Source: Candidatus Firestonebacteria bacterium RIFOXYD2_FULL_39_29
GTDB taxonomy: Bacteria; Oederibacteriota; D2-FULL-39-29
Reading direction: 5' to 3'
DNA length: 64,000 nt
Assembly (NCBI GenBank): GCA_001778375.1
Contig: MFGV01000087.1
Span: 1 to 64,000 of the forward strand
Shown here: in pieces, positions 1 through 64,000 of the stretch
Numbering within the stretch: the first letter of the stretch is position 1
Layout of the letters: every line of letters begins with the position of its first letter
Notes under the pieces: model-generated
What the model was told of the DNA's origin: nothing
Databases searched by the model: none
What the model saw: only the letters and a program-made list of their open reading frames with translations
Position numbers and translations under genes: made by a program

Positions 1-228
1 CGCTTCTTGGTTCCAGTTGTCAAAGAACGGTGTTTCTAGAAATAATTGCGACACAGTCTGAATTACTAAATTCTAAGAACTAAACAATCACTAAATATCA
101 CCTAATTATAATTCTTAAACAAAATCTTTGTATTTATATTATAAACTTCATTATGTTTAGTGCTTAGTGATTTAACCTTAGTCATTGTTTAGTTATTAGT
201 GCTTAATCCTTAGTAATTGTTTTTTGTC
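1..228. repeat. AT-rich intergenic tract of degenerate ACTAA repeats
   Basis: No gene is visible. From about 61 to 228 the DNA is built from variants of ACTAAACAAT, CACTAAATATC and their reverse complements (TTTAGTGCTTAGTGATT). The left and right halves could therefore fold back on each other. The same vocabulary recurs near 41130-41180 and 56680-56830. The first 40 bases may be the end of a feature outside the window. Confidence 0.6.
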
Positions 229-1185
229 TCACCAGTAACTCTTATTCTTTAAATACTTAGCATAGTCTTTCACTGCGGCTTCCAGGGTCATGCATTCGTG
301 TTTACAGCCGGCATGGCGGAGTTTTGTCATATCGGCTTCGGTGAAATACTGGTACTTGTCACGGATGATCACAGGCATTTCTATATATTCTATTTTTGGT
401 TTCTTTTTGACGGATGCAAAAAGGGCCTTGGCCACATCGTTCCAACTCCTTGCTTTGCCCGTGCCGACATTAAAGATACCTCTCTTCTTTGGATGTGTCA
501 GGAAGTAGTAAACAATATCCACTGCATCCTTCACGTAGATAAAATCCCTCTTCTGTTCGCCGTCGGCGTAACCTTTTTTGTAGGATTTAAAAAGACACAT
601 AGGTTTTCCCGCCGCAACTCCGTCGAAAGCTTTGCAGATCAAACTCATCATCTCTTCTTTATGGTACTCATTCGGACCGAAGACGTTGAAGAACTTGAAA
701 CCGGTAACTTTATTCTGGAGTTTGTTTTTTATTAGCCAGAGGTCGAACATCTGTTTCGATCTGCCGTAAGGATTAAGAGGTTTCTGGATGAGAGTGCTTT
801 TATCTTCATCGCTGTATCCCTGATTTCCGTTACCATAAGTAGCCGCAGATGAAGCATAGAGAAAGGAAACTTTATTTTTTAAAGAGTACTCTGCAAGAGC
901 TTTGGAGTATTCAAAGTTATTCTTTTTCAGAAATTTCGTATCCATCTGCATCGTGGAGGAGCAAGCCCCCATGTGGATTATCGCATTCGGTTTGAATTTA
1001 GGAAGTTCTTTGAGGAGTTCATCCTTATCCACATACCCGTCCAGCACCTTCCCTTTCAGATTGTCCCATTTCACAGGATTATCCGACTGGTCCACAGCAA
1101 GGATGTGCTTTATCCCTTCATCATTCAGCTTCCTGACAATACAGCTCCCAATAAACCCCGCCGCCCCGGTAACAATAACTTTCAT
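229..1185 (-). CDS. hldD: ADP-L-glycero-D-manno-heptose 6-epimerase
   Basis: It makes the L,D-heptose nucleotide used for the LPS inner core by epimerising ADP-D-glycero-D-manno-heptose at C6 in the cytoplasm, using a bound dinucleotide. The 318-residue protein is full length for HldD. Visible features are the N-terminal Rossmann glycine motif GAAGFIG (residues 7-13), the family block GACSSTMQMD (73-82) and the catalytic Y140-x3-K144 (YGRSK). The start has a clear AGGAC Shine-Dalgarno site. Other heptose genes in the window are hldE1/hldE2 near 22 kb, gmhA near 49 kb and a family 9 glycosyltransferase near 51 kb. A truncated copy of its own 5' end lies 1.3 kb upstream (2414-2569). Confidence 0.95.
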   Translation of the reverse strand: MKVIVTGAAGFIGSCIVRKLNDEGIKHILAVDQSDNPVKWDNLKGKVLDGYVDKDELLKELPKFKPNAIIHMGACSSTMQMDTKFLKKNNFEYSKALAEYSLKNKVSFLYASSAATYGNGNQGYSDEDKSTLIQKPLNPYGRSKQMFDLWLIKNKLQNKVTGFKFFNVFGPNEYHKEEMMSLICKAFDGVAAGKPMCLFKSYKKGYADGEQKRDFIYVKDAVDIVYYFLTHPKKRGIFNVGTGKARSWNDVAKALFASVKKKPKIEYIEMPVIIRDKYQYFTEADMTKLRHAGCKHECMTLEAAVKDYAKYLKNKSYW

Positions 1186-1192
1186 TTTTTTA

Positions 1193-1309
1193 CGTCCTTT
1201 TTTTAAAAACTATTCCACTTCCGCCAGTTATGTTGGTCGGATCTTTTGTAGAAATTACAAAACTACCGGATTCTCCGCCTAAGGCGAGATCTCACCGTAG
1301 GTGGACACT
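1193..1309 (-). repeat. Leader motif plus inserted dispersed repeat in hldD 5' UTR
   Basis: The hldD leader contains GTGGAATAG, a T/A run and AAAGGAC just before the start codon. Between two CACT words (1216-1219 and 1306-1309) sits a 90-base unit with CCGCCAGTTATGTTGG and GGCGAGATCTC. The truncated hldD copy has a single CCACTGA at the same position (2598-2604), so it looks like the empty site. Related units lie at 16951-17020 and 39471-39547. Confidence 0.65.
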
Positions 1310-1330
1310 GATAAAAGCTATGCTATAAAT

Positions 1331-1359
1331 ATTATTGCATTAGAACATATATTTTTCAA
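1331..1359 (-). promoter_or_regulatory. Predicted sigma-70 promoter of hldD
   Basis: On the minus strand TTGAAA (1354-1359), 17 bases, AATAAT (1331-1336). The same two hexamers and spacing are kept in the diverged upstream copy (2625-2653), which supports function. Confidence 0.5.
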
Positions 1360-1381
1360 TAATAATAGAAATTGACTAATA

Positions 1382-2380
1382 TTATACCAATAAGTTCAAT
1401 ATAACTTTAATCATATTTTCTTTTTCCTGTGATTTACTGGCAGCAATCAATAAAGTCAAGGCAACAAGCGTATTATCTTCTATACACCTACTACCATCTT
1501 TCCTTAATAAAACATTATTATTCTGTAAAAAACAAACAAAAAGAGTTGCTGCAATTCGTTTATTTCCATCTACAAAACTATGATTTTTGGTTATAAAATA
1601 TAAAAGATTCGCAGCTTTTTCTTCTACCGTTGGATAAACATCTTCCCCTCCAAACGTCTGATAAACAGCCCCTATTGAGCTCTTAAAACTACCATCTTTC
1701 TCCTGCCCAAACAACTTTGAATCTACATATTTTTTTTTCACCATGCTGATAATTTTACCGGCTTCCTCATAAGTAATTTTATACCGTTCTTGTTTTGTTC
1801 CTTTCGGGACAGCAAGTTTTTGATTGTCGTAATCATCCAGTATATCAAGAGCGCGCGAATACTCAGTTATTACTCTAATAAGTCCTTTAGTTTCATCGGA
1901 AACCTTTTCAATGCTAATAATATTTCCTAAAAGCCTTATTGAATTCTGTAGTTCACAATATTTATGCTCTGATAAACGAAGCCTTTTTTCATTAATCGTA
2001 TATCCATTTACAAGGTGCTTTTTTAAGACGTTTGTTGCCCAAATACGGAATTGTGTTCCCCTTTTGGAATTAACCCTATAACCCACAGAAATTATTGCAT
2101 CAAGATTATAGTATTCAATATTCCTTTCAATTAAACGCCCGCCCTCATTTTTAACTGTTGCATATTTTGCAACAGTTGAATATCTGCGGAGCTCTTTTTC
2201 CTTGAAAACACACTGCAAATGGCGAGAAATTACAGATTTATCTCTTTCAAATAATTCTGCCACCTGATTAAGGCTTAACCATACTGTTTCTTTTTCTAAC
2301 TTAACTTCAAGCCTGTTTTTATAAAGAACAACCTGTCCTTTTGGCATTTCTTCTATTTTATTATTTATTCTCTGCAGCAT
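1382..2380 (-). CDS. RhuM-family protein with C-terminal Fic/Doc domain
   Basis: The 332-residue protein has two parts. Residues about 15-130 match the RhuM (virulence protein) family, with the typical blocks VWLSLNQVAELFERDKSVIS and IISVGYRVNSKRGTQFR. Residues about 200-332 form a Fic/Doc domain with the motif H267-SFVDGNKR-275. Fic proteins AMPylate or phosphorylate target proteins; the target here is unknown. Such RhuM-Fic fusions are common in accessory and defence-like loci. The gene sits between a 48-residue remnant of hldD and intact hldD, in the same direction, which marks it as an insertion. No separate antitoxin gene is visible; the RhuM part may do that job (inference). Confidence 0.85.
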   Translation of the reverse strand: MLQRINNKIEEMPKGQVVLYKNRLEVKLEKETVWLSLNQVAELFERDKSVISRHLQCVFKEKELRRYSTVAKYATVKNEGGRLIERNIEYYNLDAIISVGYRVNSKRGTQFRIWATNVLKKHLVNGYTINEKRLRLSEHKYCELQNSIRLLGNIISIEKVSDETKGLIRVITEYSRALDILDDYDNQKLAVPKGTKQERYKITYEEAGKIISMVKKKYVDSKLFGQEKDGSFKSSIGAVYQTFGGEDVYPTVEEKAANLLYFITKNHSFVDGNKRIAATLFVCFLQNNNVLLRKDGSRCIEDNTLVALTLLIAASKSQEKENMIKVILNLLV

Positions 2381-2413
2381 TATTCATCCTCCAAAACAGT
2401 AATAGTCCTCTAC

Positions 2414-2569
2414 TTAGTCATCAATCCTCTTCCCTGCCAGATTCTTCCATTTCATAGGATTATCCGACTGATCCACCACCACCAGGATATTATTAATCCC
2501 TTCATCATTCAGCTTTCGAATGATACAACTCCCGATAAACCCCGCCGCCCCGGTAACAATAACTTTCAT
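2414..2569 (-). pseudogene. Truncated 5' copy of hldD
   Basis: It encodes about 51 residues beginning MKVIVTGAAGFIGSC. Residues 1 to about 48 align with the start of the intact HldD with several substitutions and one extra valine, then a stop follows. The upstream leader, SD (AGGAC) and promoter hexamers are also duplicated. The copy lacks the active site and cannot be functional. The divergence shows that the duplication is not recent. Confidence 0.85.
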
Positions 2570-2624
2570 TTTTTTACGTCCTTTTTTTAAAACGATGCCA
2601 CTGAAAGAAACTATCCTTGTAAAT

Positions 2625-2653
2625 ATTATTGCATTAGAACACTGATCTTTCAA
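2625..2653 (-). promoter_or_regulatory. Duplicated hldD-type promoter
   Basis: On the minus strand TTGAAA (2648-2653), 17 bases, AATAAT (2625-2630), as in the copy upstream of intact hldD. It would now drive the remnant and possibly the RhuM-Fic gene behind it. Confidence 0.45.
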
Positions 2654-2697
2654 TAAGAATAGATTCTGAATCTACCCCGATTTAGAGAACTACTTGT

Positions 2698-3552
2698 TTA
2701 GTTACAAACAAACGTTTTTGATTGATCAATTTTATGCAATGCACTCAAATTAGTCCATACTATTTGCCAGAGTTTCTCTGAAAATTTATCCGAAGAAACA
2801 TTAATTACCGTCTCGATATAAATACAATTATTACCCAGATAATCTATATGATATAGCCGTTCGTGACCAGAAGGAAGCACCTTATGTTTAAACCATTCAG
2901 GAGAACACTTAATATATACCCTAAAAAAACAACTTTGAGGAGTATTTAAAACTCCTCCCGGATTCTCTTCACTTATTGGGCCAACATTATTTTCAAATTT
3001 TAATTCTGAATATACATTCCCGTTGTTTAAAAAGCTTGCGTTATCTTTGAATCCAACCAATTCAGGATAACTTTTTTGAATTTTCACTATATCATCATAA
3101 ATATTTTTTGTAGTTATTTGAGAAACTTTAATTATTTCGGCCTTATTTTTTAAAAATTTGTTCCAATCCCGGATGTAGTAAAAAGATTCAATACTTACAT
3201 AAACTATAAAAACACAAACAAATACTTGAATAATTTTTCTTTTATGCTTTCCTTTTTGCCAAATAAATATAAGATATGCCATCAATAGATAAAAAATACA
3301 AAATATACCATATATAATTTCGCCATATGGTCTAATTCCCATTAAAATCAATATTTTATCCATTGGTATACCAGTAAAACCTACCATCCTTGCTATTAAC
3401 TCACCAATGTTCCGTTCATATGTCAAACTTATATGATGAGCCATGTAACCTGGGAATATTTGAGTTAATAAAATAACAATCAAAACATTAACAATTGACG
3501 TAACAACAAAAATCAATAGGCTATACAAAATAAGCTTAATAAAAGTTATCAT
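2698..3552 (-). CDS. Membrane protein of unknown function
   Basis: I do not recognise a family. I chose the ATG at 3552 because GGAGG lies seven bases before it; a start nine codons upstream has no such site. The product is about 284 residues with roughly four hydrophobic segments in its first 135 residues (around 5-30, 65-80, 85-105 and 115-130 of the longer reading). A soluble C-terminal half of about 150 residues follows, with no motif I can name. It lies between the hldD remnant and the radical SAM/TcmP pair, in the same direction, in an accessory-looking region. Confidence 0.6.
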   Translation of the reverse strand: MITFIKLILYSLLIFVVTSIVNVLIVILLTQIFPGYMAHHISLTYERNIGELIARMVGFTGIPMDKILILMGIRPYGEIIYGIFCIFYLLMAYLIFIWQKGKHKRKIIQVFVCVFIVYVSIESFYYIRDWNKFLKNKAEIIKVSQITTKNIYDDIVKIQKSYPELVGFKDNASFLNNGNVYSELKFENNVGPISEENPGGVLNTPQSCFFRVYIKCSPEWFKHKVLPSGHERLYHIDYLGNNCIYIETVINVSSDKFSEKLWQIVWTNLSALHKIDQSKTFVCN

Positions 3553-3607
3553 ATCCTTGCCTCCAACTAAGCTCTTCATAGTTTTTCAACAGTTTCACTG
3601 AATTATT

Positions 3608-4450
3608 CTATATTTTCGAGGTGCAAAGCTCACGATGCACCTTGTCATCAATATATTTTACTTTTGAAGTTACGGTGCCTTCTTTTACATAATATTTAAT
3701 ATCATTTTTTTTACAGAATCCGACGAAATAATCGGCTAGGGAATTGTAGTATTCCTTATGGTATTTGAAAACTGATACTTCGGCATTATAATTCAGTTTT
3801 CCGAAGACGATTTGATCGACAAAATCGACAGCTTCAAGAATCTCTTTAAGATTCTGTTCAATAAAATTTGGAGTAGGATACGGCTCCATACTCACCCAGG
3901 TCTTTAGACCGTTATCGTGAAGATACTTGAGTGATTTGATCCTGTCTTTAAAAGCAGATGTGTTTGGTTCATATTTCTTTCTGAAGTTCTCATCCAGTGA
4001 AACCAAAGTAATCCCATATCTATTGTTTTTGCTTTTCCCGTTTCTTTTTGCCAACTCCCGCGGATAAAGACCTTTCGTAAGAGTACTACATGGTTTTTCA
4101 GCTTGGTTTAGTTTGTCAATTATCTGGATACTCAACTCGGAAACCGGATCTTGCTCGTACATAAACGGATCTGTTGAAAAGCACATATGCACATAATTAA
4201 TCTTATTTTTATACCGGGGTATCTCTGCATCCAGCAATTCCAGAGCATTCTCTACAATTTTTGGCTCAAGCCACTCTTCATAAGTTTTTACCACGCCGCA
4301 TCTCTTTTTCATCATAAAAGCATAGCAAGGATACTTACAGCCGTGAGAACATCCCTGTACATGATTTAAGCAGTAGTCGGAGTATTCCACTCCTGTCTGA
4401 TAAAGCAATGTTTTACGAGTTATCGTTTTCAATTTATTTTCACCTTGCAT
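3608..4450 (-). CDS. Radical SAM protein, SplB-like, partner of TcmP
   Basis: The 280-residue protein carries GCSHGCKYPCYA, giving cysteines C34, C38 and C42. The spacing is CX3CX3C rather than the classical CX3CX2C, through an extra proline. The context of the motif (N-H-V-Q-G-C before it, Y-A after it) and later blocks such as CFSTDPFMYE and WVSMEPYPTPN resemble spore photoproduct lyase-like radical SAM enzymes. These would bind a 4Fe-4S cluster and cleave S-adenosylmethionine. Its first 22 bases overlap the end of tcmP, so the two are translationally coupled. The substrate is unknown. Confidence 0.75.
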   Translation of the reverse strand: MQGENKLKTITRKTLLYQTGVEYSDYCLNHVQGCSHGCKYPCYAFMMKKRCGVVKTYEEWLEPKIVENALELLDAEIPRYKNKINYVHMCFSTDPFMYEQDPVSELSIQIIDKLNQAEKPCSTLTKGLYPRELAKRNGKSKNNRYGITLVSLDENFRKKYEPNTSAFKDRIKSLKYLHDNGLKTWVSMEPYPTPNFIEQNLKEILEAVDFVDQIVFGKLNYNAEVSVFKYHKEYYNSLADYFVGFCKKNDIKYYVKEGTVTSKVKYIDDKVHRELCTSKI

Positions 4451-5511
4451 CCACTTGGATACGTATATTTCTTCTTTCTTGAGGATAAAACGATTAATTC
4501 TAAAGGAGTTGCTTTTTCCATTTTCTTTAAGACCGTTCTTAAATGTTCTTTTCTGAAAGATGTTTCTATGTTTACAAAAGATTCGAGATCATCAACTAAA
4601 ACTTCTAGCCCTTTATATTTCTCTATAATACTTTTATTGAGTCTATTAAAATCTGGAATATCCTCAAACAACAAAGGCTGAGAGGAATTATAAGTCGCAT
4701 CTGAAAATCGAAAAGAACCGCTTGGATCAACTTTCCACATTGCATCCTTCATTTTCGATAAACCAGTTTCACTGTTTGTACCAAAAACCAAATAGTAATC
4801 ACTTTTATTATGCCTATTAACTATTGTAAACGTTCTTACATACTTAATTCCAGCATATTTTTCTAATTGGTCTCTATAATGAGCAATTAGCATGCTTTCC
4901 CTATTGGGTACATCTTTAAACTTTTTCCAATCGTCAGAACCAAAAGTCTCAGTTATTGCAGCTTCATTTTGAGGTAGAACTAAGAATCTATTTAGTTCTT
5001 CTATCATAAAATTAATAAATACTTCACATCTTTTATTAGTCACAATATTTTTTATGAGACTCATTGGTATTCCTGTAAAACCAAAAGGATCTATAAATAC
5101 AAATGAAGGAGCAAGTAATCTTCCTTGTTTTTCAAGGTTTTCAAGTATTGAACCCATAACACGAGAAAATTCCCCATAAACACAATCACACTTAACATTT
5201 ACTGGTTTAGTTATTCCGGAAACCTTTTGTTTTAAATAATCATATCTGCTTTTATCAGCTTCAATAAATAGCATTACTACTTCAGATTTTATAGGTGTTT
5301 TGTGTTCGCATATAGTTTTAATAGCTATTATAGGCGAACCATCTTTTCCCCCAATATATTCCCCAGGTCCAGAAAAGCCATCAACATATAATATTCGATC
5401 CCCAAATTTTGATAAGATAGGTACCCACGCTGCAAGATAACGTCGTAATATTTCGTGTTTAATTTCTGTATGTGGCTCAATTTCCCATAAAACAGTTTGA
5501 ATCTTTCCCAT
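4429..5511 (-). CDS. tcmP: Three-Cys-motif partner protein
   Basis: The 360-residue protein matches the TcmP family, which is defined by pairing with a three-cysteine-motif protein, as here. The N-terminal half reads like a class I methyltransferase-type Rossmann fold: EILRRYLAAWVPIL (about 20-33), YVDGFSGPGEY (42-52), FIEAD (82-86) and FIDPFG (139-144). No catalytic motif typical of DNA methyltransferases (NPPY or PCQ) is visible. The C-terminal part is a predicted helical/winged region. It overlaps the radical SAM gene by 22 bases. The joint function of such pairs is, to my knowledge, not established; the setting next to RhuM-Fic suggests a conflict or modification role (inference). Confidence 0.8.
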   Translation of the reverse strand: MGKIQTVLWEIEPHTEIKHEILRRYLAAWVPILSKFGDRILYVDGFSGPGEYIGGKDGSPIIAIKTICEHKTPIKSEVVMLFIEADKSRYDYLKQKVSGITKPVNVKCDCVYGEFSRVMGSILENLEKQGRLLAPSFVFIDPFGFTGIPMSLIKNIVTNKRCEVFINFMIEELNRFLVLPQNEAAITETFGSDDWKKFKDVPNRESMLIAHYRDQLEKYAGIKYVRTFTIVNRHNKSDYYLVFGTNSETGLSKMKDAMWKVDPSGSFRFSDATYNSSQPLLFEDIPDFNRLNKSIIEKYKGLEVLVDDLESFVNIETSFRKEHLRTVLKKMEKATPLELIVLSSRKKKYTYPSGCKVKIN

Positions 5512-5720
5512 ATTCTTATCTTCCCCCAGACGTCAGACATGAGAAAAGCAATTTTGAATACACCGTTTCACCCTTGTCAAATTCATTTTATACTTTTCTT
5601 CAAGCTTTTTCAATAGATTCAATCAGGATTCAATCGGAAACAGGAAGGTGTATTAACATATCTGCTCAATGGCATTTTTATTAACAGGTAAATCTGCACA
5701 GAAAAGTGAAACTTACAGAC

Positions 5721-5754
5721 GCTGGATCCCCAATCTAGTTGAGGATGACAAAAA
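5721..5754. repeat. CTGGATCCC...GGATGACA dispersed palindromic repeat
   Basis: GCTGGATCCC followed by GAGGATGACAAAA. Similar units lie at 6211-6244, 10931-10964 and 49502-49540. The rest of the 5512-5778 gap shows no gene. Confidence 0.5.
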
Positions 5755-5778
5755 GGGAAATTATATTGTTTTAGTCGA

Positions 5779-6171
5779 CTACTCTCTTAACAGTTTTTGC
5801 ATCTCTTTGTCTACAAGCGGGCCCATTTGGTTATATACGGGAGTTACAACGAACAGCATGAACAATACGGTAACGATTATTCCGAGAATAACGGAGATCC
5901 AGACCCAGAGTTTGGCTTTTTGGGTGTAAGTTTCTGCCTCGTCGTATTTTCCCTCGAGAAAACTGGAGTTTACTTTCAGACCGTAAATAAAAGAGACAAT
6001 GGCCGTGGGAATGCAGGAAAGAATAAGCAGAATAGAGATGATCATATAATTTTTTGGTTTTGGTTTCTCTACTCGGGGTCTTCGTTCGTCGTCATGCAGA
6101 GGGAAATTACAAGCCTCGCATTTCCAGAGGTTGTCATTGTTGTCTTTACCGCACGCTTTGCATTTTATCAT
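5779..6171 (-). CDS. Zinc-ribbon CD225/dispanin-family membrane protein
   Basis: Starting at the ATG at 6171, which has AGGAG four to five bases upstream, the product is 130 residues. An N-terminal zinc ribbon has C4-x2-C7 and C18-x2-C21. Two transmembrane segments follow, separated by the conserved intracellular loop YGLKVNSSFLEGKYDEA and then KAKLW. That loop is the hallmark of the CD225/dispanin (IFITM-like) fold. Function in bacteria is unknown. It follows a DUF2752 gene, a combination seen in other bacteria, but a palindromic repeat lies between them. Confidence 0.8.
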   Translation of the reverse strand: MIKCKACGKDNNDNLWKCEACNFPLHDDERRPRVEKPKPKNYMIISILLILSCIPTAIVSFIYGLKVNSSFLEGKYDEAETYTQKAKLWVWISVILGIIVTVLFMLFVVTPVYNQMGPLVDKEMQKLLRE

Positions 6172-6210
6172 AAAACTCCTTCTATAATGCTTTATCTTTC
6201 CGTCACACGA

Positions 6211-6244
6211 CACTGGATTCCGGGTCTAAGCCCGGAATGACAGG
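6211..6244. repeat. CTGGATTCCGGG...CCCGGAATGACA palindromic repeat
   Basis: ACTGGATTCCGGGTC, TAAG, CCCGGAATGACAGG forms a hairpin between the DUF2752 and dispanin genes. It is the best-formed member of the family also seen at 5721, 10931 and 49502. Confidence 0.6.
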
Positions 6245-6260
6245 TGTTTTCAACAGCCTG

Positions 6261-6659
6261 TTACGACTTAAACAACGTAAACGGGTAAAAAGATAAATTT
6301 CTTAGTATCATAAATAGTATTATACCAGAAATTATCAGCCACCAAATAGCTGGTTTTAACTTAACTTCCGGTAGTTTTACCGCAAAAATTGACTTTAGTA
6401 CATATAGAAGGAACCAGACGGTTAAAAAGGGAAGAACCATCACCATTAACGGATTGAAAAAGAAGGCTTCTTTTATATTTCCATGAAGTAGGTTATGCAG
6501 AGCTCTTAAAGAACCGCAACCGGGACAGGAGAAATTTGTCAGATAATGAGTCGGACAGGGCGGATATATTCCGCCTTCTCCCGGAGCAAAATAAAATAGT
6601 ACAATGACTGCAATACTGACCAATATAATCAAACCTGTTGCTGTGGATTTTTCAGTCAT
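6261..6659 (-). CDS. DUF2752 membrane protein
   Basis: The start at 6659 overlaps the ogt stop codon as ATGA. The product is 132 residues with three or four transmembrane segments. It carries the family signature P-C-P-T-H-Y and FSCPGCGSLRALHNLLHG in the first loop, followed by AFFFNPLMV. The paired cysteines and glycine are conserved in DUF2752 proteins, whose function is unknown. Confidence 0.85.
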   Translation of the reverse strand: MTEKSTATGLIILVSIAVIVLFYFAPGEGGIYPPCPTHYLTNFSCPGCGSLRALHNLLHGNIKEAFFFNPLMVMVLPFLTVWFLLYVLKSIFAVKLPEVKLKPAIWWLIISGIILFMILRNLSFYPFTLFKS

Positions 6660-7126
6660 TTTAGACGTTCCAGATGCAACAATTTTTTCTTCCAATTCCT
6701 TCCTCCGGAGAAGCCGCCCGGGGTCCCGTCGCTTTTTATTACACGGTGGCAGGGAATTACAATAGGGCAGGGATTTTTTCCAAGGGCATTTCCTACTGCG
6801 CGGGCAGAGCCGGATTTTCCTATTTTTTTTGCAATCCAGAAATACGGCCTGGTTTCGCCGTAGGGAATCTTCTTTGTACTCTTCCAAACCTTTGTTTGAA
6901 ACAGGGTAAAGCATTTAAAATCAAAAGGCGGGGAGAAACCCTGTTTTTTTCCGCAAAAATACGCTTTCAATTCTTTTCCAAGTTTTTTCATAAATAGAGG
7001 CGGGTTTTGCGAAACAATAACAGGTTTACTTTTTACCGGAAAAGATATTTCTTTAACGCCCAGGGCTGAATAGGTTAATTTAATCCAGCCGGGTTTAACT
7101 TTAACGACAAACTCATTTTGTAACAT
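6656..7126 (-). CDS. ogt: Methylated-DNA--protein-cysteine S-methyltransferase
   Basis: It repairs O6-alkylguanine by moving the alkyl group to its own cysteine. The 156-residue protein has the acceptor motif IPCHRVI with C126, the preceding ARAVGNALGKNPCPI and the trailing GGFSGG. The N-terminal domain is short, as in Ogt. The start overlaps the end of the upstream hydrolase gene by 14 bases and the stop overlaps the DUF2752 start. The three genes are therefore probably cotranscribed. Confidence 0.93.
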   Translation of the reverse strand: MLQNEFVVKVKPGWIKLTYSALGVKEISFPVKSKPVIVSQNPPLFMKKLGKELKAYFCGKKQGFSPPFDFKCFTLFQTKVWKSTKKIPYGETRPYFWIAKKIGKSGSARAVGNALGKNPCPIVIPCHRVIKSDGTPGGFSGGRNWKKKLLHLERLK

Positions 7127-8666
7127 CTGTCTTTTGCTCTAAGAGCGGAACTGTAAGCGCTTCTGAAGTAGCCGCTGTCTTTTCCTGTGTTACAAAAAGC
7201 GCAGGCGGGACCGGTTTTGGAGGAGTGTACGGGTAAATATCTCTTTTTATGGGTTTTCCCGGAAATATTCCTTTTCTTATACCATCTTTATCTTTTACAA
7301 TCTCCCCATTTACCATAACAATATCAAAACCTTCCGAGTACTGCGCCGGATTTTCCACAGTGGCTTTCTCCACTATTTTATCCGGATCAAACACAAGTAA
7401 GTCAGCATCCGCTCCGGTTTTTATTCTCCCTTTGTTTTTCATAGCCGAAGATATCTTTTCAAGACGCTTTGCGGGATAATAAGAACACATCCTTACAGCT
7501 TCCATCAGAGTAATAATCTTTTCTTCCCTTACATATTTTTGAAACAGCCGGGCGTAGCAGCCGGCACCGCGGGGATGGTTATTCTTTTCAATTTCTATTA
7601 TTGTGTCGCTTCCTATCATCATCCCTGGAAATTTAAGAGCGGCAACAATATCAGTTTCCGGAATAGCATAAGCTACCGTCAGGGGATTGTTGGCCGGACG
7701 TTTCATTTTTCTTATTGCTTTATATTTCTCTTCAGTCAGACGTTCAGAAGTATTAGCCACCTGAAGGTCCTTATAAGTGATATTGAACCTTTTTTGCCAG
7801 TCACCGTCAAACCTCGCAGAAGCAAGATAGGTTGCCCAGGAATTATAAGGGTACATGTCCAGAGTAATATCAAGACCTTCTTCATTCGCCTTTTTTATGA
7901 GGTCCAGAGAGGTGTTCATGGAGAAGGTACCGCCGGTACTGTTAAAATGATCTATTTGGAAAGAAACACCCGTTTTTCTTACTATATCTATGGCTTCAAA
8001 GATAGCATCTATATTTGTCTTTTTTTCATACATCGTGGAATATCTAAGGTGCGCCGTACAGATGGCTCCGTACCTTTTTACAACTTTTGCAAGTTCTAAG
8101 GCCTCTTCAGTAGTAGTCCCCGGAACATACTCAAAGCTAAAATTAAGCCCCAAAGCCCCGTTTGCGAGAGCCGCATCCGCAAGCCGGCACATCTCTGTTA
8201 TCTGTTCTGATGTCGGTTTTTCATAAGCTCCCATAAGACCAACCGAATAACGAAGGCGGATCTGGCTTACCGCACCCCCCTGATTCAGATACAGATTCCC
8301 CTGTGTCCTTCCCCAAAGCTTTCGAAAGTTAGCCATGGAAGCTCCATGCATGGAAAGATTGGTCGTAACGCCATCAGCTGCCTTATAGTATTCTCCGGTT
8401 TTATTTTGATCATAAGACAGGAAATCAATAAAACCGGGACACACGACCAGGCCGGAGACATCAAGAGAACGTTTTGCTTCAACACCCTTCGGTCCCGCAT
8501 ATACAATCTTTCCCCATCTTATTCCGATATTTTTAACTTCATCAGTTCCGGATTCCGGATCAAGCACCCGGCCGTTCAAGAGCGCAAAATCGCATATTTC
8601 CTGCGCCCCTAAAATACCGCGAGCGAGCACAAGTAATAATATTACAAGAGCAACACACTTTTTCAT
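7113..8666 (-). CDS. Secreted N-acyl-D-amino-acid deacylase-like amidohydrolase
   Basis: 517 residues with a clear signal peptide (KKCVALVILLLVLARGILGA). The amidohydrolase fold of the D-aminoacylase family is recognisable: VVCPGFID, YEKPTSEQI, AICTAHLRYS, FQIDHFNSTGG, MMIGSDT and, near the C-terminus, GRIKTGADADLLVFDP. The usual first-strand metal ligands HxH are absent: PGFIDFLSYDQ replaces the normal FIDxHTH. The expected cysteine of the GNCG block is also missing (NLSMHGAS). Metal binding may be altered or lost. The C-terminal 60 residues are proline-rich. It heads a run with ogt and DUF2752. Confidence 0.75.
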   Translation of the reverse strand: MKKCVALVILLLVLARGILGAQEICDFALLNGRVLDPESGTDEVKNIGIRWGKIVYAGPKGVEAKRSLDVSGLVVCPGFIDFLSYDQNKTGEYYKAADGVTTNLSMHGASMANFRKLWGRTQGNLYLNQGGAVSQIRLRYSVGLMGAYEKPTSEQITEMCRLADAALANGALGLNFSFEYVPGTTTEEALELAKVVKRYGAICTAHLRYSTMYEKKTNIDAIFEAIDIVRKTGVSFQIDHFNSTGGTFSMNTSLDLIKKANEEGLDITLDMYPYNSWATYLASARFDGDWQKRFNITYKDLQVANTSERLTEEKYKAIRKMKRPANNPLTVAYAIPETDIVAALKFPGMMIGSDTIIEIEKNNHPRGAGCYARLFQKYVREEKIITLMEAVRMCSYYPAKRLEKISSAMKNKGRIKTGADADLLVFDPDKIVEKATVENPAQYSEGFDIVMVNGEIVKDKDGIRKGIFPGKPIKRDIYPYTPPKPVPPALFVTQEKTAATSEALTVPLLEQKTDVTK

Positions 8667-8714
8667 TTATTTACCATCCTGCGAAAAGCGATTCCACCGA
8701 TTACAGAACTACGG

Positions 8715-8815
8715 GATTCCACTGATACAAATTTTTGCTTTGTTAACTTGTTTTACTTCTTTTACTGCTCTTACTTCACTTTCTTCTCTTGCTTTTCTTA
8801 CTGCCCTTGCTTCTC
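8715..8815. repeat. Degenerate CTTGCT/CTTAC repeat tract
   Basis: A low-complexity stretch of seven- to nine-base words (TTTTACTTCTT, TTACTGCT, CTTGCTTTTCTTACTGCC). Its left end follows a GATTCCACTGATA motif, and its right end overlaps the murJ 3' end. Similar tracts flank the FmdB gene (17580-17725). Confidence 0.5.
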
Positions 8816-10402
8816 TTGCTGTTTGTGCTTTCCCAGCCTTCTTGCAACTGCGTCCGTGAATAATTTTGCTTCCTCTATTTTTAAAAACCGTGCCAGCCCC
8901 AGATAAACCGGTAACGCCAGAAGTATCGGAACCAGTACGACAACTATTCTCTTTGTTAAACCCGGAGTTAAAACACTGCTTAAGAACTCCGAAGAAAGCC
9001 ACGCTATAACTGCCATTATACACGAAGCAAGGAGAACTTTCCAAAAGACTTTAAGGATATTTTTTCCGTCAAGAGGCCCCATTTGTTTTCTGAGAAAATA
9101 GTACAACATTAAGAAGTTCAACAAAGTTGAGATCGTATTTGCCAGGGGTAGCGCAGCATAGTTCATCTTTTCCATTAAAATAATACTAAATAGTCCGTTC
9201 GTAAGTATGGCCACTATTCCGCAAATGACCGGAACATTGGATTTTTTTAGCGCAAAAAATGCAGGCGTAATAATTTTATTAAGAGAAAAGAGCGATAATC
9301 CCAGAGCATAGTAAATAGTCACAATTGCCGTTGCTTCTGCGGCCTCTGCCGTAAAATTACCATGCCTGAATAAAAGGTCAGTCACTCCATAGCTAAGAAC
9401 AATAAGTCCGAGTGTTGCCGGAACAGTCACAAATAACGAAAGACGGAGAGAAGAAGAGATCGTATCTTTAGCTTCTTCAGTCTTCCCCTCGGCTACAAAA
9501 GAGGAGAACATAGGAAATGAAGCAGTGGCAATAGCCACGCCAAACAAGCCGATAGGAAGCTGCATCAGCCTGAACCCGTAGTAGATGTAAGTTATAGCCC
9601 CGGTGCCAAGCAACGAAGCAAGAAAAGTATTAACAAAGACAATATTTATCTGTCCGATAGAGTTCGAAAATATCGCAGGCGCCATTACGCGGCCCATCTG
9701 TCTTATTCCGGAATCTTTAAAGTCCAGTTCATAGCGCAGCTTAAAGCCCTTCTTATATATTATCGGCAGCTGGATAAGGACCTGAACTAACCCGGAAAAA
9801 AGCGCGCCAAAAGACCAGACAATGACCTGAGTCTCCGGAAGTTTTGAAAATAGCGGACATAAGGCAATACCGGTAATTATCATTACAAGGTTTCCTATTG
9901 CCGGAGCAAGGGCCGGGACGGTAAAATGTCCTTCGGAATTCAACATACCCATTATAACGGTGGCAAAACCCATAAAAGCAATAAAAGGAAACAATATTCT
10001 GGTAAGCAAAATAGCAAGTTTTATCCCTTCAAGCGCAAAACCGGGAGCAATTACTTTAATAAGAAACGGAGTAAAAACCCAGGCAAGAATTATAAGAATA
10101 GAAAATAATATGCAAAGAATACTGATAACAAGGTTGGCCAATCTATAGGCTGCCTCCTTCCCTCCTTTATTCATATAATCGGTAAAAGCCGGAACGAAAG
10201 CCGAACTTAAGGCGCCTTCTGCAAGAAGATCACGGAACATATTAGGAATTCTATAGGCAACATAAAAAGCATCAGAGACAATACCTGCTCCAAATAAAGC
10301 GGCATTTATCTGATCCCTGACAAGACCAAGAATACGGCTTAGTCCTGTAGCCAGGGTCATTACTGCTGCATTCCTGCCTATTTTTTTCAATTTTTCGGTC
10401 AT
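8798..10402 (-). CDS. murJ: Lipid II flippase MurJ
   Basis: It moves lipid II across the cytoplasmic membrane for peptidoglycan synthesis. The 534-residue protein has the expected 14 or so transmembrane segments and the diagnostic N-terminus: LSRILGLVRDQINAALFGAG, then SDAFYVAYRIPNMFRDLLAEG and ALSSAFVPAF. The charged residues of the central cavity lie in these blocks. The last codons run into a CTTGCT-type repeat, giving a short lysine/glutamine-rich tail. Confidence 0.95.
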   Translation of the reverse strand: MTEKLKKIGRNAAVMTLATGLSRILGLVRDQINAALFGAGIVSDAFYVAYRIPNMFRDLLAEGALSSAFVPAFTDYMNKGGKEAAYRLANLVISILCILFSILIILAWVFTPFLIKVIAPGFALEGIKLAILLTRILFPFIAFMGFATVIMGMLNSEGHFTVPALAPAIGNLVMIITGIALCPLFSKLPETQVIVWSFGALFSGLVQVLIQLPIIYKKGFKLRYELDFKDSGIRQMGRVMAPAIFSNSIGQINIVFVNTFLASLLGTGAITYIYYGFRLMQLPIGLFGVAIATASFPMFSSFVAEGKTEEAKDTISSSLRLSLFVTVPATLGLIVLSYGVTDLLFRHGNFTAEAAEATAIVTIYYALGLSLFSLNKIITPAFFALKKSNVPVICGIVAILTNGLFSIILMEKMNYAALPLANTISTLLNFLMLYYFLRKQMGPLDGKNILKVFWKVLLASCIMAVIAWLSSEFLSSVLTPGLTKRIVVVLVPILLALPVYLGLARFLKIEEAKLFTDAVARRLGKHKQQEKQGQ

Positions 10403-10435
10403 TTACCTATCCAAACTTTGATTGTCTTGTTTATC

Positions 10436-10465
10436 TTGACTTTTACGCCTTATTTTTGTTATATT
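10436..10465 (+). promoter_or_regulatory. Predicted sigma-70 promoter of rpsT
   Basis: TTGACT (10436-10441), 18 bases, TATATT (10460-10465), about 50 bases before the rpsT start codon and divergent from murJ. Confidence 0.6.
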
Positions 10466-10513
10466 ACTTGAGTATTTATACTGCGCTTCGCAGTAAATCT
10501 CAGGAGGTGTACG

Positions 10514-10774
10514 TTGCCATTACTTAAATCATCAATAGAAGCAGCAAGAAAGACCAAGAAAATGACCTTAATTAACAGGTCTACCAAACATAAACTTAGA
10601 GTTACAGAAAAAAAGCTTCTCAGTTTAAAAACCCATGAAGAAGCCTCCAAATTACTCAAAATCTTGATTCCTAACATTCAAAGGGCGGCACTGAAAAATA
10701 TTTTCCCCAAGAATACAGGAGCAAGGAAAGTTTCAAAATACACCAGATACGTTAATTCACTTAAAGGAAAATAA
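10514..10774 (+). CDS. rpsT: 30S ribosomal protein S20
   Basis: 86 residues, basic, binding 16S rRNA in the 30S subunit. The sequence MPLLKSSIEAARKTKK and the later RAALKNIFPKNTGARK, SKYTRYVNSL match S20. The start codon is TTG, with AGGAGGT at 10502-10508 fixing it. S20 of E. coli also starts with UUG and represses its own translation, so the rare start may be a regulatory feature here too (inference). Confidence 0.93.
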   Translation: MPLLKSSIEAARKTKKMTLINRSTKHKLRVTEKKLLSLKTHEEASKLLKILIPNIQRAALKNIFPKNTGARKVSKYTRYVNSLKGK

Positions 10775-10792
10775 ACTTTGCCTGTAAGCTAC

Positions 10793-10825
10793 AAGCCGCT
10801 GGTTTTTAGCCGGCGGCTTTTTTAT
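10793..10825 (+). terminator. Intrinsic terminator after rpsT
   Basis: AAGCCGCTGG, loop, CCGGCGGCTT and a T-run, starting about 20 bases after the stop codon. Confidence 0.85.
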
Positions 10826-11085
10826 TTCAGAGAATTCATCTGCTATAAATGTCCGCGTTAGAATGTTACACGTTATCACGTTGCTCACGTTCCACATTAA
10901 AGTGGTATATATTTAACAAAGTAAATCGATACTGGATCCCGTGTCCCAGTACGGAACGACAAAATAATTGCATTCTTCTGTCACTTTGTACTTCGCACTT
11001 ACCTTTGCTAACCATCCGACCCTCTAACCTTCTAAACATCCGGCATGCTTTTACCTAGCCCCTGGTATCAAGAACCCAGAAACTT
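10826..11085. repeat. Gene-free spacer with dispersed repeats
   Basis: No gene is seen. It holds a TTACACGTTATCACG word (also near 54920, 59890 and 63495), an ACATTAAAGTGGTATATA word shared with 49285, and a CTGGATCCC/GGAACGACAAAA palindromic unit at 10931-10964. Confidence 0.5.
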
Positions 11086-12168
11086 TCATTTTAGTAACAA
11101 TTTGTATACCAAACTCTCAATCACCTGTGAAGGCATCTTTCCCGATTTTCTTTTGGTTTCTTTATCAGTTTTTGCAAGCTCAGAAAATATTGTCTTTAAC
11201 TGTTTTTCATCATAAAACCGGGCCTGAGTAAGAAGTCCGGAGATAAAGTAAGGATGCACGCCAAGCTTTCCCGCAATAGAGTTTTCAGGAATTCCGGCAC
11301 GAAGAAGGACTTTAGCCGTCCAAATTTTCTTAAAATGACCATATACAGCCCCGACTATCATCGGACCGGCAGCATGTTTATCGTAGACATAGAATATATC
11401 ATCAATTATTTTTAAAGATTTGACCAGATTTCTTTCTGCCAGGGCATTAACAAAATCAAATATGTTTCTCGCATCAAGTCCGCTCACTAAAAACTCCACA
11501 TCAACTTCATCTACATGTTTTTTATCACCGATATAAAGTATCACTTTTTCTATCTCAGAGTCAAGGTCTCTCATATTACTTCCTACTCTCTCGACAAGTA
11601 TATCCACGGCCTCCTGGGATATCGTCTTTCCCAATTCGGATAATTTCTTTTTTATCTCAGAACCAAGTTGATTAGGATATAGCTGATAATAAGTAAAGGT
11701 TGTCGAAGAAGCTGCGGCGGAAATCTTCTTGTAAGCAGCCCCTTTTTCAAAATCACTTTTTTTCACGTCTTTGCTTACTAATATTAAAACAGTTGATTCT
11801 ACCGGAGTTTTAACATATTCCAGAAGAGTATCTTTAAGGTCTTTTCGAAGTTTTTCAAATTCCCGCAGGACAACCACACGCCTGTCTGCAAGAAAAGGCA
11901 CGGTCTTAATCGTCGAATCAAAATCAAAAACAAAATTACTCTTTGCCCGGCGGCTGCCGGATTCTTCTTCGCTTTCAGCAGGGTCTCCGTCTTCATCTTC
12001 TTCCCCGCCGGCTTTACCCTTGCATTCTATTTCTGTGTAATTCAAATCTTTATTTTCCGCAGGTAAAGACTTTCTTAATATTTCTTTTACCTTTTTGTCT
12101 TTATTAAACTCATCATTGCCGGCAACAAAATATACCGGAGCTATGGGTTTAGTAACTTTCCCAGCCAT
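11086..12168 (-). CDS. holA: DNA polymerase III subunit delta
   Basis: It is the clamp-loader subunit that opens the beta sliding clamp. I place the start at the ATG at 12168 (MAGKVTKPIAPVYFVAGNDEF), giving 360 residues and a 20-base overlap with the lptE-like gene. The N-terminal ATPase-like fold (PVYFVAGNDEF), the hydrophobic VPFLADRRVVVLREFEKL block and the helical C-terminal domain (NIFDFVNALAERN, then GHFKKIW and SGLLTQAR) fit HolA. A run of acidic residues (GEEDEDGDPAESEEESG) within the first 100 residues is unusual. The order leuS...lptE-holA is common in Gram-negatives. Confidence 0.9.
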   Translation of the reverse strand: MAGKVTKPIAPVYFVAGNDEFNKDKKVKEILRKSLPAENKDLNYTEIECKGKAGGEEDEDGDPAESEEESGSRRAKSNFVFDFDSTIKTVPFLADRRVVVLREFEKLRKDLKDTLLEYVKTPVESTVLILVSKDVKKSDFEKGAAYKKISAAASSTTFTYYQLYPNQLGSEIKKKLSELGKTISQEAVDILVERVGSNMRDLDSEIEKVILYIGDKKHVDEVDVEFLVSGLDARNIFDFVNALAERNLVKSLKIIDDIFYVYDKHAAGPMIVGAVYGHFKKIWTAKVLLRAGIPENSIAGKLGVHPYFISGLLTQARFYDEKQLKTIFSELAKTDKETKRKSGKMPSQVIESLVYKLLLK

Positions 12169-12658
12169 AAATGACCCTGTTGACAATCCCTTCTGCAAGA
12201 GACCTGTAAACCCGCTGCCTGGCACCAACCTCAGTTTCTATGCTCGTCCCCTGTACGGTAAAGGTGGTCGCCCCGCCGCCTATTCCTCCAATTTCTTTCT
12301 GCTCCCATATTACTTTGCCGGTTTTTAGATTAGTAAACTTTACATCCAGGATTATTTTAATCCTATAGGAAATAATTACATTATTAACATCATAGGCCAT
12401 TGGCTGCAGTTGATAGAGCCGTATAGTCCCCTCAAGGAGCGCATCTGACTGGTCTTTGGCAACTACTTGAAGCCGGCCATCAATCAGAAATTGCTTTACG
12501 ATAAAGTCCGTCATTTCAGTATCTATACCATACTGTGAAGTACCGTTTATGACCACCGGAATGTTAATCTTTTTTATTCCCGGATCCATATTAGGCTTCA
12601 TAGAAGCGCAACCGGATAGAAGCAAAAGCCCTACAACCAAAACAAAAATATTTTTCAT
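12149..12658 (-). CDS. lptE: LptE-like LPS-assembly lipoprotein
   Basis: 169 residues with a lipoprotein signal ending in the lipobox LLSGC. LptE plugs the LptD barrel and helps place LPS in the outer membrane. The body has the family pattern: short strands (INIPVVINGTSQYGID), a helix FIVKQFLIDGRLQVV and later strands around VIWEQKEI. The match is by pattern and gene neighbourhood (between leuS and holA) rather than strong motifs. Confidence 0.8.
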   Translation of the reverse strand: MKNIFVLVVGLLLLSGCASMKPNMDPGIKKINIPVVINGTSQYGIDTEMTDFIVKQFLIDGRLQVVAKDQSDALLEGTIRLYQLQPMAYDVNNVIISYRIKIILDVKFTNLKTGKVIWEQKEIGGIGGGATTFTVQGTSIETEVGARQRVYRSLAEGIVNRVIYGWESY

Positions 12659-12928
12659 ATTGTCCCCCTGATAAGTAAACTACAATAGCACTTATCCGTA
12701 AACATCATTATATTATCCTTATTTCTAATTGTACTTTGTTTTAGATGAAAACTCAAGCAAAACCCGCCCGAAACTCCGGGCTGATGACACAGATAAACGC
12801 TAATAGATATCACAGATGGAAACATTTTGCTTTTGCTAAGCATCTGACCCTCAAAGCATAAACTAGAGGGATAATGGCACTTTGCTTTTTCCGTTTCTTT
12901 TGCCAAGACTCTAAACTCTAAGCATTAA

Positions 12929-14332
12929 CTACAGGTATGCTATCCTGTTTTTTCCAGATCTTTTCGCTTTGTACAGGCATTTATCAGCTTTTGATAAAAC
13001 CTCTTCAGATGTAATACCATCTTGAGGAAAGAGCGCATAACCAATACTCATCGTCACCTTTATTTTCTTTTCATATTCAATAAATTTAGCATCCATTACG
13101 CTTTTGAAGTTCTTAAGAAAAGCACCTATATCCTCATTTTTTCCGTCTCTGAGCACTGTAAATTCATCTCCACCATAACGTGCCAACACACATCCCTTTA
13201 ATTCAGATTTAAAATAATTCGCAATATTTTTCAAATATGTATTACCGGAAACATGACCATAAGTATCATTATATGTTTTAAAATTATCCAAATCTATCAT
13301 GATTATCGCAAAATCTTTTTTGTGATTAACCCGATTATCCGACTGTTCCAAGAAAAATCCGTAATTATACAAGCCGGTAAGGCGATCCATATCCGCAAGA
13401 TGTTTCACCTCTTCATACAATTTGTTTCTTTCTATTACCAGAGCGAATTCTCCGGCCAGAGTCATAAAAAGATCATAATCCTGCTCGGAAAATTCTTTCA
13501 TATTTTTCGGTTTAACTCTCAAAAACCCTGTGACTTTTTTATCTCTGGCCTGCGGGAAATAGATAAAACTTTTACCTATATATATTTTTGCCTGATTAAT
13601 AAGCAGATCTACAATCTCCGGATCCATTTCACTCGCGGAAAATTCGTCATCCTCTCGCAATAGTTTAAATTTTTTCACCTTCTTATCATAAACCGCAACT
13701 TCCCAATCTGAGATCACATCAATTTTCTCAAAAAGAGGATCTAAAAGCTGCACCATGATATAATAATCAATATTTTCATTCATTATCTCGGTAATAGCCA
13801 GAATAAGCCGGAGATCTTTAACATGTGTCTCTTCTTTTTTCACAGTTTCAGAAAGAAAACCCGTAAAAAGCCCGACCACAAAGAGGAAAGGTATTCTCAT
13901 GTAAATATTAACATCATAAATATTTACATCTTTATTTATGAGGAGCCAGGAATAAAGAAGAGAAGCGATAATTGTCGATATTATACTTGCTTTAATATCC
14001 TTTCCAAGAGCCGTTATTACAATTACCAAAAAATAAAGAAGAAAGAAATCCGTACCGGCACTTTTCGTAAAATATATCCCAAGGGAAACAAGGATTATAT
14101 CGCCTATAAAAATAATATACCTGAAGTTGTTTTCCTTGAAATACTCCAAAGAAATAAAGTAGAGAAAAATATTGGAAAGGATAAAAAACAAAACGAGTAT
14201 ATTAACATAGTTAACAAGCTGCAAGCCGTCATTGGCCGCGGAGAAAACGGCCATATAAGCAGCGGCGATAACAATAAGCCATCTGAGATTTAGAAAATTA
14301 TATTTAAACTGCACTAAATCTTTTGTATTCAT
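12929..14332 (-). CDS. Membrane GAF-GGDEF diguanylate cyclase
   Basis: 467 residues. The first 160 hold about six transmembrane segments. A GAF-like sensor region follows (about 175-310). The GGDEF domain is complete, with [26 protein letters not shown] and RYGGDEFTV, so it should make cyclic di-GMP from two GTP. No RxxD inhibitory site precedes the active site (the place reads LKGC), so product feedback is probably absent. It overlaps the leuS stop codon by four bases (ATGA), an unusual coupling of signalling to a tRNA synthetase gene. Confidence 0.9.
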
Positions 14333-16806
14333 ACTGCCACTATGTTTACCAGTTTATTTTTTACCACCACTACCTTTTTTACAGTTTTTCCCGAAAGAAA
14401 AGCAATAATTTTCTCGTCTTTCAGTGCAAGCTCTTTTACTTTTTCATCTTCGATATCCAGGGAGACGGTGAGGCGCCCGCGTAATTTCCCGTTTACCTGA
14501 AGTACAATTACCGCCTCTTCCCCGCTGATATACTCAAGATCGCACTTTGGAAGTGAATGAAGGAATATACTTTCCTTATAACCCAGTTTCTCCCAGAGTT
14601 CTTCAGTAATATGAGGCGTAAAAGGAGCCAGCAGAAGCACAAGATCTTCAACCGCCAGTTTTAACAGGGGGGGGAAAGCTTTCTCTTCCCCTTCAGGCAC
14701 CTTAAAAAGATACAGATAGTTAGTAAACTCCATAAGAGCTGCCAGAGCCGTATTGAAATGAAAATCCTTTTCCACATCTTCCGTTACTCTTTTTACGGTT
14801 TTATTAATACTGACATAAAATTCCTTAAGCTCTTTACTTAAAAGTTTTGGTTCAATTTGTCCTGTTTTTTTAATTACAGGTATTGAAGTTTCGACAAATC
14901 TTTCAACACGTCCTAAAAACCGATGAAGGCCTTCAATGCCTTTATCATTCCACTCCAGCTCTTTCTCAGGAGGCGCGGCAAAAAGTATAAAACCCCTGAC
15001 TACATCAGCGCCATATTTCTCAATAAGCGGATCAGCCTCAACCGTATTGCCCTTTGATTTACTCATTACCTGTCCGTCCTTCAAGACCATACCCTGAGTA
15101 AACAAATTAGTAAAAGGTTCATCAAAGTCAACAAGCTTTAGATCATAGAGAAATTTAGTAAAGAACCTGGAATACAGCAGGTGCAGTATTGCATGTTCAA
15201 CCCCTCCGACATACTGATCTACAGGCATCCAGTACTTCACCTTTTCAATATCAAAAGCCGCTGCATTATTTTCAGGATCGCAGTAACGGAGGAAATACCA
15301 GGAAGAGCAAATAAAGGTATTCATGGTATCCGTTTCTCTTCTTCCCTCTCCGCCGCACCCGGGACATTTAACTTCTACAAATTCTTTTACGGAAGCAAGA
15401 GGAGAAGCTCCCCCCTTCGGTTTAAAATCTGAGACAAAAGGAAGTTCTACCGGCAGATCCTTCTCCGGCACCGGCACAATTCCGCACTTATCGCAATAGA
15501 TAACGGGAATAGGCGCCCCCCAGTAGCGCTGTCTGGAGATAAGCCAGTCCCTTAATTTAAATTTTATAGCTTTCTTACCGATTTTATTTTTCTCCACAAA
15601 TTCAGCCATCAGCTCAATAGCTTCCGTATTTTTCTTTCCGTTAAATTCTCCTGAATTAACCTGGAACCCGTCATTCACATACGCTTCCGTCATTGTTTCC
15701 CCGGACAAACTCCCGCCTTCCGGCTGAATTACAACTTTAACAGGAAGATTATATTTCTTCGCAAAATCAAAGTCGCGCTGATCATGGGCAGGAACTGCCA
15801 TTACCGCACCCGTACCGTATTCCATAATGACGTAATTAACCGCATATATAGGAACTCTATCTCCGTTAAACGGATTAATCGCATAAGAGCCTATAAAGAG
15901 CCCTTCTTTTTCCGTAAGGTCAGAGGTTCTTGCTATCTCGGATTGTTTTTTAAGTTTATCGGAAAACTCTTTAACCTGAGGTTCATATTTTGTGCCTTTT
16001 ACAAGTTTTAGCGTAAGCGGATGCTCCGGAGCAATCACCAGATATGTCACGCCAAAGATTGTGTCAACTCTGGTAGTATAAACAGATATCTTATCGTCTG
16101 TTCCCTCTATTTTAAAATCCACTTCCACACCAAAAGATTTACCTATCCAGTTTTCCTGCATTATCCTGACTTTTTCCGGCCAGCCTTTAAGTTTTTTAAT
16201 ATCTTCAAGCAGCCTGTCCGCATAGTCGGTTATTTTATAGAACCATTGATCCAGTTCTTTTTTTGTAACTTCCGTTTTACACCGCCAGCAGACCCCGTCA
16301 ACGACCTCTTCATTTGCCATAACCGTCAGACACTTTGGACACCAGTTAGCTTCTTTCTTTTTCTTGTAAGCAAGACCTTTTTCGTAAAACTTCAGAAAAA
16401 GCCATTGAGTCCACTTATAGTAATCAGGAGCGCAAGTAGCAATCTCACGACTCCAGTCATAACAGATACCGATTTTTTTCAACTGCTGTTTCATAACTTC
16501 AACATTTTTATAAGTCCATTCTTTCGGGTGAACATTATTTTTTATAGCCGCGTTTTCCGCAGGAAGCCCGAAAGCGTCCCAACCCATAGGATGCAAGACG
16601 TTGTAACCCTGCATTTTCTTATATCTGGAAACCACATCTCCTATGACATAGTTTTTACAATGTCCCATATGAAGACGGCTGCCGGAAGGGTACGGGAACA
16701 TCATAAGAACATAATATTTCTGTTTTTCCGAGAAATCCTCTGCTTTAAAAAGCCCTTTACTTTCCCAGTAAGCCTGCCACTTCTTATCTATCACATTACT
16801 TATCAC
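14329..16806 (-). CDS. leuS: Leucyl-tRNA synthetase
   Basis: It charges tRNA-Leu. 825 residues, normal for bacteria. The class I signatures are present: [12 protein letters not shown] (HIGH box) near residue 40 and VMSKSKGN (KMSKS box). The zinc-type cysteines (CPKC...CWRC and CDKC...CPGCGG) and the editing domain ([30 protein letters not shown]) are also visible. The start is GTG at 16806 with AAGGAG upstream. Two dispersed repeats lie between it and the upstream FmdB gene. Confidence 0.97.
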
Positions 16807-16851
16807 TCTTGGACTCCTTCTTTGCTGCTTTATTTTCCGTTCTCATTTCTT

Positions 16852-16915
16852 CCGCCTAGGCGGATTTCGCAAAGATTTATGGTTTGATATTTTGACTTTG
16901 CTCAATATCTACAGC
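16852..16915. repeat. CCGCCTAGGCGG-type dispersed repeat, copy 1
   Basis: CCGCCTAGGCGGATTTCGC, AAAGATTTATGG, then TTTGACTTTGCTCAA. Other copies lie at 17023, 17524, 17629, 53629 and 59173. The leading 12-base palindrome is perfect. Confidence 0.75.
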
Positions 16916-16950
16916 TTCACTTAGCACTTTTTAACTCCTTTTTGAAGAAT

Positions 16951-17020
16951 GATTCCACATCCGCCAGTTATATTGGGCGGATCTTTTGTAGAGATTGCAA
17001 AACTACAGGATTCTCCGCCC
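16951..17020. repeat. GATTCCAC/CCGCCAGTTATATTGG dispersed repeat
   Basis: Same family as the insertion in the hldD leader and the unit at 39471: GATTCCAC, CCGCCAGTTATATTGGGCGG, ATCTTTTGTAGAGATT, CAAAACTACAGGATTC. Read on the minus strand it leads into TCTTCAAAAAGGAG, a Shine-Dalgarno-like site. Confidence 0.7.
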
Positions 17021-17022
17021 TT

Positions 17023-17077
17023 CCGCCCAGGCGGATTTCGCAAAGATTTATGGTTATCTATTTAAGATTTGCTCAAC
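17023..17077. repeat. CCGCCTAGGCGG-type repeat, copy 2, overlapping fmdB stop
   Basis: CCGCCCAGGCGGATTTCGC ... GCTCAAC. The TGA stop of the FmdB gene (17073-17075) lies inside the repeat's terminal GTTGAGC (minus strand). Confidence 0.7.
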
Positions 17078-17492
17078 TGCCTTTTCCGTCTTCCGCCCTC
17101 GGTTTTTTCCGTGCCTCTGTTCCTCCGGCTTTTTTTCCGCCCTCTGACCCCTGGCTTCTGTCTTCAGCTTTTGCCGTTTTCACAGCTTCCGACTTCTGAC
17201 TTCCGCTTCCGCTTTTCTGCGCATCTGAGCCTCCGCCCTTCTGAGCATCTGCACCGCCCTCCGACTTCTGTCCTCTATCCTCTGTTTTTCCCGTACTTCC
17301 ACTGGAGCTTCCGCTCTTTTTGTAGTCATTAACATAAAAACCGGATCCCTTAAAGACAAAACCTACGCGGGAGGCAGGAAGTTTTGGCGCTTTAGCCCCG
17401 CATTTTTCGCATTTTTCCGACTGTTTATTCTTTGTTTGCAGTACTTCAAATAAGTGACCGCATTTATCGCACTTATATTCATAAATTGGCAT
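17073..17492 (-). CDS. FmdB-family zinc ribbon protein with repeat-derived tail
   Basis: Residues 1-60 are a typical FmdB/putative regulatory zinc ribbon: MPIYEYKCDKCGHLFEV, EKCEKCG and the GSGFYVNDYKK end. Four cysteines bind zinc. FmdB proteins are usually about 60-110 residues. Here the last 75 residues are a low-complexity Gly/Ser/Lys/Glu tail (EDRGQKSEGG, DAQKSGSGSQKSE, AEDRSQGSEGGKK). Its DNA is made of CCTCTGTC/TTCTGACTTC words like those in intergenic repeats. The start follows AAGGA, within the shared leader motif. Confidence 0.8.
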   Translation of the reverse strand: MPIYEYKCDKCGHLFEVLQTKNKQSEKCEKCGAKAPKLPASRVGFVFKGSGFYVNDYKKSGSSSGSTGKTEDRGQKSEGGADAQKGGGSDAQKSGSGSQKSEAVKTAKAEDRSQGSEGGKKAGGTEARKKPRAEDGKGS

Positions 17493-17496
17493 TTTA

Positions 17497-17578
17497 ATTC
17501 CTTTTTGAAAAACGATTTCACATCCGCCTAGGCGGATTTCGCGAAGTATTATGGTTTTATATTTAGACTTTGCTCAAC
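17497..17578. repeat. Leader motif and CCGCCTAGGCGG repeat, copy 3
   Basis: Upstream of fmdB: GTGAAATCGTTTTT, a C, AAAAAGGA on the minus strand (17497-17520). It abuts CCGCCTAGGCGGATTTCGC ... GCTCAAC (17524-17578). Confidence 0.7.
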
Positions 17579-17628
17579 TTCCTTAACTTTGTTCACTTTC
17601 TCTGCTTTCTTTGCTGTACTTGCTTCCT

Positions 17629-17684
17629 CCGCCTAGGCGGATTTCGCGAAGATTTACGGTTAGATACTTAATACTTCGCTCAAC
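17629..17684. repeat. CCGCCTAGGCGG-type repeat, copy 4
   Basis: CCGCCTAGGCGGATTTCGC, GAAGATTTACGG ... CGCTCAAC. It is flanked on both sides by CTTGCT/TTACTGTACTTGC low-complexity tracts. Confidence 0.7.
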
Positions 17685-17728
17685 TTCTGTTTTTGCTTCC
17701 CCTGCTTCGTTTACTGTACTTGCTGTCT

Positions 17729-20700
17729 TTAAATCATCAATTTTTTTATATCTACTTCCGTACTTCCGGATTTCATTATTTTTTTATCGGACAGAAACTC
17801 TTTATCCTTTGTCTCTTCATTATTATAGAAGACGATCCTTTCCGCATATTTAGCATCACCTTTTTTAACCGATTCAAAGAACTCTTTATAATCCCCGTCC
17901 GCAAGGCTTGCGCTGATAATTACATTCCTGTAATTTCCCATAGTAAGCTTTTGTTTTGCAAGTTTGGCATTTCTTGCGATATAAACACTGTAACCCATAT
18001 TATAAAGAGAATCCCCGAAGATCTTAATTATTTCACCTTTATCATCCACGACCAGAAGATTATTTTCCTCTTCTTCGGAATGCTCGGGCGAAGAAACAGG
18101 AGCTGCAGGAGAAGGAGCAGTATAAATATCAAAGGAATCATGCTTTCCGCCGGCTTGTTCAGTTTTAGACTTTAAATCAGTTTCATTATTTTCAGATTTT
18201 TCAACCGGCTTTTCTTTACCCGGCTCCTCAATATTCAGATCCGATTTAAAAGCAGACGTCCTCTCGATAACCATTTCCAGCTTTCTTTTTTGTTTATCTT
18301 CAGTATCCGTTTTTGTTTCAACAGAGAAAACCGGCAGAGGTTTTGCCTGCTCCTGCTCGAGTTCTTTTCTCATGATTTCGTAATGTTTCCTTGCAGCATC
18401 ACGCTCCGCAGTCAGTTCCCCTTTTTGTTCTTCAAGATCTTTTATCTTCTCTTTAAGAGCCTGTTGATCCTCTCCTACTTTAAGTATCAAAGATTGAGCC
18501 TGTTTATCGGTCTCTTTTTTCCTGCCTTCAACAACATTAAGAGCTTCCGTCATTTTTTTATTTTCATTCACCAATAACATATATTTTTGTTCCAAATCAA
18601 GCTTTATCATTTCAAGTTCCCGCACCTTCCCGGATGCTTTCAACTTGTCTTCTTCCATTCTTCTGGTTGCTTCACCGACTGTAGCCATAACCTTCTGCGC
18701 AGCATCTTTAGAGGAGGCAACTTCAGCCAGCTGTACCGCAAGGCCGGTCTTTTCCTGATTTAAAGCCCTAACAGCAGTTTCCAGCTGATTAATCCTGTCA
18801 AGAGCAGATTTCTTTTCTTCTTCTATTTTAGCCTGCAGTTCGGAAAGAGGGACATAAGCAGACAGATCCGCCACAGGTTTTTCCTTTTCTGCTTTTAGAG
18901 CCTGTTCCAGATCTCTTATTCTTCCTGCGTATTTTTGATCCTGAGCTTCAAGCCGTTCGGTCACCAGATCTGCAACTTTTTCTACAGGCATAAACTCGGC
19001 AGTATTTACCGGCTTTTCCTCGGCGGCTTTGACTTTCTTTTCCATCTCTGCTAACCTGACCTCAAAATACTCTTCTTTCTCTTTTAAAACACTATTATTT
19101 TTTTCTTCCAATTCGGCCAGCTGTCTTTGTTTTTCTTGTATTTCGTTATCTTTGGCACCCGCAAGCTCTCTTAAACTATTCAATTCACCAAGCTGTTTTT
19201 CGGCCTCCTGCAATTTCGCGCTAAGATCAGCCTGCTCTTTTTGCCCTGCCTCAACTTCCCTGTTTTTTAAAGCCTGCAGCTCTGCAAATTGTTGTTCCCT
19301 CTCTTGCAGTTTAAAAACCATCTCATTTTGTTTTGCCTCAAGTTCCTTATCTTTTTGTTCAAGCTGTTTTGCTCCGGCAGCAACCTGAGACACTTCTACA
19401 AGTTTTTCTTCAAGTGCCTTATTCTTCTCCTCCAACTGCTTCATGCCGGTCATTACAGCAGCAGCTTCCATAAGTTTCTTTTCAAGCACTGCCACTTCAT
19501 CTTTATTTTCCTTTTCCCTTGCCGCCTTTTCTTCGTTTACCTTATCCAGAGGCACAAACCGTGCAGGATCCGGTTTTTCCACGGCTGTTTTTAACCGGTT
19601 TTCCAACTCTTGAATCTTTAATACAAAATTCTTTCTATCCGCCTCTATTCTGGTGTTAACCTCGGCAAGGGGGATAAACCTTGAAGGATCCATCTGGGCC
19701 AATTTCACGGAATCTGTTTTAATTTTATTCTCCAGTTCCACAACCCTTGAGGCTTCTATATTTACCTGTTTATTTAACTCCTCCACTTTTATATTGTAAT
19801 TCTTCTTTTCCTCTTCAAATTTTGAAACAAGCATTTCCGCGAGATTCCTACCTTCGTTTTCCAAAGATTTAACTTTGTTAACAAGTTGTTCATTCTCGCC
19901 CTTTAATTTTTCAAAATTTTCTTTAAAACCGTCATTTGCCTTTTGAACCTCTCCCAAACGCTGGACCATACCCTGGTCGTTCCCGTTTTTCGATGAGGAG
20001 TTTTTTGTTAACTCCGAAAGCTTTTCTTCAAGTCTATTCTTATCAATTTTCGATTCATTAAACCTGACTTCAAGCTCTGCCCCAACCTTTTCCAGCTCGT
20101 TAACCTTGCTGATAAAATTCTTTCTTTCCGTTTCAAGTTTTTTATTATAATCTTCTATTTTAATGTACTTGTTCGGATCCGGTTCCCCTGATGCCGTCCC
20201 CGGCTGCATAATAAGCTTTCTATATTCCGCTGTTTTCTCATTTAACCTGCGTTCAAAATCATTCTTTGATTTTTCAATTTCACTTATCTTCAAAAGAAGC
20301 CCTTTTCTTTCAGCTTCAAGTTTCATGTTAAACTCATTAATAGAAATATACTGCGAAAGATCAGGTTTTGCACCGCCGTTTTTAGCCAGAGCCTCTTTCA
20401 GCTCCGTCCTGACTTTCTCCAGTTGATTCCCCAGCTCCGTATTTCTTTCGCCAAATTCCCGGAGTTTGTCATCAAATATTTTCTTTTCCTCTGTAAGCAT
20501 AGTCGCGGATGACCGGAGAGTTCCGTCTTCACTTGAGAGCTCAGTATTTTTTGAAACGTAATTCAAAAGAATAACCATAAAAACTATAGAAAGCCCTGTG
20601 CATAAAAGACCTGTACCGAGTACGGCAATATTAATCCCGCTACTTTTTGACTTTGCAGTTGTAACCGAAACTGCCGCGGATTTTTCGAGATTAACCGCGG

Positions 20701-21811
20701 GGATAAACAACACCAGAGAAAGTCCTCCGGTTCTCACCGGAAAATGGGCAAGGTAATACTCTTTTTTGTTTACGGAAACGCTCTCAACCCCTCCGAGCTC
20801 TTCATCCCTTGTTGTATTCTCCCAGAATTTGGGATCAAGAACACGGGAAAGGGACGATTGAAAACCTTCATTACCATAACTTTTAAGGTCGGATTGCGCT
20901 GTTACCGCACCGTCAATCTTCAGCATGTCGTAGCCGTAAATTGAAGAAGCTGCAAGCACGCCGTTTTTTGTAAGCACGGCAGGGAAAGTATCCGGATAAG
21001 TAAATTTCTTTGCCTGGTCCTTTCCGATAAGTTTTTCAAGAAGCTTTTGAAGTGATATATCAGCGCCGAGCACTCCTTTGTAAACACCGTCAATATAAAG
21101 AGGCATGAAGTACGAGATCATCCAGCTCTTCGATTCCTGATTCCAGTATGCTTCCGTCCAAATCTCCATCCTGCTTTTATTCAAATCAGGACCTGCGATA
21201 CGGTAAGGCGAAGAATCTTCATTCATAAACAAGCTGTCTGCTTTAATTTTATAATTTCCGACTTTATAAAGCCCTGTCTTAACAAGATCATCAATTTTGG
21301 CCCAGGGGTATTTTCTGACAGCTGTTTCAGTCATAATATAGACAGACTCAATCACAGTCCCATTTTTCTCGATCAGAGAGAGCGTACTATCCAGGTAAGC
21401 ACCAATAACCGGGATTTTTCCGTCCTTTGAAGCCTCCTTATAACTGCCGCTGACAAAAAGAACCCCTCCTTCTTTCTCGGGACTCCAGAGGAACTTTCCA
21501 CCGGCGTCGGTTTTAATTTTTCTATAATCTTCCTGGGTAAAAAACGCGTTTTGCCTCTTAAAAACACCGGCGATAACGTCACCGCCCATACGTCCAGCCA
21601 ATTCAACTTTCCGGAGAATCATAGTCAAATACCAGGAATTCCTGGCAGTAAGAGAGACAGCATTATTCTTCTCGCTCTGAAGTACATTCGGCGTGTTTGG
21701 TTTTCCTGCAATATTCAAACCGGACGATTGAAACGAAAAATAAACAGTTAGAAGTACCACGGGAATTATACCTGCCAATATAAAAACTCCGGTTAGTTTA
21801 CTTTTTACCAT
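17729..21811 (-). CDS. Giant membrane sensor: dCache-like domain, coiled-coil repeats, pseudo-receiver
   Basis: About 1360 residues from the ATG at 21811. N-terminal transmembrane helix (about 10-30); periplasmic Cache-like sensor (about 45-380, with SWMISYFMPLYIDGVYKGVLGADIS cut as WMISYF...KGVLGADIS); second helix (about 398-422). A coiled coil of some 700 residues follows. It contains six spaced copies of a motif with consensus [YF][IV]PLxEVN then a charged helix ending KIxELE, each often preceded by KPDP or similar. A linker rich in charged residues leads to a C-terminal receiver-like domain (NLLVVDDKGEIIK). There the phosphoacceptor site is lost: NVIISASLADGD has no Asp at the strand end. 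No histidine kinase, methyl-accepting or GGDEF domain is present. It overlaps hldE2. The function is unknown. Confidence 0.7.
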   Translation of the reverse strand: MVKSKLTGVFILAGIIPVVLLTVYFSFQSSGLNIAGKPNTPNVLQSEKNNAVSLTARNSWYLTMILRKVELAGRMGGDVIAGVFKRQNAFFTQEDYRKIKTDAGGKFLWSPEKEGGVLFVSGSYKEASKDGKIPVIGAYLDSTLSLIEKNGTVIESVYIMTETAVRKYPWAKIDDLVKTGLYKVGNYKIKADSLFMNEDSSPYRIAGPDLNKSRMEIWTEAYWNQESKSWMISYFMPLYIDGVYKGVLGADISLQKLLEKLIGKDQAKKFTYPDTFPAVLTKNGVLAASSIYGYDMLKIDGAVTAQSDLKSYGNEGFQSSLSRVLDPKFWENTTRDEELGGVESVSVNKKEYYLAHFPVRTGGLSLVLFIPAVNLEKSAAVSVTTAKSKSSGINIAVLGTGLLCTGLSIVFMVILLNYVSKNTELSSEDGTLRSSATMLTEEKKIFDDKLREFGERNTELGNQLEKVRTELKEALAKNGGAKPDLSQYISINEFNMKLEAERKGLLLKISEIEKSKNDFERRLNEKTAEYRKLIMQPGTASGEPDPNKYIKIEDYNKKLETERKNFISKVNELEKVGAELEVRFNESKIDKNRLEEKLSELTKNSSSKNGNDQGMVQRLGEVQKANDGFKENFEKLKGENEQLVNKVKSLENEGRNLAEMLVSKFEEEKKNYNIKVEELNKQVNIEASRVVELENKIKTDSVKLAQMDPSRFIPLAEVNTRIEADRKNFVLKIQELENRLKTAVEKPDPARFVPLDKVNEEKAAREKENKDEVAVLEKKLMEAAAVMTGMKQLEEKNKALEEKLVEVSQVAAGAKQLEQKDKELEAKQNEMVFKLQEREQQFAELQALKNREVEAGQKEQADLSAKLQEAEKQLGELNSLRELAGAKDNEIQEKQRQLAELEEKNNSVLKEKEEYFEVRLAEMEKKVKAAEEKPVNTAEFMPVEKVADLVTERLEAQDQKYAGRIRDLEQALKAEKEKPVADLSAYVPLSELQAKIEEEKKSALDRINQLETAVRALNQEKTGLAVQLAEVASSKDAAQKVMATVGEATRRMEEDKLKASGKVRELEMIKLDLEQKYMLLVNENKKMTEALNVVEGRKKETDKQAQSLILKVGEDQQALKEKIKDLEEQKGELTAERDAARKHYEIMRKELEQEQAKPLPVFSVETKTDTEDKQKRKLEMVIERTSAFKSDLNIEEPGKEKPVEKSENNETDLKSKTEQAGGKHDSFDIYTAPSPAAPVSSPEHSEEEENNLLVVDDKGEIIKIFGDSLYNMGYSVYIARNAKLAKQKLTMGNYRNVIISASLADGDYKEFFESVKKGDAKYAERIVFYNNEETKDKEFLSDKKIMKSGSTEVDIKKLMI

Positions 21812-22289
21812 TTTTTCCACTTTTACCAGCCTTTTTAATTATATTTGTAGTTGATTTGTTTTTTATAAGAGGAATATTAAAAACCTTGCCTCCTGCATTT
21901 TTGACTAAATCGCCGCCGACAATACTTTCAACAGACCAGTCCCCTCCCTTTACAAGCACGTGAGGAAGTACTGCTTTTATCGTATCATACGGAGTGTCCT
22001 TTTTAAAAAGCACTACTAAATCCACAAAGGGGAATTCCGAAAGTATCTCCATCCTGTCGTTCTCGTTATTAACAGGCCTGCCGGGACCTTTCAAACGCTT
22101 AACAGAAGCATCGCTATTAACGGCAATTATAAGCACATCCCCGAGCTTCCTTGCTGCTTTTAAATACCGCGTATGCCCGACGTGAATAATATCAAAGCAT
22201 CCGTTGGTAAATACAATTTTTTTACCATTTTTCTTCAAGGCCTTAACAACCCTGACAAGGGCATATAGTGTTTTAATTTTTGTGTTCAT
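21798..22289 (-). CDS. hldE2: D-glycero-beta-D-manno-heptose 1-phosphate adenylyltransferase
   Basis: It activates heptose-1-phosphate with ATP to ADP-heptose. The 163-residue protein has the nucleotidyltransferase motifs FTNGCFDIIHVGHTRYL, VNSDASVKRLKGPGRPV and the LVKGGDW block. In E. coli this is the C-terminal half of HldE; here it is a separate gene. It starts 17 bases inside the end of hldE1 and its own 3' end overlaps the giant sensor gene. Confidence 0.93.
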   Translation of the reverse strand: MNTKIKTLYALVRVVKALKKNGKKIVFTNGCFDIIHVGHTRYLKAARKLGDVLIIAVNSDASVKRLKGPGRPVNNENDRMEILSEFPFVDLVVLFKKDTPYDTIKAVLPHVLVKGGDWSVESIVGGDLVKNAGGKVFNIPLIKNKSTTNIIKKAGKSGKNGKK

Positions 22290-23259
22290 TAAGCGCCTGT
22301 TTTAACTCCATCATTGAAAGCGGAGCCGTGCCGACTTTGCCGACAACCACACCCGCGGCAAAATTTGAAAGATACGCAGCATCGAGTAAAGAAGCTTTTG
22401 AAGCAAGCGCCATCGCCAGTACTGCAATAACCGTATCTCCGGCGCCTGTAACATCATAAACTTCTCTCGCGTAAGTGGGAATAGTAACGGGCTTTTTTCC
22501 TTTTTCAAAAAGAGTCATCCCGTGTTCTCCGCGTGTTATTAATACCGAGTCGCTTTTTATTTTTGTAAGAAGTTCTTTACCGACTGAATAGAGCGAAGCT
22601 TCGTCCTTAATAATTTTATGCACCGAACCCTCTGCTTCCTTCGCATTTGGAGTTATCACAGTAACACCCTTATAAAGCAGACAGTATGCCGGTTTTGGAT
22701 CCACGGCAATTTTTATTTTTTTCCTTTTCGCCATTTTAATTACTTCCTTGAAGACGGAAGGGATAACGACGCCCTTGCCGTAATCGGAGATAATAACCAC
22801 ATCCACTTCATCCATGAGAGACTCGACACGGCTCAAAAGCTGTCTTACTATGGCAGGACTTACATGTGTTCTTTTTTCTGAGTCAATGCGGACAATCTGC
22901 TGGTGCTGGGCAATAACCCTGGTTTTAAGTATGGTCGGCCGTTCGGAATCTTTCACAAGCCCGAAAGCGGAGATGCCCTTTTTAGAAAGCTCGCTGGTTA
23001 CTTTTTCTCCATAAACATCGTCACCTATGACGCTGATAAGGTGCGCTTTTCCTCCAAAATTAGAGATATGGGAAGCCACGTAAGCCGCCCCGCCCGGAAG
23101 TAGCGTTCTGGATTGTTCTTCCACAACAGGAACCGGCGCTTCAGGCGAGATACGATTGACTTTACCGAATATATACTCATCAAGAATAACATCCCCAAGC
23201 ACCAAAACACGGGTAACATTAAACTTTTTCAATATTTTTTCAAGCTTTTTCGGATCCAC
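22273..23259 (-). CDS. hldE1: D-glycero-beta-D-manno-heptose-7-phosphate kinase
   Basis: A PfkB-family kinase making heptose-1,7-bisphosphate. The 328-residue protein has LGDVILDEYIFGKVNRISPE, APVPVVEE, LPGGAAYVASHIS and the catalytic DVTGAGDTVIA anion-hole/Asp motif. The start is GTG at 23259 with GGGG upstream. hldE1-hldE2 is followed by the giant sensor gene in one overlapping run. Confidence 0.94.
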   Translation of the reverse strand: MDPKKLEKILKKFNVTRVLVLGDVILDEYIFGKVNRISPEAPVPVVEEQSRTLLPGGAAYVASHISNFGGKAHLISVIGDDVYGEKVTSELSKKGISAFGLVKDSERPTILKTRVIAQHQQIVRIDSEKRTHVSPAIVRQLLSRVESLMDEVDVVIISDYGKGVVIPSVFKEVIKMAKRKKIKIAVDPKPAYCLLYKGVTVITPNAKEAEGSVHKIIKDEASLYSVGKELLTKIKSDSVLITRGEHGMTLFEKGKKPVTIPTYAREVYDVTGAGDTVIAVLAMALASKASLLDAAYLSNFAAGVVVGKVGTAPLSMMELKQALNEHKN

Positions 23260-23499
23260 GTCTATTCCCCTTTAGCTAAAATGACAACACTAATCCTGTA
23301 CCACCACATACCATTCCCTTCGTTCAGGTATATGGCATGCTCACTTTTTCGGGTGCAGGGCATAGATGAAAACACTAATACATATTATACAATATGGAAG
23401 AGTAAAAGTTAAGCCAAAAAATCCCGGAAAGACACTAATCTTCTAAGTCAGATTATGCTATCTACTACAGTTTTTTAGGTAAGATCTCGTCATCAACAG

Positions 23500-23564
23500 C
23501 CCAAGTTCCGCTGAATTGGGCATATTTTGACTCATTTTTCTTATTTAAAGCCTTTTTTTATTAA
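23500..23564. mobile_element. Solo terminal end of an IS1634-like element
   Basis: CCCAAGTTCCGCTGAATT begins a 65-base stretch matching, almost base for base, the reverse complement of the right end of the IS remnant at 63072-63493. The match includes ACTCATTT, CTTATTTAAAGCC and the following T-run. No transposase lies next to it, so it is a relic. The rest of 23260-23589 shows no gene; the piece at 23483 (AAGATCTCGTCATCAAC) resembles a repeat end near 34016. Confidence 0.7.
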
Positions 23565-23589
23565 ATGTTTTCATACTGTCTCCTTGCTT

Positions 23590-24039
23590 TTAAATCTGAT
23601 AATTAGCTGACTTCTCAGCCCTCATTTTTTCAGCTCTTTCGCAGATATCCGAAATAGTCGTCTTATCAACAATTCCATTTATTGCGTTCTTAACTTCAAG
23701 CCATGTTTTTTTAAAAGGGCATCCCGGTTCATCATCACATTTTTTGTAACAAGAAGTACTCACGCAGGCAATCGGCGATGTATGCCCTTCTATCAGTCTT
23801 ACAATTTCTCCGAGTGTAATATTTTCCGGTTTTTTGCCTAATGAATACCCGCCCTCAGGACCTCTTTTGCTGTTCACATAACCGGAGCCTTTAAGCAGCG
23901 TCATTATTTGTTCCAGATACTTGACAGGAATATCCTGCCTTTCAGAGATATCCTTGATTCTCACTGTCTTCTTTTTGCCGTAAAGACATAGGTCCAGAAG
24001 CGTTTTTAGTGCATAATCCCCTTTATACGATAGTTTCAT
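23590..24039 (-). CDS. Rrf2-family transcriptional regulator
   Basis: 149 residues with the Rrf2 winged helix (MKLSYKGDYALKTLLDL, IPVKYLEQIMTLLKGSGYV, SKRGPEGGYSLG). A cysteine cluster C92, C97, C101, C107 could hold an iron-sulfur cluster, as in IscR/NsrR-type members. It lies next to the sulfur assimilation genes. A TACC-N5-GGTA operator touches its own -10 box, and a similar sequence lies at the head of the sulfur operon. A CymR/Cys-type role is therefore the likeliest (inference). Confidence 0.88.
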   Translation of the reverse strand: MKLSYKGDYALKTLLDLCLYGKKKTVRIKDISERQDIPVKYLEQIMTLLKGSGYVNSKRGPEGGYSLGKKPENITLGEIVRLIEGHTSPIACVSTSCYKKCDDEPGCPFKKTWLEVKNAINGIVDKTTISDICERAEKMRAEKSANYQI

Positions 24040-24070
24040 AATTGATCCTCTCTAAATGAAAGTACACAAT

Positions 24071-24118
24071 CTATACCTGTTTGGTAGGGATTATAGCATT
24101 GTATCTCTCATTCTTCAA
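24071..24118 (-). promoter_or_regulatory. Promoter and operator of the Rrf2 gene
   Basis: Minus strand TTGAAG (24113-24118), 17 bases, TATAAT (24090-24095). Directly downstream lies CCCTACC, AAACA, GGTATAG (24071-24089), an inverted repeat placed to block transcription. The sulfur operon promoter at 33887 has CCCTACTAA at the same position. Confidence 0.65.
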
Positions 24119-24197
24119 CAAGAATACTTATCCCTAAAAACGAAGTAGGAATATTCAAGTTAAAGTAAAGAAAAGCGTATATGGTTGTTTCTTAATC

Positions 24198-24275
24198 AGC
24201 GGAATCGAACCCGAAATCCTACTAAAATATCAATATTCTTAATGCCAATAATGGTGTACTCTCTACTTCGGATTT
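24198..24275 (-). repeat. Repeat at the end of the sulfur island, T-arm-like
   Basis: The minus strand reads CCCGAAATCCGAAGTAG ... GGCATTAAG ... TTTCGGGTTCGATTCCG. The two ends can pair (CCCGAAATCC with GGATTTCGGG). The GGTTCGATTCC end resembles a tRNA or tmRNA T-arm. A related copy lies at 34158-34222, beyond the other end of the sulfur genes. Confidence 0.45.
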
Positions 24276-24286
24276 CGGGCTTATTT

Positions 24287-26089
24287 TTACAAATAATACT
24301 CTAATATCACCTCCTTATGCATCAAAAGATTTATGACTTTTCTTACGGCATCCGCAGTATCATTGTATTCCTTTATTTCCAGGTCCGGATTAAATTTTAC
24401 CAACCCGCTTTCTCCAACACTTACCACCGCTATTTCATTCGGCTCGCTTAACATCTTTAATATTTCAATGTCAAAATCATCCGCATTGTCTATCGTTGTA
24501 ATAAATATCAACCCCGTATCCGTAAGAATTCTCGCCAATTCTCCTAATCTTCTTACTTTTTCCTCCATATACAAATCATACGCCTTTATATCGGCATCCA
24601 AACCGTAATCAATGCTGGATAAGCCCATATAATAAACATTATGGTTTTTATCAAACAGTTCCCTTTCCAGTTTTTTTGCGATGCTTTGTTTAACATCACT
24701 TGGAGCTCCAACAAACACAACAAACTTCGACCTGTGTTTGTTCCTTTTTTCCCTCTCATCCGATTCTATCAATCCTTTATCCCAAATGTTTTCCCTGTTC
24801 TTTATATGCTCCTTAAGGATAGATTCATTTTCCTGTAGATTTTCAATAATTATTCCCCCGCCGGCTATTTCATAATTATCGATAATAACAAACCGTCCTG
24901 TCACCTCAAGATCTCCTATAGTATCAAAAGCTATCGGTTTAGCAGTTTCAAAGATACATTCAGCCACATCATGCCTGTCTACCTGCCTTTTTGTGTTCAC
25001 TGCCGTTAAATCCGACACATCAAGAGACTGCTTGATCTCAACAAGTTTAACTGACGCTCTCGTTGCTGCTAATTTCAGTTTATAAGATTTGTCCTTTATC
25101 ATTGGAGCTCTTCCGACCCAGAATATATTGGCTTTGAAGCGATTTCCTATCTTCGGAGGATTTCCGCTGTTTTCCAGGATCATCAGCTCTCCCGGCCGGA
25201 CATAAATCTGGGTATCCAGCGTAAACCCGACAGCCTGCCCTGCGAAAGCTCTCTTTTTCTTTTCCGTATTAAAACTTTCAATGCTTTCTATCCTTGAATT
25301 TTTCCGCGATGGAAGAAATAGAACTTTATCTCCTGCATTTATCGAACCTGCAGCGATAGTACCGGCAACTATTCTTCTATCGTCGCTTTCCCGGGTAAAT
25401 TTATAAACGTCCTGAACCGGAAAACGGAAAGGTTTTTGTCCGTCAGGGACCTCATGAACAAAATGATCAAGCTGAGCAAGTACTGTCATTCCCGAATACC
25501 AGCTCAAATTCCCGGATAAAGAAACGAGGTTATCCCCGTCTCTTGCGCTTATAGGAATAAAATTAACGTCTTTTACATTTATTTTGTTCAGAAATGCTGT
25601 ATATTCTTTTTTTAAAGATTCAAAAGTATTCTCGTCGAAATTCACAAGATCCATTTTATTAACAAGAACGGCTACCTGTTTTATCCCCAGCATCGATAAA
25701 AGATATCCGTGCCTTCTGGAATTCTCTTTAACGCCTTCTTTGGCGTCTATTACAAGCAATGCTGCTTCGGCGCGGGCTGCTCCGGTTATCATGTTTTTCA
25801 AAAATTCAATATGACCGGGAGCGTCAATAATAATATAATCCCGCTTTTTGGTTTTGAAAAAGCATCTGGCCGTATCTATCGTAATACCCTGTGACTGTTC
25901 ATCTTTCAAGGCATCCAGAAGAAAAGCATATTCAAACGGCTTTGCGTTCTTAAAGCACATTTGTTTTACAAATTCAAGCTTTCCTTCTGGAAGCGACCCT
26001 GTATCTGCTAAAAGCCTGCCGATAACGGTAGACTTGCCGTGATCCACATGCCCTACTATCACTATGTTCATATGTTCTTTGTCAGTCAT
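24287..26089 (-). CDS. cysN: Sulfate adenylyltransferase large subunit CysN with degenerate APS kinase domain
   Basis: With CysD it makes adenylyl sulfate (APS) from sulfate and ATP, driven by GTP hydrolysis. The GTPase signatures are [17 protein letters not shown] and NKMDLV. The start at 26089 follows GAGGG; a GTG eight codons upstream is weaker. The last 150 residues look like an APS kinase domain (FVVFVGAPS...), but the P-loop reads GAPSDVKQS instead of GxSGxGKST. Kinase activity is therefore unlikely. That agrees with the neighbouring cysH being of the APS-using type. Confidence 0.9.
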
Positions 26090-26096
26090 TTTTCCC

Positions 26097-26978
26097 TCAC
26101 ATATATCCGTCACGTCTTAAGGTTTCCAATCCGCCGCCGTCTTCCTTATCCTGATCCCGGCCTGACCTTTCGGCAATATTGGAAAACTTGCCGCTTTTCA
26201 GTTCCTCTATTATTTCATCTACATTTTTCGAAGTGGAGTCTACCGGCTTTGTGCATGGATAGCAGCCAAGCGAACGGTAACGTTTTCCGTCACCCTTGTC
26301 AAAATACAGGGATACCACAGGTATACTTTCTTTTCTTATATATTCCCATATATTCAATTCTGTCCAGTCAAGTAATGGATGCACGCGGACATGGGTCCCC
26401 GGAGCAAAATCGGTCTTAAACTGGTTCCAGAATTCAGGAGGCTGCTCTCCAACATCCCATTCGTTATTCTTATCCCTCGGCGAGAAATATCTTTCTTTTG
26501 ACCTCGAACCTTCTTCATCCGCTCTGACACCCACAATAACACCGGTATAAGGCTCTATATTGTTATCCTGTACATACCGTTGTAAATTGTGATCCATTCT
26601 GTAACGGGACCAACTGCCGTCCAGTGTATGTTTTAATGCTTCACTCTTAAGATTTCTGCAGCAAGTTATCCGGTCGGTATTTCCATCCGGATAGGTCTGC
26701 TTTTGCTCAAGAGCTGTAATATTTTCCCCGTAAACCATGTTCAGCTTCCATTCAAGCGCGAGTTTGTCCCGATACTCTATCATCTCAGGTATCTTGTAAT
26801 GAGTGTCTATATGTACAAGAGGGATAGGGACATGACCAAAAAAAGCTTTTCTGGCAAGCCAAAGCAAAACTGTACTGTCTTTGCCTATAGACCAAAGCAT
26901 GCAGATATTCTTAAATTCTTTATAAGCTTCGCGCAATATAAAAACGCTCTGTGCCTCCAGCCTCTCAATATTGTCCAT
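26097..26978 (-). CDS. cysD: Sulfate adenylyltransferase small subunit
   Basis: The catalytic subunit of the ATP sulfurylase heterodimer. The 293-residue protein has the PP-loop-type [42 protein letters not shown] and the C-terminal [14 protein letters not shown] precedes the start, which overlaps the cysH stop by 14 bases. cysN follows within seven bases. Confidence 0.96.
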
Positions 26979-27717
26979 TATTCCCCCTGTTTTTTAAGTG
27001 CAAACCACACTCTTTATGCTCAGGACTTTCCCACCACCAGCGTCCTGAACGTATATCTTGCCCGGGTTTTATTGGCCTGGAACACGGAACACAACCGATA
27101 CTCGGATATCCGCGGTCATGCAAGATATTATATGGAATGTCGTTTTTTCTGATATAATCCCAAACCTGATACTCTGTCCAGTCAAAAATAGGATTAACTT
27201 TAAACAGCTTGAACTTATCGTCCCATTCAACGCTCACAATATCATTTCGGGTGACTGACTGACTTCTTCTAATGCCCGAAATCCAGGCTTCTAGACTTTC
27301 CAGTTTCCTTTTAAGAGGAACTATTTTCCGAATGTGGCAGCATTCTCGCCTCAAATCAATACTTTCGTAAAACAAATTGACGCCGTGATTTTTAACAAGC
27401 TCTTCCACATCTGATCCTTCAGGAAAAAGTACTTCAATATTTACCCCGTATTTTTTTCTTGTCTTATCAATTACATCGTAAGTTTCCTGAGGCAGTCTGC
27501 CTGTATCTATCGTGAATATAATTGCATTTTTGTTTTTTTTAAGGATCATATCTGTTAAAACCTGATCCTCCACGCTCATACTCGAAGAAAGCGCTATCTT
27601 CCCAATCCCGAAATGATTCAAGAAATAATCTACAATACCCTGAGCATCGAGATTTCTGATTCCATTTCGATATCCTGCTAATTCCTCTATACTGTAATTT
27701 ATATTTTCTGATGACAT
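26965..27717 (-). CDS. cysH: Assimilatory adenylyl-sulfate (APS) reductase
   Basis: It reduces APS to sulfite. 250 residues from the ATG at 27717 (SD GGAG eight bases before); an in-frame GTG two codons upstream is possible. The cysteine pairs ECC-HIRK and GCVPCSRPI would ligate a 4Fe-4S cluster, which separates APS-using from PAPS-using enzymes. The catalytic ECGLH end is present. A PAPS-making kinase is thus not needed. Confidence 0.93.
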
Positions 27718-27738
27718 GCTCACGGCTCCTTTCTTTTT

Positions 27739-28188
27739 CTATGCTTCCTTAATTTTTACCTTGCCGGGTCTTACATTACTTTTATTTTTAGATTGATTCC
27801 GCCGCAGTATCCCGTTATTTAAAGTTTTCATTGAACATATATGAACAACTACGCCAACAGCTATTAGAAATAACATCACTTTAAGCCAGAAATAATGAAT
27901 TATAAAGAAGATCGTATAACCCATTGTAATATTTAAAAATACTATTGCCGTAATTTTAGCCCTTAAAGGTATTCCTTTTTTCTCGCGATAGTTTTTAATA
28001 TAACTTCCAAAATACCTGTTTTTCAGAAGCCAATTATAGAGTCTTTCCGAGCCTTTAGAGTAACAAACAGCCGCAAGTAAGAGAAACGGGGTTGTAGGCA
28101 AAAGAGGCAGAAATATACCCAGAATCCCAAGCCCCACAGAAACCGTGCCTGCAGTTATTAATAATATTTTTATTGCTTTTTTATACAT
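27739..28188 (-). CDS. DUF454 (YbaN-like) membrane protein
   Basis: 149 residues with the DUF454 core GILGIFLPLLPTTPFLLLAA and WLLKNRYFGSYI, followed by two more transmembrane segments (near 80 and 100). A basic tail ends the protein. Function unknown. It lies 21 bases before cysH in the sulfur gene run, so is probably cotranscribed. Confidence 0.85.
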   Translation of the reverse strand: MYKKAIKILLITAGTVSVGLGILGIFLPLLPTTPFLLLAAVCYSKGSERLYNWLLKNRYFGSYIKNYREKKGIPLRAKITAIVFLNITMGYTIFFIIHYFWLKVMLFLIAVGVVVHICSMKTLNNGILRRNQSKNKSNVRPGKVKIKEA

Positions 28189-28215
28189 ACCCGCTATCCT
28201 TATGTTCCCAGTATT

Positions 28216-29034
28216 TTAAAAAACAAGAACAGGGCCTACGGTAATAAATGAATTAGTCTCATATTTATCTTGGAAATAATCAATCTTACAGGACAAGCCA
28301 AACTCTCTTGACAAAAATACGTCAATACGGTTTCTGGCCGTAAATAATGCCGGCTCATTCTGCCCGAATCTGAAATAGACGCTTGAGCTCAATCTTAAAA
28401 AGTGGTAAAGAACAAGATCAAATCCTGAACCAAGCGAAAAATAATTTAAACTTACATAAGATGTGCTCTTGAATCCGTATTTATTCACTCCTGCTACGAG
28501 CATCCCCGGAGAAGTGACAACCGTATTGACCTGCTCGTTGAAATACCCGATAAAGGGAGAAAGTTTTAGATCACTTATCTTGAAAGAAATTCCCGCAGTA
28601 GCATGAGTCCCCCATATCGAACTGTCTACATCAAGCGAGCTCAATGGCGGTACGTCCGCAGTATTAAGCTGGGTGTAAAAACTGATGTAATCAACAGTAA
28701 GACCGAACACCGGCTGGATCTCTCCTTCATTACCAAAAAAATAGCGGGTAAAGAAAAGATAATTATTTTCACTGCTTTTACCTAATATTGAAAAATCACC
28801 AGAGCTTCCTATTATCAGATTCGGAACGGCATAAAGCATGTAAATACCATATAATTGGCCGCTGTCTTTTAATACCTGACTAACAGAGCTGCCCGGGACT
28901 TCAAACTTCACTTCATTATTGATCGATCCTGTGGCTGCCGAAAACACAAAAACCGATTTTTTGGGTGCCTCTTCAGATATTGCGGAAATGCAAAACAATG
29001 CAAGCGTCAGAAATATTGCAAATATTCTATTCAT
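28216..29034 (-). CDS. Secreted, outer-membrane-barrel-like protein
   Basis: The ATG at 29034 has AAGGAG upstream and gives a 272-residue product with a signal peptide (NRIFAIFLTLALFCISAISE). The rest alternates polar and hydrophobic residues in strands with aromatic ends (SYVSLNYFSLGSGFDLVLYHFL) and finishes VGPVLVF with a C-terminal phenylalanine, as in beta-barrel proteins. I do not recognise a family. Its place inside the sulfur operon hints at uptake of a sulfur compound, but nothing in the sequence shows this. Confidence 0.65.
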   Translation of the reverse strand: MNRIFAIFLTLALFCISAISEEAPKKSVFVFSAATGSINNEVKFEVPGSSVSQVLKDSGQLYGIYMLYAVPNLIIGSSGDFSILGKSSENNYLFFTRYFFGNEGEIQPVFGLTVDYISFYTQLNTADVPPLSSLDVDSSIWGTHATAGISFKISDLKLSPFIGYFNEQVNTVVTSPGMLVAGVNKYGFKSTSYVSLNYFSLGSGFDLVLYHFLRLSSSVYFRFGQNEPALFTARNRIDVFLSREFGLSCKIDYFQDKYETNSFITVGPVLVF

Positions 29035-29053
29035 TTTGTTCTCCTTTTTAATT

Positions 29054-29449
29054 TTACTGTTCGATCTCAAGAAATTCTTCTTTTACAGCCCCTTCCAGTA
29101 TTTTGAAAACTTTCGCTTCTCTTTTTCCGCCCTCCAAGGAGGCAATAACGTATATTTTATCTGCATCGTAGGCCAGTTTAATATCTTCTTCAGACGGCCT
29201 CGCCGGCGAATTCGGATGAGTATGATACACGCCGAGAATATCAAAACCTTCGATCCTTGCCTCTCTCATTACCTTAAATTGTTCAGCCGGGTCGAGAGAA
29301 AAGTGATCTTTACTTTCATCGACATTCCTCATTGGAAATATCTTTTTAATAACTCCGTTCTTTCCTCCAAGATAACCGCAAGCCTCAATCGGAGCTTCTA
29401 TTTCTCCCTGAGCAAAAATCTCTTCAATATCTCTTTTTCTTATTTTCAT
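29054..29449 (-). CDS. hcyD: JAMM/Mov34 metalloprotease, HcyD-like
   Basis: 131 residues. The full JAMM zinc site is present: E22, H76-x-H78, S86-x2-D89 (YHTHPNSPARPSEEDI). Bacterial proteins of this type trim the C-terminus of ThiS/MoaD-like sulfur carriers to expose a terminal Gly-Gly. The carrier in this operon ends GGGM and needs such trimming. The gene lies 16 bases after the E1-like gene. The symbol follows the Wolinella homocysteine pathway and is an inference from context. Confidence 0.88.
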   Translation of the reverse strand: MKIRKRDIEEIFAQGEIEAPIEACGYLGGKNGVIKKIFPMRNVDESKDHFSLDPAEQFKVMREARIEGFDILGVYHTHPNSPARPSEEDIKLAYDADKIYVIASLEGGKREAKVFKILEGAVKEEFLEIEQ

Positions 29450-29465
29450 GACCTTCCCCGCTTCA

Positions 29466-30269
29466 TTATCGATTTAAATCGCATGCCGGTTGTTCATAAT
29501 CCTTTAATTCTTTAATAACAGGGTTAGACCCGCATATCTTGCAATCCAGATTTCTTTTAAAACCGATTCTTCTGAAATCCATTCTGAGCGCGTTAAAAAT
29601 AAGCATTTTATCCGTAAGAAGATCTCCTTTGCCTATCAGAAATTTCAGCGTTTCCGCAGCCTGCATCGTCCCCAGTATCCCGGCAACAGAACCCAAAACC
29701 CCCGCCTGTGAGCAGGTCGGCACAAGGTTCTTCGGCGGAGGATCCGAGAATATACATCTATAGCAGGTACTTCCGGGAACATAGGTCATTGTCTGACCGT
29801 CAAAACGCAGTATTCCCCCGTGTGAATACGCTTTTCTGCTGAGAACACAGGCGTCATTTACCAGAAACTTTGCCGGAAAATTATCCGTACCGTCAATAAT
29901 AAAATCATAATCTCTTATAATATCCGCTATATTTGACGCAGTAGCCCTTTCACGATAAACCTCAACTTTACATTCCGGATTTATCTGATTTATCTTCTCC
30001 CTGGCTGAGATAACTTTAGGCTTACCTATATCCGGTGTAAAATGAATCACCTGTCTCTGCAGATTACTCCTGTCCACCACATCGCCGTCAACTAAACCAA
30101 TTTTTCCGACACCGGCTGCCGCCAGATATAACGCCGCAGGCGCTCCCAATCCTCCGACGCCGATAATAAGAACTTTTCCCTGCATTATCTTTTCCTGCCC
30201 TTTACCGCCAACCTCGCCCAAAATAATATGCCGGCTGTATCTCTCTATCTGTTCATCGGAAAAATTCAT
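29466..30269 (-). CDS. hcyF: E1-like sulfur-carrier adenylyltransferase (ThiF/MoeB/HcyF)
   Basis: 267 residues from the ATG at 30269, with GGAGG nine bases before it. It adenylates the C-terminal glycine of the carrier. Motifs are RYSRHIILGEVGGKGQ, VLIIGVGGLGAPAALYL (nucleotide site), DGDVVDRSNLQRQ, the C-x2-C zinc pairs (TCYRC and CKICG), DGTDNF and a PTCSQAGVLG block. No rhodanese domain is attached. It sits between metY and the JAMM protease gene. Confidence 0.93.
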   Translation of the reverse strand: MNFSDEQIERYSRHIILGEVGGKGQEKIMQGKVLIIGVGGLGAPAALYLAAAGVGKIGLVDGDVVDRSNLQRQVIHFTPDIGKPKVISAREKINQINPECKVEVYRERATASNIADIIRDYDFIIDGTDNFPAKFLVNDACVLSRKAYSHGGILRFDGQTMTYVPGSTCYRCIFSDPPPKNLVPTCSQAGVLGSVAGILGTMQAAETLKFLIGKGDLLTDKMLIFNALRMDFRRIGFKRNLDCKICGSNPVIKELKDYEQPACDLNR

Positions 30270-30273
30270 AGCT

Positions 30274-31503
30274 TCACACCTCCAAAGCTTGTTCAATGTC
30301 ATTAATAATATCTTCCACATCCTCTATCCCTACGGAAAGGCGGATCATATTATCATAAACCCTCATTTCTCGTTTTAAATCTTCTTTATATTCACAGAAT
30401 ATAGTGGAAGACGGATGTATCGCCAGAGTCTTATTGTCATTGATATTTGTTGCTCTTCTTATCATCTTAAGCTTATTTAACAATTTGAAGCATTCTACCT
30501 TCGTTGACATCTCAAAAGTAAGAATAGCACCGCTTTTTTTCCCGAACTGAGAAAGAGAAGCAGGATAATATTTTGAACTCGTAAGTCCGGGATAGTTAAC
30601 CCGTCTTACGCCTTTTCTTCCCGATAAATATTCCGCTACTTTAAGCGTATTTTGGCAGGACCTTTCCGCGCGTAAAGCAAGAGTTTCTATCCCCAAGCTC
30701 TGCAAATACGCGTTATGCGGGGCAAGACACGCCCCAATATTTCGGAATACTTCTTTTCTTAATTTAGCGATAAATGCAAACTGTCCGTAAAATTTCGCGT
30801 TTTCCTTAAGCTTCGGGTTCTTCGCCCAATCAAAGGTCCCGTTATCAATTATTAAGCCGCCTATGGTGGTTGCTCCCCCCGATATATATTTAGTCGCCGA
30901 CAGGACTTCAACATCTACACCGAAGGCCTTGCTGTCAAAAAAGTCAAGAGGCGTGACCGTTGTATCCGCAATCATCAGAATACCGGACTTTACGGCTATA
31001 GCCGACAGCTCTTTAATATTTACGACTTCCAGCTGCGGGTTGGTTATTGTTTCAAAAAATATCGCCCGCGTATTCCCGTCAATCAGGTTTTCTACGGAAC
31101 TCGGATCGGAAAAATCAGCGTAACGTACTTCCAGACCCCATGATTTTAACGTCCTCTCAAAAAGCGAGTAAGTGTTCCCAAAAATCAGCTTTGTCGTGAT
31201 TATATTATCACCACGCCCGGCCGCTGCCAATATCGTGTTACTTATCGCGGCCATTCCCGAAGCAACAGCAAGGACGGAAAACGCCCCGGTTGTATATTTT
31301 ACCTTCTGCTCAAGATGTTCCACTGTCGGATTTGTTATCCTTGTATACACGTGACGCTGTTTTTTTCCCAAAAACGCCTCTTCCTGTTCTTCCGCGGAGT
31401 CAAATTCGAAAGAAACTGAATCATAGACGGGCATATGAAGTGAGCCGTGGACGTCCTTTTTTACAAAGGGACTATGTAAAGCTTTGGTTGAAAACCCTTG
31501 CAT
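30274..31503 (-). CDS. metY: O-acetylhomoserine sulfhydrylase-type PLP enzyme
   Basis: A Cys/Met metabolism PLP enzyme of 409 residues. The start is the ATG at 31503 (MQGFSTKALHSP); its SD is the GGCGGAGGA that also encodes the glycines of the carrier protein. Key blocks are YTRITNPTVEHLE, SGMAAI, FFETITNPQLEV, IADTTVTP and the PLP lysine in SATKYISGGA. The last favours MetY over cystathionine gamma-synthase. In the thiocarboxylate pathway it uses the carrier's thiocarboxylate to make homocysteine. Confidence 0.9.
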   Translation of the reverse strand: MQGFSTKALHSPFVKKDVHGSLHMPVYDSVSFEFDSAEEQEEAFLGKKQRHVYTRITNPTVEHLEQKVKYTTGAFSVLAVASGMAAISNTILAAAGRGDNIITTKLIFGNTYSLFERTLKSWGLEVRYADFSDPSSVENLIDGNTRAIFFETITNPQLEVVNIKELSAIAVKSGILMIADTTVTPLDFFDSKAFGVDVEVLSATKYISGGATTIGGLIIDNGTFDWAKNPKLKENAKFYGQFAFIAKLRKEVFRNIGACLAPHNAYLQSLGIETLALRAERSCQNTLKVAEYLSGRKGVRRVNYPGLTSSKYYPASLSQFGKKSGAILTFEMSTKVECFKLLNKLKMIRRATNINDNKTLAIHPSSTIFCEYKEDLKREMRVYDNMIRLSVGIEDVEDIINDIEQALEV

Positions 31504-31504
31504 A

Positions 31505-31711
31505 TTACATTCCTCCGCCCATAAAGTACAGGAAATCAACAGCGTCCTTTTCTTTTATAATGGTTTTAGAAAACTCTTCTTTCTTTACAAATTCCCCGTT
31601 TAACTGCACACTGACCATGTCAGGACTTTCGACTTTGTTTTTAACCAGTAAATCCGAAACACTTATTTCTCCGGCTAAATCAAATTCTTTTCCGTTTATT
31701 TGAACTTTCAT
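31505..31711 (-). CDS. hcyS: ThiS-like sulfur carrier protein ending GGGM
   Basis: 68 residues with the ubiquitin-like MoaD/ThiS fold: MKVQINGKEFDL, VSVQLNGEFVKKEEF, DAVDFLYFMGGGM. Carriers normally end Gly-Gly; here glycines 65-67 are followed by Met68. It must be cut before activation, which fits the JAMM protease gene 2 kb downstream. HcyS of Wolinella likewise carries an extra residue. The stop lies one base before the metY ATG. Confidence 0.9.
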   Translation of the reverse strand: MKVQINGKEFDLAGEISVSDLLVKNKVESPDMVSVQLNGEFVKKEEFSKTIIKEKDAVDFLYFMGGGM

Positions 31712-31734
31712 AACATTCCCCCCTGTTAATTCTT

Positions 31735-31974
31735 TTAAATATTATATTCAACCGGTTCTTCCTTTCTGCCAAACTTTATTTTATTCCAGAGCCTTTCATG
31801 AAGGTAATACAATACAGTTTTTGTTGCTAATTCAGCCAGCCCTATAGACAACGCAAGTTTAATTTTACCTGTCAAAACAAATGAAATAACAATAGTATCC
31901 AGCGTACCTGTCGTCCTCCAGCTAATGGCTTTTAATATACTTCTTGAATGCGTTTCGAAATATTTTTTACTCAT
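31735..31974 (-). CDS. DUF2061 membrane protein
   Basis: 79 residues with the DUF2061 pattern SILKAISWRTTGTLDTIVISFVLTGK, then GLAELATKTVLYYLHERLW. Two transmembrane segments. Function unknown; members are often found among cysteine and sulfate assimilation genes, as here. Confidence 0.88.
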   Translation of the reverse strand: MSKKYFETHSRSILKAISWRTTGTLDTIVISFVLTGKIKLALSIGLAELATKTVLYYLHERLWNKIKFGRKEEPVEYNI

Positions 31975-32028
31975 AACAACCCCTTTGAATTAGGTTATTT
32001 TGTCTTTCATTATTCAATTATAACCTTC

Positions 32029-32265
32029 TTAGCATTTTCTGATAATCACGGAATAATAATCTTTAACTTGTTTAAGGCTCAATATCTTATGTCCATCTTC
32101 CTTTACGCTTCGCGGGACATTAACAACAGGTTCTCCGTCGCCAAGAAGAAGCTCTAACGTCTCTCCAACCGCTATTTCTTCTATCTTTAATTTGGTCCTG
32201 ACGTAATTCAAAGGACAGCTGACTTTCCTCATATCCAAAAAATGATCCGCTTTTATCTCACTCAT
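32029..32265 (-). CDS. TusA/SirA-like sulfur transfer protein
   Basis: 78 residues. The TusA family core is visible: LDMRKVSCPLNYVRTKLKIEEI and GETLELLLGDGEPVVNVPRSVKEDGH. The single active cysteine is in CPLN (more often CPxP). It overlaps the sulfite reductase gene by four bases (ATGA), so it may hand over the sulfide or persulfide made there (inference). Confidence 0.88.
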   Translation of the reverse strand: MSEIKADHFLDMRKVSCPLNYVRTKLKIEEIAVGETLELLLGDGEPVVNVPRSVKEDGHKILSLKQVKDYYSVIIRKC

Positions 32266-33842
32266 AAGCTCCTTCCTTTTTGCGCCTGAATAGCTGTTTT
32301 TATTGTGTCAACTCCTTCTTCATCCATAATAGTTCTCATATTTTTATTCTTTTCTTTAATAATCTTCAGCAATACTTCGGTAATCCGTAACGCCTCCGCT
32401 TCATCAATAAAATCTGCTACTTTTTCTGCCAGTTTCACTCCTCCGGGATAATTGTCATCTTTAAAATGAGGGCCAACACCTCCCGCGTATACCGCAATTC
32501 CCCGCTTCTTTTCTACGATGGCATCGAAGGGGCAGGATTTTACACAGAAATCACAGTTCCTGCATCTTTCTTCATTGATAATCGCTTTGCCGTCTGCCAT
32601 GTCAATCGCCTTTACCACGCACGCCTTCGGACAAATACCGCAGCCGTTACACTTTTCGCTTACAACAACCGGCAGGACTACTCCTGAATATCCGATATCC
32701 GATAACAAAGATATTCCGCAGGAGTTCGGGCATCCTGAACCTGAGATTTTGATATTCAAGTCACTCAACCCGACTTTCTCTACAAGCTTATCAACTTTAC
32801 ATAAGAGATCCTGAACATCAAATCCCCCGTTAGTACAATATCTGCCAAAACAGGACTGGATATTGTCAACACCTCTGTCTAGAAACTCAAGACCCTTATC
32901 AGCCGCGTCTTTTAAAATACCGGACAACTCGCTTTTTTTAATACCCGGAACTTCCGGCCCACCTCTTACTGAAAAATGTATGAAACCAAGACCGTGCTTT
33001 TCTGCTATATCCGCGAGAACTTTAACCTGCGCGGAAGTCAGTTCGCCGTTTATTGCTTTAAACCTGGCTATAGTATGCTCTTTGTCAGCGGTTTTACTCT
33101 GCTTTGTATCGCACTCCCGAACGGTTAGCTTTACCGCTTTATCGAGATCCTTTGTCACGGCCGCTTTAACCGTCTCCGCGCCAAGCCGCCTTATTAGATT
33201 TGCAGACCGCTCCCCAGGTTTACCTTCTTTCCGGATAAAATTTACATAGTTCTCAACTAAAGCCACGCACTGTTCTTCTGAAAGCAGCTTCGCAATATTT
33301 AGCCCCACAAACGGTTCAAGCCCCAGTTTTCCGCCCAGATACACGTCATAACCCTTTACGTCTTTCTCCTCTCTTGCCACAAACCCGAGATCCGCAAGAA
33401 CCTGCGGAGAAGTGCACTGCCTTTCGCACCCGGCAATGGATGTCTTGATCTTGAACCCGCCCCTGTCATTAGTCCAGAAAGAATCAAGTTTCCCGCCTAA
33501 GTCAATAGGATTTAAGACGGCATATTCACACAACTTGGAATCATAGCAGACGTCCCCGTTCCTTACCCTTGCGCCGCACCGGTCAAGAACCAGGTTGACT
33601 TTTTCTAACTCATCTTTTGCTGTCTGAATGTCATTAAGTTGGACAAAGGGTATTATCGGAAACTGTCTAGAAGTAAACAGTATTACCCCTTTTGCGTATT
33701 TTTCCGCAATCTCGGCCACTTTGCGAAGCTTTACCGCGTCCATATTATCGCAAACCGCCTTAACCCAAACTGAAAACATATCTTTACCTTTAAGTTTTAC
33801 GACCCCGCCTTTTTTTAATTCTTCGAGTTCACTTGGGTTCAT
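32262..33842 (-). CDS. Duplicated siroheme sulfite reductase fused to a 2x[4Fe-4S] ferredoxin
   Basis: 526 residues in three parts. Residues 1-250 and about 255-395 are each a nitrite/sulfite reductase-type module. The first has C99-x5-C105 and C139-x3-C143. The second has C331-x4-C336 and C371-x3-C375 (GSGCPNSC). A ferredoxin domain follows with C398, C401, C404, C408 and C427, C430, C433, C437. A C-terminal helical part of 80 residues ends it. It should reduce sulfite to sulfide with electrons entering through the ferredoxin. It is the first gene of the sulfur run; AGAGGGGGG precedes the start. Confidence 0.88.
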   Translation of the reverse strand: MNPSELEELKKGGVVKLKGKDMFSVWVKAVCDNMDAVKLRKVAEIAEKYAKGVILFTSRQFPIIPFVQLNDIQTAKDELEKVNLVLDRCGARVRNGDVCYDSKLCEYAVLNPIDLGGKLDSFWTNDRGGFKIKTSIAGCERQCTSPQVLADLGFVAREEKDVKGYDVYLGGKLGLEPFVGLNIAKLLSEEQCVALVENYVNFIRKEGKPGERSANLIRRLGAETVKAAVTKDLDKAVKLTVRECDTKQSKTADKEHTIARFKAINGELTSAQVKVLADIAEKHGLGFIHFSVRGGPEVPGIKKSELSGILKDAADKGLEFLDRGVDNIQSCFGRYCTNGGFDVQDLLCKVDKLVEKVGLSDLNIKISGSGCPNSCGISLLSDIGYSGVVLPVVVSEKCNGCGICPKACVVKAIDMADGKAIINEERCRNCDFCVKSCPFDAIVEKKRGIAVYAGGVGPHFKDDNYPGGVKLAEKVADFIDEAEALRITEVLLKIIKEKNKNMRTIMDEEGVDTIKTAIQAQKGRSL

Positions 33843-33868
33843 ACTCCCCCCTCTCTTACTCTACTATT

Positions 33869-33915
33869 CATACTGCCTTAGTAGGGATTGTAATACATTT
33901 ACTGCCTTTTGTCAA
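33869..33915 (-). promoter_or_regulatory. Promoter and putative Rrf2 operator of the sulfur operon
   Basis: Minus strand TTGACA (33910-33915), 17 bases, TACAAT (33887-33892), near consensus. Immediately downstream CCCTACTAA, GGCA, GTATG (33869-33886) resembles the operator at the same position upstream of the Rrf2 gene (24071-24089). Confidence 0.7.
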
Positions 33916-34306
33916 GTCTTTTTTGTTATATATTTTTTAGAAGGGCTTTATTGACTTTTGGGTATTAACCTCTCCGAGCTTATCCTCCTAAAAGATTGGC
34001 GGATCCGCTAAGGGCGAGATCTCGTCAGAAACTTTGACGGACAGGCTGCTCGGTTTTTTTTGGCATAACGTCATAAACGATATCATTAAACCTTGAACCA
34101 TTTATACTTCAGTTTAACGGTACTATACCCGAACATAGAGGGTGGTTCGGAGGCAGGGAATTAGACCCGAAAGCAACCTTAATGCCTAAAAGTGAATGTT
34201 TTCTACTTCGGATTTCCGGGAAGAAAACAAACCTTGCCAAAGCAACAAAAGAAGAGTATAAATATTCAGATGATAGGTCTATCAACAGATTATATGGAAG
34301 GATAAG
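33916..34306. repeat. Gene-free divergent spacer with repeats
   Basis: Between the sulfur operon and the SNF2 gene. It holds GGCGGATCCGCTAAGGGCGAGATCTCG with CGTCA/TGACG arms (33997-34044) and a copy of the T-arm-like repeat (34158-34222: GGGAATTAGACCCGAAA ... CTACTTCGGATTTCCGGG). No gene and no riboswitch that I can recognise. Confidence 0.45.
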
Positions 34307-36967
34307 ATGTATAAAGAACTGACTGCTGTTTGCCTGCCGGATCAGAGCATAGAACTTGAATGGCGGAAAATAGAAGATCCGGTAAACAAGTCTCAGGAAT
34401 TATTGCAAAACGAATTATACAAAAGATACACGGAAGATTTCAGCTCTTTTATTTTATTCCTGGGTTTTAGCAGTCAATCTACACCATTATCAGCAAGCTT
34501 GGATTTTTTTAGAAAGTCAACGGGCTTGTATGTAAAAAAGCTTACGCAAACACCCGACCTTGAAGTTTTGCGAGAGTCGGTAAAGCCAGATTTAACAATT
34601 GCTGAAATTGATGATTTATTGTCCCGCCTACCCTTTATGGTCGGCTCAGAGTACATAACCCCGGCTTTTCTTGAAACTATCTGGGTTAAATTAGACACAG
34701 CTTTTAAAAACAAATTAAAAACCCACAAAAGTTCCGTTGATGAATTAATTAAAACTTTCAGTCCTGATGTTCATCTCGCAGGACGTGTATATTTTCATCT
34801 TGTGGAAAGCAAAAATGAGGATTTACCTTTCGCTTTTCTGGCAACATATTCCACAAGCTTAAATGAGCAGGGAAAATACAGACATGTTCCGCTAAAACAT
34901 GCTTTATTAGAGCACGGCAAAAACAGTAAAAAACTGCTGGAACTTTTATCCACCGTGCATTTAGCCGCCAAGGAAAGCAGGATTGTTGCCGGCCTTATTG
35001 AAAACGGCGAAATATTTCATCCCATAGCATTATCAGCCAAGGATGCATACAATATTTTAGAGGAAATTCCTGTTTATGAAAAATACGGTATACTCTGCCG
35101 GATTCCAAACTGGTGGAAGAACAGAACAAGCACACTGAAACTTGATATACGTATCGGTAACAGTTCCCCTTCATTTCTGGGTAAAGACTCAATTCTTGAT
35201 TTTGAAATAAAACTTTTATCCGGCGACCTCGAATTGACTGAAAAGGAAACTATAAAACTGCTAAATGAATCAGAAGGGCTTGCGTTTATTAAAGGTAAAT
35301 GGATGGAGGTTAATCCGGAAAACCTCAAAAAGACGCTTGAAGCTTACAAAAAAGCGCGGCAGATGATGGATAAGGGAGGACTTAGTTTAAAAGAAGCCAT
35401 GCACCTGCAGCTTAATTTACAGAAAGACCTCGGCATATTAAACGATGAAACAGTGGAGATTTCCGGCGGGGATTGGCTTAAATCCGTTATTGAAAAACTT
35501 CGAAAACCTGAGTTGATAGCTTCTGTGAGCATACCGAATAATTTCAAGGGAGAACTTCGACCCTACCAGCAGAAAGGATTAAACTGGCTTTATTTTCTTC
35601 ATTCCTTGCAGTTTGGCGCCTGTCTGGCAGATGACATGGGATTAGGGAAGACCATACAACTGCTGGCTTTCCTGAACGCGCTTAAGGCAAACAAGCAGGA
35701 ACCCGCAAGCCTTCTGATAATACCGGCCTCCCTTATTTCCAACTGGATTAACGAAATTCAAAGATTTTCGCCGGACTTAAAGTATCACATAGCTCATCCG
35801 GTTTTTGAGGAAAGTAACTACGCCGCCGGCCCTGATAAGGATTTTATAGACAAATATGATCTTGTGATCACAACCTATTCTTTATCCAAGAAGTATGACT
35901 GGCTTAAAACATATAAATGGAACTACGTCATTTTAGACGAGGCTCAAGCCATTAAAAATCCCGGAACAAAACAAACAAGAGCCGTCAAAACTCTTAATGC
36001 AAACAACAGAATAATCATGACCGGAACTCCTATTGAAAATAGTTTAGGCGACCTCTGGTCTTTATTTGATTTTTTAAATCCCGGGCTGCTGGGCAGCGTC
36101 AAGGAGTTTTCAAATTTTTCCAAAAAACTAAAAGACAATCCGGACGGGTATACAAAACTGAAAAATATCACCTCCCCCTACATTTTAAGAAGGTTGAAAA
36201 CCGACAAATCCGTTATTTCCGATTTGCCTGATAAAGTTGAGATGAAAACGTATTCAGATTTAAGTAAAAAACAAGTTGTCCTTTACGGTAAGCTTGTAGA
36301 AGAAATAAAAACGATGCTGAAAGATAAAACTGAGGGAATCGAGAGAAAAGGACTGATACTTGCCTCTCTTATGAAATTTAAGCAGCTTTGCAACCATCCG
36401 GATCAATATCTGGGAAGAGACGAATATTCCGAGCTTGACAGCGGCAAATTTTTAAGACTGCGTGAAATATGCGAAACAATTTTTGAAAAAAGAGAAAGGG
36501 TTTTAATCTTTACTCAATTCAAGGAAATCACAGAGCCTCTCAAGGAATACCTGGAAACAATATTCAAGCATAAAGGCCTGGTTTTTCACGGCAGTACACC
36601 TGTTAATGAACGAAAAGACATTGTTGAAAAGTTCCAGGGTCATGAATATGTTCCGTTCATGGTATTATCCATTAAAGCCGGGGGCGTGGGTTTAAACCTG
36701 ACAGCGGCAAACCACGTTATTCATTTTGACAGATGGTGGAATCCGGCAGTTGAAAATCAGGCAACCGACAGGGTTTTCCGGATAGGACAGAAAAAAAACG
36801 TGATAGTCCATAAATTTATTACCCGAGGAACACTTGAAGAAAAAATTGACGCCATGCTGCAGGAAAAATCAAATCTATCAAACGAAATTATACAAAGTTC
36901 AAATGCTTCCTGGATAACCGAAATGAACAACGATAAACTGATGAATCTGTTTTCACTGTCACTATGA
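34307..36967 (+). CDS. SNF2-family DNA-dependent ATPase/helicase
   Basis: 886 residues. The C-terminal 480 carry all helicase motifs: PYQQKGLNWLYFL (Q-like), DDMGLGKTIQ (I), ITTYS (Ia), DEAQAIKN (II), MTGTPIENSLGDLWSL (III), GGVGLNLTAANHVIHFDRWWNP (V) and QATDRVFRIGQ (VI). The N-terminal 400 residues are of the bacterial SNF2 type without a zinc finger. These proteins remodel protein-DNA complexes. A SWIM-domain gene follows 130 bases downstream, the usual partner. AAGGA precedes the ATG. Confidence 0.95.
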   Translation: MYKELTAVCLPDQSIELEWRKIEDPVNKSQELLQNELYKRYTEDFSSFILFLGFSSQSTPLSASLDFFRKSTGLYVKKLTQTPDLEVLRESVKPDLTIAEIDDLLSRLPFMVGSEYITPAFLETIWVKLDTAFKNKLKTHKSSVDELIKTFSPDVHLAGRVYFHLVESKNEDLPFAFLATYSTSLNEQGKYRHVPLKHALLEHGKNSKKLLELLSTVHLAAKESRIVAGLIENGEIFHPIALSAKDAYNILEEIPVYEKYGILCRIPNWWKNRTSTLKLDIRIGNSSPSFLGKDSILDFEIKLLSGDLELTEKETIKLLNESEGLAFIKGKWMEVNPENLKKTLEAYKKARQMMDKGGLSLKEAMHLQLNLQKDLGILNDETVEISGGDWLKSVIEKLRKPELIASVSIPNNFKGELRPYQQKGLNWLYFLHSLQFGACLADDMGLGKTIQLLAFLNALKANKQEPASLLIIPASLISNWINEIQRFSPDLKYHIAHPVFEESNYAAGPDKDFIDKYDLVITTYSLSKKYDWLKTYKWNYVILDEAQAIKNPGTKQTRAVKTLNANNRIIMTGTPIENSLGDLWSLFDFLNPGLLGSVKEFSNFSKKLKDNPDGYTKLKNITSPYILRRLKTDKSVISDLPDKVEMKTYSDLSKKQVVLYGKLVEEIKTMLKDKTEGIERKGLILASLMKFKQLCNHPDQYLGRDEYSELDSGKFLRLREICETIFEKRERVLIFTQFKEITEPLKEYLETIFKHKGLVFHGSTPVNERKDIVEKFQGHEYVPFMVLSIKAGGVGLNLTAANHVIHFDRWWNPAVENQATDRVFRIGQKKNVIVHKFITRGTLEEKIDAMLQEKSNLSNEIIQSSNASWITEMNNDKLMNLFSLSL

Positions 36968-36973
36968 AATCTA

Positions 36974-37025
36974 TTGTAGTTGCTCAATTTATTGAGCATC
37001 AGCCTGATAAATCAGGCAACTACAA
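36974..37025. repeat. Cruciform repeat: two hairpins in a long stem
   Basis: TTGTAGTTGC ... GCAACTACAA enclose two hairpins, GCTCAATTTATTGAGC and GCCTGATAAATCAGGC, so the RNA or single strand would form a three-way junction. A diverged, enlarged copy lies at 55606-55680. Confidence 0.75.
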
Positions 37026-37097
37026 AAATGAAAAATATTTGAGAACCGGTTTTGGGTGAATTTACAAATAATCGTATAACGGGAGGAGGATAAAATT

Positions 37098-37961
37098 ATG
37101 GGATACTACTATGGGGGATTTCCACGATATGAGTCGGTTGGAGAAAAAAGGGCAAAAGCGCAGAAAAAATTGGAGCATTTGAAGAAGAAGAATCCGGATA
37201 TTACCCCGTTGATTTTACAGGGAAACAAGCTCGCCCGCACCTGGTGGGGTATAGCATGGAATACAAACCTTGAAAAATACGCAGATTATTCAAACAGGAT
37301 CGGCAGAGGCCGCAGTTACATCAGGAACGGATGTGTTTTGGATTTCAAAATAAGCGAGGGAGAAGTAACCTCGCTTGTACAGGGAACACGTTCGCGTCCT
37401 TATGAAGTGGCAATAAAAATAAAACCGTTAAAAAAGGAATCCTGGAACGAAATAAAAAGACAATGTGAAGGTAAAATAGAATCTTTACAGGAGCTTATTG
37501 AAGGCAGGTTCCCCAAAGACCTCATGGAAATAGTCACCGCGAAAGGAAAAGGGTTATTTCCCTCCCCTAAAGAGATTACTTTCAGCTGCAGCTGCCCGGA
37601 CTGGGCAAGTATGTGCAAGCATGTGGCGGCAACGCTTTATGGAGTCGGCGCAAATCTGGATGACGACCCCAAGCTATTGTTCCTGCTGCGTAAAGCTGAG
37701 ATGGACGATCTGATAACAGAAGCCTTGCGTGATAAATCAAAAAATATGCTTAAAAAAGCAGAGAAAAAAACATCCCGGGTAATTAACGACGCGGACGCAG
37801 GCAAAATGTTCGGTATCGATATTGACGAAAACACCGGCTCAGCCAAGGCCACCAAAATCAGTAAAAATAAAAAGCCTAAAATTACCGGTAAAACAAAGCA
37901 GCCGGGAAAATCGGAGAAATCAGACACAAAGAAAAGAGCCGGAAATTCCCAAAGAAGATAG
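37098..37961 (+). CDS. SWIM zinc finger protein
   Basis: 287 residues. N-terminal LARTWWGIAWNTNLE is typical of SWIM proteins that pair with SNF2 ATPases. The zinc finger CSCPDWASMCKHVAATLYGVG (CxC...CxH) lies at about residues 163-182. The C-terminal 60 residues are a lysine-rich tail likely to bind nucleic acid. GGGAGGAGG precedes the start. It is probably the DNA- or protein-binding partner of the upstream helicase. Confidence 0.93.
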   Translation: MGYYYGGFPRYESVGEKRAKAQKKLEHLKKKNPDITPLILQGNKLARTWWGIAWNTNLEKYADYSNRIGRGRSYIRNGCVLDFKISEGEVTSLVQGTRSRPYEVAIKIKPLKKESWNEIKRQCEGKIESLQELIEGRFPKDLMEIVTAKGKGLFPSPKEITFSCSCPDWASMCKHVAATLYGVGANLDDDPKLLFLLRKAEMDDLITEALRDKSKNMLKKAEKKTSRVINDADAGKMFGIDIDENTGSAKATKISKNKKPKITGKTKQPGKSEKSDTKKRAGNSQRR

Positions 37962-37982
37962 AATCGGATAAACAACAGAAAC

Positions 37983-38023
37983 AAAAGGGACAGACACCGA
38001 TAAAGCGGTTGTCAGTCCCTTTT
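37983..38023. terminator. Bidirectional terminator hairpin
   Basis: AAAAGGGACAGACA, loop, TTGTCAGTCCCTTTT between the convergent SWIM and flavoprotein genes. It is also a member of the GGGACAG repeat family, and its end overlaps the stop codon of the broken flavoprotein. Confidence 0.7.
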
Positions 38024-39201
38024 ACCTTGGTATTATGGCGCCGTGCTTTTCGAGGAGATTGTGTATCTCCGGAAGTGGAAGTTGTTCGGGGTCTATGTTC
38101 TTTTTGGCGGAAAGAGCGGCCATTGCTCCGGCGGCCTGGCCCATCGCCATACAGGAGGCCTGAACTCTATAGGCAGAATGCCGTCTTTTAGATGGCGGAA
38201 TATCAGGCCTGTGCCTTTGTAAGTATGCACATCAACAGGGTAAAAACTGTAACAGAGCGCGTCCGGCCAAAGACGGCCCGACTCATAATCCTTAATCGTA
38301 ATATATGCTTTACCGTCGATAACTACGGTTTCCCTCACACCGCACTCGGGAGCTAAAAATGATATTTCCAATTTTTTAAGTCCGTGTTGTTTTTTTAACC
38401 AGCGGTAGATCTTTAGTATCAACGCCCTGCCTCCGAGTTCAAGCGCTGTCTCGCCTTTACTTCCATCCGCATAATATTCATTCACATGAATGCTGTTTAA
38501 TCCGCAGCCCTCAAGAAGCCGGAGCAAGCGGTCTCCTAATTTTTTTCCGCCCCAGCCGAACTCTGCGTCGGCGAAAAGACGTTTCTTTATTGCTTTTTTA
38601 TATTCTGCAATCAAAGCCGTCTTGTTTAATTTTTTAAACTCATATCCGCTTAAGGAAAAGATAGTCGCAGCCGTCTGAAGAACTTTTTGTTTTTGTATTT
38701 TGAAACCTACAAGTTTGATAACATTTGCGTCCCCGGTGCAGTCGACAATAACTTTCGCAGAATAATCCTGAAGACCTTCTTTTTTGCAAAGTTTTATTTT
38801 CCAGATACTACCCGAGCGCTTTACTTCCGCGGGCATTGAGTGAAAAAGTATTTCAACCCCGGCCTCCGCCGCTTCCGCATCACAGATCATCGCATATAAC
38901 GCCGGATTTACAGCCAGAGCGTGCTGTTTTGAAAGGGCCGCGTAAGCCGAGGCAGAAGGAGGACATTTCCCTTCTTCCTCGAGCGCCTTAACACAGAGCT
39001 CGCAGCCGATACCTTTTATTACCTGTTTACCCCAGGCATAAAAAACACCGGGAAAGTTAACGACCGTCAGCGTCCCGCCGAGCATTCCGCATTTTTCAAC
39101 TATAGAAATGTTTTTGCCCCGGCACGTCCCGATTGTATTGCTGCAATCACGCCCGCAGTACCCCCGCCGATGACTATTACATCATAAGAATATTTTTGCA
39201 T
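38022..39201 (-). pseudogene. FAD-dependent oxidoreductase with two frameshifts
   Basis: The N-terminus (ATG at 39201: QKYSYDVIVIGGGTAGVIAA) holds the FAD Rossmann motif. It shifts frame near 39118 in a run of four G. The central part (from MLGGTLTVVNFPG to PIEFR) is intact. A second shift near 38163 in AGG-CCTCC separates it from the true C-terminal end (SCMAMGQAAGAMAALSAKKN). Adding one G at each site gives one reading frame of 393 residues, normal for this FAD_oxidored family. Either a young pseudogene or two homopolymer errors in the assembly. Confidence 0.85.
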
Positions 39202-39339
39202 ATTATCTCAAAATGAAGCAACTATTTTAAATGTAAAATCATTTTAACCTCTTTTTCAAAGAAATACAATTACTTATAAATTGCGGACAGGTAAAGCTGT
39301 TGTCAGCCCCCTTGACTAAGCAAGATATGACTGATATAT

Positions 39340-39424
39340 TGTAGAGACAGGCATGCCTGTCCGGACAAGCCCTCCTTAGAGATTGGTGGGCAAAAGAGCG
39401 TGCTTGTCCCTACACTACAAACAA
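39340..39424. repeat. Imperfect palindrome with TTGTAG ... CTACAA ends
   Basis: TTGTAGAGACAGGCATGCCTGTCC at the left and GTGCTTGTCCCTACACTACAA at the right (inverted), about 85 bases in all. It resembles small non-autonomous elements. The rest of 39202-39560 has no gene apart from the repeat at 39471. Confidence 0.5.
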
Positions 39425-39470
39425 ACAATAAGCGAGGATGGCTAAATTGCAATTAATAATAGAAGAACGA

Positions 39471-39547
39471 TTCCACCTCCGCCAGTTTATATTGGGCGGA
39501 TCTTTAGATGAGATTACAAAACTTTAGGATTCCACTGATAAAAGCAG
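39471..39547. repeat. GATTCCAC/CCGCCAGTTTATATTGG dispersed repeat
   Basis: GATTCCACC, CCGCCAGTTTATATTGGGCGG, AGATTACAAAACTTTAG, GATTCCACTGATAAAAG: the unit is bounded by two GATTCCAC words. Same family as 1216-1309 and 16951-17020. Confidence 0.7.
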
Positions 39548-39560
39548 AAGGTAGGAACTA

Positions 39561-41129
39561 TTGCAACTACTAATTAATGATCTCTTGATTCCTGTTGAAA
39601 AGGACGGGATTTCTCAGTATATTTCTGTGGCGGCGAAGAAACTCGTCCTTGGAGAAGAGCAGGTAAAGCTCGTTAAGATACTTTTTAAAGAGCTGGATGC
39701 TAAGAATCCGGAGCAGTTTTATTATAAGCTTTCTATTGCCGTAAAAGTACCGCCCTCATTCCCCAACAGGGAGAATTTACCTGTCTTTCTTGAGAAGCTA
39801 CCTCAGGTAATAACACCCAAACCGTCCAAGGATAGACCAATTGTCATCGGGTTCGGTCCCGCAGGTATGTTTGCGGCGCTCTCCCTTATTGAGTATGGGC
39901 AAAGTCCTTTAATATTTGAAAGAGGCAAAAAAATAGAAGAACGGCATGCTGATATTAATACCTTTGTAAAAGAAAAAGTTTTAAATCCCGAATCAAATAT
40001 CCAGTTCGGCGAAGGCGGCGCGGGGTCATACTCAGACGGAAAACTTTTTGCCCGGGCCAGAAATTCAGTATACATTGATAAAGTCATAGATACTTTGATA
40101 AAATTTGGAGCACCGCCGCAGATAAAATATGCCGCAAGGCCGCATCTGGGAACAGATGTTCTTTGTGAGATAGTTAAAAACATCAGGAACTATATAATTG
40201 AAAACGGCGGAGAAATTTTCTTTAATTCGAAGATGACCGACCTCATAACACTTGACGGCAAAGTCAACGGCGTAGTAATAAACGGTGAAAAGGAACACCT
40301 TTCTTCAACTGTTTATCTTGCACTCGGACATTCCGCAAGGGACACCTTTCTGCTCCTTGATGAAAAAGGCGTAACGCTGGAGCAAAAACCTATTTCAGTC
40401 GGTATAAGAGTAGAACATCCCGTTGAAATAATAAATCAGATGAAGTACGGTGAAAAGTACAAGAACTTTGCCCCCCTCGGTGCGGCGGGTTATTCTTTCA
40501 ATTATACCGATGAGAAAACAAAGAGAAGATTAAACACTTTCTGTACGTGTCCCGGCGGGGAAGTCGTAAACGCTTCCTCAGAGAACGGCCTTCTGGTAGT
40601 AAACGGTATGAGTTATTCAAAAAGGGACTCAGCCTTTACAAACACCGCTTTCATTATAACGTGTCAGCCGTCTGATTACCCCTCCGCCTCACCGTTATCC
40701 GGAATGGAGTTTCAAAAGGAGATAGAAGCGAAAGCTTACAACGCAGGCGGCGGTAATTTTGAAGTTCCCGCCCAGAACCTTATGGATTTTTTAGATGGAA
40801 AAACCTCTACGGTTTTAAACAAAAACTCCTGTAAGATCGGAACCAAGTCCGCAGATCTTACTCAGATTTTTCCTAAGTTTATAAGTGAAACACTTAAAGC
40901 TGCTTTTAACCACTGGAAACCCGAGTATCCGTCATATGTTTCAGAACACGGCCTCTTACTTGCGCCCGAGACAAGAACCTCTTGCGCGGTAAGGATAAAA
41001 CGCACGGAAGAATTTGAATTGGTAAATATAAAAGGGGTGTTTCCGATTGGAGAAGGTGCGGGGTATACGGGAGGAATTACTAGTTCGGCGGCGGACGGGA
41101 TTAGGGCAGTGGAAAGGGCAAATCACTAA
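39561..41129 (+). CDS. FAD-dependent dehydrogenase of the COG2509 type
   Basis: 522 residues, start codon TTG with AGGA upstream. The N-terminal 90 residues form a small ferredoxin-like domain. The FAD motif PIVIGFGPAGMFAALSL follows, and then family blocks IQFGEGGAGSYSDGKL, ALGHSARDTF and the C-terminal GAGYTGGITSSAADGIRA. Substrates are not known. It is distinct from the broken flavoprotein on the opposite strand. Confidence 0.85.
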   Translation: MQLLINDLLIPVEKDGISQYISVAAKKLVLGEEQVKLVKILFKELDAKNPEQFYYKLSIAVKVPPSFPNRENLPVFLEKLPQVITPKPSKDRPIVIGFGPAGMFAALSLIEYGQSPLIFERGKKIEERHADINTFVKEKVLNPESNIQFGEGGAGSYSDGKLFARARNSVYIDKVIDTLIKFGAPPQIKYAARPHLGTDVLCEIVKNIRNYIIENGGEIFFNSKMTDLITLDGKVNGVVINGEKEHLSSTVYLALGHSARDTFLLLDEKGVTLEQKPISVGIRVEHPVEIINQMKYGEKYKNFAPLGAAGYSFNYTDEKTKRRLNTFCTCPGGEVVNASSENGLLVVNGMSYSKRDSAFTNTAFIITCQPSDYPSASPLSGMEFQKEIEAKAYNAGGGNFEVPAQNLMDFLDGKTSTVLNKNSCKIGTKSADLTQIFPKFISETLKAAFNHWKPEYPSYVSEHGLLLAPETRTSCAVRIKRTEEFELVNIKGVFPIGEGAGYTGGITSSAADGIRAVERANH

Positions 41130-41286
41130 GAATTAAATCCTAAGCACTAAACAATAACTAATAGTTAATCACTAAATTCTAAACTCGCGAAGTGAAACGA
41201 AGCCCGCCGAAGCTTTTGTGGCTGAAAATTCGAAACAAAATAGATAAACCAGAAAAAGAAAACAAAATAAATACAAAATCAATGGT

Positions 41287-41691
41287 TTATCTAAAGATGT
41301 ATTGTTTTTCGGCGATGTTTCCCTGGAATACCAATCTCAGCTCTTGCTTGTCCATTGGGATGAAATGTTTTGTTGTTCCGAGATAATAGCACCACATCCT
41401 TTCGGAAGGTATTTCACGATCAGGTTTTCCCAACAGTTCTAAAATCTGTTCTTTTGTCATTCCTTTAAAGTCATACCTTGCTAAAAGATCATTTCTCATT
41501 TTCTGTCTGACAGGGTTTTCGCTGTTGTACTTTATCTTCCATTCACTTGAATTAAACGGTTTTTGAGAAAAATAATCAACACTCCTCAAGTAATATTCAG
41601 CACAATAAGGAGAGAACAATATTGCAATTACAATGACAACCATAATAACAAATAGAATTTCAAAACTTGCTTTAGTATGTGGCGATTTCAC
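41287..41691 (-). CDS. Membrane-anchored SmpA/BamE-like small protein
   Basis: 134 residues with one N-terminal transmembrane helix (ILFVIMVVIVIAILF) and a soluble part. The segment FKGMTKEQILELLGKPD, then MWCYYLG and LRLVFQGN has the pattern of BamE/SmpA-like domains (G-M-T-x2-Q-V-x3-L-G-x-P). I do not know its role. It overlaps nothing and follows the DUF1016 gene by 14 bases. Confidence 0.6.
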   Translation of the reverse strand: MKSPHTKASFEILFVIMVVIVIAILFSPYCAEYYLRSVDYFSQKPFNSSEWKIKYNSENPVRQKMRNDLLARYDFKGMTKEQILELLGKPDREIPSERMWCYYLGTTKHFIPMDKQELRLVFQGNIAEKQYIFR

Positions 41692-41705
41692 CTTTTGCTC
41701 CTTTT

Positions 41706-42755
41706 CTAACTCCTCTTCTTATACTCCGCTATTAGTTCTTTTTCAACTTCTTTTTTGGCGGGTAAGAGTTTCTTTAGTTCATTGGATGGTTTTGAAGTTA
41801 ACTTATATTCAGCTACGCCCATAGGATTTAAAGCCCGGCTCATGGAGTATTCGACCACAACAGAATCTTTTTCTACACAAAAGATTATCCCTACTGATGG
41901 GTTCTCTCCCTTATATTTGGTCTGCTTGTTTAACAAGTCAAGATATAGGTCAAGTTTAGCAGAATGTTCCACCTCAAACTTAACGGTTTTCAGTTCAACT
42001 GCCACCAGGCACCTGAGAATCCTGTTAAAAAACAAAAGATCGACGAAGTATTCATTATTGCCGAGAGTTAAGCGGTATTGATTGCCTATGAATGAAAAGC
42101 CCTTCCCCATTTCAAGCATAAAACGTTTCACTTTTTCTACAAGGCGCTTTTCCAACTCTCGCTCCATAACAGATTCTTTTATATCAAGAAAATCAAGATT
42201 ATATATACTTTTTAGCGATTCATCCGCCTGCTCGGCAAGATGAGCCGGCAATGTTTTGACAAAATTATGCTGTTTTGGAAGGTTTTTATGATATTTATAC
42301 GCACCGGCTTTAATCTGATGAATAAGCACATTCCGACTCCAACCCATTTCTGCTGTAGCTTTAAGATAGTATTCTCTTTCTTCATTACATTTAACCATCT
42401 GCAAAATGGCAATATTTTGACCCCATGGTATTTCTCGCACAAGCTGTGCGAGTTTTGGGAAATCCTTATACTCAATGTAAAACAACCTCATACGCCATAA
42501 ATTTTTATCAGAAAAGCCATTTTTGCTTTTATATTCCTCTATCAAATCAATTGATAGCTTCTCAACAATACCCTTCCCCCAACCGTATTTTTCCTGGCGT
42601 AATACAATCATTTTGCCAATATCCCAATACAGCTGAATAAGTTCATGATTAATAGACCTCGAGGCTTTTATTCTCGCAGATGTTATTCTTTCTTTTATGT
42701 CTTTCAACAAATCAGGATAACTTGCGTCAAACATGTTGCTTTTGTTTTCTATCAT
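41706..42755 (-). CDS. DUF1016 (YhcG-type) PD-(D/E)xK nuclease
   Basis: 349 residues from the ATG at 42755, which has GGAGG five bases before it. The N-terminal helical domain (INHELIQLYWDIGKMIVLRQ, WGKGIVEKLS, WGQNIAILQMV) and the C-terminal nuclease core (YFVDLLFFNRILRCLVAVELKT, with the D...E-x-K arrangement) are typical. Members are linked to restriction or defence against mobile DNA. A perfect 25-base palindrome lies in the leader. Confidence 0.9.
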   Translation of the reverse strand: MIENKSNMFDASYPDLLKDIKERITSARIKASRSINHELIQLYWDIGKMIVLRQEKYGWGKGIVEKLSIDLIEEYKSKNGFSDKNLWRMRLFYIEYKDFPKLAQLVREIPWGQNIAILQMVKCNEEREYYLKATAEMGWSRNVLIHQIKAGAYKYHKNLPKQHNFVKTLPAHLAEQADESLKSIYNLDFLDIKESVMERELEKRLVEKVKRFMLEMGKGFSFIGNQYRLTLGNNEYFVDLLFFNRILRCLVAVELKTVKFEVEHSAKLDLYLDLLNKQTKYKGENPSVGIIFCVEKDSVVVEYSMSRALNPMGVAEYKLTSKPSNELKKLLPAKKEVEKELIAEYKKRS

Positions 42756-42800
42756 TTTATCCTCCAGTATAATATTAATAATAGTAAAAGCAAACAAGCA

Positions 42801-42825
42801 TTTCTCCAACAAGCTGTTGGAGAAA
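42801..42825. promoter_or_regulatory. Palindrome in the leader of the DUF1016 gene
   Basis: TTTCTCCAACA, AGC, TGTTGGAGAAA: 11-base perfect arms, about 45 bases before the start codon. It could be a protein-binding site or an RNA hairpin in the leader. Confidence 0.6.
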
Positions 42826-43004
42826 CTGACTTTCAATAAAATGAGTTTTTAACTCTTTTCACCCTTTGTTTTATTATGGTATATTTTTACACTAGGCAGG
42901 CATTATTGTCAAGATAATATTAATCTACGAAGTTGTTGACGGAAAGATAAAATTTCGGGTGCAGTTTCCATCATTTCTCGCACGTGTCGTATGAGTTAAA
43001 ATAC

Positions 43005-43036
43005 GGGGACAGCCCCCAAGAGCGGGTGCAGTCCCC
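43005..43036. repeat. GGGGACAG ... GCAGTCCCC hairpin repeat
   Basis: GGGGACAGCCCCCAAG, AGCGGGTGCAGTCCCC. A near-identical unit lies at 45082-45113. Confidence 0.7.
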
Positions 43037-43045
43037 TTCAAAATG

Positions 43046-43081
43046 AAAAAACAGGCAGGGCTTTGACCCTGCCTGTTTTTT
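43046..43081 (-). terminator. Intrinsic terminator
   Basis: A-run, CAGGCAGGG, CTTTGA, CCCTGCCTG, T-run: perfect arms, directly after the stop of the 43085-43657 gene. It works for both strands by sequence. Confidence 0.9.
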
Positions 43082-43084
43082 ATG

Positions 43085-43657
43085 TTAGAACGTGTAACTT
43101 ACTTTTACGCCAAAACCAATTTTGTGTTGACCCGAGGTGTATAGGGCTGAATATAAGGCTGCGGCTTTTAAATTGGGAATTACCGTATATTCAAAACCGC
43201 CATAGTATTCGGCTTGTTTTGCATCTGTGAAGAATAAGACTTCTCCGCCGACTACAGGGGTAAAGCCGGCAAAAGACAATAATTTAAGGGTGGAATCAAA
43301 ACCTGCGTTTATCGAGATCGAACCCGTAACGTCAGTAGAATTATTTAAGGCAGCTCCCGCGAAAGGGCTTACGCTGATTCCGGAAACTATTTTATCAAAA
43401 GGCATAAAAACCAACCCGGTTATTCTGTAGTTTTCATTTGTGCCGGTTAAAGCAAAACCATCATATACTTTGTGTGAAACTCTGACGCCAAGATTTAGAG
43501 GTAACTTATTATAGGTTACCCCGGTATCCCTGTACCACATAAGGGTACTTGACGGTGTTAAATATGCACCTACTGTAGTGTCAACAACAAATTCCCCGCC
43601 GTAGGAAAAACCGGTAACGGCAATAAGCAGAACCAGACTTGTTAATAACTTTTTCAT
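43085..43657 (-). CDS. Small outer-membrane beta-barrel-like protein
   Basis: 190 residues with a signal peptide (KKLLTSLVLLIAVTGFSYG). The mature part is glycine- and aromatic-rich with alternating strands (NLGVRVSHKVYDGFALTG, GGFEYTVIPNLKAAALYSAL) and ends VKVSYTF, a C-terminal phenylalanine typical of barrels. No family recognised. It is the last gene of a three-gene run. Confidence 0.7.
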   Translation of the reverse strand: MKKLLTSLVLLIAVTGFSYGGEFVVDTTVGAYLTPSSTLMWYRDTGVTYNKLPLNLGVRVSHKVYDGFALTGTNENYRITGLVFMPFDKIVSGISVSPFAGAALNNSTDVTGSISINAGFDSTLKLLSFAGFTPVVGGEVLFFTDAKQAEYYGGFEYTVIPNLKAAALYSALYTSGQHKIGFGVKVSYTF

Positions 43658-43669
43658 TGTTTTACCTCC

Positions 43670-44746
43670 TTAATATGTTTTGGTACATGAGTATGGAGTT
43701 GTAGTTGTACTGGTTAAAGTCCTTCCGGGACCGTACATATTGGATGTAACCGTTCCGGTGTGTGTTTGACGTTTAAAATCAGTAAAAACAGTTTCTAGCC
43801 CGCCAGATGCACCACCATTTCTCATCGTCAACGTGAATGTTCCGTTCCCGTTATCCACATATGCATTCGGGTCAATACCGTTATTGGCAGTAAGATAATC
43901 AGACGCATACTGGTCGAAGAAGGATCCATAATTGCCCATATTCTGACCACTATTATCAACTAACATATTTCTGCTGCCACCGCCAAGTAATTTTCCTGCC
44001 CCGTCAAAGAGCATGGTCAAACGGCCTTTTATTGGATTTGAGTTTATACTATATTCATAAGCTTCTTTTGTTGAAGGAGCTCCTAATGTAACTATTGAAG
44101 GAACATATAAGAGATGCATTCCTGCAGTAGTTATTGCTGAGTCAGGAGATGATCCGCCGCTTGTTCCCGTTACACCATCATAATACAATAAGCAATAATC
44201 AAGATCTATAGATACATTTACATCCTGAGGTGTATTTGTAACTGTAAACGGCTGAGAGAAGAATGTAAGAAGACGGTAAGGAGCGACCGGATCCCCGTCA
44301 ACAGCATTCCACATCAAATCTTCAGGCTCAGCAGGTCCGACGGTATAATTAGTGTGATTAGTTTTCGTATAGTAGGTCACGCCGTCTACGACAACACTGC
44401 CTTTCACCAAAGGGTGCGCAGAACAGTTTATTGAAATACTGTTATATGGCCCCGGAGTAACATTTCCATTAAAAGTCATAACACTTCCCAGTGAAGATAC
44501 AGAGGTGAGATCTACTTCCTGGGAGCCTGACCAAACAGTTTCCATTATAGTACTGCCGTTCTGCACCCAAATTGACTTTATTTTTACAACAAAGGACTCT
44601 ATCGTTGCTGCAGTATTATGTGCTTTATACATCGCCGCAAAGGCAGGAGAGGGTGACACTTGTTTTGCTACCAGCATACAGGCCAGGGTTAGAGCCAGGA
44701 GCAAACAATAGATTTTAATAAATTTCACAGCTTTATTAATTTTCAT
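43670..44746 (-). CDS. Secreted protein, possibly DUF4382-like
   Basis: 358 residues with a signal peptide ending AFA. The first 100 mature residues (FVVKIKSIWVQNGS, EVDLTSVSSLGSVMTF, GPYNSISINC) resemble the start of DUF4382 beta-sandwich proteins, but I am not certain. The C-terminal half has an asparagine/glycine-rich segment (DPNAYVDNGNGTFTLTM). GGGAG lies before the start, 12 bases after the small lipoprotein gene. Confidence 0.6.
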   Translation of the reverse strand: MKINKAVKFIKIYCLLLALTLACMLVAKQVSPSPAFAAMYKAHNTAATIESFVVKIKSIWVQNGSTIMETVWSGSQEVDLTSVSSLGSVMTFNGNVTPGPYNSISINCSAHPLVKGSVVVDGVTYYTKTNHTNYTVGPAEPEDLMWNAVDGDPVAPYRLLTFFSQPFTVTNTPQDVNVSIDLDYCLLYYDGVTGTSGGSSPDSAITTAGMHLLYVPSIVTLGAPSTKEAYEYSINSNPIKGRLTMLFDGAGKLLGGGSRNMLVDNSGQNMGNYGSFFDQYASDYLTANNGIDPNAYVDNGNGTFTLTMRNGGASGGLETVFTDFKRQTHTGTVTSNMYGPGRTLTSTTTTPYSCTKTY

Positions 44747-44758
44747 TGTCGTCTCCCT

Positions 44759-44914
44759 TTAGAGTTTTGCAATAGATACTTTGACGTTACCACCGACACC
44801 GGAACCGCTAAGCACAGCGGTAAACGGGTTCTTTCCGCAGCCGACAAGCAGAACGGAATACGTCAGGACAACTGCAAGAATTGCGAAGACTACAAACCTG
44901 AACTTTTCTTTCAT
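44759..44914 (-). CDS. Small lipoprotein (51 residues)
   Basis: A short gene with strong signals. AGGAGGG lies ten bases before the ATG at 44914. The product begins MKEKFRFVVFAILAVVL and has a lipobox LLVGC at residues 22-26. It ends with a glycine/serine-rich stretch, and the next gene starts 12 bases later. The mature protein is only about 26 residues. The leader carries the CAGTGGAATC motif. Confidence 0.75.
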   Translation of the reverse strand: MKEKFRFVVFAILAVVLTYSVLLVGCGKNPFTAVLSGSGVGGNVKVSIAKL

Positions 44915-44999
44915 TTTGTTCTTCCCTCCTTTTTTAAATAGATTCCACTGATATAGGCAATAATATTGCTTAACACTAGCTGATTTCTAACTTATGTTA

Positions 45000-45027
45000 A
45001 TTATACACCTAAAGACTAAAAATTCAA
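45000..45027 (-). promoter_or_regulatory. Promoter of the secreted-protein operon
   Basis: Minus strand TTGAAT (45022-45027), 16 bases, TATAAT (45000-45005), about 90 bases before the small lipoprotein start. Confidence 0.55.
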
Positions 45028-45081
45028 GATAAAATAATATTTATTGTTAACCGAAAATCAGCAGGAGGTTAACAGAAATGC

Positions 45082-45113
45082 GGGGACAGCCCCTAAGGGC
45101 AGGTGCAGTCCCC
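45082..45113. repeat. GGGGACAG ... GCAGTCCCC hairpin repeat
   Basis: GGGGACAGCCCCTAAG, GGCAGGTGCAGTCCCC. It is the twin of 43005-43036; together they bracket the three-gene secreted-protein run. Confidence 0.7.
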
Positions 45114-45115
45114 TT

Positions 45116-45156
45116 AAGGATGTAAGTCCGAGGTTAGCTCTCGGACTTACATCCTT
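45116..45156. terminator. 17-base perfect hairpin at the purF-like 3' end
   Basis: AAGGATGTAAGTCCGAG, GTTAGCT, CTCGGACTTACATCCTT. One arm encodes the last residues of the PurF-like protein and the loop holds its stop codon. There is no long T-run, so it may act as an RNA-stabilising or termination hairpin. Confidence 0.6.
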
Positions 45157-46552
45157 CGCAACCATCCCAGCAGTAGGTGCATAGTTTTTCTTTGGGCAAA
45201 CCGATTGCGGCAACCAAGTCTTCAAGACGCTGGTATTTAAGGGTTGTCAGCTTCAGGCGTTTTCTTATAACTTCCACCATGGCTTTATAATTTTTGGAAT
45301 CAGGATTCACAAACGCTTTCGGGTCTTTTATTTCTTTTCCTATCAGATCCTTAATAGCCCATCTGCCTGCAAGATCAAGGAGAGAACGGGAACGGGAAAA
45401 ATTCAGGAACTTGCAGCCGTAAACAAGTGGCGGGCAGGCGGGGCGCATGTGAACCTCTTTTGCTCCCATCTTATAAAGACGGGCGATGATTTCCCTTAAT
45501 TGCGTTCCCCTCACTATGGAATCCTCACAGAAAAGCAGGCGTTTTCCTTTAATTAGTTCCTTTATCGGAATAAGCTTCATCCTGGCAACAAGATCCCTTA
45601 TCTTTTGATCCTGAGGCATAAAACTTCTGGGCCACGTCGGAGTATATTTTACAAACGGCCTCTGGAACGGAATACCTTTTTCATTGGCATAACCGATAGC
45701 ATGCGCCGTACCTGAATCCGGTATTCCCGCTGCAAGGTCAATCTTTACATTATCTCTTTTTGCCAGCATAACCCCGCACCGGTTTCTCGCCACCTCAACA
45801 TTTATTCCTTCATAATCAGAAGAAGGGTAACCGTAATAAACCCAGTGAAACGCACAAATTTGCAGTTTTTTTGAAGGTTTTTTCTTTACTTTAACTCCAT
45901 CAGTTGTAATAAATACAATCTCTCCGGGACCGAGATCTCTGACATATTCATAACCCAGATTCGGAAAGGCAGTCGTTTCAAAAGTCAGAGCGTATGCCCC
46001 TTTTTTCTTTCCGAGAATAATGGGCGTTCTTCCCACTTTGTCCCGCGCCGCATAAATACCCTTTTTGGTAAGCAGGAGCAGAGAACAGGAACCTTCTATC
46101 ACGCTCTGCGCTTTTGCTATTCCGGCCTCAAATGATTTTTCCTGATTTATTATGGAAGCAACAAGTTCGGTAGGATTTATATAACCCCCGCCCATTTCAG
46201 CAAAGTGGGAGGATTTTTTCTTAAAAAGATTTTTAACAAGTTTGTCGGCATTTTTAATAACACCTACAGTAACAATAGAAAAATCACCAAGATGTGAAGT
46301 AATAAGGAGAGGTTGGTCTTCGTAGTCACTGATTATTCCTATCCCCATATTACCCTTCATTTTAAGGACATCTTCATCGAATTTGGAGCGAAAAGGTGCA
46401 TTGGAAATATCGTGGATATACCTTATAAAACCATTTTTGTATACCGTAGTCATACCGCCGCGTTTAGTCCCCAGATGAGAATGATAGTCCGTACCGAAGA
46501 ACAGTTCTGCTACACAGTCTTTTTTAGAAACCACCCCGAAATATCCGCCCAT
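45134..46552 (-). CDS. PurF-like amidophosphoribosyltransferase lacking the catalytic cysteine
   Basis: 472 residues from the ATG at 46552 (GGAGG five bases before). The fold is that of PurF: an N-terminal Ntn-type glutaminase domain (HSHLGTKRGGM, DNSxxPFR-like NAPFRSKF) and a C-terminal phosphoribosyltransferase domain with the PRPP loop LLFCEDSIVRGTQ. The normal N-terminus M-C-G is M-G-G here, so the nucleophile cysteine is missing and glutamine hydrolysis by the usual route is impossible. It ends with a cysteine cluster (LCTYCWDGCEGC). It may use ammonia or have a different role. Confidence 0.85.
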   Translation of the reverse strand: MGGYFGVVSKKDCVAELFFGTDYHSHLGTKRGGMTTVYKNGFIRYIHDISNAPFRSKFDEDVLKMKGNMGIGIISDYEDQPLLITSHLGDFSIVTVGVIKNADKLVKNLFKKKSSHFAEMGGGYINPTELVASIINQEKSFEAGIAKAQSVIEGSCSLLLLTKKGIYAARDKVGRTPIILGKKKGAYALTFETTAFPNLGYEYVRDLGPGEIVFITTDGVKVKKKPSKKLQICAFHWVYYGYPSSDYEGINVEVARNRCGVMLAKRDNVKIDLAAGIPDSGTAHAIGYANEKGIPFQRPFVKYTPTWPRSFMPQDQKIRDLVARMKLIPIKELIKGKRLLFCEDSIVRGTQLREIIARLYKMGAKEVHMRPACPPLVYGCKFLNFSRSRSLLDLAGRWAIKDLIGKEIKDPKAFVNPDSKNYKAMVEVIRKRLKLTTLKYQRLEDLVAAIGLPKEKLCTYCWDGCEGCKSES

Positions 46553-46639
46553 TAAAGCCTCCAATACTGTAAGATGCTCAATTTTAACATGTGTACAGCG
46601 ATTCTTCCAGCAATAAAACAGAAGACGGAGGACAGAGGG
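46497..46639 (-). repeat. 143-base duplication, copy at intact purF-like gene
   Basis: It covers the first 19 codons of the purF-like gene and its leader up to GACGGAGGACAGAGGG. The second copy at 48394-48536 differs at only two positions. Confidence 0.95.
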
Positions 46640-46673
46640 CGATGACAGCAGCCGGCAAGAGCTTGGAATTTAG

Positions 46674-48278
46674 TTAAAACGGTATTGTAATGGAAAATAC
46701 TGTTCCTTCGTTAAGACGGCTCTTCACAGTAATTTCCCAGCCGTGTTTTTTGACTATTTCATAGCAGAGACTGAGGCCCAAGCCTGTACCCTTGCCGACT
46801 TCTTTGGTTGTAAAAAAGGGGTCAAATATATTTTTCTTAATTCCATCGGGAATACCCGCACCGGTATCAGCAACATTTATAAGAATACTCTTTTTTTCAA
46901 CAGCAGCAGAGACTGTAAGAGTCCCTCCTTTCGGCATAGCATCTACCGCATTGCTGCAAAGGTTGATTATCACCTGCTCCAGAGCCTGTTTTCTCGCCTG
47001 TATTACAGGTATCTTCACGTCAACTTGTTTAATCAGTTTAACCCCTCCGGACTTTATTTTGGACTCAAGGAGGAGCAGCCCCATTTCAATTTCGGAAGCT
47101 GTATTTACCGGCTCTATTGTGTAATTTCCGGTATGCGCAAACTCCAGCAGGTTTTGGACAAGGGTTTTACACCTCTGCGAAGCCTTTTCAATCATACTTA
47201 TCTGCTCTTTTAAACCGGGGCGCAGCCCTTCTTCTGTCTTTAGAATCCTCTGTGAATAGCCAAGGATTACAGTTAGCGGATTATTTATCTCATGCGCCAC
47301 TCCCCCCGCAAGCCGCCCTATAGCCGCCAGTTTCTGCGACTGATTCAGCTGGTCTTCTATTTTTTTTGTATCGGTAATATCCCTTGCAGTAGAGAGAGTA
47401 CCGGTAATATTTTCTTTTGAATCCTTCAAAACACGGCACCACCAGGCAAGAAGACGTTTTTCGCCGTCTTTTCTTCTCTGCCAACTTTCCATATACATTA
47501 TTTCTTCTCCACCGCTAGCCACCTTGCTATATGTAACATCCTCAATAAAATAATCGGCAGCAGCTTTTCCGATAATATCTTTACCGAAGAAGGTCTTTCC
47601 GGCATTATTCATCCAGGTATATCGCTTATTATTATCCATCTCGGTAATAATATCGGGTATTGACATGAGAATAGCATTATCACGGGCAGACACCTTTTCA
47701 AGTTCTTTATAAGCAATATTCCTGTTTTTTTCAAAGTAAAAAGAAAAGTATGTTATACAAATATATGTAGCCAGGTAACGAATTTTAAAATCCTGAGCGT
47801 ATTCCATCGGCCAGACAGCATAAAAAGCAAGAAACACGGCCACAAAATATATCGAAACAAGTATCATGCCCTGTCTTGTTCCTAGAATAAAGACAGTCAG
47901 AAGCGGGACGCTAAAAGACCACACGGCTCTGGAATAATCAGTAGAAACCAAAATGAATAGCTGCACGCAAAATACCACAAGAAAAATATATGAAGATATG
48001 ACAACCGTATTCCTCCACCGAAGGAATAAATATCCTGAAAATATCAAAGAGAATGAAATAACATTTATTACAGCCTGACTGATTTCCTGTTTAATAAAAT
48101 TTATTATAGAAAATATGACCAAGGCAGAGCCGCCGACGTAAAATCCGACAAGAAGCATAACTGTTTGCCGGCGAGATTCCACATGGCTCATCTCGAGCAA
48201 GGATTCGATACTCTTGCCTATAAATATATTTTTTAACAATCGTTTTATCAAAATATTTTTTCCCTGACAAATTATCAA
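46674..48278 (-). CDS. Membrane PAS sensor histidine kinase
   Basis: 534 residues in the longest reading, which starts with TTG; a TTG nine codons later has a better SD (AGGGA). Six transmembrane segments (about 40-180), a PAS domain (about 195-305) with a PAC-like end ([11 protein letters not shown]), a HisKA domain with H329 in [11 protein letters not shown] and a HATPase_c domain ([25 protein letters not shown]). No response regulator gene is adjacent. It lies between a partial and a full copy of the purF-like 5' end. Confidence 0.92.
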
Positions 48279-48338
48279 CTTTACTATTTATCCGCTTTTA
48301 AAAAAGATTCCACTGATAAAGTCTGAAACCAAATTCTA

Positions 48339-48449
48339 ATCAGCTCTAGTAAAATCTCTTTTATACATTCCTATACTTAAAGATGCGGCTTCAAAGAACA
48401 GTTCTGCTACACAGTCTTTTTTAGAAACCACCCCGAAATATCCGCCCAT
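48339..48449 (-). pseudogene. Truncated 5' copy of the purF-like gene
   Basis: It begins MGGYFGVVSKKDCVAELFF like the intact gene, then leaves homology and stops after 37 codons. It is part of the 48394-48536 duplicated block. Confidence 0.85.
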
Positions 48450-48536
48450 TAATGCCTCCAGTACTGTAAGATGCTCAATTTTAACATGTGTACAGCGATT
48501 CTTCCAGCAATAAAACAGAAGACGGAGGACAGAGGG
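48394..48536 (-). repeat. 143-base duplication, second copy
   Basis: 141 of 143 bases agree with 46497-46639. The right boundary lies in a GACGGAGGACAGAGGG tract of the kind scattered through intergenic DNA. Confidence 0.95.
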
Positions 48537-48565
48537 GGAAAACAGTTCCTTTGTAAATCAATCTA

Positions 48566-48664
48566 TTAAAGTAATTTTACAACCTTGTTTTCTGCTATTT
48601 CATAACTAATTCTAAGACTGTTGTCTCCCCAAATTTTACCTTTTAGCCGATCCCTGTCTATCTT
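48566..48664 (-). other. Open 32-codon extension after the gmhA amber stop
   Basis: In frame with gmhA, after its TAG stop, 32 sense codons (KIDRDRLKGKIWGDNS ... VVKLL) run to a TAA. GmhA is already full length without it, so this is either a gene remnant or chance. Confidence 0.3.
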
Positions 48665-49231
48665 CTAAGGAAATAAACGTTCTTCTACAAGCTTGCAGAT
48701 TGCATGTAAGACGGCTGCGTGAGCTTCCTGGATATGCCAGGTTGTTTTACTCGGAATTTTCAAAGAGACATCGGCATATTTGTGCATTTTGGCTTTATTT
48801 TGCCCTGTGAGACAGGCAGTGAAACATCCGAGGGATTTTGCTTTTTTCATCGCTTCTATGATATTTCCGGAGTTACCGCTTGTGCTAATACCGATGCAAA
48901 CATCCTCTTCCCTTGCAAACGCTTCTACCTGTTTTGAAAACACATATTTATAACCGTAATCATTCCCTATCGCAGTTACTGAGGAACTATTGGCCGCCAG
49001 AGCAAGCGCAGGCAGGTGACGCCTTTCCTTCGCAAAGCGGCCTACAAACTCAGCAGCAAAATGCTGGGCATCCGCAGCAGAGCCGCCGTTACCAAATATG
49101 ATAAGCTTTCCGCCCCGGAGATAGCTTCTATATATTTTATCAATGACTACTTCTATCTCTTTAGAAAGTTTCCTGGTTGCAAGAATAGTTTTTGCCGAAT
49201 CGGACAGTTCTTTCTCTATTTGCTTTTTCAT
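48665..49231 (-). CDS. gmhA: Sedoheptulose 7-phosphate isomerase
   Basis: The first step of ADP-heptose synthesis, giving D-glycero-D-manno-heptose 7-phosphate. The 188-residue SIS-domain protein has FGNGGSAADAQHFAAEFVGRF, NDYGYKYVF, GISTSGNSGNI and the C-terminal HIQEAHAAVLHAIC. AAGGAG precedes the start. Confidence 0.96.
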   Translation of the reverse strand: MKKQIEKELSDSAKTILATRKLSKEIEVVIDKIYRSYLRGGKLIIFGNGGSAADAQHFAAEFVGRFAKERRHLPALALAANSSSVTAIGNDYGYKYVFSKQVEAFAREEDVCIGISTSGNSGNIIEAMKKAKSLGCFTACLTGQNKAKMHKYADVSLKIPSKTTWHIQEAHAAVLHAICKLVEERLFP

Positions 49232-49570
49232 TGGATTAGCTCCTTAAAATACGTTACGAGTAGCGGGTGACGGGTTGCGAGTTCTACATTAAGGTGTTAT
49301 TTATATATTTTTTTCCTTAGCGCAAACTTTACACCTCATACTTCGCATAACTTTTATTATATTAAGTTTCACTCAACTCCCGCTTTTGCCAAGCGTCCAA
49401 ACCTTTAAGCATTTGCTTCGCTCCACCCTTGGCCCGCCTATTGGCGAGGTGTCGCACAACATTGTAGCGGACAAGGTCTCACCACATGTGGACAAAAACA
49501 GACACTGGATCCCCGATAAAAGCACTCGGGGATGACAAAATTAACAACAAGCACTAATTGAAGATTTTTG
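49232..49570. repeat. Gene-free spacer with dispersed repeats
   Basis: It holds ACGTTACGAGTAGCG-type words, a 49285 ACATTAAGGTG word shared with 10893, and a CACTGGATCCCC/GGGGATGACAAAA palindromic unit at 49502-49540. No gene is seen. Confidence 0.5.
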
Positions 49571-50560
49571 TCATTTTGGAACAACAACATTTATCAACAC
49601 TGCGTTTATGGAGCCTACAAAGGCTTTGCTTTTCATCATAAGAGGGATATGAGGCTCCTCAACAGAAACCCAGACCGTCACTTCACCTTCCTGTTTAAAG
49701 ATACTTTCAAAGTTCATAAAAGGACGAACAGCGTAAGCTTCGTATCTGCCGAGAGGGGTCCTAATTTTTTCTTTTCTCAGAACACTCGCGGTTAACTTAT
49801 TAACTTTTCCGTCGGCATAAACGGCAATATCTATATTTCTTCCGACTGCCAGCTGATGCGCCCTGAAAAAATAAAAAGCGGAAAAAACATCCTGACAGAA
49901 CTCAGGAATATTATACAATTTATCCCCTTCTTTGACCAGTCCATTATTCTGGTCATAGTACTGGGTTGTTTCATTTTCATAATTACCTTCTATAATTTTT
50001 TTATAAAGTTTTCTTGTATAAAGCCCTTTTACATCTATAAAACTTTCAACGGTATCATCCACCCTGTAGACCGAGGCCAAAAGGGGGACAACTTTTGCAT
50101 TTGAAACCAACCGGTACGCCGGCTCCCCTTCAATGCTTACTTTTTCCTTTATCTCAAAAGACGCTGTTGCAGCAGTGATCCCTAGGTACTGCACGGCAAA
50201 TTCAAACTTTTCTCCGACCCCGAACTCCTTATAATTAATTTTTCTTGATTTTTTCGGCTTAACCGTAGAAGTTACAACCTGCACTTCTTTTTGTTTCTCC
50301 TGCACTATGCCGGGAGTTTTTTCAGCTGTTATTTCTTTTTTCGCAATAATTTTGGTTTCCTCTGTCACGGGCTTTACTTCGGCTGTAATTTCAGAGGTAA
50401 CCGCAGGGAGTTCAAAACTAAAAACCTCATTTGTAATCTCCCTGACCTCTTTAAGCTCATTTTCCTTTTGCTTGCCGGCATCCATGACCGTATACTTGCC
50501 TTTGGTCACACAACCAAAAAGCAGAAGAACAGAACTTATTATTAAAAGTGTTTTTTTCAT
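49571..50560 (-). CDS. DUF3108 lipoprotein
   Basis: 329 residues with a lipobox (LLLFGC). After a low-complexity linker rich in Glu, Lys, Val and Thr (about 25-105) comes the DUF3108 domain: GEKFEFAVQYLGITAATASFEI, YRVDDTVESFID, YKKIIEGNYEN and the C-terminal VWVSVEEPHIPL. DUF3108 proteins are periplasmic barrel-like proteins of unknown role. The start overlaps the glycosyltransferase stop by four bases. Confidence 0.88.
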   Translation of the reverse strand: MKKTLLIISSVLLLFGCVTKGKYTVMDAGKQKENELKEVREITNEVFSFELPAVTSEITAEVKPVTEETKIIAKKEITAEKTPGIVQEKQKEVQVVTSTVKPKKSRKINYKEFGVGEKFEFAVQYLGITAATASFEIKEKVSIEGEPAYRLVSNAKVVPLLASVYRVDDTVESFIDVKGLYTRKLYKKIIEGNYENETTQYYDQNNGLVKEGDKLYNIPEFCQDVFSAFYFFRAHQLAVGRNIDIAVYADGKVNKLTASVLRKEKIRTPLGRYEAYAVRPFMNFESIFKQEGEVTVWVSVEEPHIPLMMKSKAFVGSINAVLINVVVPK

Positions 50561-51585
50561 AGGAATAACTTCGCCTTTTCAATCACCTCTTCAAGTTTTA
50601 TAGTTCCCATGCAGTCATAATACATGCAATTTTCTCCCGTGCATTTTCTACAGCTTCCTAGTTTTGGCTTTAATATTATAGCCTTATTACCCCAGGGACT
50701 CCATCTCTTTTCGCTGATCACATAGACCGGAGAGAAAAAAGATATAGTCGGGGTTTGTACCGCTGCTGCAGTGTGCATGGTACCGGTATTTTTACTTATG
50801 AGCACAGCCGTCTTTGCCAGCACCGCACCCAGCTGTTTAATATCCGCGCTCCCTTTTAAAACCGGAGGGCGGTTCCTTAGCCGGAGAAACAGATCTTTAG
50901 TAATAAACTCCTCGTCCTTCCCCTCAATCAGCAGAACTTTTACTTTCAGCTTTTCCTGCAGAGCATCTATCAGTTTTGCATATCTTCCCGCATCCCAGTT
51001 ATACATAGAACCGGCAGCCCCTCCGGGATGGACTGCAACTATTTTTCCGGAGAGTTTATTTTTCTTAAGAAAAGAAGAGGCAAACGCCTTGTCTTTTTTA
51101 TTAAGCCAGAGTTTTATCTTTTTATCTATTACCGGGATAGAAAGTGCTTTTAAAAGATCCAGATTATATTCAAGTTCATGCTTTTCGACCCTGCTTCTGT
51201 GAAGAAGGACCTTTTTATTATAGAAAAAGGAGTACCATTTTGAAGCAACACCCACTCTTAAAGGAATTCCGGCAAGAAAAGCTGTCAAGGAAAGTTTAAA
51301 TCGCGGAAAAACATGGATAACCGTATCATATTTTTTGGCGCGCAGCTCTTTTACAAGCAGGAAGAGTCCTCTAAGCCCGGCATGCCGGCCCTGAGGCTCG
51401 TAGACCAGAAAAGCATTCAGGTAAGGGTTATCTTCAAGTATTTTTCTGCTATATTCCGCGCCCAGAAAATCAATGCAGGCATTTTTATCATTCAGTTGAA
51501 GGTTTGTTATAACAGGCAATGTAAGAATAACATCACCAATACGGTCAGTACGGCAGACAAGTATTCTATTATTGAAAGAAGTCAT
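50557..51585 (-). CDS. Family 9 glycosyltransferase (heptosyltransferase-like)
   Basis: 342 residues. GT9 features: N-terminal ILVCRTDRIGDVILTLPVI, IVAVHPGGAAGSMYNWDAGRYAKLI (nucleotide-sugar site), SKNTGTMHTAAAVQTPTISFF. It probably adds heptose to the LPS core, in line with the heptose genes in the window. A cysteine-rich C-terminal block (CRKCTGENCMYYDC) is common in this family. TATAAT lies six bases before the ATG with no SD, so the transcript may be leaderless. Confidence 0.88.
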   Translation of the reverse strand: MTSFNNRILVCRTDRIGDVILTLPVITNLQLNDKNACIDFLGAEYSRKILEDNPYLNAFLVYEPQGRHAGLRGLFLLVKELRAKKYDTVIHVFPRFKLSLTAFLAGIPLRVGVASKWYSFFYNKKVLLHRSRVEKHELEYNLDLLKALSIPVIDKKIKLWLNKKDKAFASSFLKKNKLSGKIVAVHPGGAAGSMYNWDAGRYAKLIDALQEKLKVKVLLIEGKDEEFITKDLFLRLRNRPPVLKGSADIKQLGAVLAKTAVLISKNTGTMHTAAAVQTPTISFFSPVYVISEKRWSPWGNKAIILKPKLGSCRKCTGENCMYYDCMGTIKLEEVIEKAKLFL

Positions 51586-51718
51586 AGATAGATTATACCA
51601 TAGGAATTAATGAAGTTTACAGTATGCAGTTCGTACCTTAAAGCCTGATCACAGAATCAAATCTATTTATCAGGTTGTTTTTGGCTGCGGGTGGTCAGTT
51701 TTTCAAAAAGATAAAACA

Positions 51719-52441
51719 TTAATTGCTCTTAGCTGAATTGAAAGCAACCAGTTTTTCCCAAAGGATATTTCCTGAATTATCGCAATATTCGCTGCCAAAT
51801 TCTCTTGTAAATTTATTTATTACTTTTGCATATTCTTTTGTAAAATCCTCGTTCTTGTTTTTGGCTTTATAACCAAGAGGTTCTACTATGTCTATATAAA
51901 GATTCTCGTCCCCAGAAATAAACCCCCAAAACATCTGACCGCATAACTTCTGATAATCGCCTTTATTTGATTTATTATCAATGCCATAGCAGCATCCGTT
52001 TACGGCAATAATATCAGCCCCGGCTATCCTCTTAGCTTGTTTAAAATTATCTTTCATCCTTTCTATTTGCTGGCTATTACCCCAGTTGGGACCGGATTTT
52101 ATGGAAACAATGTATTTAGAGCCGTCTTTTTTTAACTCTAAATCTATGCCTTCTGTTGTTGATTTATTTCCACCATACACACAGCGGCAAACAAAGATAG
52201 CAAGCTTTTCTAATACACCGCCAAAAACAGCCTCTTCCTGGGACGATAAATAAGCATCAAGAATTGTTTTAACCAAGTCTTGTGCTGTTAAAACATTTTT
52301 TGCTTTAAAGAGATACGGATTTTTCCTTTTTAAAACATCCTTCAAGCGTAATTCAAGCAGTTTATCAAGCCGTTTTTGATGAAACTCTTCTATTTGCGGT
52401 TCTATAAACTTTGTTATGGCTTTTTTTAATTTTGCATTCAT
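51719..52441 (-). CDS. Type II restriction endonuclease (PmeII-like)
   Basis: 240 residues from the ATG at 52441 (AGGGG upstream). LKDVLKRKNPYLFKAKN, the E-x(n)-D...S-I-K core EGIDLEL...YIVSIKSGPNWGNS and ISGDENLYIDIVEPLG match the PmeII family of PD-(D/E)xK enzymes as I recall it. The recognition site cannot be read from the sequence. It overlaps the methyltransferase gene by 77 bases in another frame. Confidence 0.82.
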   Translation of the reverse strand: MNAKLKKAITKFIEPQIEEFHQKRLDKLLELRLKDVLKRKNPYLFKAKNVLTAQDLVKTILDAYLSSQEEAVFGGVLEKLAIFVCRCVYGGNKSTTEGIDLELKKDGSKYIVSIKSGPNWGNSQQIERMKDNFKQAKRIAGADIIAVNGCCYGIDNKSNKGDYQKLCGQMFWGFISGDENLYIDIVEPLGYKAKNKNEDFTKEYAKVINKFTREFGSEYCDNSGNILWEKLVAFNSAKSN

Positions 52442-53282
52442 ATTTTCCCCTTTTCTCAAAAAGAGAGTATTCCTTCTCTTTAATACTTTCTTTTGCTATT
52501 TTTACATACTCCGGAAGTATTTCTATCCCGATAGAATTTCTTCTTAATTCCTTAGCTACTTCGCAAGTCGTTCCAGAACCAAGAAACGGATCCAACACAC
52601 AGTCATTTTCTTTTGTAAAGAGCCTAATAAACCATTCCGGCAACAGCCTAGGAAATGTTGCACTATGATTCTTATTGGATGTTTCTGTAGCCAAGTGCAA
52701 GACATTAGAAGGATACGCCATTGTTCTTCCGACCCAATTTGAAATATTTTTTCCAAAACCACTGCCAACCTTAGAATTAAATCTTATAACATCATTTTTA
52801 CCAAGAGTTTTAAGTCTTGTCTTAGCCCAATCACCCATAGGAACCATTACATTGTCTTGATACATTCTAAAATTTTTAGATTTATTAAATTGCAGGCACC
52901 TCTCCCAAGCATCCCTGAATCTATTAGGCCATTTGCCCGGGTGACAATTTTTTTTGTGCCAAATAAATTCTTCCGTCCAACGCCATCCTTGCTTTCGCAT
53001 TTCCATAATCAATTCAATTACATAAGTATGCCTTTCACCATCGTCAACTTTTTCTTTGATATTTAAAATGAAGGTACCGGAAGGCTTTAACACTCTTAAG
53101 AACTCCTTCGATCTATGCAAAAACCATTCAACATATTTTTCCGGTTTCACTCCTCCATATGTTTTCGCCCTGCTATCAGCATATGGTGGCGAAGTAATAA
53201 TCAAATCAAAATAGTTGTCAGGGTATTCCTTAAGTATATCCAAACAATCTCCGATTTCAATTTTTGTTTGTATTTTTTCCAT
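52365..53282 (-). CDS. DNA methyltransferase of the restriction pair
   Basis: 305 residues, amino-methyltransferase of the TSPPY type: ITSPPYADSR (motif IV) near the N-terminus and DPFLGSGTTCEVAKEL (motif I) near the C-terminus, the beta order. It protects host DNA against the neighbouring endonuclease, as N4-cytosine or N6-adenine methylation. The last 25 residues (KIKKSHNKVYRTANRR...) lie in the overlap with the endonuclease gene and look unlike the family. Confidence 0.9.
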   Translation of the reverse strand: MEKIQTKIEIGDCLDILKEYPDNYFDLIITSPPYADSRAKTYGGVKPEKYVEWFLHRSKEFLRVLKPSGTFILNIKEKVDDGERHTYVIELIMEMRKQGWRWTEEFIWHKKNCHPGKWPNRFRDAWERCLQFNKSKNFRMYQDNVMVPMGDWAKTRLKTLGKNDVIRFNSKVGSGFGKNISNWVGRTMAYPSNVLHLATETSNKNHSATFPRLLPEWFIRLFTKENDCVLDPFLGSGTTCEVAKELRRNSIGIEILPEYVKIAKESIKEKEYSLFEKRGKYECKIKKSHNKVYRTANRRVSSKTA

Positions 53283-53479
53283 TTAAGTTGCACTCCTAAA
53301 TCTACTTTAAATAATTACAAAATTACTTTTCTTAGTATAACTCAAAAAGATTATTTGAGCAATAGCGAATAATCTAATAAAAGATGCAAATACGATCCCC
53401 CTCCCGAGGCTCGAAAGTGTAAATGCTTGATTTTTAAGCTGCATTCCTCCAACCTTCCAACCCTCTGCCTTGTTTTGTC

Positions 53480-53508
53480 TTGATTTTTAAGGGATTATTC
53501 TGTAAAAT
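53480..53508 (+). promoter_or_regulatory. Promoter of the tRNA gene
   Basis: TTGATT (53480-53485), 17 bases, TAAAAT (53503-53508), 12 bases before the tRNA. Confidence 0.6.
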
Positions 53509-53519
53509 ACCTTTTGTGT

Positions 53520-53595
53520 GGCGGGGTAGCTCAGCTGGTAGAGCACGGGAATCATAATCCCTTGGTCGAGGGTTCAAGTCCCCCTCCCGCCACCA
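53520..53595 (+). tRNA. tRNA with CAT anticodon (Met elongator or Ile2)
   Basis: 76 bases with encoded CCA. Acceptor GGCGGGG/TCCCGCC, D-stem GCTC/GAGC, anticodon CAT at 53553-53555 in loop ATCATAA, T-loop TTCAAGT. The 1:72 pair is G-C and the anticodon stem lacks three G-C pairs next to the loop, so it is not the initiator. One A-C mismatch is seen in the T-stem. Confidence 0.93.
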
Positions 53596-53628
53596 TTTTT
53601 AATATATTACATTAGTGTTGGGAGGTCT

Positions 53629-53688
53629 CCGCCACAAAGCTTTGGCGGATTTCGCATGAAAGATGCTCAACCCTCCCGCCACCATTAC
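53629..53688. repeat. CCGCC...GGCGG repeat plus duplicated tRNA 3' end
   Basis: CCGCCACAAAGCTTTGGCGG, ATTTCGC, GCTCAAC, then CCCTCCCGCCACCATT, an exact copy of the tRNA 3' end (53581-53596 region). Confidence 0.7.
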
Positions 53689-53699
53689 GAAAAAGCATA

Positions 53700-53870
53700 G
53701 CTTTTTCTAGGTTCATAAAGTTTCTAAGGTTTGTAAAGTTAATAAAGTTTTTCAAGCAGGTTCTTATTAATAAGAAAATATATAATGTCAGTGTGTATTA
53801 ATAGAGAGATATAATGTCAAAACGCTTTTACTTTATAAACCTTATGAACCTTAAAAACCTTATAAACTAC
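53700..53870. repeat. GGTTCATAAAGTTTATAAAG-type degenerate repeats
   Basis: The left tract (AGGTTCATAAAGTTTC, AAGGTTTGTAAAG) and the right tract (TTTATAAACCTTATGAACC) are inverted relative to each other around a 70-base centre. A third tract lies after the kinase gene (54793-54826). Confidence 0.55.
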
Positions 53871-53872
53871 CC

Positions 53873-54787
53873 TTGATCTTATCTATCAGTTTAAATAGCG
53901 CTTATCAGAAGGTTCTTCTCTTTGATTCCTTTAAAGAAGGCTGGGTTCTCCGGGCTTTGGAGCTATATACAGCCCCGAGCGGAAAGGGAATAAATGTTGC
54001 CAGGGCTTTAAGAACTCTGGGCAGTAATGTAATTGCAACGGGTTTTATAGGCGGTACAAACGGCGCGCTTATCCTTAATGAACTTAAAAAAGAAAAAGTT
54101 AATTCAGATTTTGTGTTTACAAAGGCCAATACCAGGGTATGTACAACGCTGATCAATAAAAATAATAACGTTTTTACGGAACTGATCGAACCGTCCGGAA
54201 GTATTTCAGGGGAAGAACTTACGGCTTTAAAGAAAAAACTTTCAAAACAGCTTAAAAAAGCCGAACTTGTTACAATTTCCGGGACTCTTCCCCCTGGAGT
54301 TGATAACTCCTTCTATTGCTGGATAATAAAAGAGGCCGCCAGAACCGGAACACGCGTTCTTTCTGATATCTGTAAAGAACCGATGAAGAAAGCTGTAGCT
54401 GCAAAACCATATTTGATCAAAATGAACCGCGATGAATTTACGGCAACATTCGGCCCGCAAAATATAGAAAGCAAAATATACACTCTCTTTAAACAAGGAA
54501 TAAGCTGGGTTATTGTAACGGACGGCAAAGAAAGATTCCTTGCAGGGGCTCAGGGAAATGTTTTTCTGGTCACCCCTCCTAAAATAAAACCGGTCAACGG
54601 AGTAGGCGCGGGTGATGCCATGCTTGCAGGAGTTGCGTACGGAATTTCCAAAGGGCTCACGCCGGAAGAGACGCTAAAGATAGGAGCAGGTGTTGGCGCC
54701 GCTAGTGCGTTAACGTTAAGGCCGGCGGAGTTTGAGACGGCAAAATTACATAGTCTTGCCAGGCAAGTACGCGTTAAGCGGCTATGA
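53873..54787 (+). CDS. PfkB-family sugar kinase, 1-phosphofructokinase-like
   Basis: 304 residues. MILSISLNSAYQKVLLFD, SGKGINVARALRTLGS, TISGTLPPGVD and the C-terminal NGVGAGDAMLAG match the 1-phosphofructokinase/tagatose-6-phosphate kinase branch. The start is TTG at 53873 with no good SD; there is no other start in the frame because a stop lies seven codons upstream. No PTS gene adjoins it, so the substrate is open. Confidence 0.88.
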   Translation: MILSISLNSAYQKVLLFDSFKEGWVLRALELYTAPSGKGINVARALRTLGSNVIATGFIGGTNGALILNELKKEKVNSDFVFTKANTRVCTTLINKNNNVFTELIEPSGSISGEELTALKKKLSKQLKKAELVTISGTLPPGVDNSFYCWIIKEAARTGTRVLSDICKEPMKKAVAAKPYLIKMNRDEFTATFGPQNIESKIYTLFKQGISWVIVTDGKERFLAGAQGNVFLVTPPKIKPVNGVGAGDAMLAGVAYGISKGLTPEETLKIGAGVGAASALTLRPAEFETAKLHSLARQVRVKRL

Positions 54788-54955
54788 ATATACGTTTATA
54801 AAGTTTGTAAGGTTTATAAAGTAAAATCTCGAAATTATAATATCATAAAGTTAAAAGGCTGTAGGGCTTGTCTATAAAAGTCCATAACGTAAAATCTTTG
54901 AAATATATTAATATTTCTCACGTTACACGTTACTCACGTCAAAACTTGCGAAGTA

Positions 54956-55534
54956 CTATTTAGCCGGTTTAGGTTGCGACTTCAACGAGAATAATAGCGG
55001 AATGAATAACATTGATATTGGGAAGAGATTACTAAGACCAGTTAACCCGCTGCAAAACAAAGCAAGCGAAATAGAATAAATAAAATAAATCAGCATTAGC
55101 TTTATGAAGCTAGGATCTATAACACCTTTTTTGAAATCTTTGCGAACAACATATCCTATAATTGCACAAAATATTACAGAATTTGATAATGTTGCAAACA
55201 GATTAATAGCATATTTATATGAGAATTCCTGCCTGCCATAATAACTGCCAAAAAGAAACATACAAGATAATATCAGAAGAATTAGATAATGAAACTTACT
55301 CGTGAGGCGTTCAACCCTGAGGTTTTTATCCGCTAACATAAACATCATAAAGGATAAATTGAATGCTATTCCAATACCGAAGGATAAACCTTGCGCCTCT
55401 TTAAAATAATCTAACCTAAAAAATATTAATGGATTAACTATAGTAAATAGAGTGATTGCACAAACAACAAAACTGACCATCTTATGAAATCTCGTTATTA
55501 CGATATCGTTCTTTTCTGTTTTTTTAGGCACCAT
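54956..55534 (-). CDS. Membrane protein of unknown function
   Basis: 192 residues with about six hydrophobic segments (around 20-40, 48-68, 80-98, 110-128, 142-160, 165-183). No motif I recognise. It is an isolated gene between repeat tracts; upstream lies the GGGACAG palindrome region. Confidence 0.6.
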   Translation of the reverse strand: MVPKKTEKNDIVITRFHKMVSFVVCAITLFTIVNPLIFFRLDYFKEAQGLSFGIGIAFNLSFMMFMLADKNLRVERLTSKFHYLILLILSCMFLFGSYYGRQEFSYKYAINLFATLSNSVIFCAIIGYVVRKDFKKGVIDPSFIKLMLIYFIYSISLALFCSGLTGLSNLFPISMLFIPLLFSLKSQPKPAK

Positions 55535-55605
55535 ACCCCCTTCATTTAAGATAAATTATTGTAGCAAGTAGCGTAGTTTTTCACAAGTTAAAAATTAAAG
55601 TATTT

Positions 55606-55680
55606 TATAGTTGTCTGATTTTATCAGGCGCTCGATGTCATGCCTGAGGCAGATCCGACTCAGGCGGAAATAGAGCAACA
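55606..55680. repeat. Enlarged copy of the cruciform repeat
   Basis: Reverse complement reads TTGTTGCTC, TATTT, then an inserted CCGCCTGAGTCGGATC/CTCAGGCATGAC segment, GAGC, GCCTGATAAAATCAG, ACAACTATA. It corresponds to 36974-37025 with one hairpin loop filled. Confidence 0.55.
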
Positions 55681-55715
55681 AAAAGTGGGACAGGCACGTG
55701 CCTGTCCCACTTTTT
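55680..55715. terminator. 36-base perfect palindrome (GGGACAGGCAC/GTGCCTGTCCC)
   Basis: AAAAAGTGGGACAGGCAC followed by its exact reverse complement. The A and T runs make it terminator-like in both directions; it belongs to the GGGACAG family. Confidence 0.65.
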
Positions 55716-55784
55716 GCACTTTTAGTAAGCTTTTTCTCATTTATCTTACCAATTTTCATTCATTTATGATAAAATCTAAGGTAT

Positions 55785-56666
55785 ATGAACGCCTTTAAAA
55801 TAGTAAAATACATATTCCTTAGTTTACGGCCGAAGCAGTGGACTAAGAACTTTTTGATCTTTGCGGCGCTTATTTTTTCGCAGAAGCTTAATAACTATTA
55901 TTCTGTTATCGAGACACTCATAGGGTTCCTAATCTTCTGTATTGTTTCCGGCAGTATATATACTCTAAACGATATAATAGACAGGGATAAAGACAAGCTC
56001 CACCCTAAAAAGGCAAAAAGGCCTATTGCCTCGGGAAAACTTCCGATCAGTTATGCGATCCTTTCCTTCCTCTTCTTCGCAACACTCGGAATCGTTTCCG
56101 CTTTTAACCTGGAGACAAACTTCGGCTGGGTAATCGTTATCTACATAGCCCTGCAAATACTTTATACTTTCAATCTGAAAAACGTCGTTATTCTGGACAT
56201 CTTTATAATTGCCATCGGCTTTGTCCTTAGAGTGGTCGCCGGCGCGGAGATTATCGCGGTAGATGTTTCCAGCTGGCTTTTGGTCTGCACGCTCTTTTTG
56301 TCTTTATTTCTGGCGCTCGGTAAACGCAGATTCGAACTCATCAAACTTGACAAAAAAGCTACTTCTCACAGGAGTTCGCTTAAAGAGTACAATGTCTCCC
56401 TGCTGGACCAGATGATAACGGTTGTCACCTCAGCTACGGTTGTTGCTTACGCTATCTATACACTTTCTCCAGAAACTAAAAGCCATTTTAACACTGAACA
56501 CCTGATATACACCCTTCCCTTTGTCCTGTACGGAGTGTTTCGCTATCTCTACCTTATATATCAGAAAGAGACCGGGGGAAATCCCGAAGAAATTCTGGTT
56601 ACGGATATCCCGCTGATCATCGACATTTTATTGTACGGTGTTACGGTTTGGTATATTATCTACTAA
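55785..56666 (+). CDS. UbiA-family prenyltransferase, decaprenyl-phosphate phosphoribosyltransferase-like
   Basis: 293 residues, about nine transmembrane segments. The first Asp-rich motif is NDIIDRDKDKLHPKKAKRPIASG and the second is in the VVILDIFIIAIGFVLRVVAGA block. The sequence RPKQWTKNFLIFAAL at the N-terminus is typical of the branch that transfers phosphoribose to a polyprenyl phosphate for cell-envelope arabinose. AAGG lies three bases before the ATG. Confidence 0.88.
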   Translation: MNAFKIVKYIFLSLRPKQWTKNFLIFAALIFSQKLNNYYSVIETLIGFLIFCIVSGSIYTLNDIIDRDKDKLHPKKAKRPIASGKLPISYAILSFLFFATLGIVSAFNLETNFGWVIVIYIALQILYTFNLKNVVILDIFIIAIGFVLRVVAGAEIIAVDVSSWLLVCTLFLSLFLALGKRRFELIKLDKKATSHRSSLKEYNVSLLDQMITVVTSATVVAYAIYTLSPETKSHFNTEHLIYTLPFVLYGVFRYLYLIYQKETGGNPEEILVTDIPLIIDILLYGVTVWYIIY

Positions 56667-56679
56667 ACTAAATACCGTT

Positions 56680-56826
56680 AAACCATTAATCAACTTACTA
56701 ATTACTAATGACTAGTGACTATTTTATGATGGCGGAGAAAAGCTTCCGCCTTCTGAAAGTATATTTTAATTAATAACAGCGGAGAACTTACCGCTTTCCA
56801 TAAATAGTCATTAGTCAATAGTACTT
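56680..56826. repeat. Inverted-repeat element upstream of uvrB
   Basis: AATGACTAGTGACTATTTTATG and its near reverse complement CATAAATAGTCATTAGTC bracket two hairpins, GGCGGA...TCCGCC and AGCGG...CCGCT, some 120 bases in all. Confidence 0.5.
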
Positions 56827-56852
56827 AGTCATTCACGCATAAGGAATAAACC

Positions 56853-58952
56853 ATGAGCAATTTTAAATTAGTGTCGGAGTATACTCCTAAGGGTGACCAA
56901 CCGGAGGCGATAAGGGGGCTGATTTCGGGATTGGAAAGAGGAAAGAAACATCAGACACTTCTTGGGGTTACGGGGTCGGGGAAAACATTTACTGTTGCCA
57001 ATGTTATTGAAAAAGTAAACAAACCTACCATTATTATCTCCCACAATAAAACCCTGGCGGCGCAGCTTTACGGGGAGTTCAAATCATTTTTTCCAGAAAA
57101 TGCGGTGGAGTATTTCGTCAGTTACTATGATTATTACCAGCCGGAAGCTTATATCGCCCAGACGGATACTTACATAGAAAAAGATTCTTCCATCAATGAT
57201 GAAATTGACAAGCTGAGACATTCCGCCACCTCGGCTCTCCTTACAAGAAGAGACACCATCGTCGTAGCAAGCGTTTCCTGCATATATGGAATAGGTTCCC
57301 CCGACACCTACAGCAAAATGCAGGTTGTTTTAAAAAAAGGCATGGAGTTTAACATGGATACCCTGATAAAAAAGCTTGTAGAGATCCAGTATATGAGAAA
57401 TGATACGGATTTTTACAGGGGTACGTTCCGGCTTCGCGGGGATATTCTCGATATCTTCCCCTCCGCCTCGGATACGGCAATAAGAGTAGAGTTTAACGGA
57501 AATACCATTGAAAAATTATCGGAGATAGACGCTTTCTCGGGAAGCACGCTTAAAAGAACGGAGACAGCAGTGATATTTCCGGCCGCGCACTGGGTAACTC
57601 CTCCTGAGGAATTAAAGAGAGCCGCAAAAGCTATTGAAGAAGAGCTTGAAATACGGCTTAAGTTTTACAAAGATGCGGGGAAAATACTGGAAATGCAGAG
57701 AATTGAACAACGCACACGGCATGATATCGAAATGATCCTGGAAATAGGGACCTGCAAAGGTATTGAAAATTATTCACGCCACTTGGACGGGAGAAAACAG
57801 GGAGAGCCGCCTTATACTTTAATTGATTATCTTCCTGCTGACGGGCTGATTATCGCAGACGAAAGCCACATTACACTCCCCCAGGTACGAGGTATGTTTG
57901 AAGGAGATAAGGCAAGGAAGACCAATCTGGTCGATTACGGTTTCCGTCTCCCATCCGCTTTGGACAACAGACCGCTTTACTTCAAGGAGTTTGACGCCAG
58001 AATACCGCAAATTATATATGTTTCCGCAACTCCCGCGGATTTTGAGATAAAGGAATCAGAAGGAAAAGTTATTGAACAGGTGATACGCCCGACAGGCCTT
58101 ATGGACCCGGAAGTCACTATAAAACCCGCAACCGGACAGGTGGATGATCTTATCGCCGAAATAAAGAAAGTTGTTGAAAAAGGCGGCAGAGTTCTCGTAA
58201 CAACACTTACAAAGAAGTCCTCAGAAGATCTTTCCGAATATTTAAAAGATATAAATATCAGGGCAAAATATCTGCATTCGGATATAGAGACTATTGAACG
58301 GGTAAAGATCCTGCAGGGTTTAAGGCGCGGTGAGTTTGATGTACTTATCGGAATTAATCTCCTTAGAGAGGGCCTGGACCTTCCGGAAGTAATGATGGTA
58401 GCAATACTTGACGCAGATAAGGAGGGATTCCTCCGTTCAAAAACATCCCTCGTGCAAACCATCGGCAGGGCCGCGCGCAATGTTGAAGGACGTGTAATAA
58501 TGTACGCCGATAAGATGACAAAATCCATAAAATTTGCCATAGACGAAACAAACCGCAGGAGAGCAATACAGGCAGAGTACAACAAAAAACACGGAATAAC
58601 CCCGGCAACAATAAAAAAAGAGATCAGGAATATCCTTGAGAGTATTTACGAAGCCGATTATTATACCGTCCCCATTGCAGCAGAAGGTGAAGGAAAATAT
58701 GTCAGCTCGGACGAATTTCCAAAACTTATTTCCGATATGGAAAAAGAGATGCACGCCTACGCCTCAAAGATGGAATTCGAAAAAGCCGCCGCGATAAGAG
58801 ATAAAGTCAGGATGCTGAAAAGCCATATAAACAAAATGAAAGAAGGCGGATTTATTGCCCTCTCGATTGATGACGGAATAAGCAGCATTGAAAGGAAGCA
58901 TAAACAGAGACGGATAGGAATGCAGAAGGCGAAGAGATACAATAAGAGATGA
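56853..58952 (+). CDS. uvrB: Excinuclease ABC subunit B
   Basis: The damage-verifying helicase of nucleotide excision repair. 699 residues. Walker A GVTGSGKT, the beta-hairpin [20 protein letters not shown] (II), [13 protein letters not shown] (V), QTIGRAARN (VI) and a C-terminal UVR domain ([23 protein letters not shown]) are all present. AAGGA lies before the ATG. uvrA and uvrC are not in the window. Confidence 0.98.
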
Positions 58953-59248
58953 GGCGCGGATGCTTGGAGGCGCAGAGGCTCGGCAAAAGCGGAAAAGATT
59001 GAGGCTTGGAGGTGCGGCAAGAAGCGGAATGGCTGAGGAAAGAAGTCAGAGACAGAAAAAGCTATACATTTCTTTAAATAAATCATATCACACTAATAGA
59101 TTCAAAACTTTTTCGAGAGAATGGATGTATATTTGTCAACATCCGTTGAAAATACGAGATAAAACCAGTAATCCGCCTAGGTGGATTATGCAAAGGATTA
59201 TGGTTTGATATTTAGACTTTGCTCAACCCGCAACATGTTCCTACCTGG
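58953..59248. repeat. Spacer with GGAGGCGCAGAGGC words and a CCGCCTAGGTGG repeat
   Basis: No gene. Low-complexity GCTTGGAGGCGCAG / GCTTGGAGGTGCGG words follow the uvrB stop. The sixth copy of the CCGCC-type repeat lies at 59173-59227 (CCGCCTAGGTGGATTATGC ... CTTTGCTCAAC). Confidence 0.55.
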
Positions 59249-59539
59249 TCAATAGGCGTCTTTTCTTTGGTCGAAGGAGATCATAATAACCAACCTCTTT
59301 TTTTGATCAATAATGTAAAAATATCTGTTATTTCCGATTCTGTAACGCCAAGTTTCAGGATGATAGTTTACAAGTTTTTTAATGTTTTTCCCGAAGAAAG
59401 GGTTATTCCTCAACTGTGGATAGACGTAATTTAAAAGCTTATCCCTGATTTTACCGCTCATTCCGCTAACATCATTATCCAGATCTTTCAGGAATTGATT
59501 GGTTTCAAATATTTTGTAATCACACACTGTACCACTCAC
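59249..59539 (-). CDS. RelE/ParE-type toxin
   Basis: 96 residues with the ParE/RelE fold pattern: NQFLKDLDNDVSGMSGKIRDKLLNYVYPQL, NPFFGKNIKKL, WRYRIGNNRYFYIIDQ. Members cut mRNA or poison gyrase; which applies is not clear. The start overlaps the antitoxin stop by four bases. Confidence 0.85.
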   Translation of the reverse strand: MSGTVCDYKIFETNQFLKDLDNDVSGMSGKIRDKLLNYVYPQLRNNPFFGKNIKKLVNYHPETWRYRIGNNRYFYIIDQKKRLVIMISFDQRKDAY

Positions 59540-59799
59540 TTTGCTCGGGGGCAGGGCAAGCCAACGTACTTTCCCTTCATGGACTTTGCATCTTTATAGC
59601 CGGCTTTCAATTTTTTTTGCAGTATTGGATCATTATTTATCTGAGCCATTTCGACAGCATCAACATTTGAAGATTCTTCAATATTCCTAAGCACAACGGA
59701 AGTAATATAATTTGATATAGGCCTGAACTCTATATCAGCTTTTTTATGTATCAGTTTATATTCTTCTTCCGACAACCTCAAAGTTATTACTTTTGACAT
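59536..59799 (-). CDS. Antitoxin with ribbon-helix-helix N-terminus
   Basis: 87 residues. The first 40 (MSKVITLRLSEEEYKLIHKK, ISNYITSVVL) form a CopG/RHH-like DNA-binding domain. The C-terminal part (NNDPILQKKLKAGYKDAKSMKG) would neutralise the toxin. GGAGG precedes the start. The pair is likely self-repressed at the repeated boxes upstream. Confidence 0.82.
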   Translation of the reverse strand: MSKVITLRLSEEEYKLIHKKADIEFRPISNYITSVVLRNIEESSNVDAVEMAQINNDPILQKKLKAGYKDAKSMKGKYVGLPCPRAK

Positions 59800-59820
59800 A
59801 TTCAGCCTCCACGCAGACGT

Positions 59821-59849
59821 ATTCTATTGTATTCTAATATATTCTACAA
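59821..59849 (-). promoter_or_regulatory. Promoter and operator repeats of the toxin-antitoxin pair
   Basis: Minus strand TTGTAG (59844-59849), 17 bases, TAGAAT (59821-59826). The interval has three spaced copies of TAGAATA (TAGAATATATTAGAATAC), a pattern suited to a ribbon-helix-helix repressor. Confidence 0.45.
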
Positions 59850-59905
59850 TATTTATATGAGAATGTCATTAACAATATGTTAGCACGCCGGAACGTTACA
59901 CGTTA

Positions 59906-62203
59906 CTAGCGCAGGGATTTTAGGACTGATTTTACTTGAGAGGCGTTGGCGGCAGACGGGGAGAGGGTTAAATATTCCGTCAGCTCTTCTTTTGCTTCTT
60001 TATTTTTACCAAGTTCAAGGTAAACCGCACCCAGATTATATCTTGCCTCCGGAGATGACGGATTTAACTCTTTAGCTTTTTTAAGAGCCAGAAGAGCTTC
60101 CCCGTAATTCTTATCCCCATAGTAAACACTGCCTTTTATAATATAAGCCTGATAATAATCAGGGGAAATTGAGATCGCCTTATTGGCATACTCCAGGGCT
60201 AAAGCAGTTTTTCCTTCCGTAAAATACATTAAGGCTGTGTTATAGTCGGAAACTGAAAAGCCGGGATTTGCTTTTGAAGCTTCCCGGTAGTATTTTGCGG
60301 CTTCCTCTTTCCTTCCCGCATGAGATAAAGCTAGAGCCAGGTTATTATTTGCTTCAGAACTTTTTTTGTCCAGTTTTACGGCTTCCAATCCGCATTTTAT
60401 TGCCTCTTCTTTTGCTCCAACCTTATCATAGGAAAAGCAAAGGGTGTTTTTTATCCAGGCATCATCATAACCAATAGAGTCTGATAAGCCATACTGTTCC
60501 AACCCTTTCTTGACCTCCCCTTTTTTTATCAGGAAATCACCGTATTGCAGCATATAGGAAGCTGCCAGGTGCCTTGAATACACATCGGCATAATTATTAC
60601 TTTTATATATTGATCCTTTCTCATAGGAATTCCAAAGGTTCTCATGTTTTTCCGCGCCCAAAGAGATGCTGCCTTTCGAGGCTGCCTTTAAAAGCCCGAA
60701 GGATAGCGTCTGTACCCTGTCAACAGTCTGAACACGGCTGCCGGGTGTAAAATACACAGGCCGGCCCGACCCAAAAACAGTTTTCTTGTAAAATTCCACG
60801 CGTTTTTGGTTCTGCTCTTTTTCTGATAAATAGACAAAACTGTCGCCGTAAATATGTTCAAAGATCCAGCCGTAATCATCATATACTTTAATATCAGGGC
60901 GGAGTTTTTCAACCATGGTAAAATAAACAAGGGGAAACATAATATTATCATCACTCGCAAACAATATCCCGTCTTTATCCATTGTTTTTAATATATTCCG
61001 TCCGTATTCAGCCGTTATTTTATCATCTCCATGGTTATTTTTTGTAAAAACAGTATAAACATTAAAGCCGAGAAGCACAAAAAGGATAAGAACTGCCGGG
61101 CCGGATAAATATCTTTTATCTTTAAATAAAGCAATTAATTTCAGGATACCGGCCGCCGAAAAAACAAGAAAAACTGACAGCGCAGGCAGAGTAAATATCT
61201 TTATAAAAGGCCAGTCGTCAGAGGAAGGCTCAGGATTAATAATAAATATAAAACCCGGCCCCAGTATCAGAAACAGAGAAAAGAAACTCCAGAATATTTT
61301 TTTATCCGACTTAAACGCCTGATAAATCCCGAACAGTCCAAGAGCGGCAAAAACCGGGGTAATCTGAGAAACAAGATATTTAAAGAATTCAAAATTTTGT
61401 CTAAAAACCAACTCCAAAGAAAAGATATTTTTTGCGAGTTTTCCATACCCCTTTCTTGTAACATGCGCTATAAAGTTAGAGAGATTTTCCGGATTCCCCC
61501 AGTCAAGAGGAGGATTTGAAATGGATCTTACCGGAAGATATAAATAAAAGGCTGCGCCAAGAACAAAGAGTAAAGAAGCTTTAAAAATATTATTACCCGA
61601 GAATATACTTCTTTCCGTCATAAACAAATAAAGAAGCAGTGACGGCAGAATAAGCATTATTGTCTGATGATTCGCAAATCCAAGCCCCAGCAAAAACGAA
61701 GACAGAAAGATACTGCCGGAATTTTTGGTATTTTCCGACCATTTCAAGACAGATACTATTATTGAAAACATCAGGAAAGCATTAAGGGTATAGATACCGC
61801 CCTTCGCATTAATTACCTGCTCAAAGAAAATCCCGCCAAACGCAAAAACAGTAGAAACTAAGAATGACGGGAGATGCAGATTCAACTCCCTTCCGGTGGA
61901 AAATATCTGTTTAAGAGCACAAACCGTTAACCGATAAAGCATCAGGGAAGCCAGGGCGCCGAAGAAGACCGCAAGCAAATTAACCCTAAAAGCAATATTT
62001 GAAAGCGGCAGGAATGTAAATAGTTTTCCCAGCAAAGTATAAAGAGGATACCCGGGCGGGTGAGGAATTCCCATTACGTAGGCCGCAGTTATTATCTCCC
62101 CTGAATCCCCTCCTGATACGGAAGGAAAGACTGCCGAAAGATAAAAAAACAGGCAAAGGAGAAAGACAATTACGGATAAAAGCTTTTTTAGTTTCATGAT
62201 CAT
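59906..62203 (-). CDS. DUF2723 glycosyltransferase-like membrane protein with TPR domain
   Basis: 765 residues. The N-terminal 400 are a polytopic membrane domain of the DUF2723 (protein O-mannosyltransferase-like) type: SGGDSGEIITAAYVMGIPHPPGYPLYTLLGK with the first acidic residues of the active site, and GFANHQTIML. A lumenal part follows, then about five TPR units in the last 200 residues (LGLEAVKLDKKSSEANNNLALALSHAGR and similar). It probably glycosylates exported proteins or lipids; the substrate is unknown. Confidence 0.9.
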   Translation of the reverse strand: MIMKLKKLLSVIVFLLCLFFYLSAVFPSVSGGDSGEIITAAYVMGIPHPPGYPLYTLLGKLFTFLPLSNIAFRVNLLAVFFGALASLMLYRLTVCALKQIFSTGRELNLHLPSFLVSTVFAFGGIFFEQVINAKGGIYTLNAFLMFSIIVSVLKWSENTKNSGSIFLSSFLLGLGFANHQTIMLILPSLLLYLFMTERSIFSGNNIFKASLLFVLGAAFYLYLPVRSISNPPLDWGNPENLSNFIAHVTRKGYGKLAKNIFSLELVFRQNFEFFKYLVSQITPVFAALGLFGIYQAFKSDKKIFWSFFSLFLILGPGFIFIINPEPSSDDWPFIKIFTLPALSVFLVFSAAGILKLIALFKDKRYLSGPAVLILFVLLGFNVYTVFTKNNHGDDKITAEYGRNILKTMDKDGILFASDDNIMFPLVYFTMVEKLRPDIKVYDDYGWIFEHIYGDSFVYLSEKEQNQKRVEFYKKTVFGSGRPVYFTPGSRVQTVDRVQTLSFGLLKAASKGSISLGAEKHENLWNSYEKGSIYKSNNYADVYSRHLAASYMLQYGDFLIKKGEVKKGLEQYGLSDSIGYDDAWIKNTLCFSYDKVGAKEEAIKCGLEAVKLDKKSSEANNNLALALSHAGRKEEAAKYYREASKANPGFSVSDYNTALMYFTEGKTALALEYANKAISISPDYYQAYIIKGSVYYGDKNYGEALLALKKAKELNPSSPEARYNLGAVYLELGKNKEAKEELTEYLTLSPSAANASQVKSVLKSLR

Positions 62204-62229
62204 TAATGAACCTTGTTAAATAATATTTT

Positions 62230-62457
62230 TTACAATAACTCCACGAATTGCTCAACAGAAAGAGTTGAATCTTTTATTATTCTCCTTAATAAACCATGCT
62301 TTATTTCTTTATGTAATGGAACTGTGATTGGAATATGAGTTGGGTTTGTATCATCACGAAGGCGAACATGGCTTCCTTTTTGCCTCACCGTTTGATAACC
62401 TATTTTTTGGAGGGCTTTGATTGTCTCTTTTCCTGAAACGACCGGTAATTTACTCAT
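62230..62457 (-). CDS. hicA: HicA-type mRNA interferase toxin
   Basis: 75 residues: LPVVSGKETIKALQKIGYQ, then RQKGSHVRLR with the catalytic H30, and the closing IPLHKEIKHGLLRRIIKD pattern (here VPLHKE...). It cleaves mRNA when free of HicB. It overlaps hicB by four bases. Confidence 0.93.
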   Translation of the reverse strand: MSKLPVVSGKETIKALQKIGYQTVRQKGSHVRLRDDTNPTHIPITVPLHKEIKHGLLRRIIKDSTLSVEQFVELL

Positions 62458-62681
62458 ACTTTGACTAAGACACTGCCTACAAATTCTCTTGAAGTATCAG
62501 GTAATTTTTCATTGTGCTTCTTCATGTCTTCAATGCAAAGATCTATTGCCTCTTTTATATTCCTCATAGCTTCTTCCAAGGTGTCACCCTGACTATAACA
62601 TCCCGGAATTGCAGGACAAACAACAACATATCCACCGTCTGTTTCGGCTTCTAATATAACCTTAAAATCTAAAACCTTCAT
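62454..62681 (-). CDS. hicB: HicB-type antitoxin
   Basis: 75 residues with the partial RNase H-like fold: LEAETDGGYVVVCPAIPGCYSQGDTLEEAMRNIKEAI. No C-terminal DNA-binding helix is evident beyond it, so self-regulation may need another element. GAGGTGAG precedes the start. Confidence 0.92.
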   Translation of the reverse strand: MKVLDFKVILEAETDGGYVVVCPAIPGCYSQGDTLEEAMRNIKEAIDLCIEDMKKHNEKLPDTSREFVGSVLVKV

Positions 62682-62701
62682 AAACTCACCTCTTTTAAGT
62701 A

Positions 62702-62730
62702 ATTATAGGACACTTTTTCTTTATAGTCAA
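62702..62730 (-). promoter_or_regulatory. Promoter of hicBA
   Basis: Minus strand TTGACT (62725-62730), 17 bases, TATAAT (62702-62707), about 20 bases before the hicB start. Near consensus. Confidence 0.75.
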
Positions 62731-62787
62731 CTTTTGCTAATCTTAGTAAATAGAATAGCCTCTAGCGACAGGATAAAAACGTTTTTA

Positions 62788-62810
62788 ATTGGTCGCTGTC
62801 CCTAATTTAG
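62788..62810. repeat. ATTGGTCGCTGTCCCTAATT direct repeat, left copy
   Basis: 23 bases identical to 63534-63556; both copies follow an AAAAACGTT word. The IS remnant lies between them. From 62811 to 63071 I see no gene. Confidence 0.75.
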
Positions 62811-63071
62811 TACTAATTTAGTACATTGCTATTATAACAAAAGAATGATAGTAAAACAACGTAAAATAGAAACATGCAGAAATGCATCAGTTATGTGCAG
62901 TGCTTTGGTTGTCACATGTTTTTAACTTGCAACTACCACAGGAACTAAGACATTTTTCACAGTATCTTAAGGTTTCCGTAAACCCATAACTAAAGCATTA
63001 CAATATACAGCTAAAACATCGGAAAGGCGTGTCAGATTTTACCGAAGGTGGACCAATCCCTGCAATTAAAG

Positions 63072-63493
63072 GTTAACCCAAGTTCCGCTGAATTATGTTA
63101 AAAGTGCGATTTTAAAAATATTTAGTTCATATAAAAGCAGCATTTTTGTCATAAAAAGTTTTAAAATAGCGTGTGGTACAGACCTAGTATATTGACATAT
63201 TGGCGCGGGTATTAGAAAATACTCATAATATGTTTTTAAAAAAACAAAATCATAATAAAGACGGCAAGGATCATGTTTACTGGTCTTTAGTAGAAAGATA
63301 TAGACTACGATTGCGTAGAGTATTTCGACCGGATGAGGAAGAACGATTATTATTAAATGCTTTGAAAATCCGAATTCCTGAAAAACTCTCAATCGATTTG
63401 AAATTGAAATGTGGTACAGACCTTTAATAAAAAAAGGCTTTAAATAAGGGAAATGAGTCTAAATATGCCTAATTCAGCGGAACTTGGGTTAAC
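63072..63493 (+). mobile_element. Internally deleted IS1634-like element
   Basis: 422 bases bounded by perfect inverted repeats (GTTAACCCAAGTTCCGCTGA at the left, its complement at the right). TTAA stands just outside the CCCAAGTT core on both sides. Inside, from 63230, an open frame joins a transposase N-terminus (MFLKKQNHNKDGKDHVYWSL) to what looks like its C-terminus (RRVFRPDEEERLLLNALKIR). The catalytic middle is lost, so it could move only with a transposase supplied elsewhere. GTGGTACAGACCT occurs twice inside (63173, 63412). Confidence 0.75.
63230..63427 (+). pseudogene. Transposase remnant of the IS1634-like element
   Basis: 65 codons: the first 25 match the N-terminus of IS1634-family transposases (KDGKDHVYWSLVERYR), and the rest resembles the extreme C-terminus (NALKIRIPEKLSIDL). 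The DDE region is gone. Confidence 0.7.
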
Positions 63494-63533
63494 GCTATAC
63501 GTTACTAACGCAAAAACGTTGCAATCTCTTTTT

Positions 63534-63556
63534 ATTGGTCGCTGTCCCTAATTTAG
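63534..63556. repeat. ATTGGTCGCTGTCCCTAATT direct repeat, right copy
   Basis: Exact match to 62788-62810. Its last bases contain the stop codon of the outer-membrane protein gene. Confidence 0.75.
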
Positions 63557-64000
63557 AAAAGCAGGCTTACTGTGGTGGAGAGACCGCCTATGTAGGGATA
63601 CGGGTACCGGCTATAAGAAGGGATGAAGGTGTATTTCAGGTCAAGACCTATCTTGTTATTTTTTACAACACCCGCGAAAATCTGGTAGACGGGAAGGTTG
63701 TCGTTTGAAATGTCATTTGCATAGCCCCATTTCAGCTCAGACAAAACGTAGTAGCTTCCTCTGGTTTCTTTTCTTACCATGCAAAGTCCGGCGCCAATGC
63801 CAAAGTAACCCTTCCAGTTTTGAATATTTTCGGTGATATACAGGGAAAGAGTCACAGGGGTGAAAAGGTATCTGGTAAAAGCATTCATCCACTCCCCATC
63901 CCCGGGTGCAGAAGTTGTAGTTTCCGAAGAGGTCACAGGAACGAGCCGCTCCATCCAGATTGTTTCTACATCCAAACGAAGGCCTATAGATCTTTTTTCC
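63553..64000 (-). CDS. Outer-membrane beta-barrel-like protein, C-terminal part
   Basis: The frame is open to the window edge, so the 5' part is outside. The visible 149 codons show barrel-like strands (SLYITENIQNWKGYFGIGAGLCMV, YYVLSELKWGYAN, IGLDLKYTFIPS) and end STTVSLLF with the terminal phenylalanine of barrels. The TTG sometimes read as a start is internal. No family recognised. Confidence 0.65.
   Translation of the reverse strand, partial: EKRSIGLRLDVETIWMERLVPVTSSETTTSAPGDGEWMNAFTRYLFTPVTLSLYITENIQNWKGYFGIGAGLCMVRKETRGSYYVLSELKWGYANDISNDNLPVYQIFAGVVKNNKIGLDLKYTFIPSYSRYPYPYIGGLSTTVSLLF

Follow-up and report, generated by a model that had tools for sequence, protein, structure and literature searches.

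A single-copy giant membrane protein with a dCache-type sensor, a coiled-coil rod and an aspartate-less pseudo-receiver in one order of uncultured bacteria, Candidatus Firestonebacteria

Locus, neighbourhood and distribution

The window analysed in this study is a stretch of 64,000 nucleotides of contig MFGV01000087.1 from Candidatus Firestonebacteria bacterium RIFOXYD2_FULL_39_29. A single long open reading frame on its minus strand encodes a giant protein, in which a first transmembrane (TM) helix, a dCache-type sensor, a second TM helix, a coiled-coil rod, a disordered linker and a C-terminal receiver follow one another (Table 1). An initial sequence-only reading had started the gene at the ATG at 21811. 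Because three orthologs of the same family begin with GTG at the codon corresponding to 21820 and do not carry the Met of the ATG position, we place the start at this GTG. The same reading described an overlap with LPS heptose genes. An overlap of 23 bp does exist, but it concerns the rfaE2-type cytidylyltransferase only.

Table 1. Positions in the window of the giant gene, its parts and its neighbours.
Feature	Position	Strand	Basis or remark
Whole giant gene	17729..21820	-	1363 aa; GTG start, kept in G002-G004; stop 17729-17731
TM helix 1, aa 12-30	21731..21787	-	Hydropathy; likewise in orthologs covering the N-terminus
Extracytoplasmic dCache-type sensor, aa 31-398	20627..21730	-	Sub-threshold Pfam PF22673/PF02743; Foldseek to dCache structures
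TM helix 2, aa 400-418	20567..20623	-	Hydropathy
Cytoplasmic coiled-coil rod, aa ~431-1160	18341..20530	-	3.5-residue periodicity, AlphaFold helices, indels; ortholog length variable
Motif copy 1, aa 487-516, DLSQYISINEFNMKLEAERKGLLLKISEIE	20273..20362	-	Motif scan, leave-one-out test, diagonal scan
Motif copy 2, aa 548-577	20090..20179	-	Motif scan, leave-one-out test, diagonal scan
Motif copy 3, aa 711-740, DPSRFIPLAEVNTRIEADRKNFVLKIQELE	19601..19690	-	Leave-one-out test; helix break aa 711-717 in model; in 5/5 same-family orthologs
Motif copy 4, aa 751-780	19481..19570	-	Leave-one-out test; model helix break
Motif copy 5, aa 939-972	18905..19006	-	Divergent, 4-residue insertion; supported by G001/G004 orthologs; leave-one-out fails
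Motif copy 6, aa 985-1014	18779..18868	-	Leave-one-out test; model helix break
Linker, aa ~1161-1253	18062..18340	-	Fast-evolving, low confidence; pLDDT 30-50; dN/dS 0.17-0.47
Pseudo-receiver domain, aa 1254-1363	17732..18061	-	Fold model, Foldseek, alignment, Pfam, PDB profile search
Ser1303, at phospho-acceptor Asp position	17912..17914	-	Ortholog alignment; S/N/G in 9 orthologs
rfaE2-type cytidylyltransferase, upstream neighbour	21798..22289	-	Pfam CTP_transf_like; 23 bp overlap with giant gene
rfaE1-type PfkB kinase	22273..23259	-	Pfam PfkB
FmdB-type zinc ribbon protein, downstream neighbour	17073..17492	-	Pfam Zn_ribbon_8, ortholog neighbourhoods; 9/9 order genomes
leuS (leucyl-tRNA synthetase), conserved next neighbour	14329..16806	-	Recognised by sequence and position

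The nine genomes of the order comprise five of the same family (G000-G004, G000 being the window genome) and four of a sister family (G005-G008), and the gene order rfaE1-rfaE2-giant-fmdB-leuS was constant in all nine. The FmdB-type gene, which occupies the interval between the giant gene and leuS in each of them, encodes a low-complexity tail. In the sister family, genes for a heptosyltransferase, a DUF3108 protein and a SIS_2 protein lie upstream of the locus. A gene for a membrane GGDEF diguanylate cyclase follows leuS in the family of the window (12929-14332) and is missing there in the sister family; an obligate partnership with the giant protein was therefore rejected. A promoter scan gave results at chance level.

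A search of 59 relatives detected the giant protein in each of the eight remaining order genomes and in no further genome. Two orthologs lie on records MFGS01000013.1 and JAPLKO010000052.1, both from Candidatus Firestonebacteria. A profile of the sensor detected one copy per genome in 9/9 order genomes, the copy of G001 being split over two contigs. This ortholog (L028) has a run of six unknown residues in the rod, where the assembly probably has a gap in repeated sequence. The same profile found no giant protein in 36 other genomes of the phylum, and beyond the phylum (the rest of a 384-genome set, approximately 340 genomes) it matched one short dCache-like frame only; the genome collections searched hold about half of GTDB species, and absence here means absence within those. 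For other families of the phylum, 36 stretches around rfaE2 or leuS were read, and none contained a homolog next to either gene.

The dN/dS ratios were 0.03-0.10 for the sensor, 0.09-0.18 for the rod, 0.17-0.47 for the linker and 0.04-0.17 for the receiver, with dS near saturation in several pairs and the rod and linker values undefined for one pair. Strong purifying selection on the sensor and receiver therefore argues against a decayed gene, and to judge from these substitution patterns the giant protein is in use.

Sensor, rod and repeated motif

The proposal of a Cache-like sensor flanked by two membrane helices agrees with our results. Pfam matched the region with PF22673 (9e-6) and PF02743 (9.3e-6), both below the curated cut-offs (26.5/27 and 25.8/45). 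The model of the sensor is weak (pLDDT 59) and poor in its first half, with pLDDT <50 at residues 89-154 and 165-217; Foldseek aligned it to solved dCache domains with an E-value of 6.7e-8 and a probability of 1.00 to many of them. As modelled, the sensor is a dCache fold, and we call it dCache-type. Topology rules and the domain types would place the sensor outside and the rod inside the cell.

The coiled coil of about 700 residues that had been read from the sequence was confirmed. It spans approximately 730 residues in the window protein, is helical in the model and has a period of about 3.5. Its length among the orthologs varies about two-fold, from about 350 to 730 residues, which corresponds to roughly 50-110 nm if fully extended, which makes any function that depends on a constant reach unlikely. 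The indels were mixed with respect to multiples of seven and followed no clean rule. Self-BLAST found no internal duplications in the rod, and a diagonal scan was then used. It revealed a duplication of 105 residues in G004 and a repeat of 24 residues in G000 and G001, longer in G001. The rods of G005, G006 and G008 contain a tandem repeat of 52 residues, with a shorter trace in G007. In the former three (L033, L034 and L036), the repeat is phased, runs to about four to five copies and is unrelated to the YIPLxEVN motif described below.

Six copies of the YIPLxEVN motif had been reported in the rod, and six do exist. With a leave-one-out PSSM, five of them were recovered from the other five (0/1000 shuffles as good), but copy 5 was missed (0.3 bits, 824/1000 shuffles). 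The motifs had also been called evenly spaced, which is incorrect: the intervals are 61, 163, 40, 188 and 46 residues. The PSSM scan counted six copies in G000, six in G001, two in G002, four in G003 and seven in G004 (some of them weak), and none in G005-G008. When the motif profile was compared with 45 genomes of the phylum, convincing copies appeared only in orthologs of the giant protein, together with two weak matches at E 0.02-0.03. Copies 3-6 lie at helix breaks in the AlphaFold model, and a new helix follows each. The simplest reading is that the motif may be a hinge or helix-cap module that was multiplied by duplication in one family. The stretch around copy 3 (aa 691-750) has a same-family identity of 0.71-0.81, and within the rod, copy 3 with its flanks is the leading candidate for a putative binding site.

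Receiver domain

The C-terminal domain is predicted as a receiver fold with a pLDDT of 83-90, and Foldseek matched it to RR468, TrrA and CheY, the top matches including HK853-RR468 complexes. Pfam Response_reg was found in all nine ortholog receivers at E<=1, with a best value of 2.4e-6 and a value of 0.01, below the cut-off, for the window protein. The position of the phosphorylated Asp is occupied by S, S, S, N, N, G, G, G and G in the nine orthologs, and the Thr/Ser position by N, S, N, N, N, G, G, G and G. The loss of the Asp, already noted for this one protein, thus extends to 9/9 orthologs. By its residues, the domain is an aspartate-less pseudo-receiver, which would be unable to take phosphate at that site because the canonical Asp is absent throughout the order. 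The Asp pair of the acidic pocket (DD) is kept in 9/9, which may point to retained metal binding or to a remnant of the conformational switch. The receiver Lys (aa 1350) reads K/T/K/K/R/R/K/K/K when the KSG in a canonical receiver from the window genome guides the alignment, which is uncertain by one column. This canonical receiver stands alone (L115:3578-3940, G000:C22), and the KSG ending is common to both.

Conservation within the pseudo-receiver is asymmetric. Identity between the two families was 0.61 in beta1-alpha1-beta2-alpha2 and 0.28 in the rest, compared with 0.39 and 0.36 in nine ordinary receivers. This indicates that selection maintains one face and no longer constrains the phosphorylation switch or the face normally used for output.

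Pfam and NCBIfam searches of the giant protein at E<=1 matched neither a kinase, HAMP or MCP domain nor any other output domain, and the families matched by Pfam in the nine orthologs included no kinase, HAMP or MCP domain, in line with the earlier statement that no output domain could be named.

Possible function and comparison with known systems

We believe, with a probability of about 0.5, that the giant protein, present in a single copy and in one order, is a scaffold for signalling at the membrane, which would act independently of phosphorylation through partner binding by its pseudo-receiver. Because the phosphorylation site is lost, signalling probably proceeds by partner binding instead of phosphate transfer. 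The rod would make the protein a dimer, and ligand binding or the local state of the envelope would shift the protein or change its rod. The YIPLxEVN modules, spread by duplication, may join segments of the rod as hinges or helix caps, and the flexible linker carries the pseudo-receiver at the end of the rod. There, the beta1-alpha1-beta2-alpha2 face may hold or recruit a partner without phosphotransfer, for example a histidine kinase, an output regulator or an envelope machine. PilT and HisKA proteins occur in 9/9 order genomes, so that partners from pilus or two-component systems are possible in each of them; MCPsignal proteins were found in 2/9, which makes a chemoreceptor array unlikely, in particular as a universal partner. 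The MCP signalling domains of the two genomes are at G000:C74:2038-2589 and G001:C13:23930-24376.

There is precedent for a pseudo-receiver that recruits a partner independently of phosphorylation. FrzS of Myxococcus xanthus combines a pseudo-receiver with a long coiled coil and is not controlled through phosphorylation of an Asp (PMC1974792); the protein is localised by the coiled coil, and the pseudo-receiver binds SgmX (PMC11580455). The giant protein likewise joins a receiver fold without the phosphorylated Asp to an extensive coiled coil. The best reading of this likeness is that it would work like FrzS in reverse order, fixed in the membrane and with a sensor added. However, the receiver of FrzS is N-terminal, whereas that of the giant protein is C-terminal, after two TM helices, the dCache-type sensor and the rod. 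One of the two acidic residues is replaced in FrzS (Ser10), whereas the DD pair is kept here, and the published description of FrzS mentions no membrane sensor. FrzS was not among the best 60 of 112 PDB sequence matches to the giant's receiver. FrzS is thus the best working analogy, and differences in domain order, membrane anchoring and DD pair speak against membership. The receiver belongs by sequence to the aspartate-less pseudo-receivers of bacteria, among which that of CikA binds KaiB through its alpha1-beta2-alpha2 surface (PMC12632262). The dCache chemoreceptors resemble the giant protein in having a dCache-type sensor between two TM helices and then a cytoplasmic coiled coil, but the giant protein has no HAMP and no MCPsignal domain (no PF00015 match). 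A literature search did not find the combination of a pseudo-receiver, dCache sensor, TM helices and very long rod. More tentatively, an outside sensor linked by a hinged rod of 50-110 nm to a pseudo-receiver whose binding face has moved to beta1-alpha1-beta2-alpha2 may define a class of phosphorylation-free, kinase-less one-protein transducers fixed in one order, a suggestion we hold with less confidence than the scaffold itself.

The hybrid histidine kinases share with the giant protein an outside sensor, TM helices and a C-terminal receiver, but in the giant protein the HisKA/HATPase core is absent and the phosphorylated Asp is lost. It is conceivable, if rather unlikely, that the protein descends from such a kinase, its kinase core replaced by the coiled coil and its receiver now binding to another histidine kinase, as a decoy or an inhibitor. 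Of the best ten scanned receiver loci outside the order, six lie in HisKA-HATPase-receiver proteins, with the Asp intact where inspected, and that the outside relatives are mostly of this kind suggests descent from a hybrid kinase. The alpha1 side of receivers is the side on which kinases dock, and this side is conserved here; the HK853-RR468 complexes among the top Foldseek matches and the order-wide HisKA kinases also fit a decoy. However, Pfam and NCBIfam found no trace of HisKA or HATPase in the rod, and the nearest solved receiver by PDB profile search was TrrA, a stand-alone regulator.

A mainly structural role is improbable in our opinion. The protein would then be a membrane-anchored cytoskeletal or spacer rod that organises the envelope, possibly in connection with the assembly of LPS or pili, and its sensor and receiver would serve as anchors. 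The long and plastic rod is consistent with this, as is the LPS-heptose gene neighbourhood, including the heptosyltransferase and SIS_2 genes of the sister family, but the sensor and receiver are conserved most and the rod less, and a dCache ligand domain would be superfluous in such a rod. By far the weakest proposal is the original scaffold, in which the six rod motifs were six equivalent, repeated docking sites: the motif is statistically real with a constant aromatic/hydrophobic core, but its spacing is irregular, its copy number ranges from two to seven within the family, it is absent in four of nine orthologs, all of the sister family, and its modelled copies lie at helix breaks or N-caps.

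What turns bacterial pseudo-receivers on and off in the absence of phosphorylation has been described as a mystery (PMC12632262). In the giant protein, the pseudo-receiver is part of the same chain as a membrane sensor, and the comparison of nine orthologs reveals the face of the domain that is conserved, which makes a switching route from sensor to rod to pseudo-receiver directly testable. The rod would also illustrate that a striking motif repeated along a coiled coil can act as a hinge specific to one lineage instead of a functional array.
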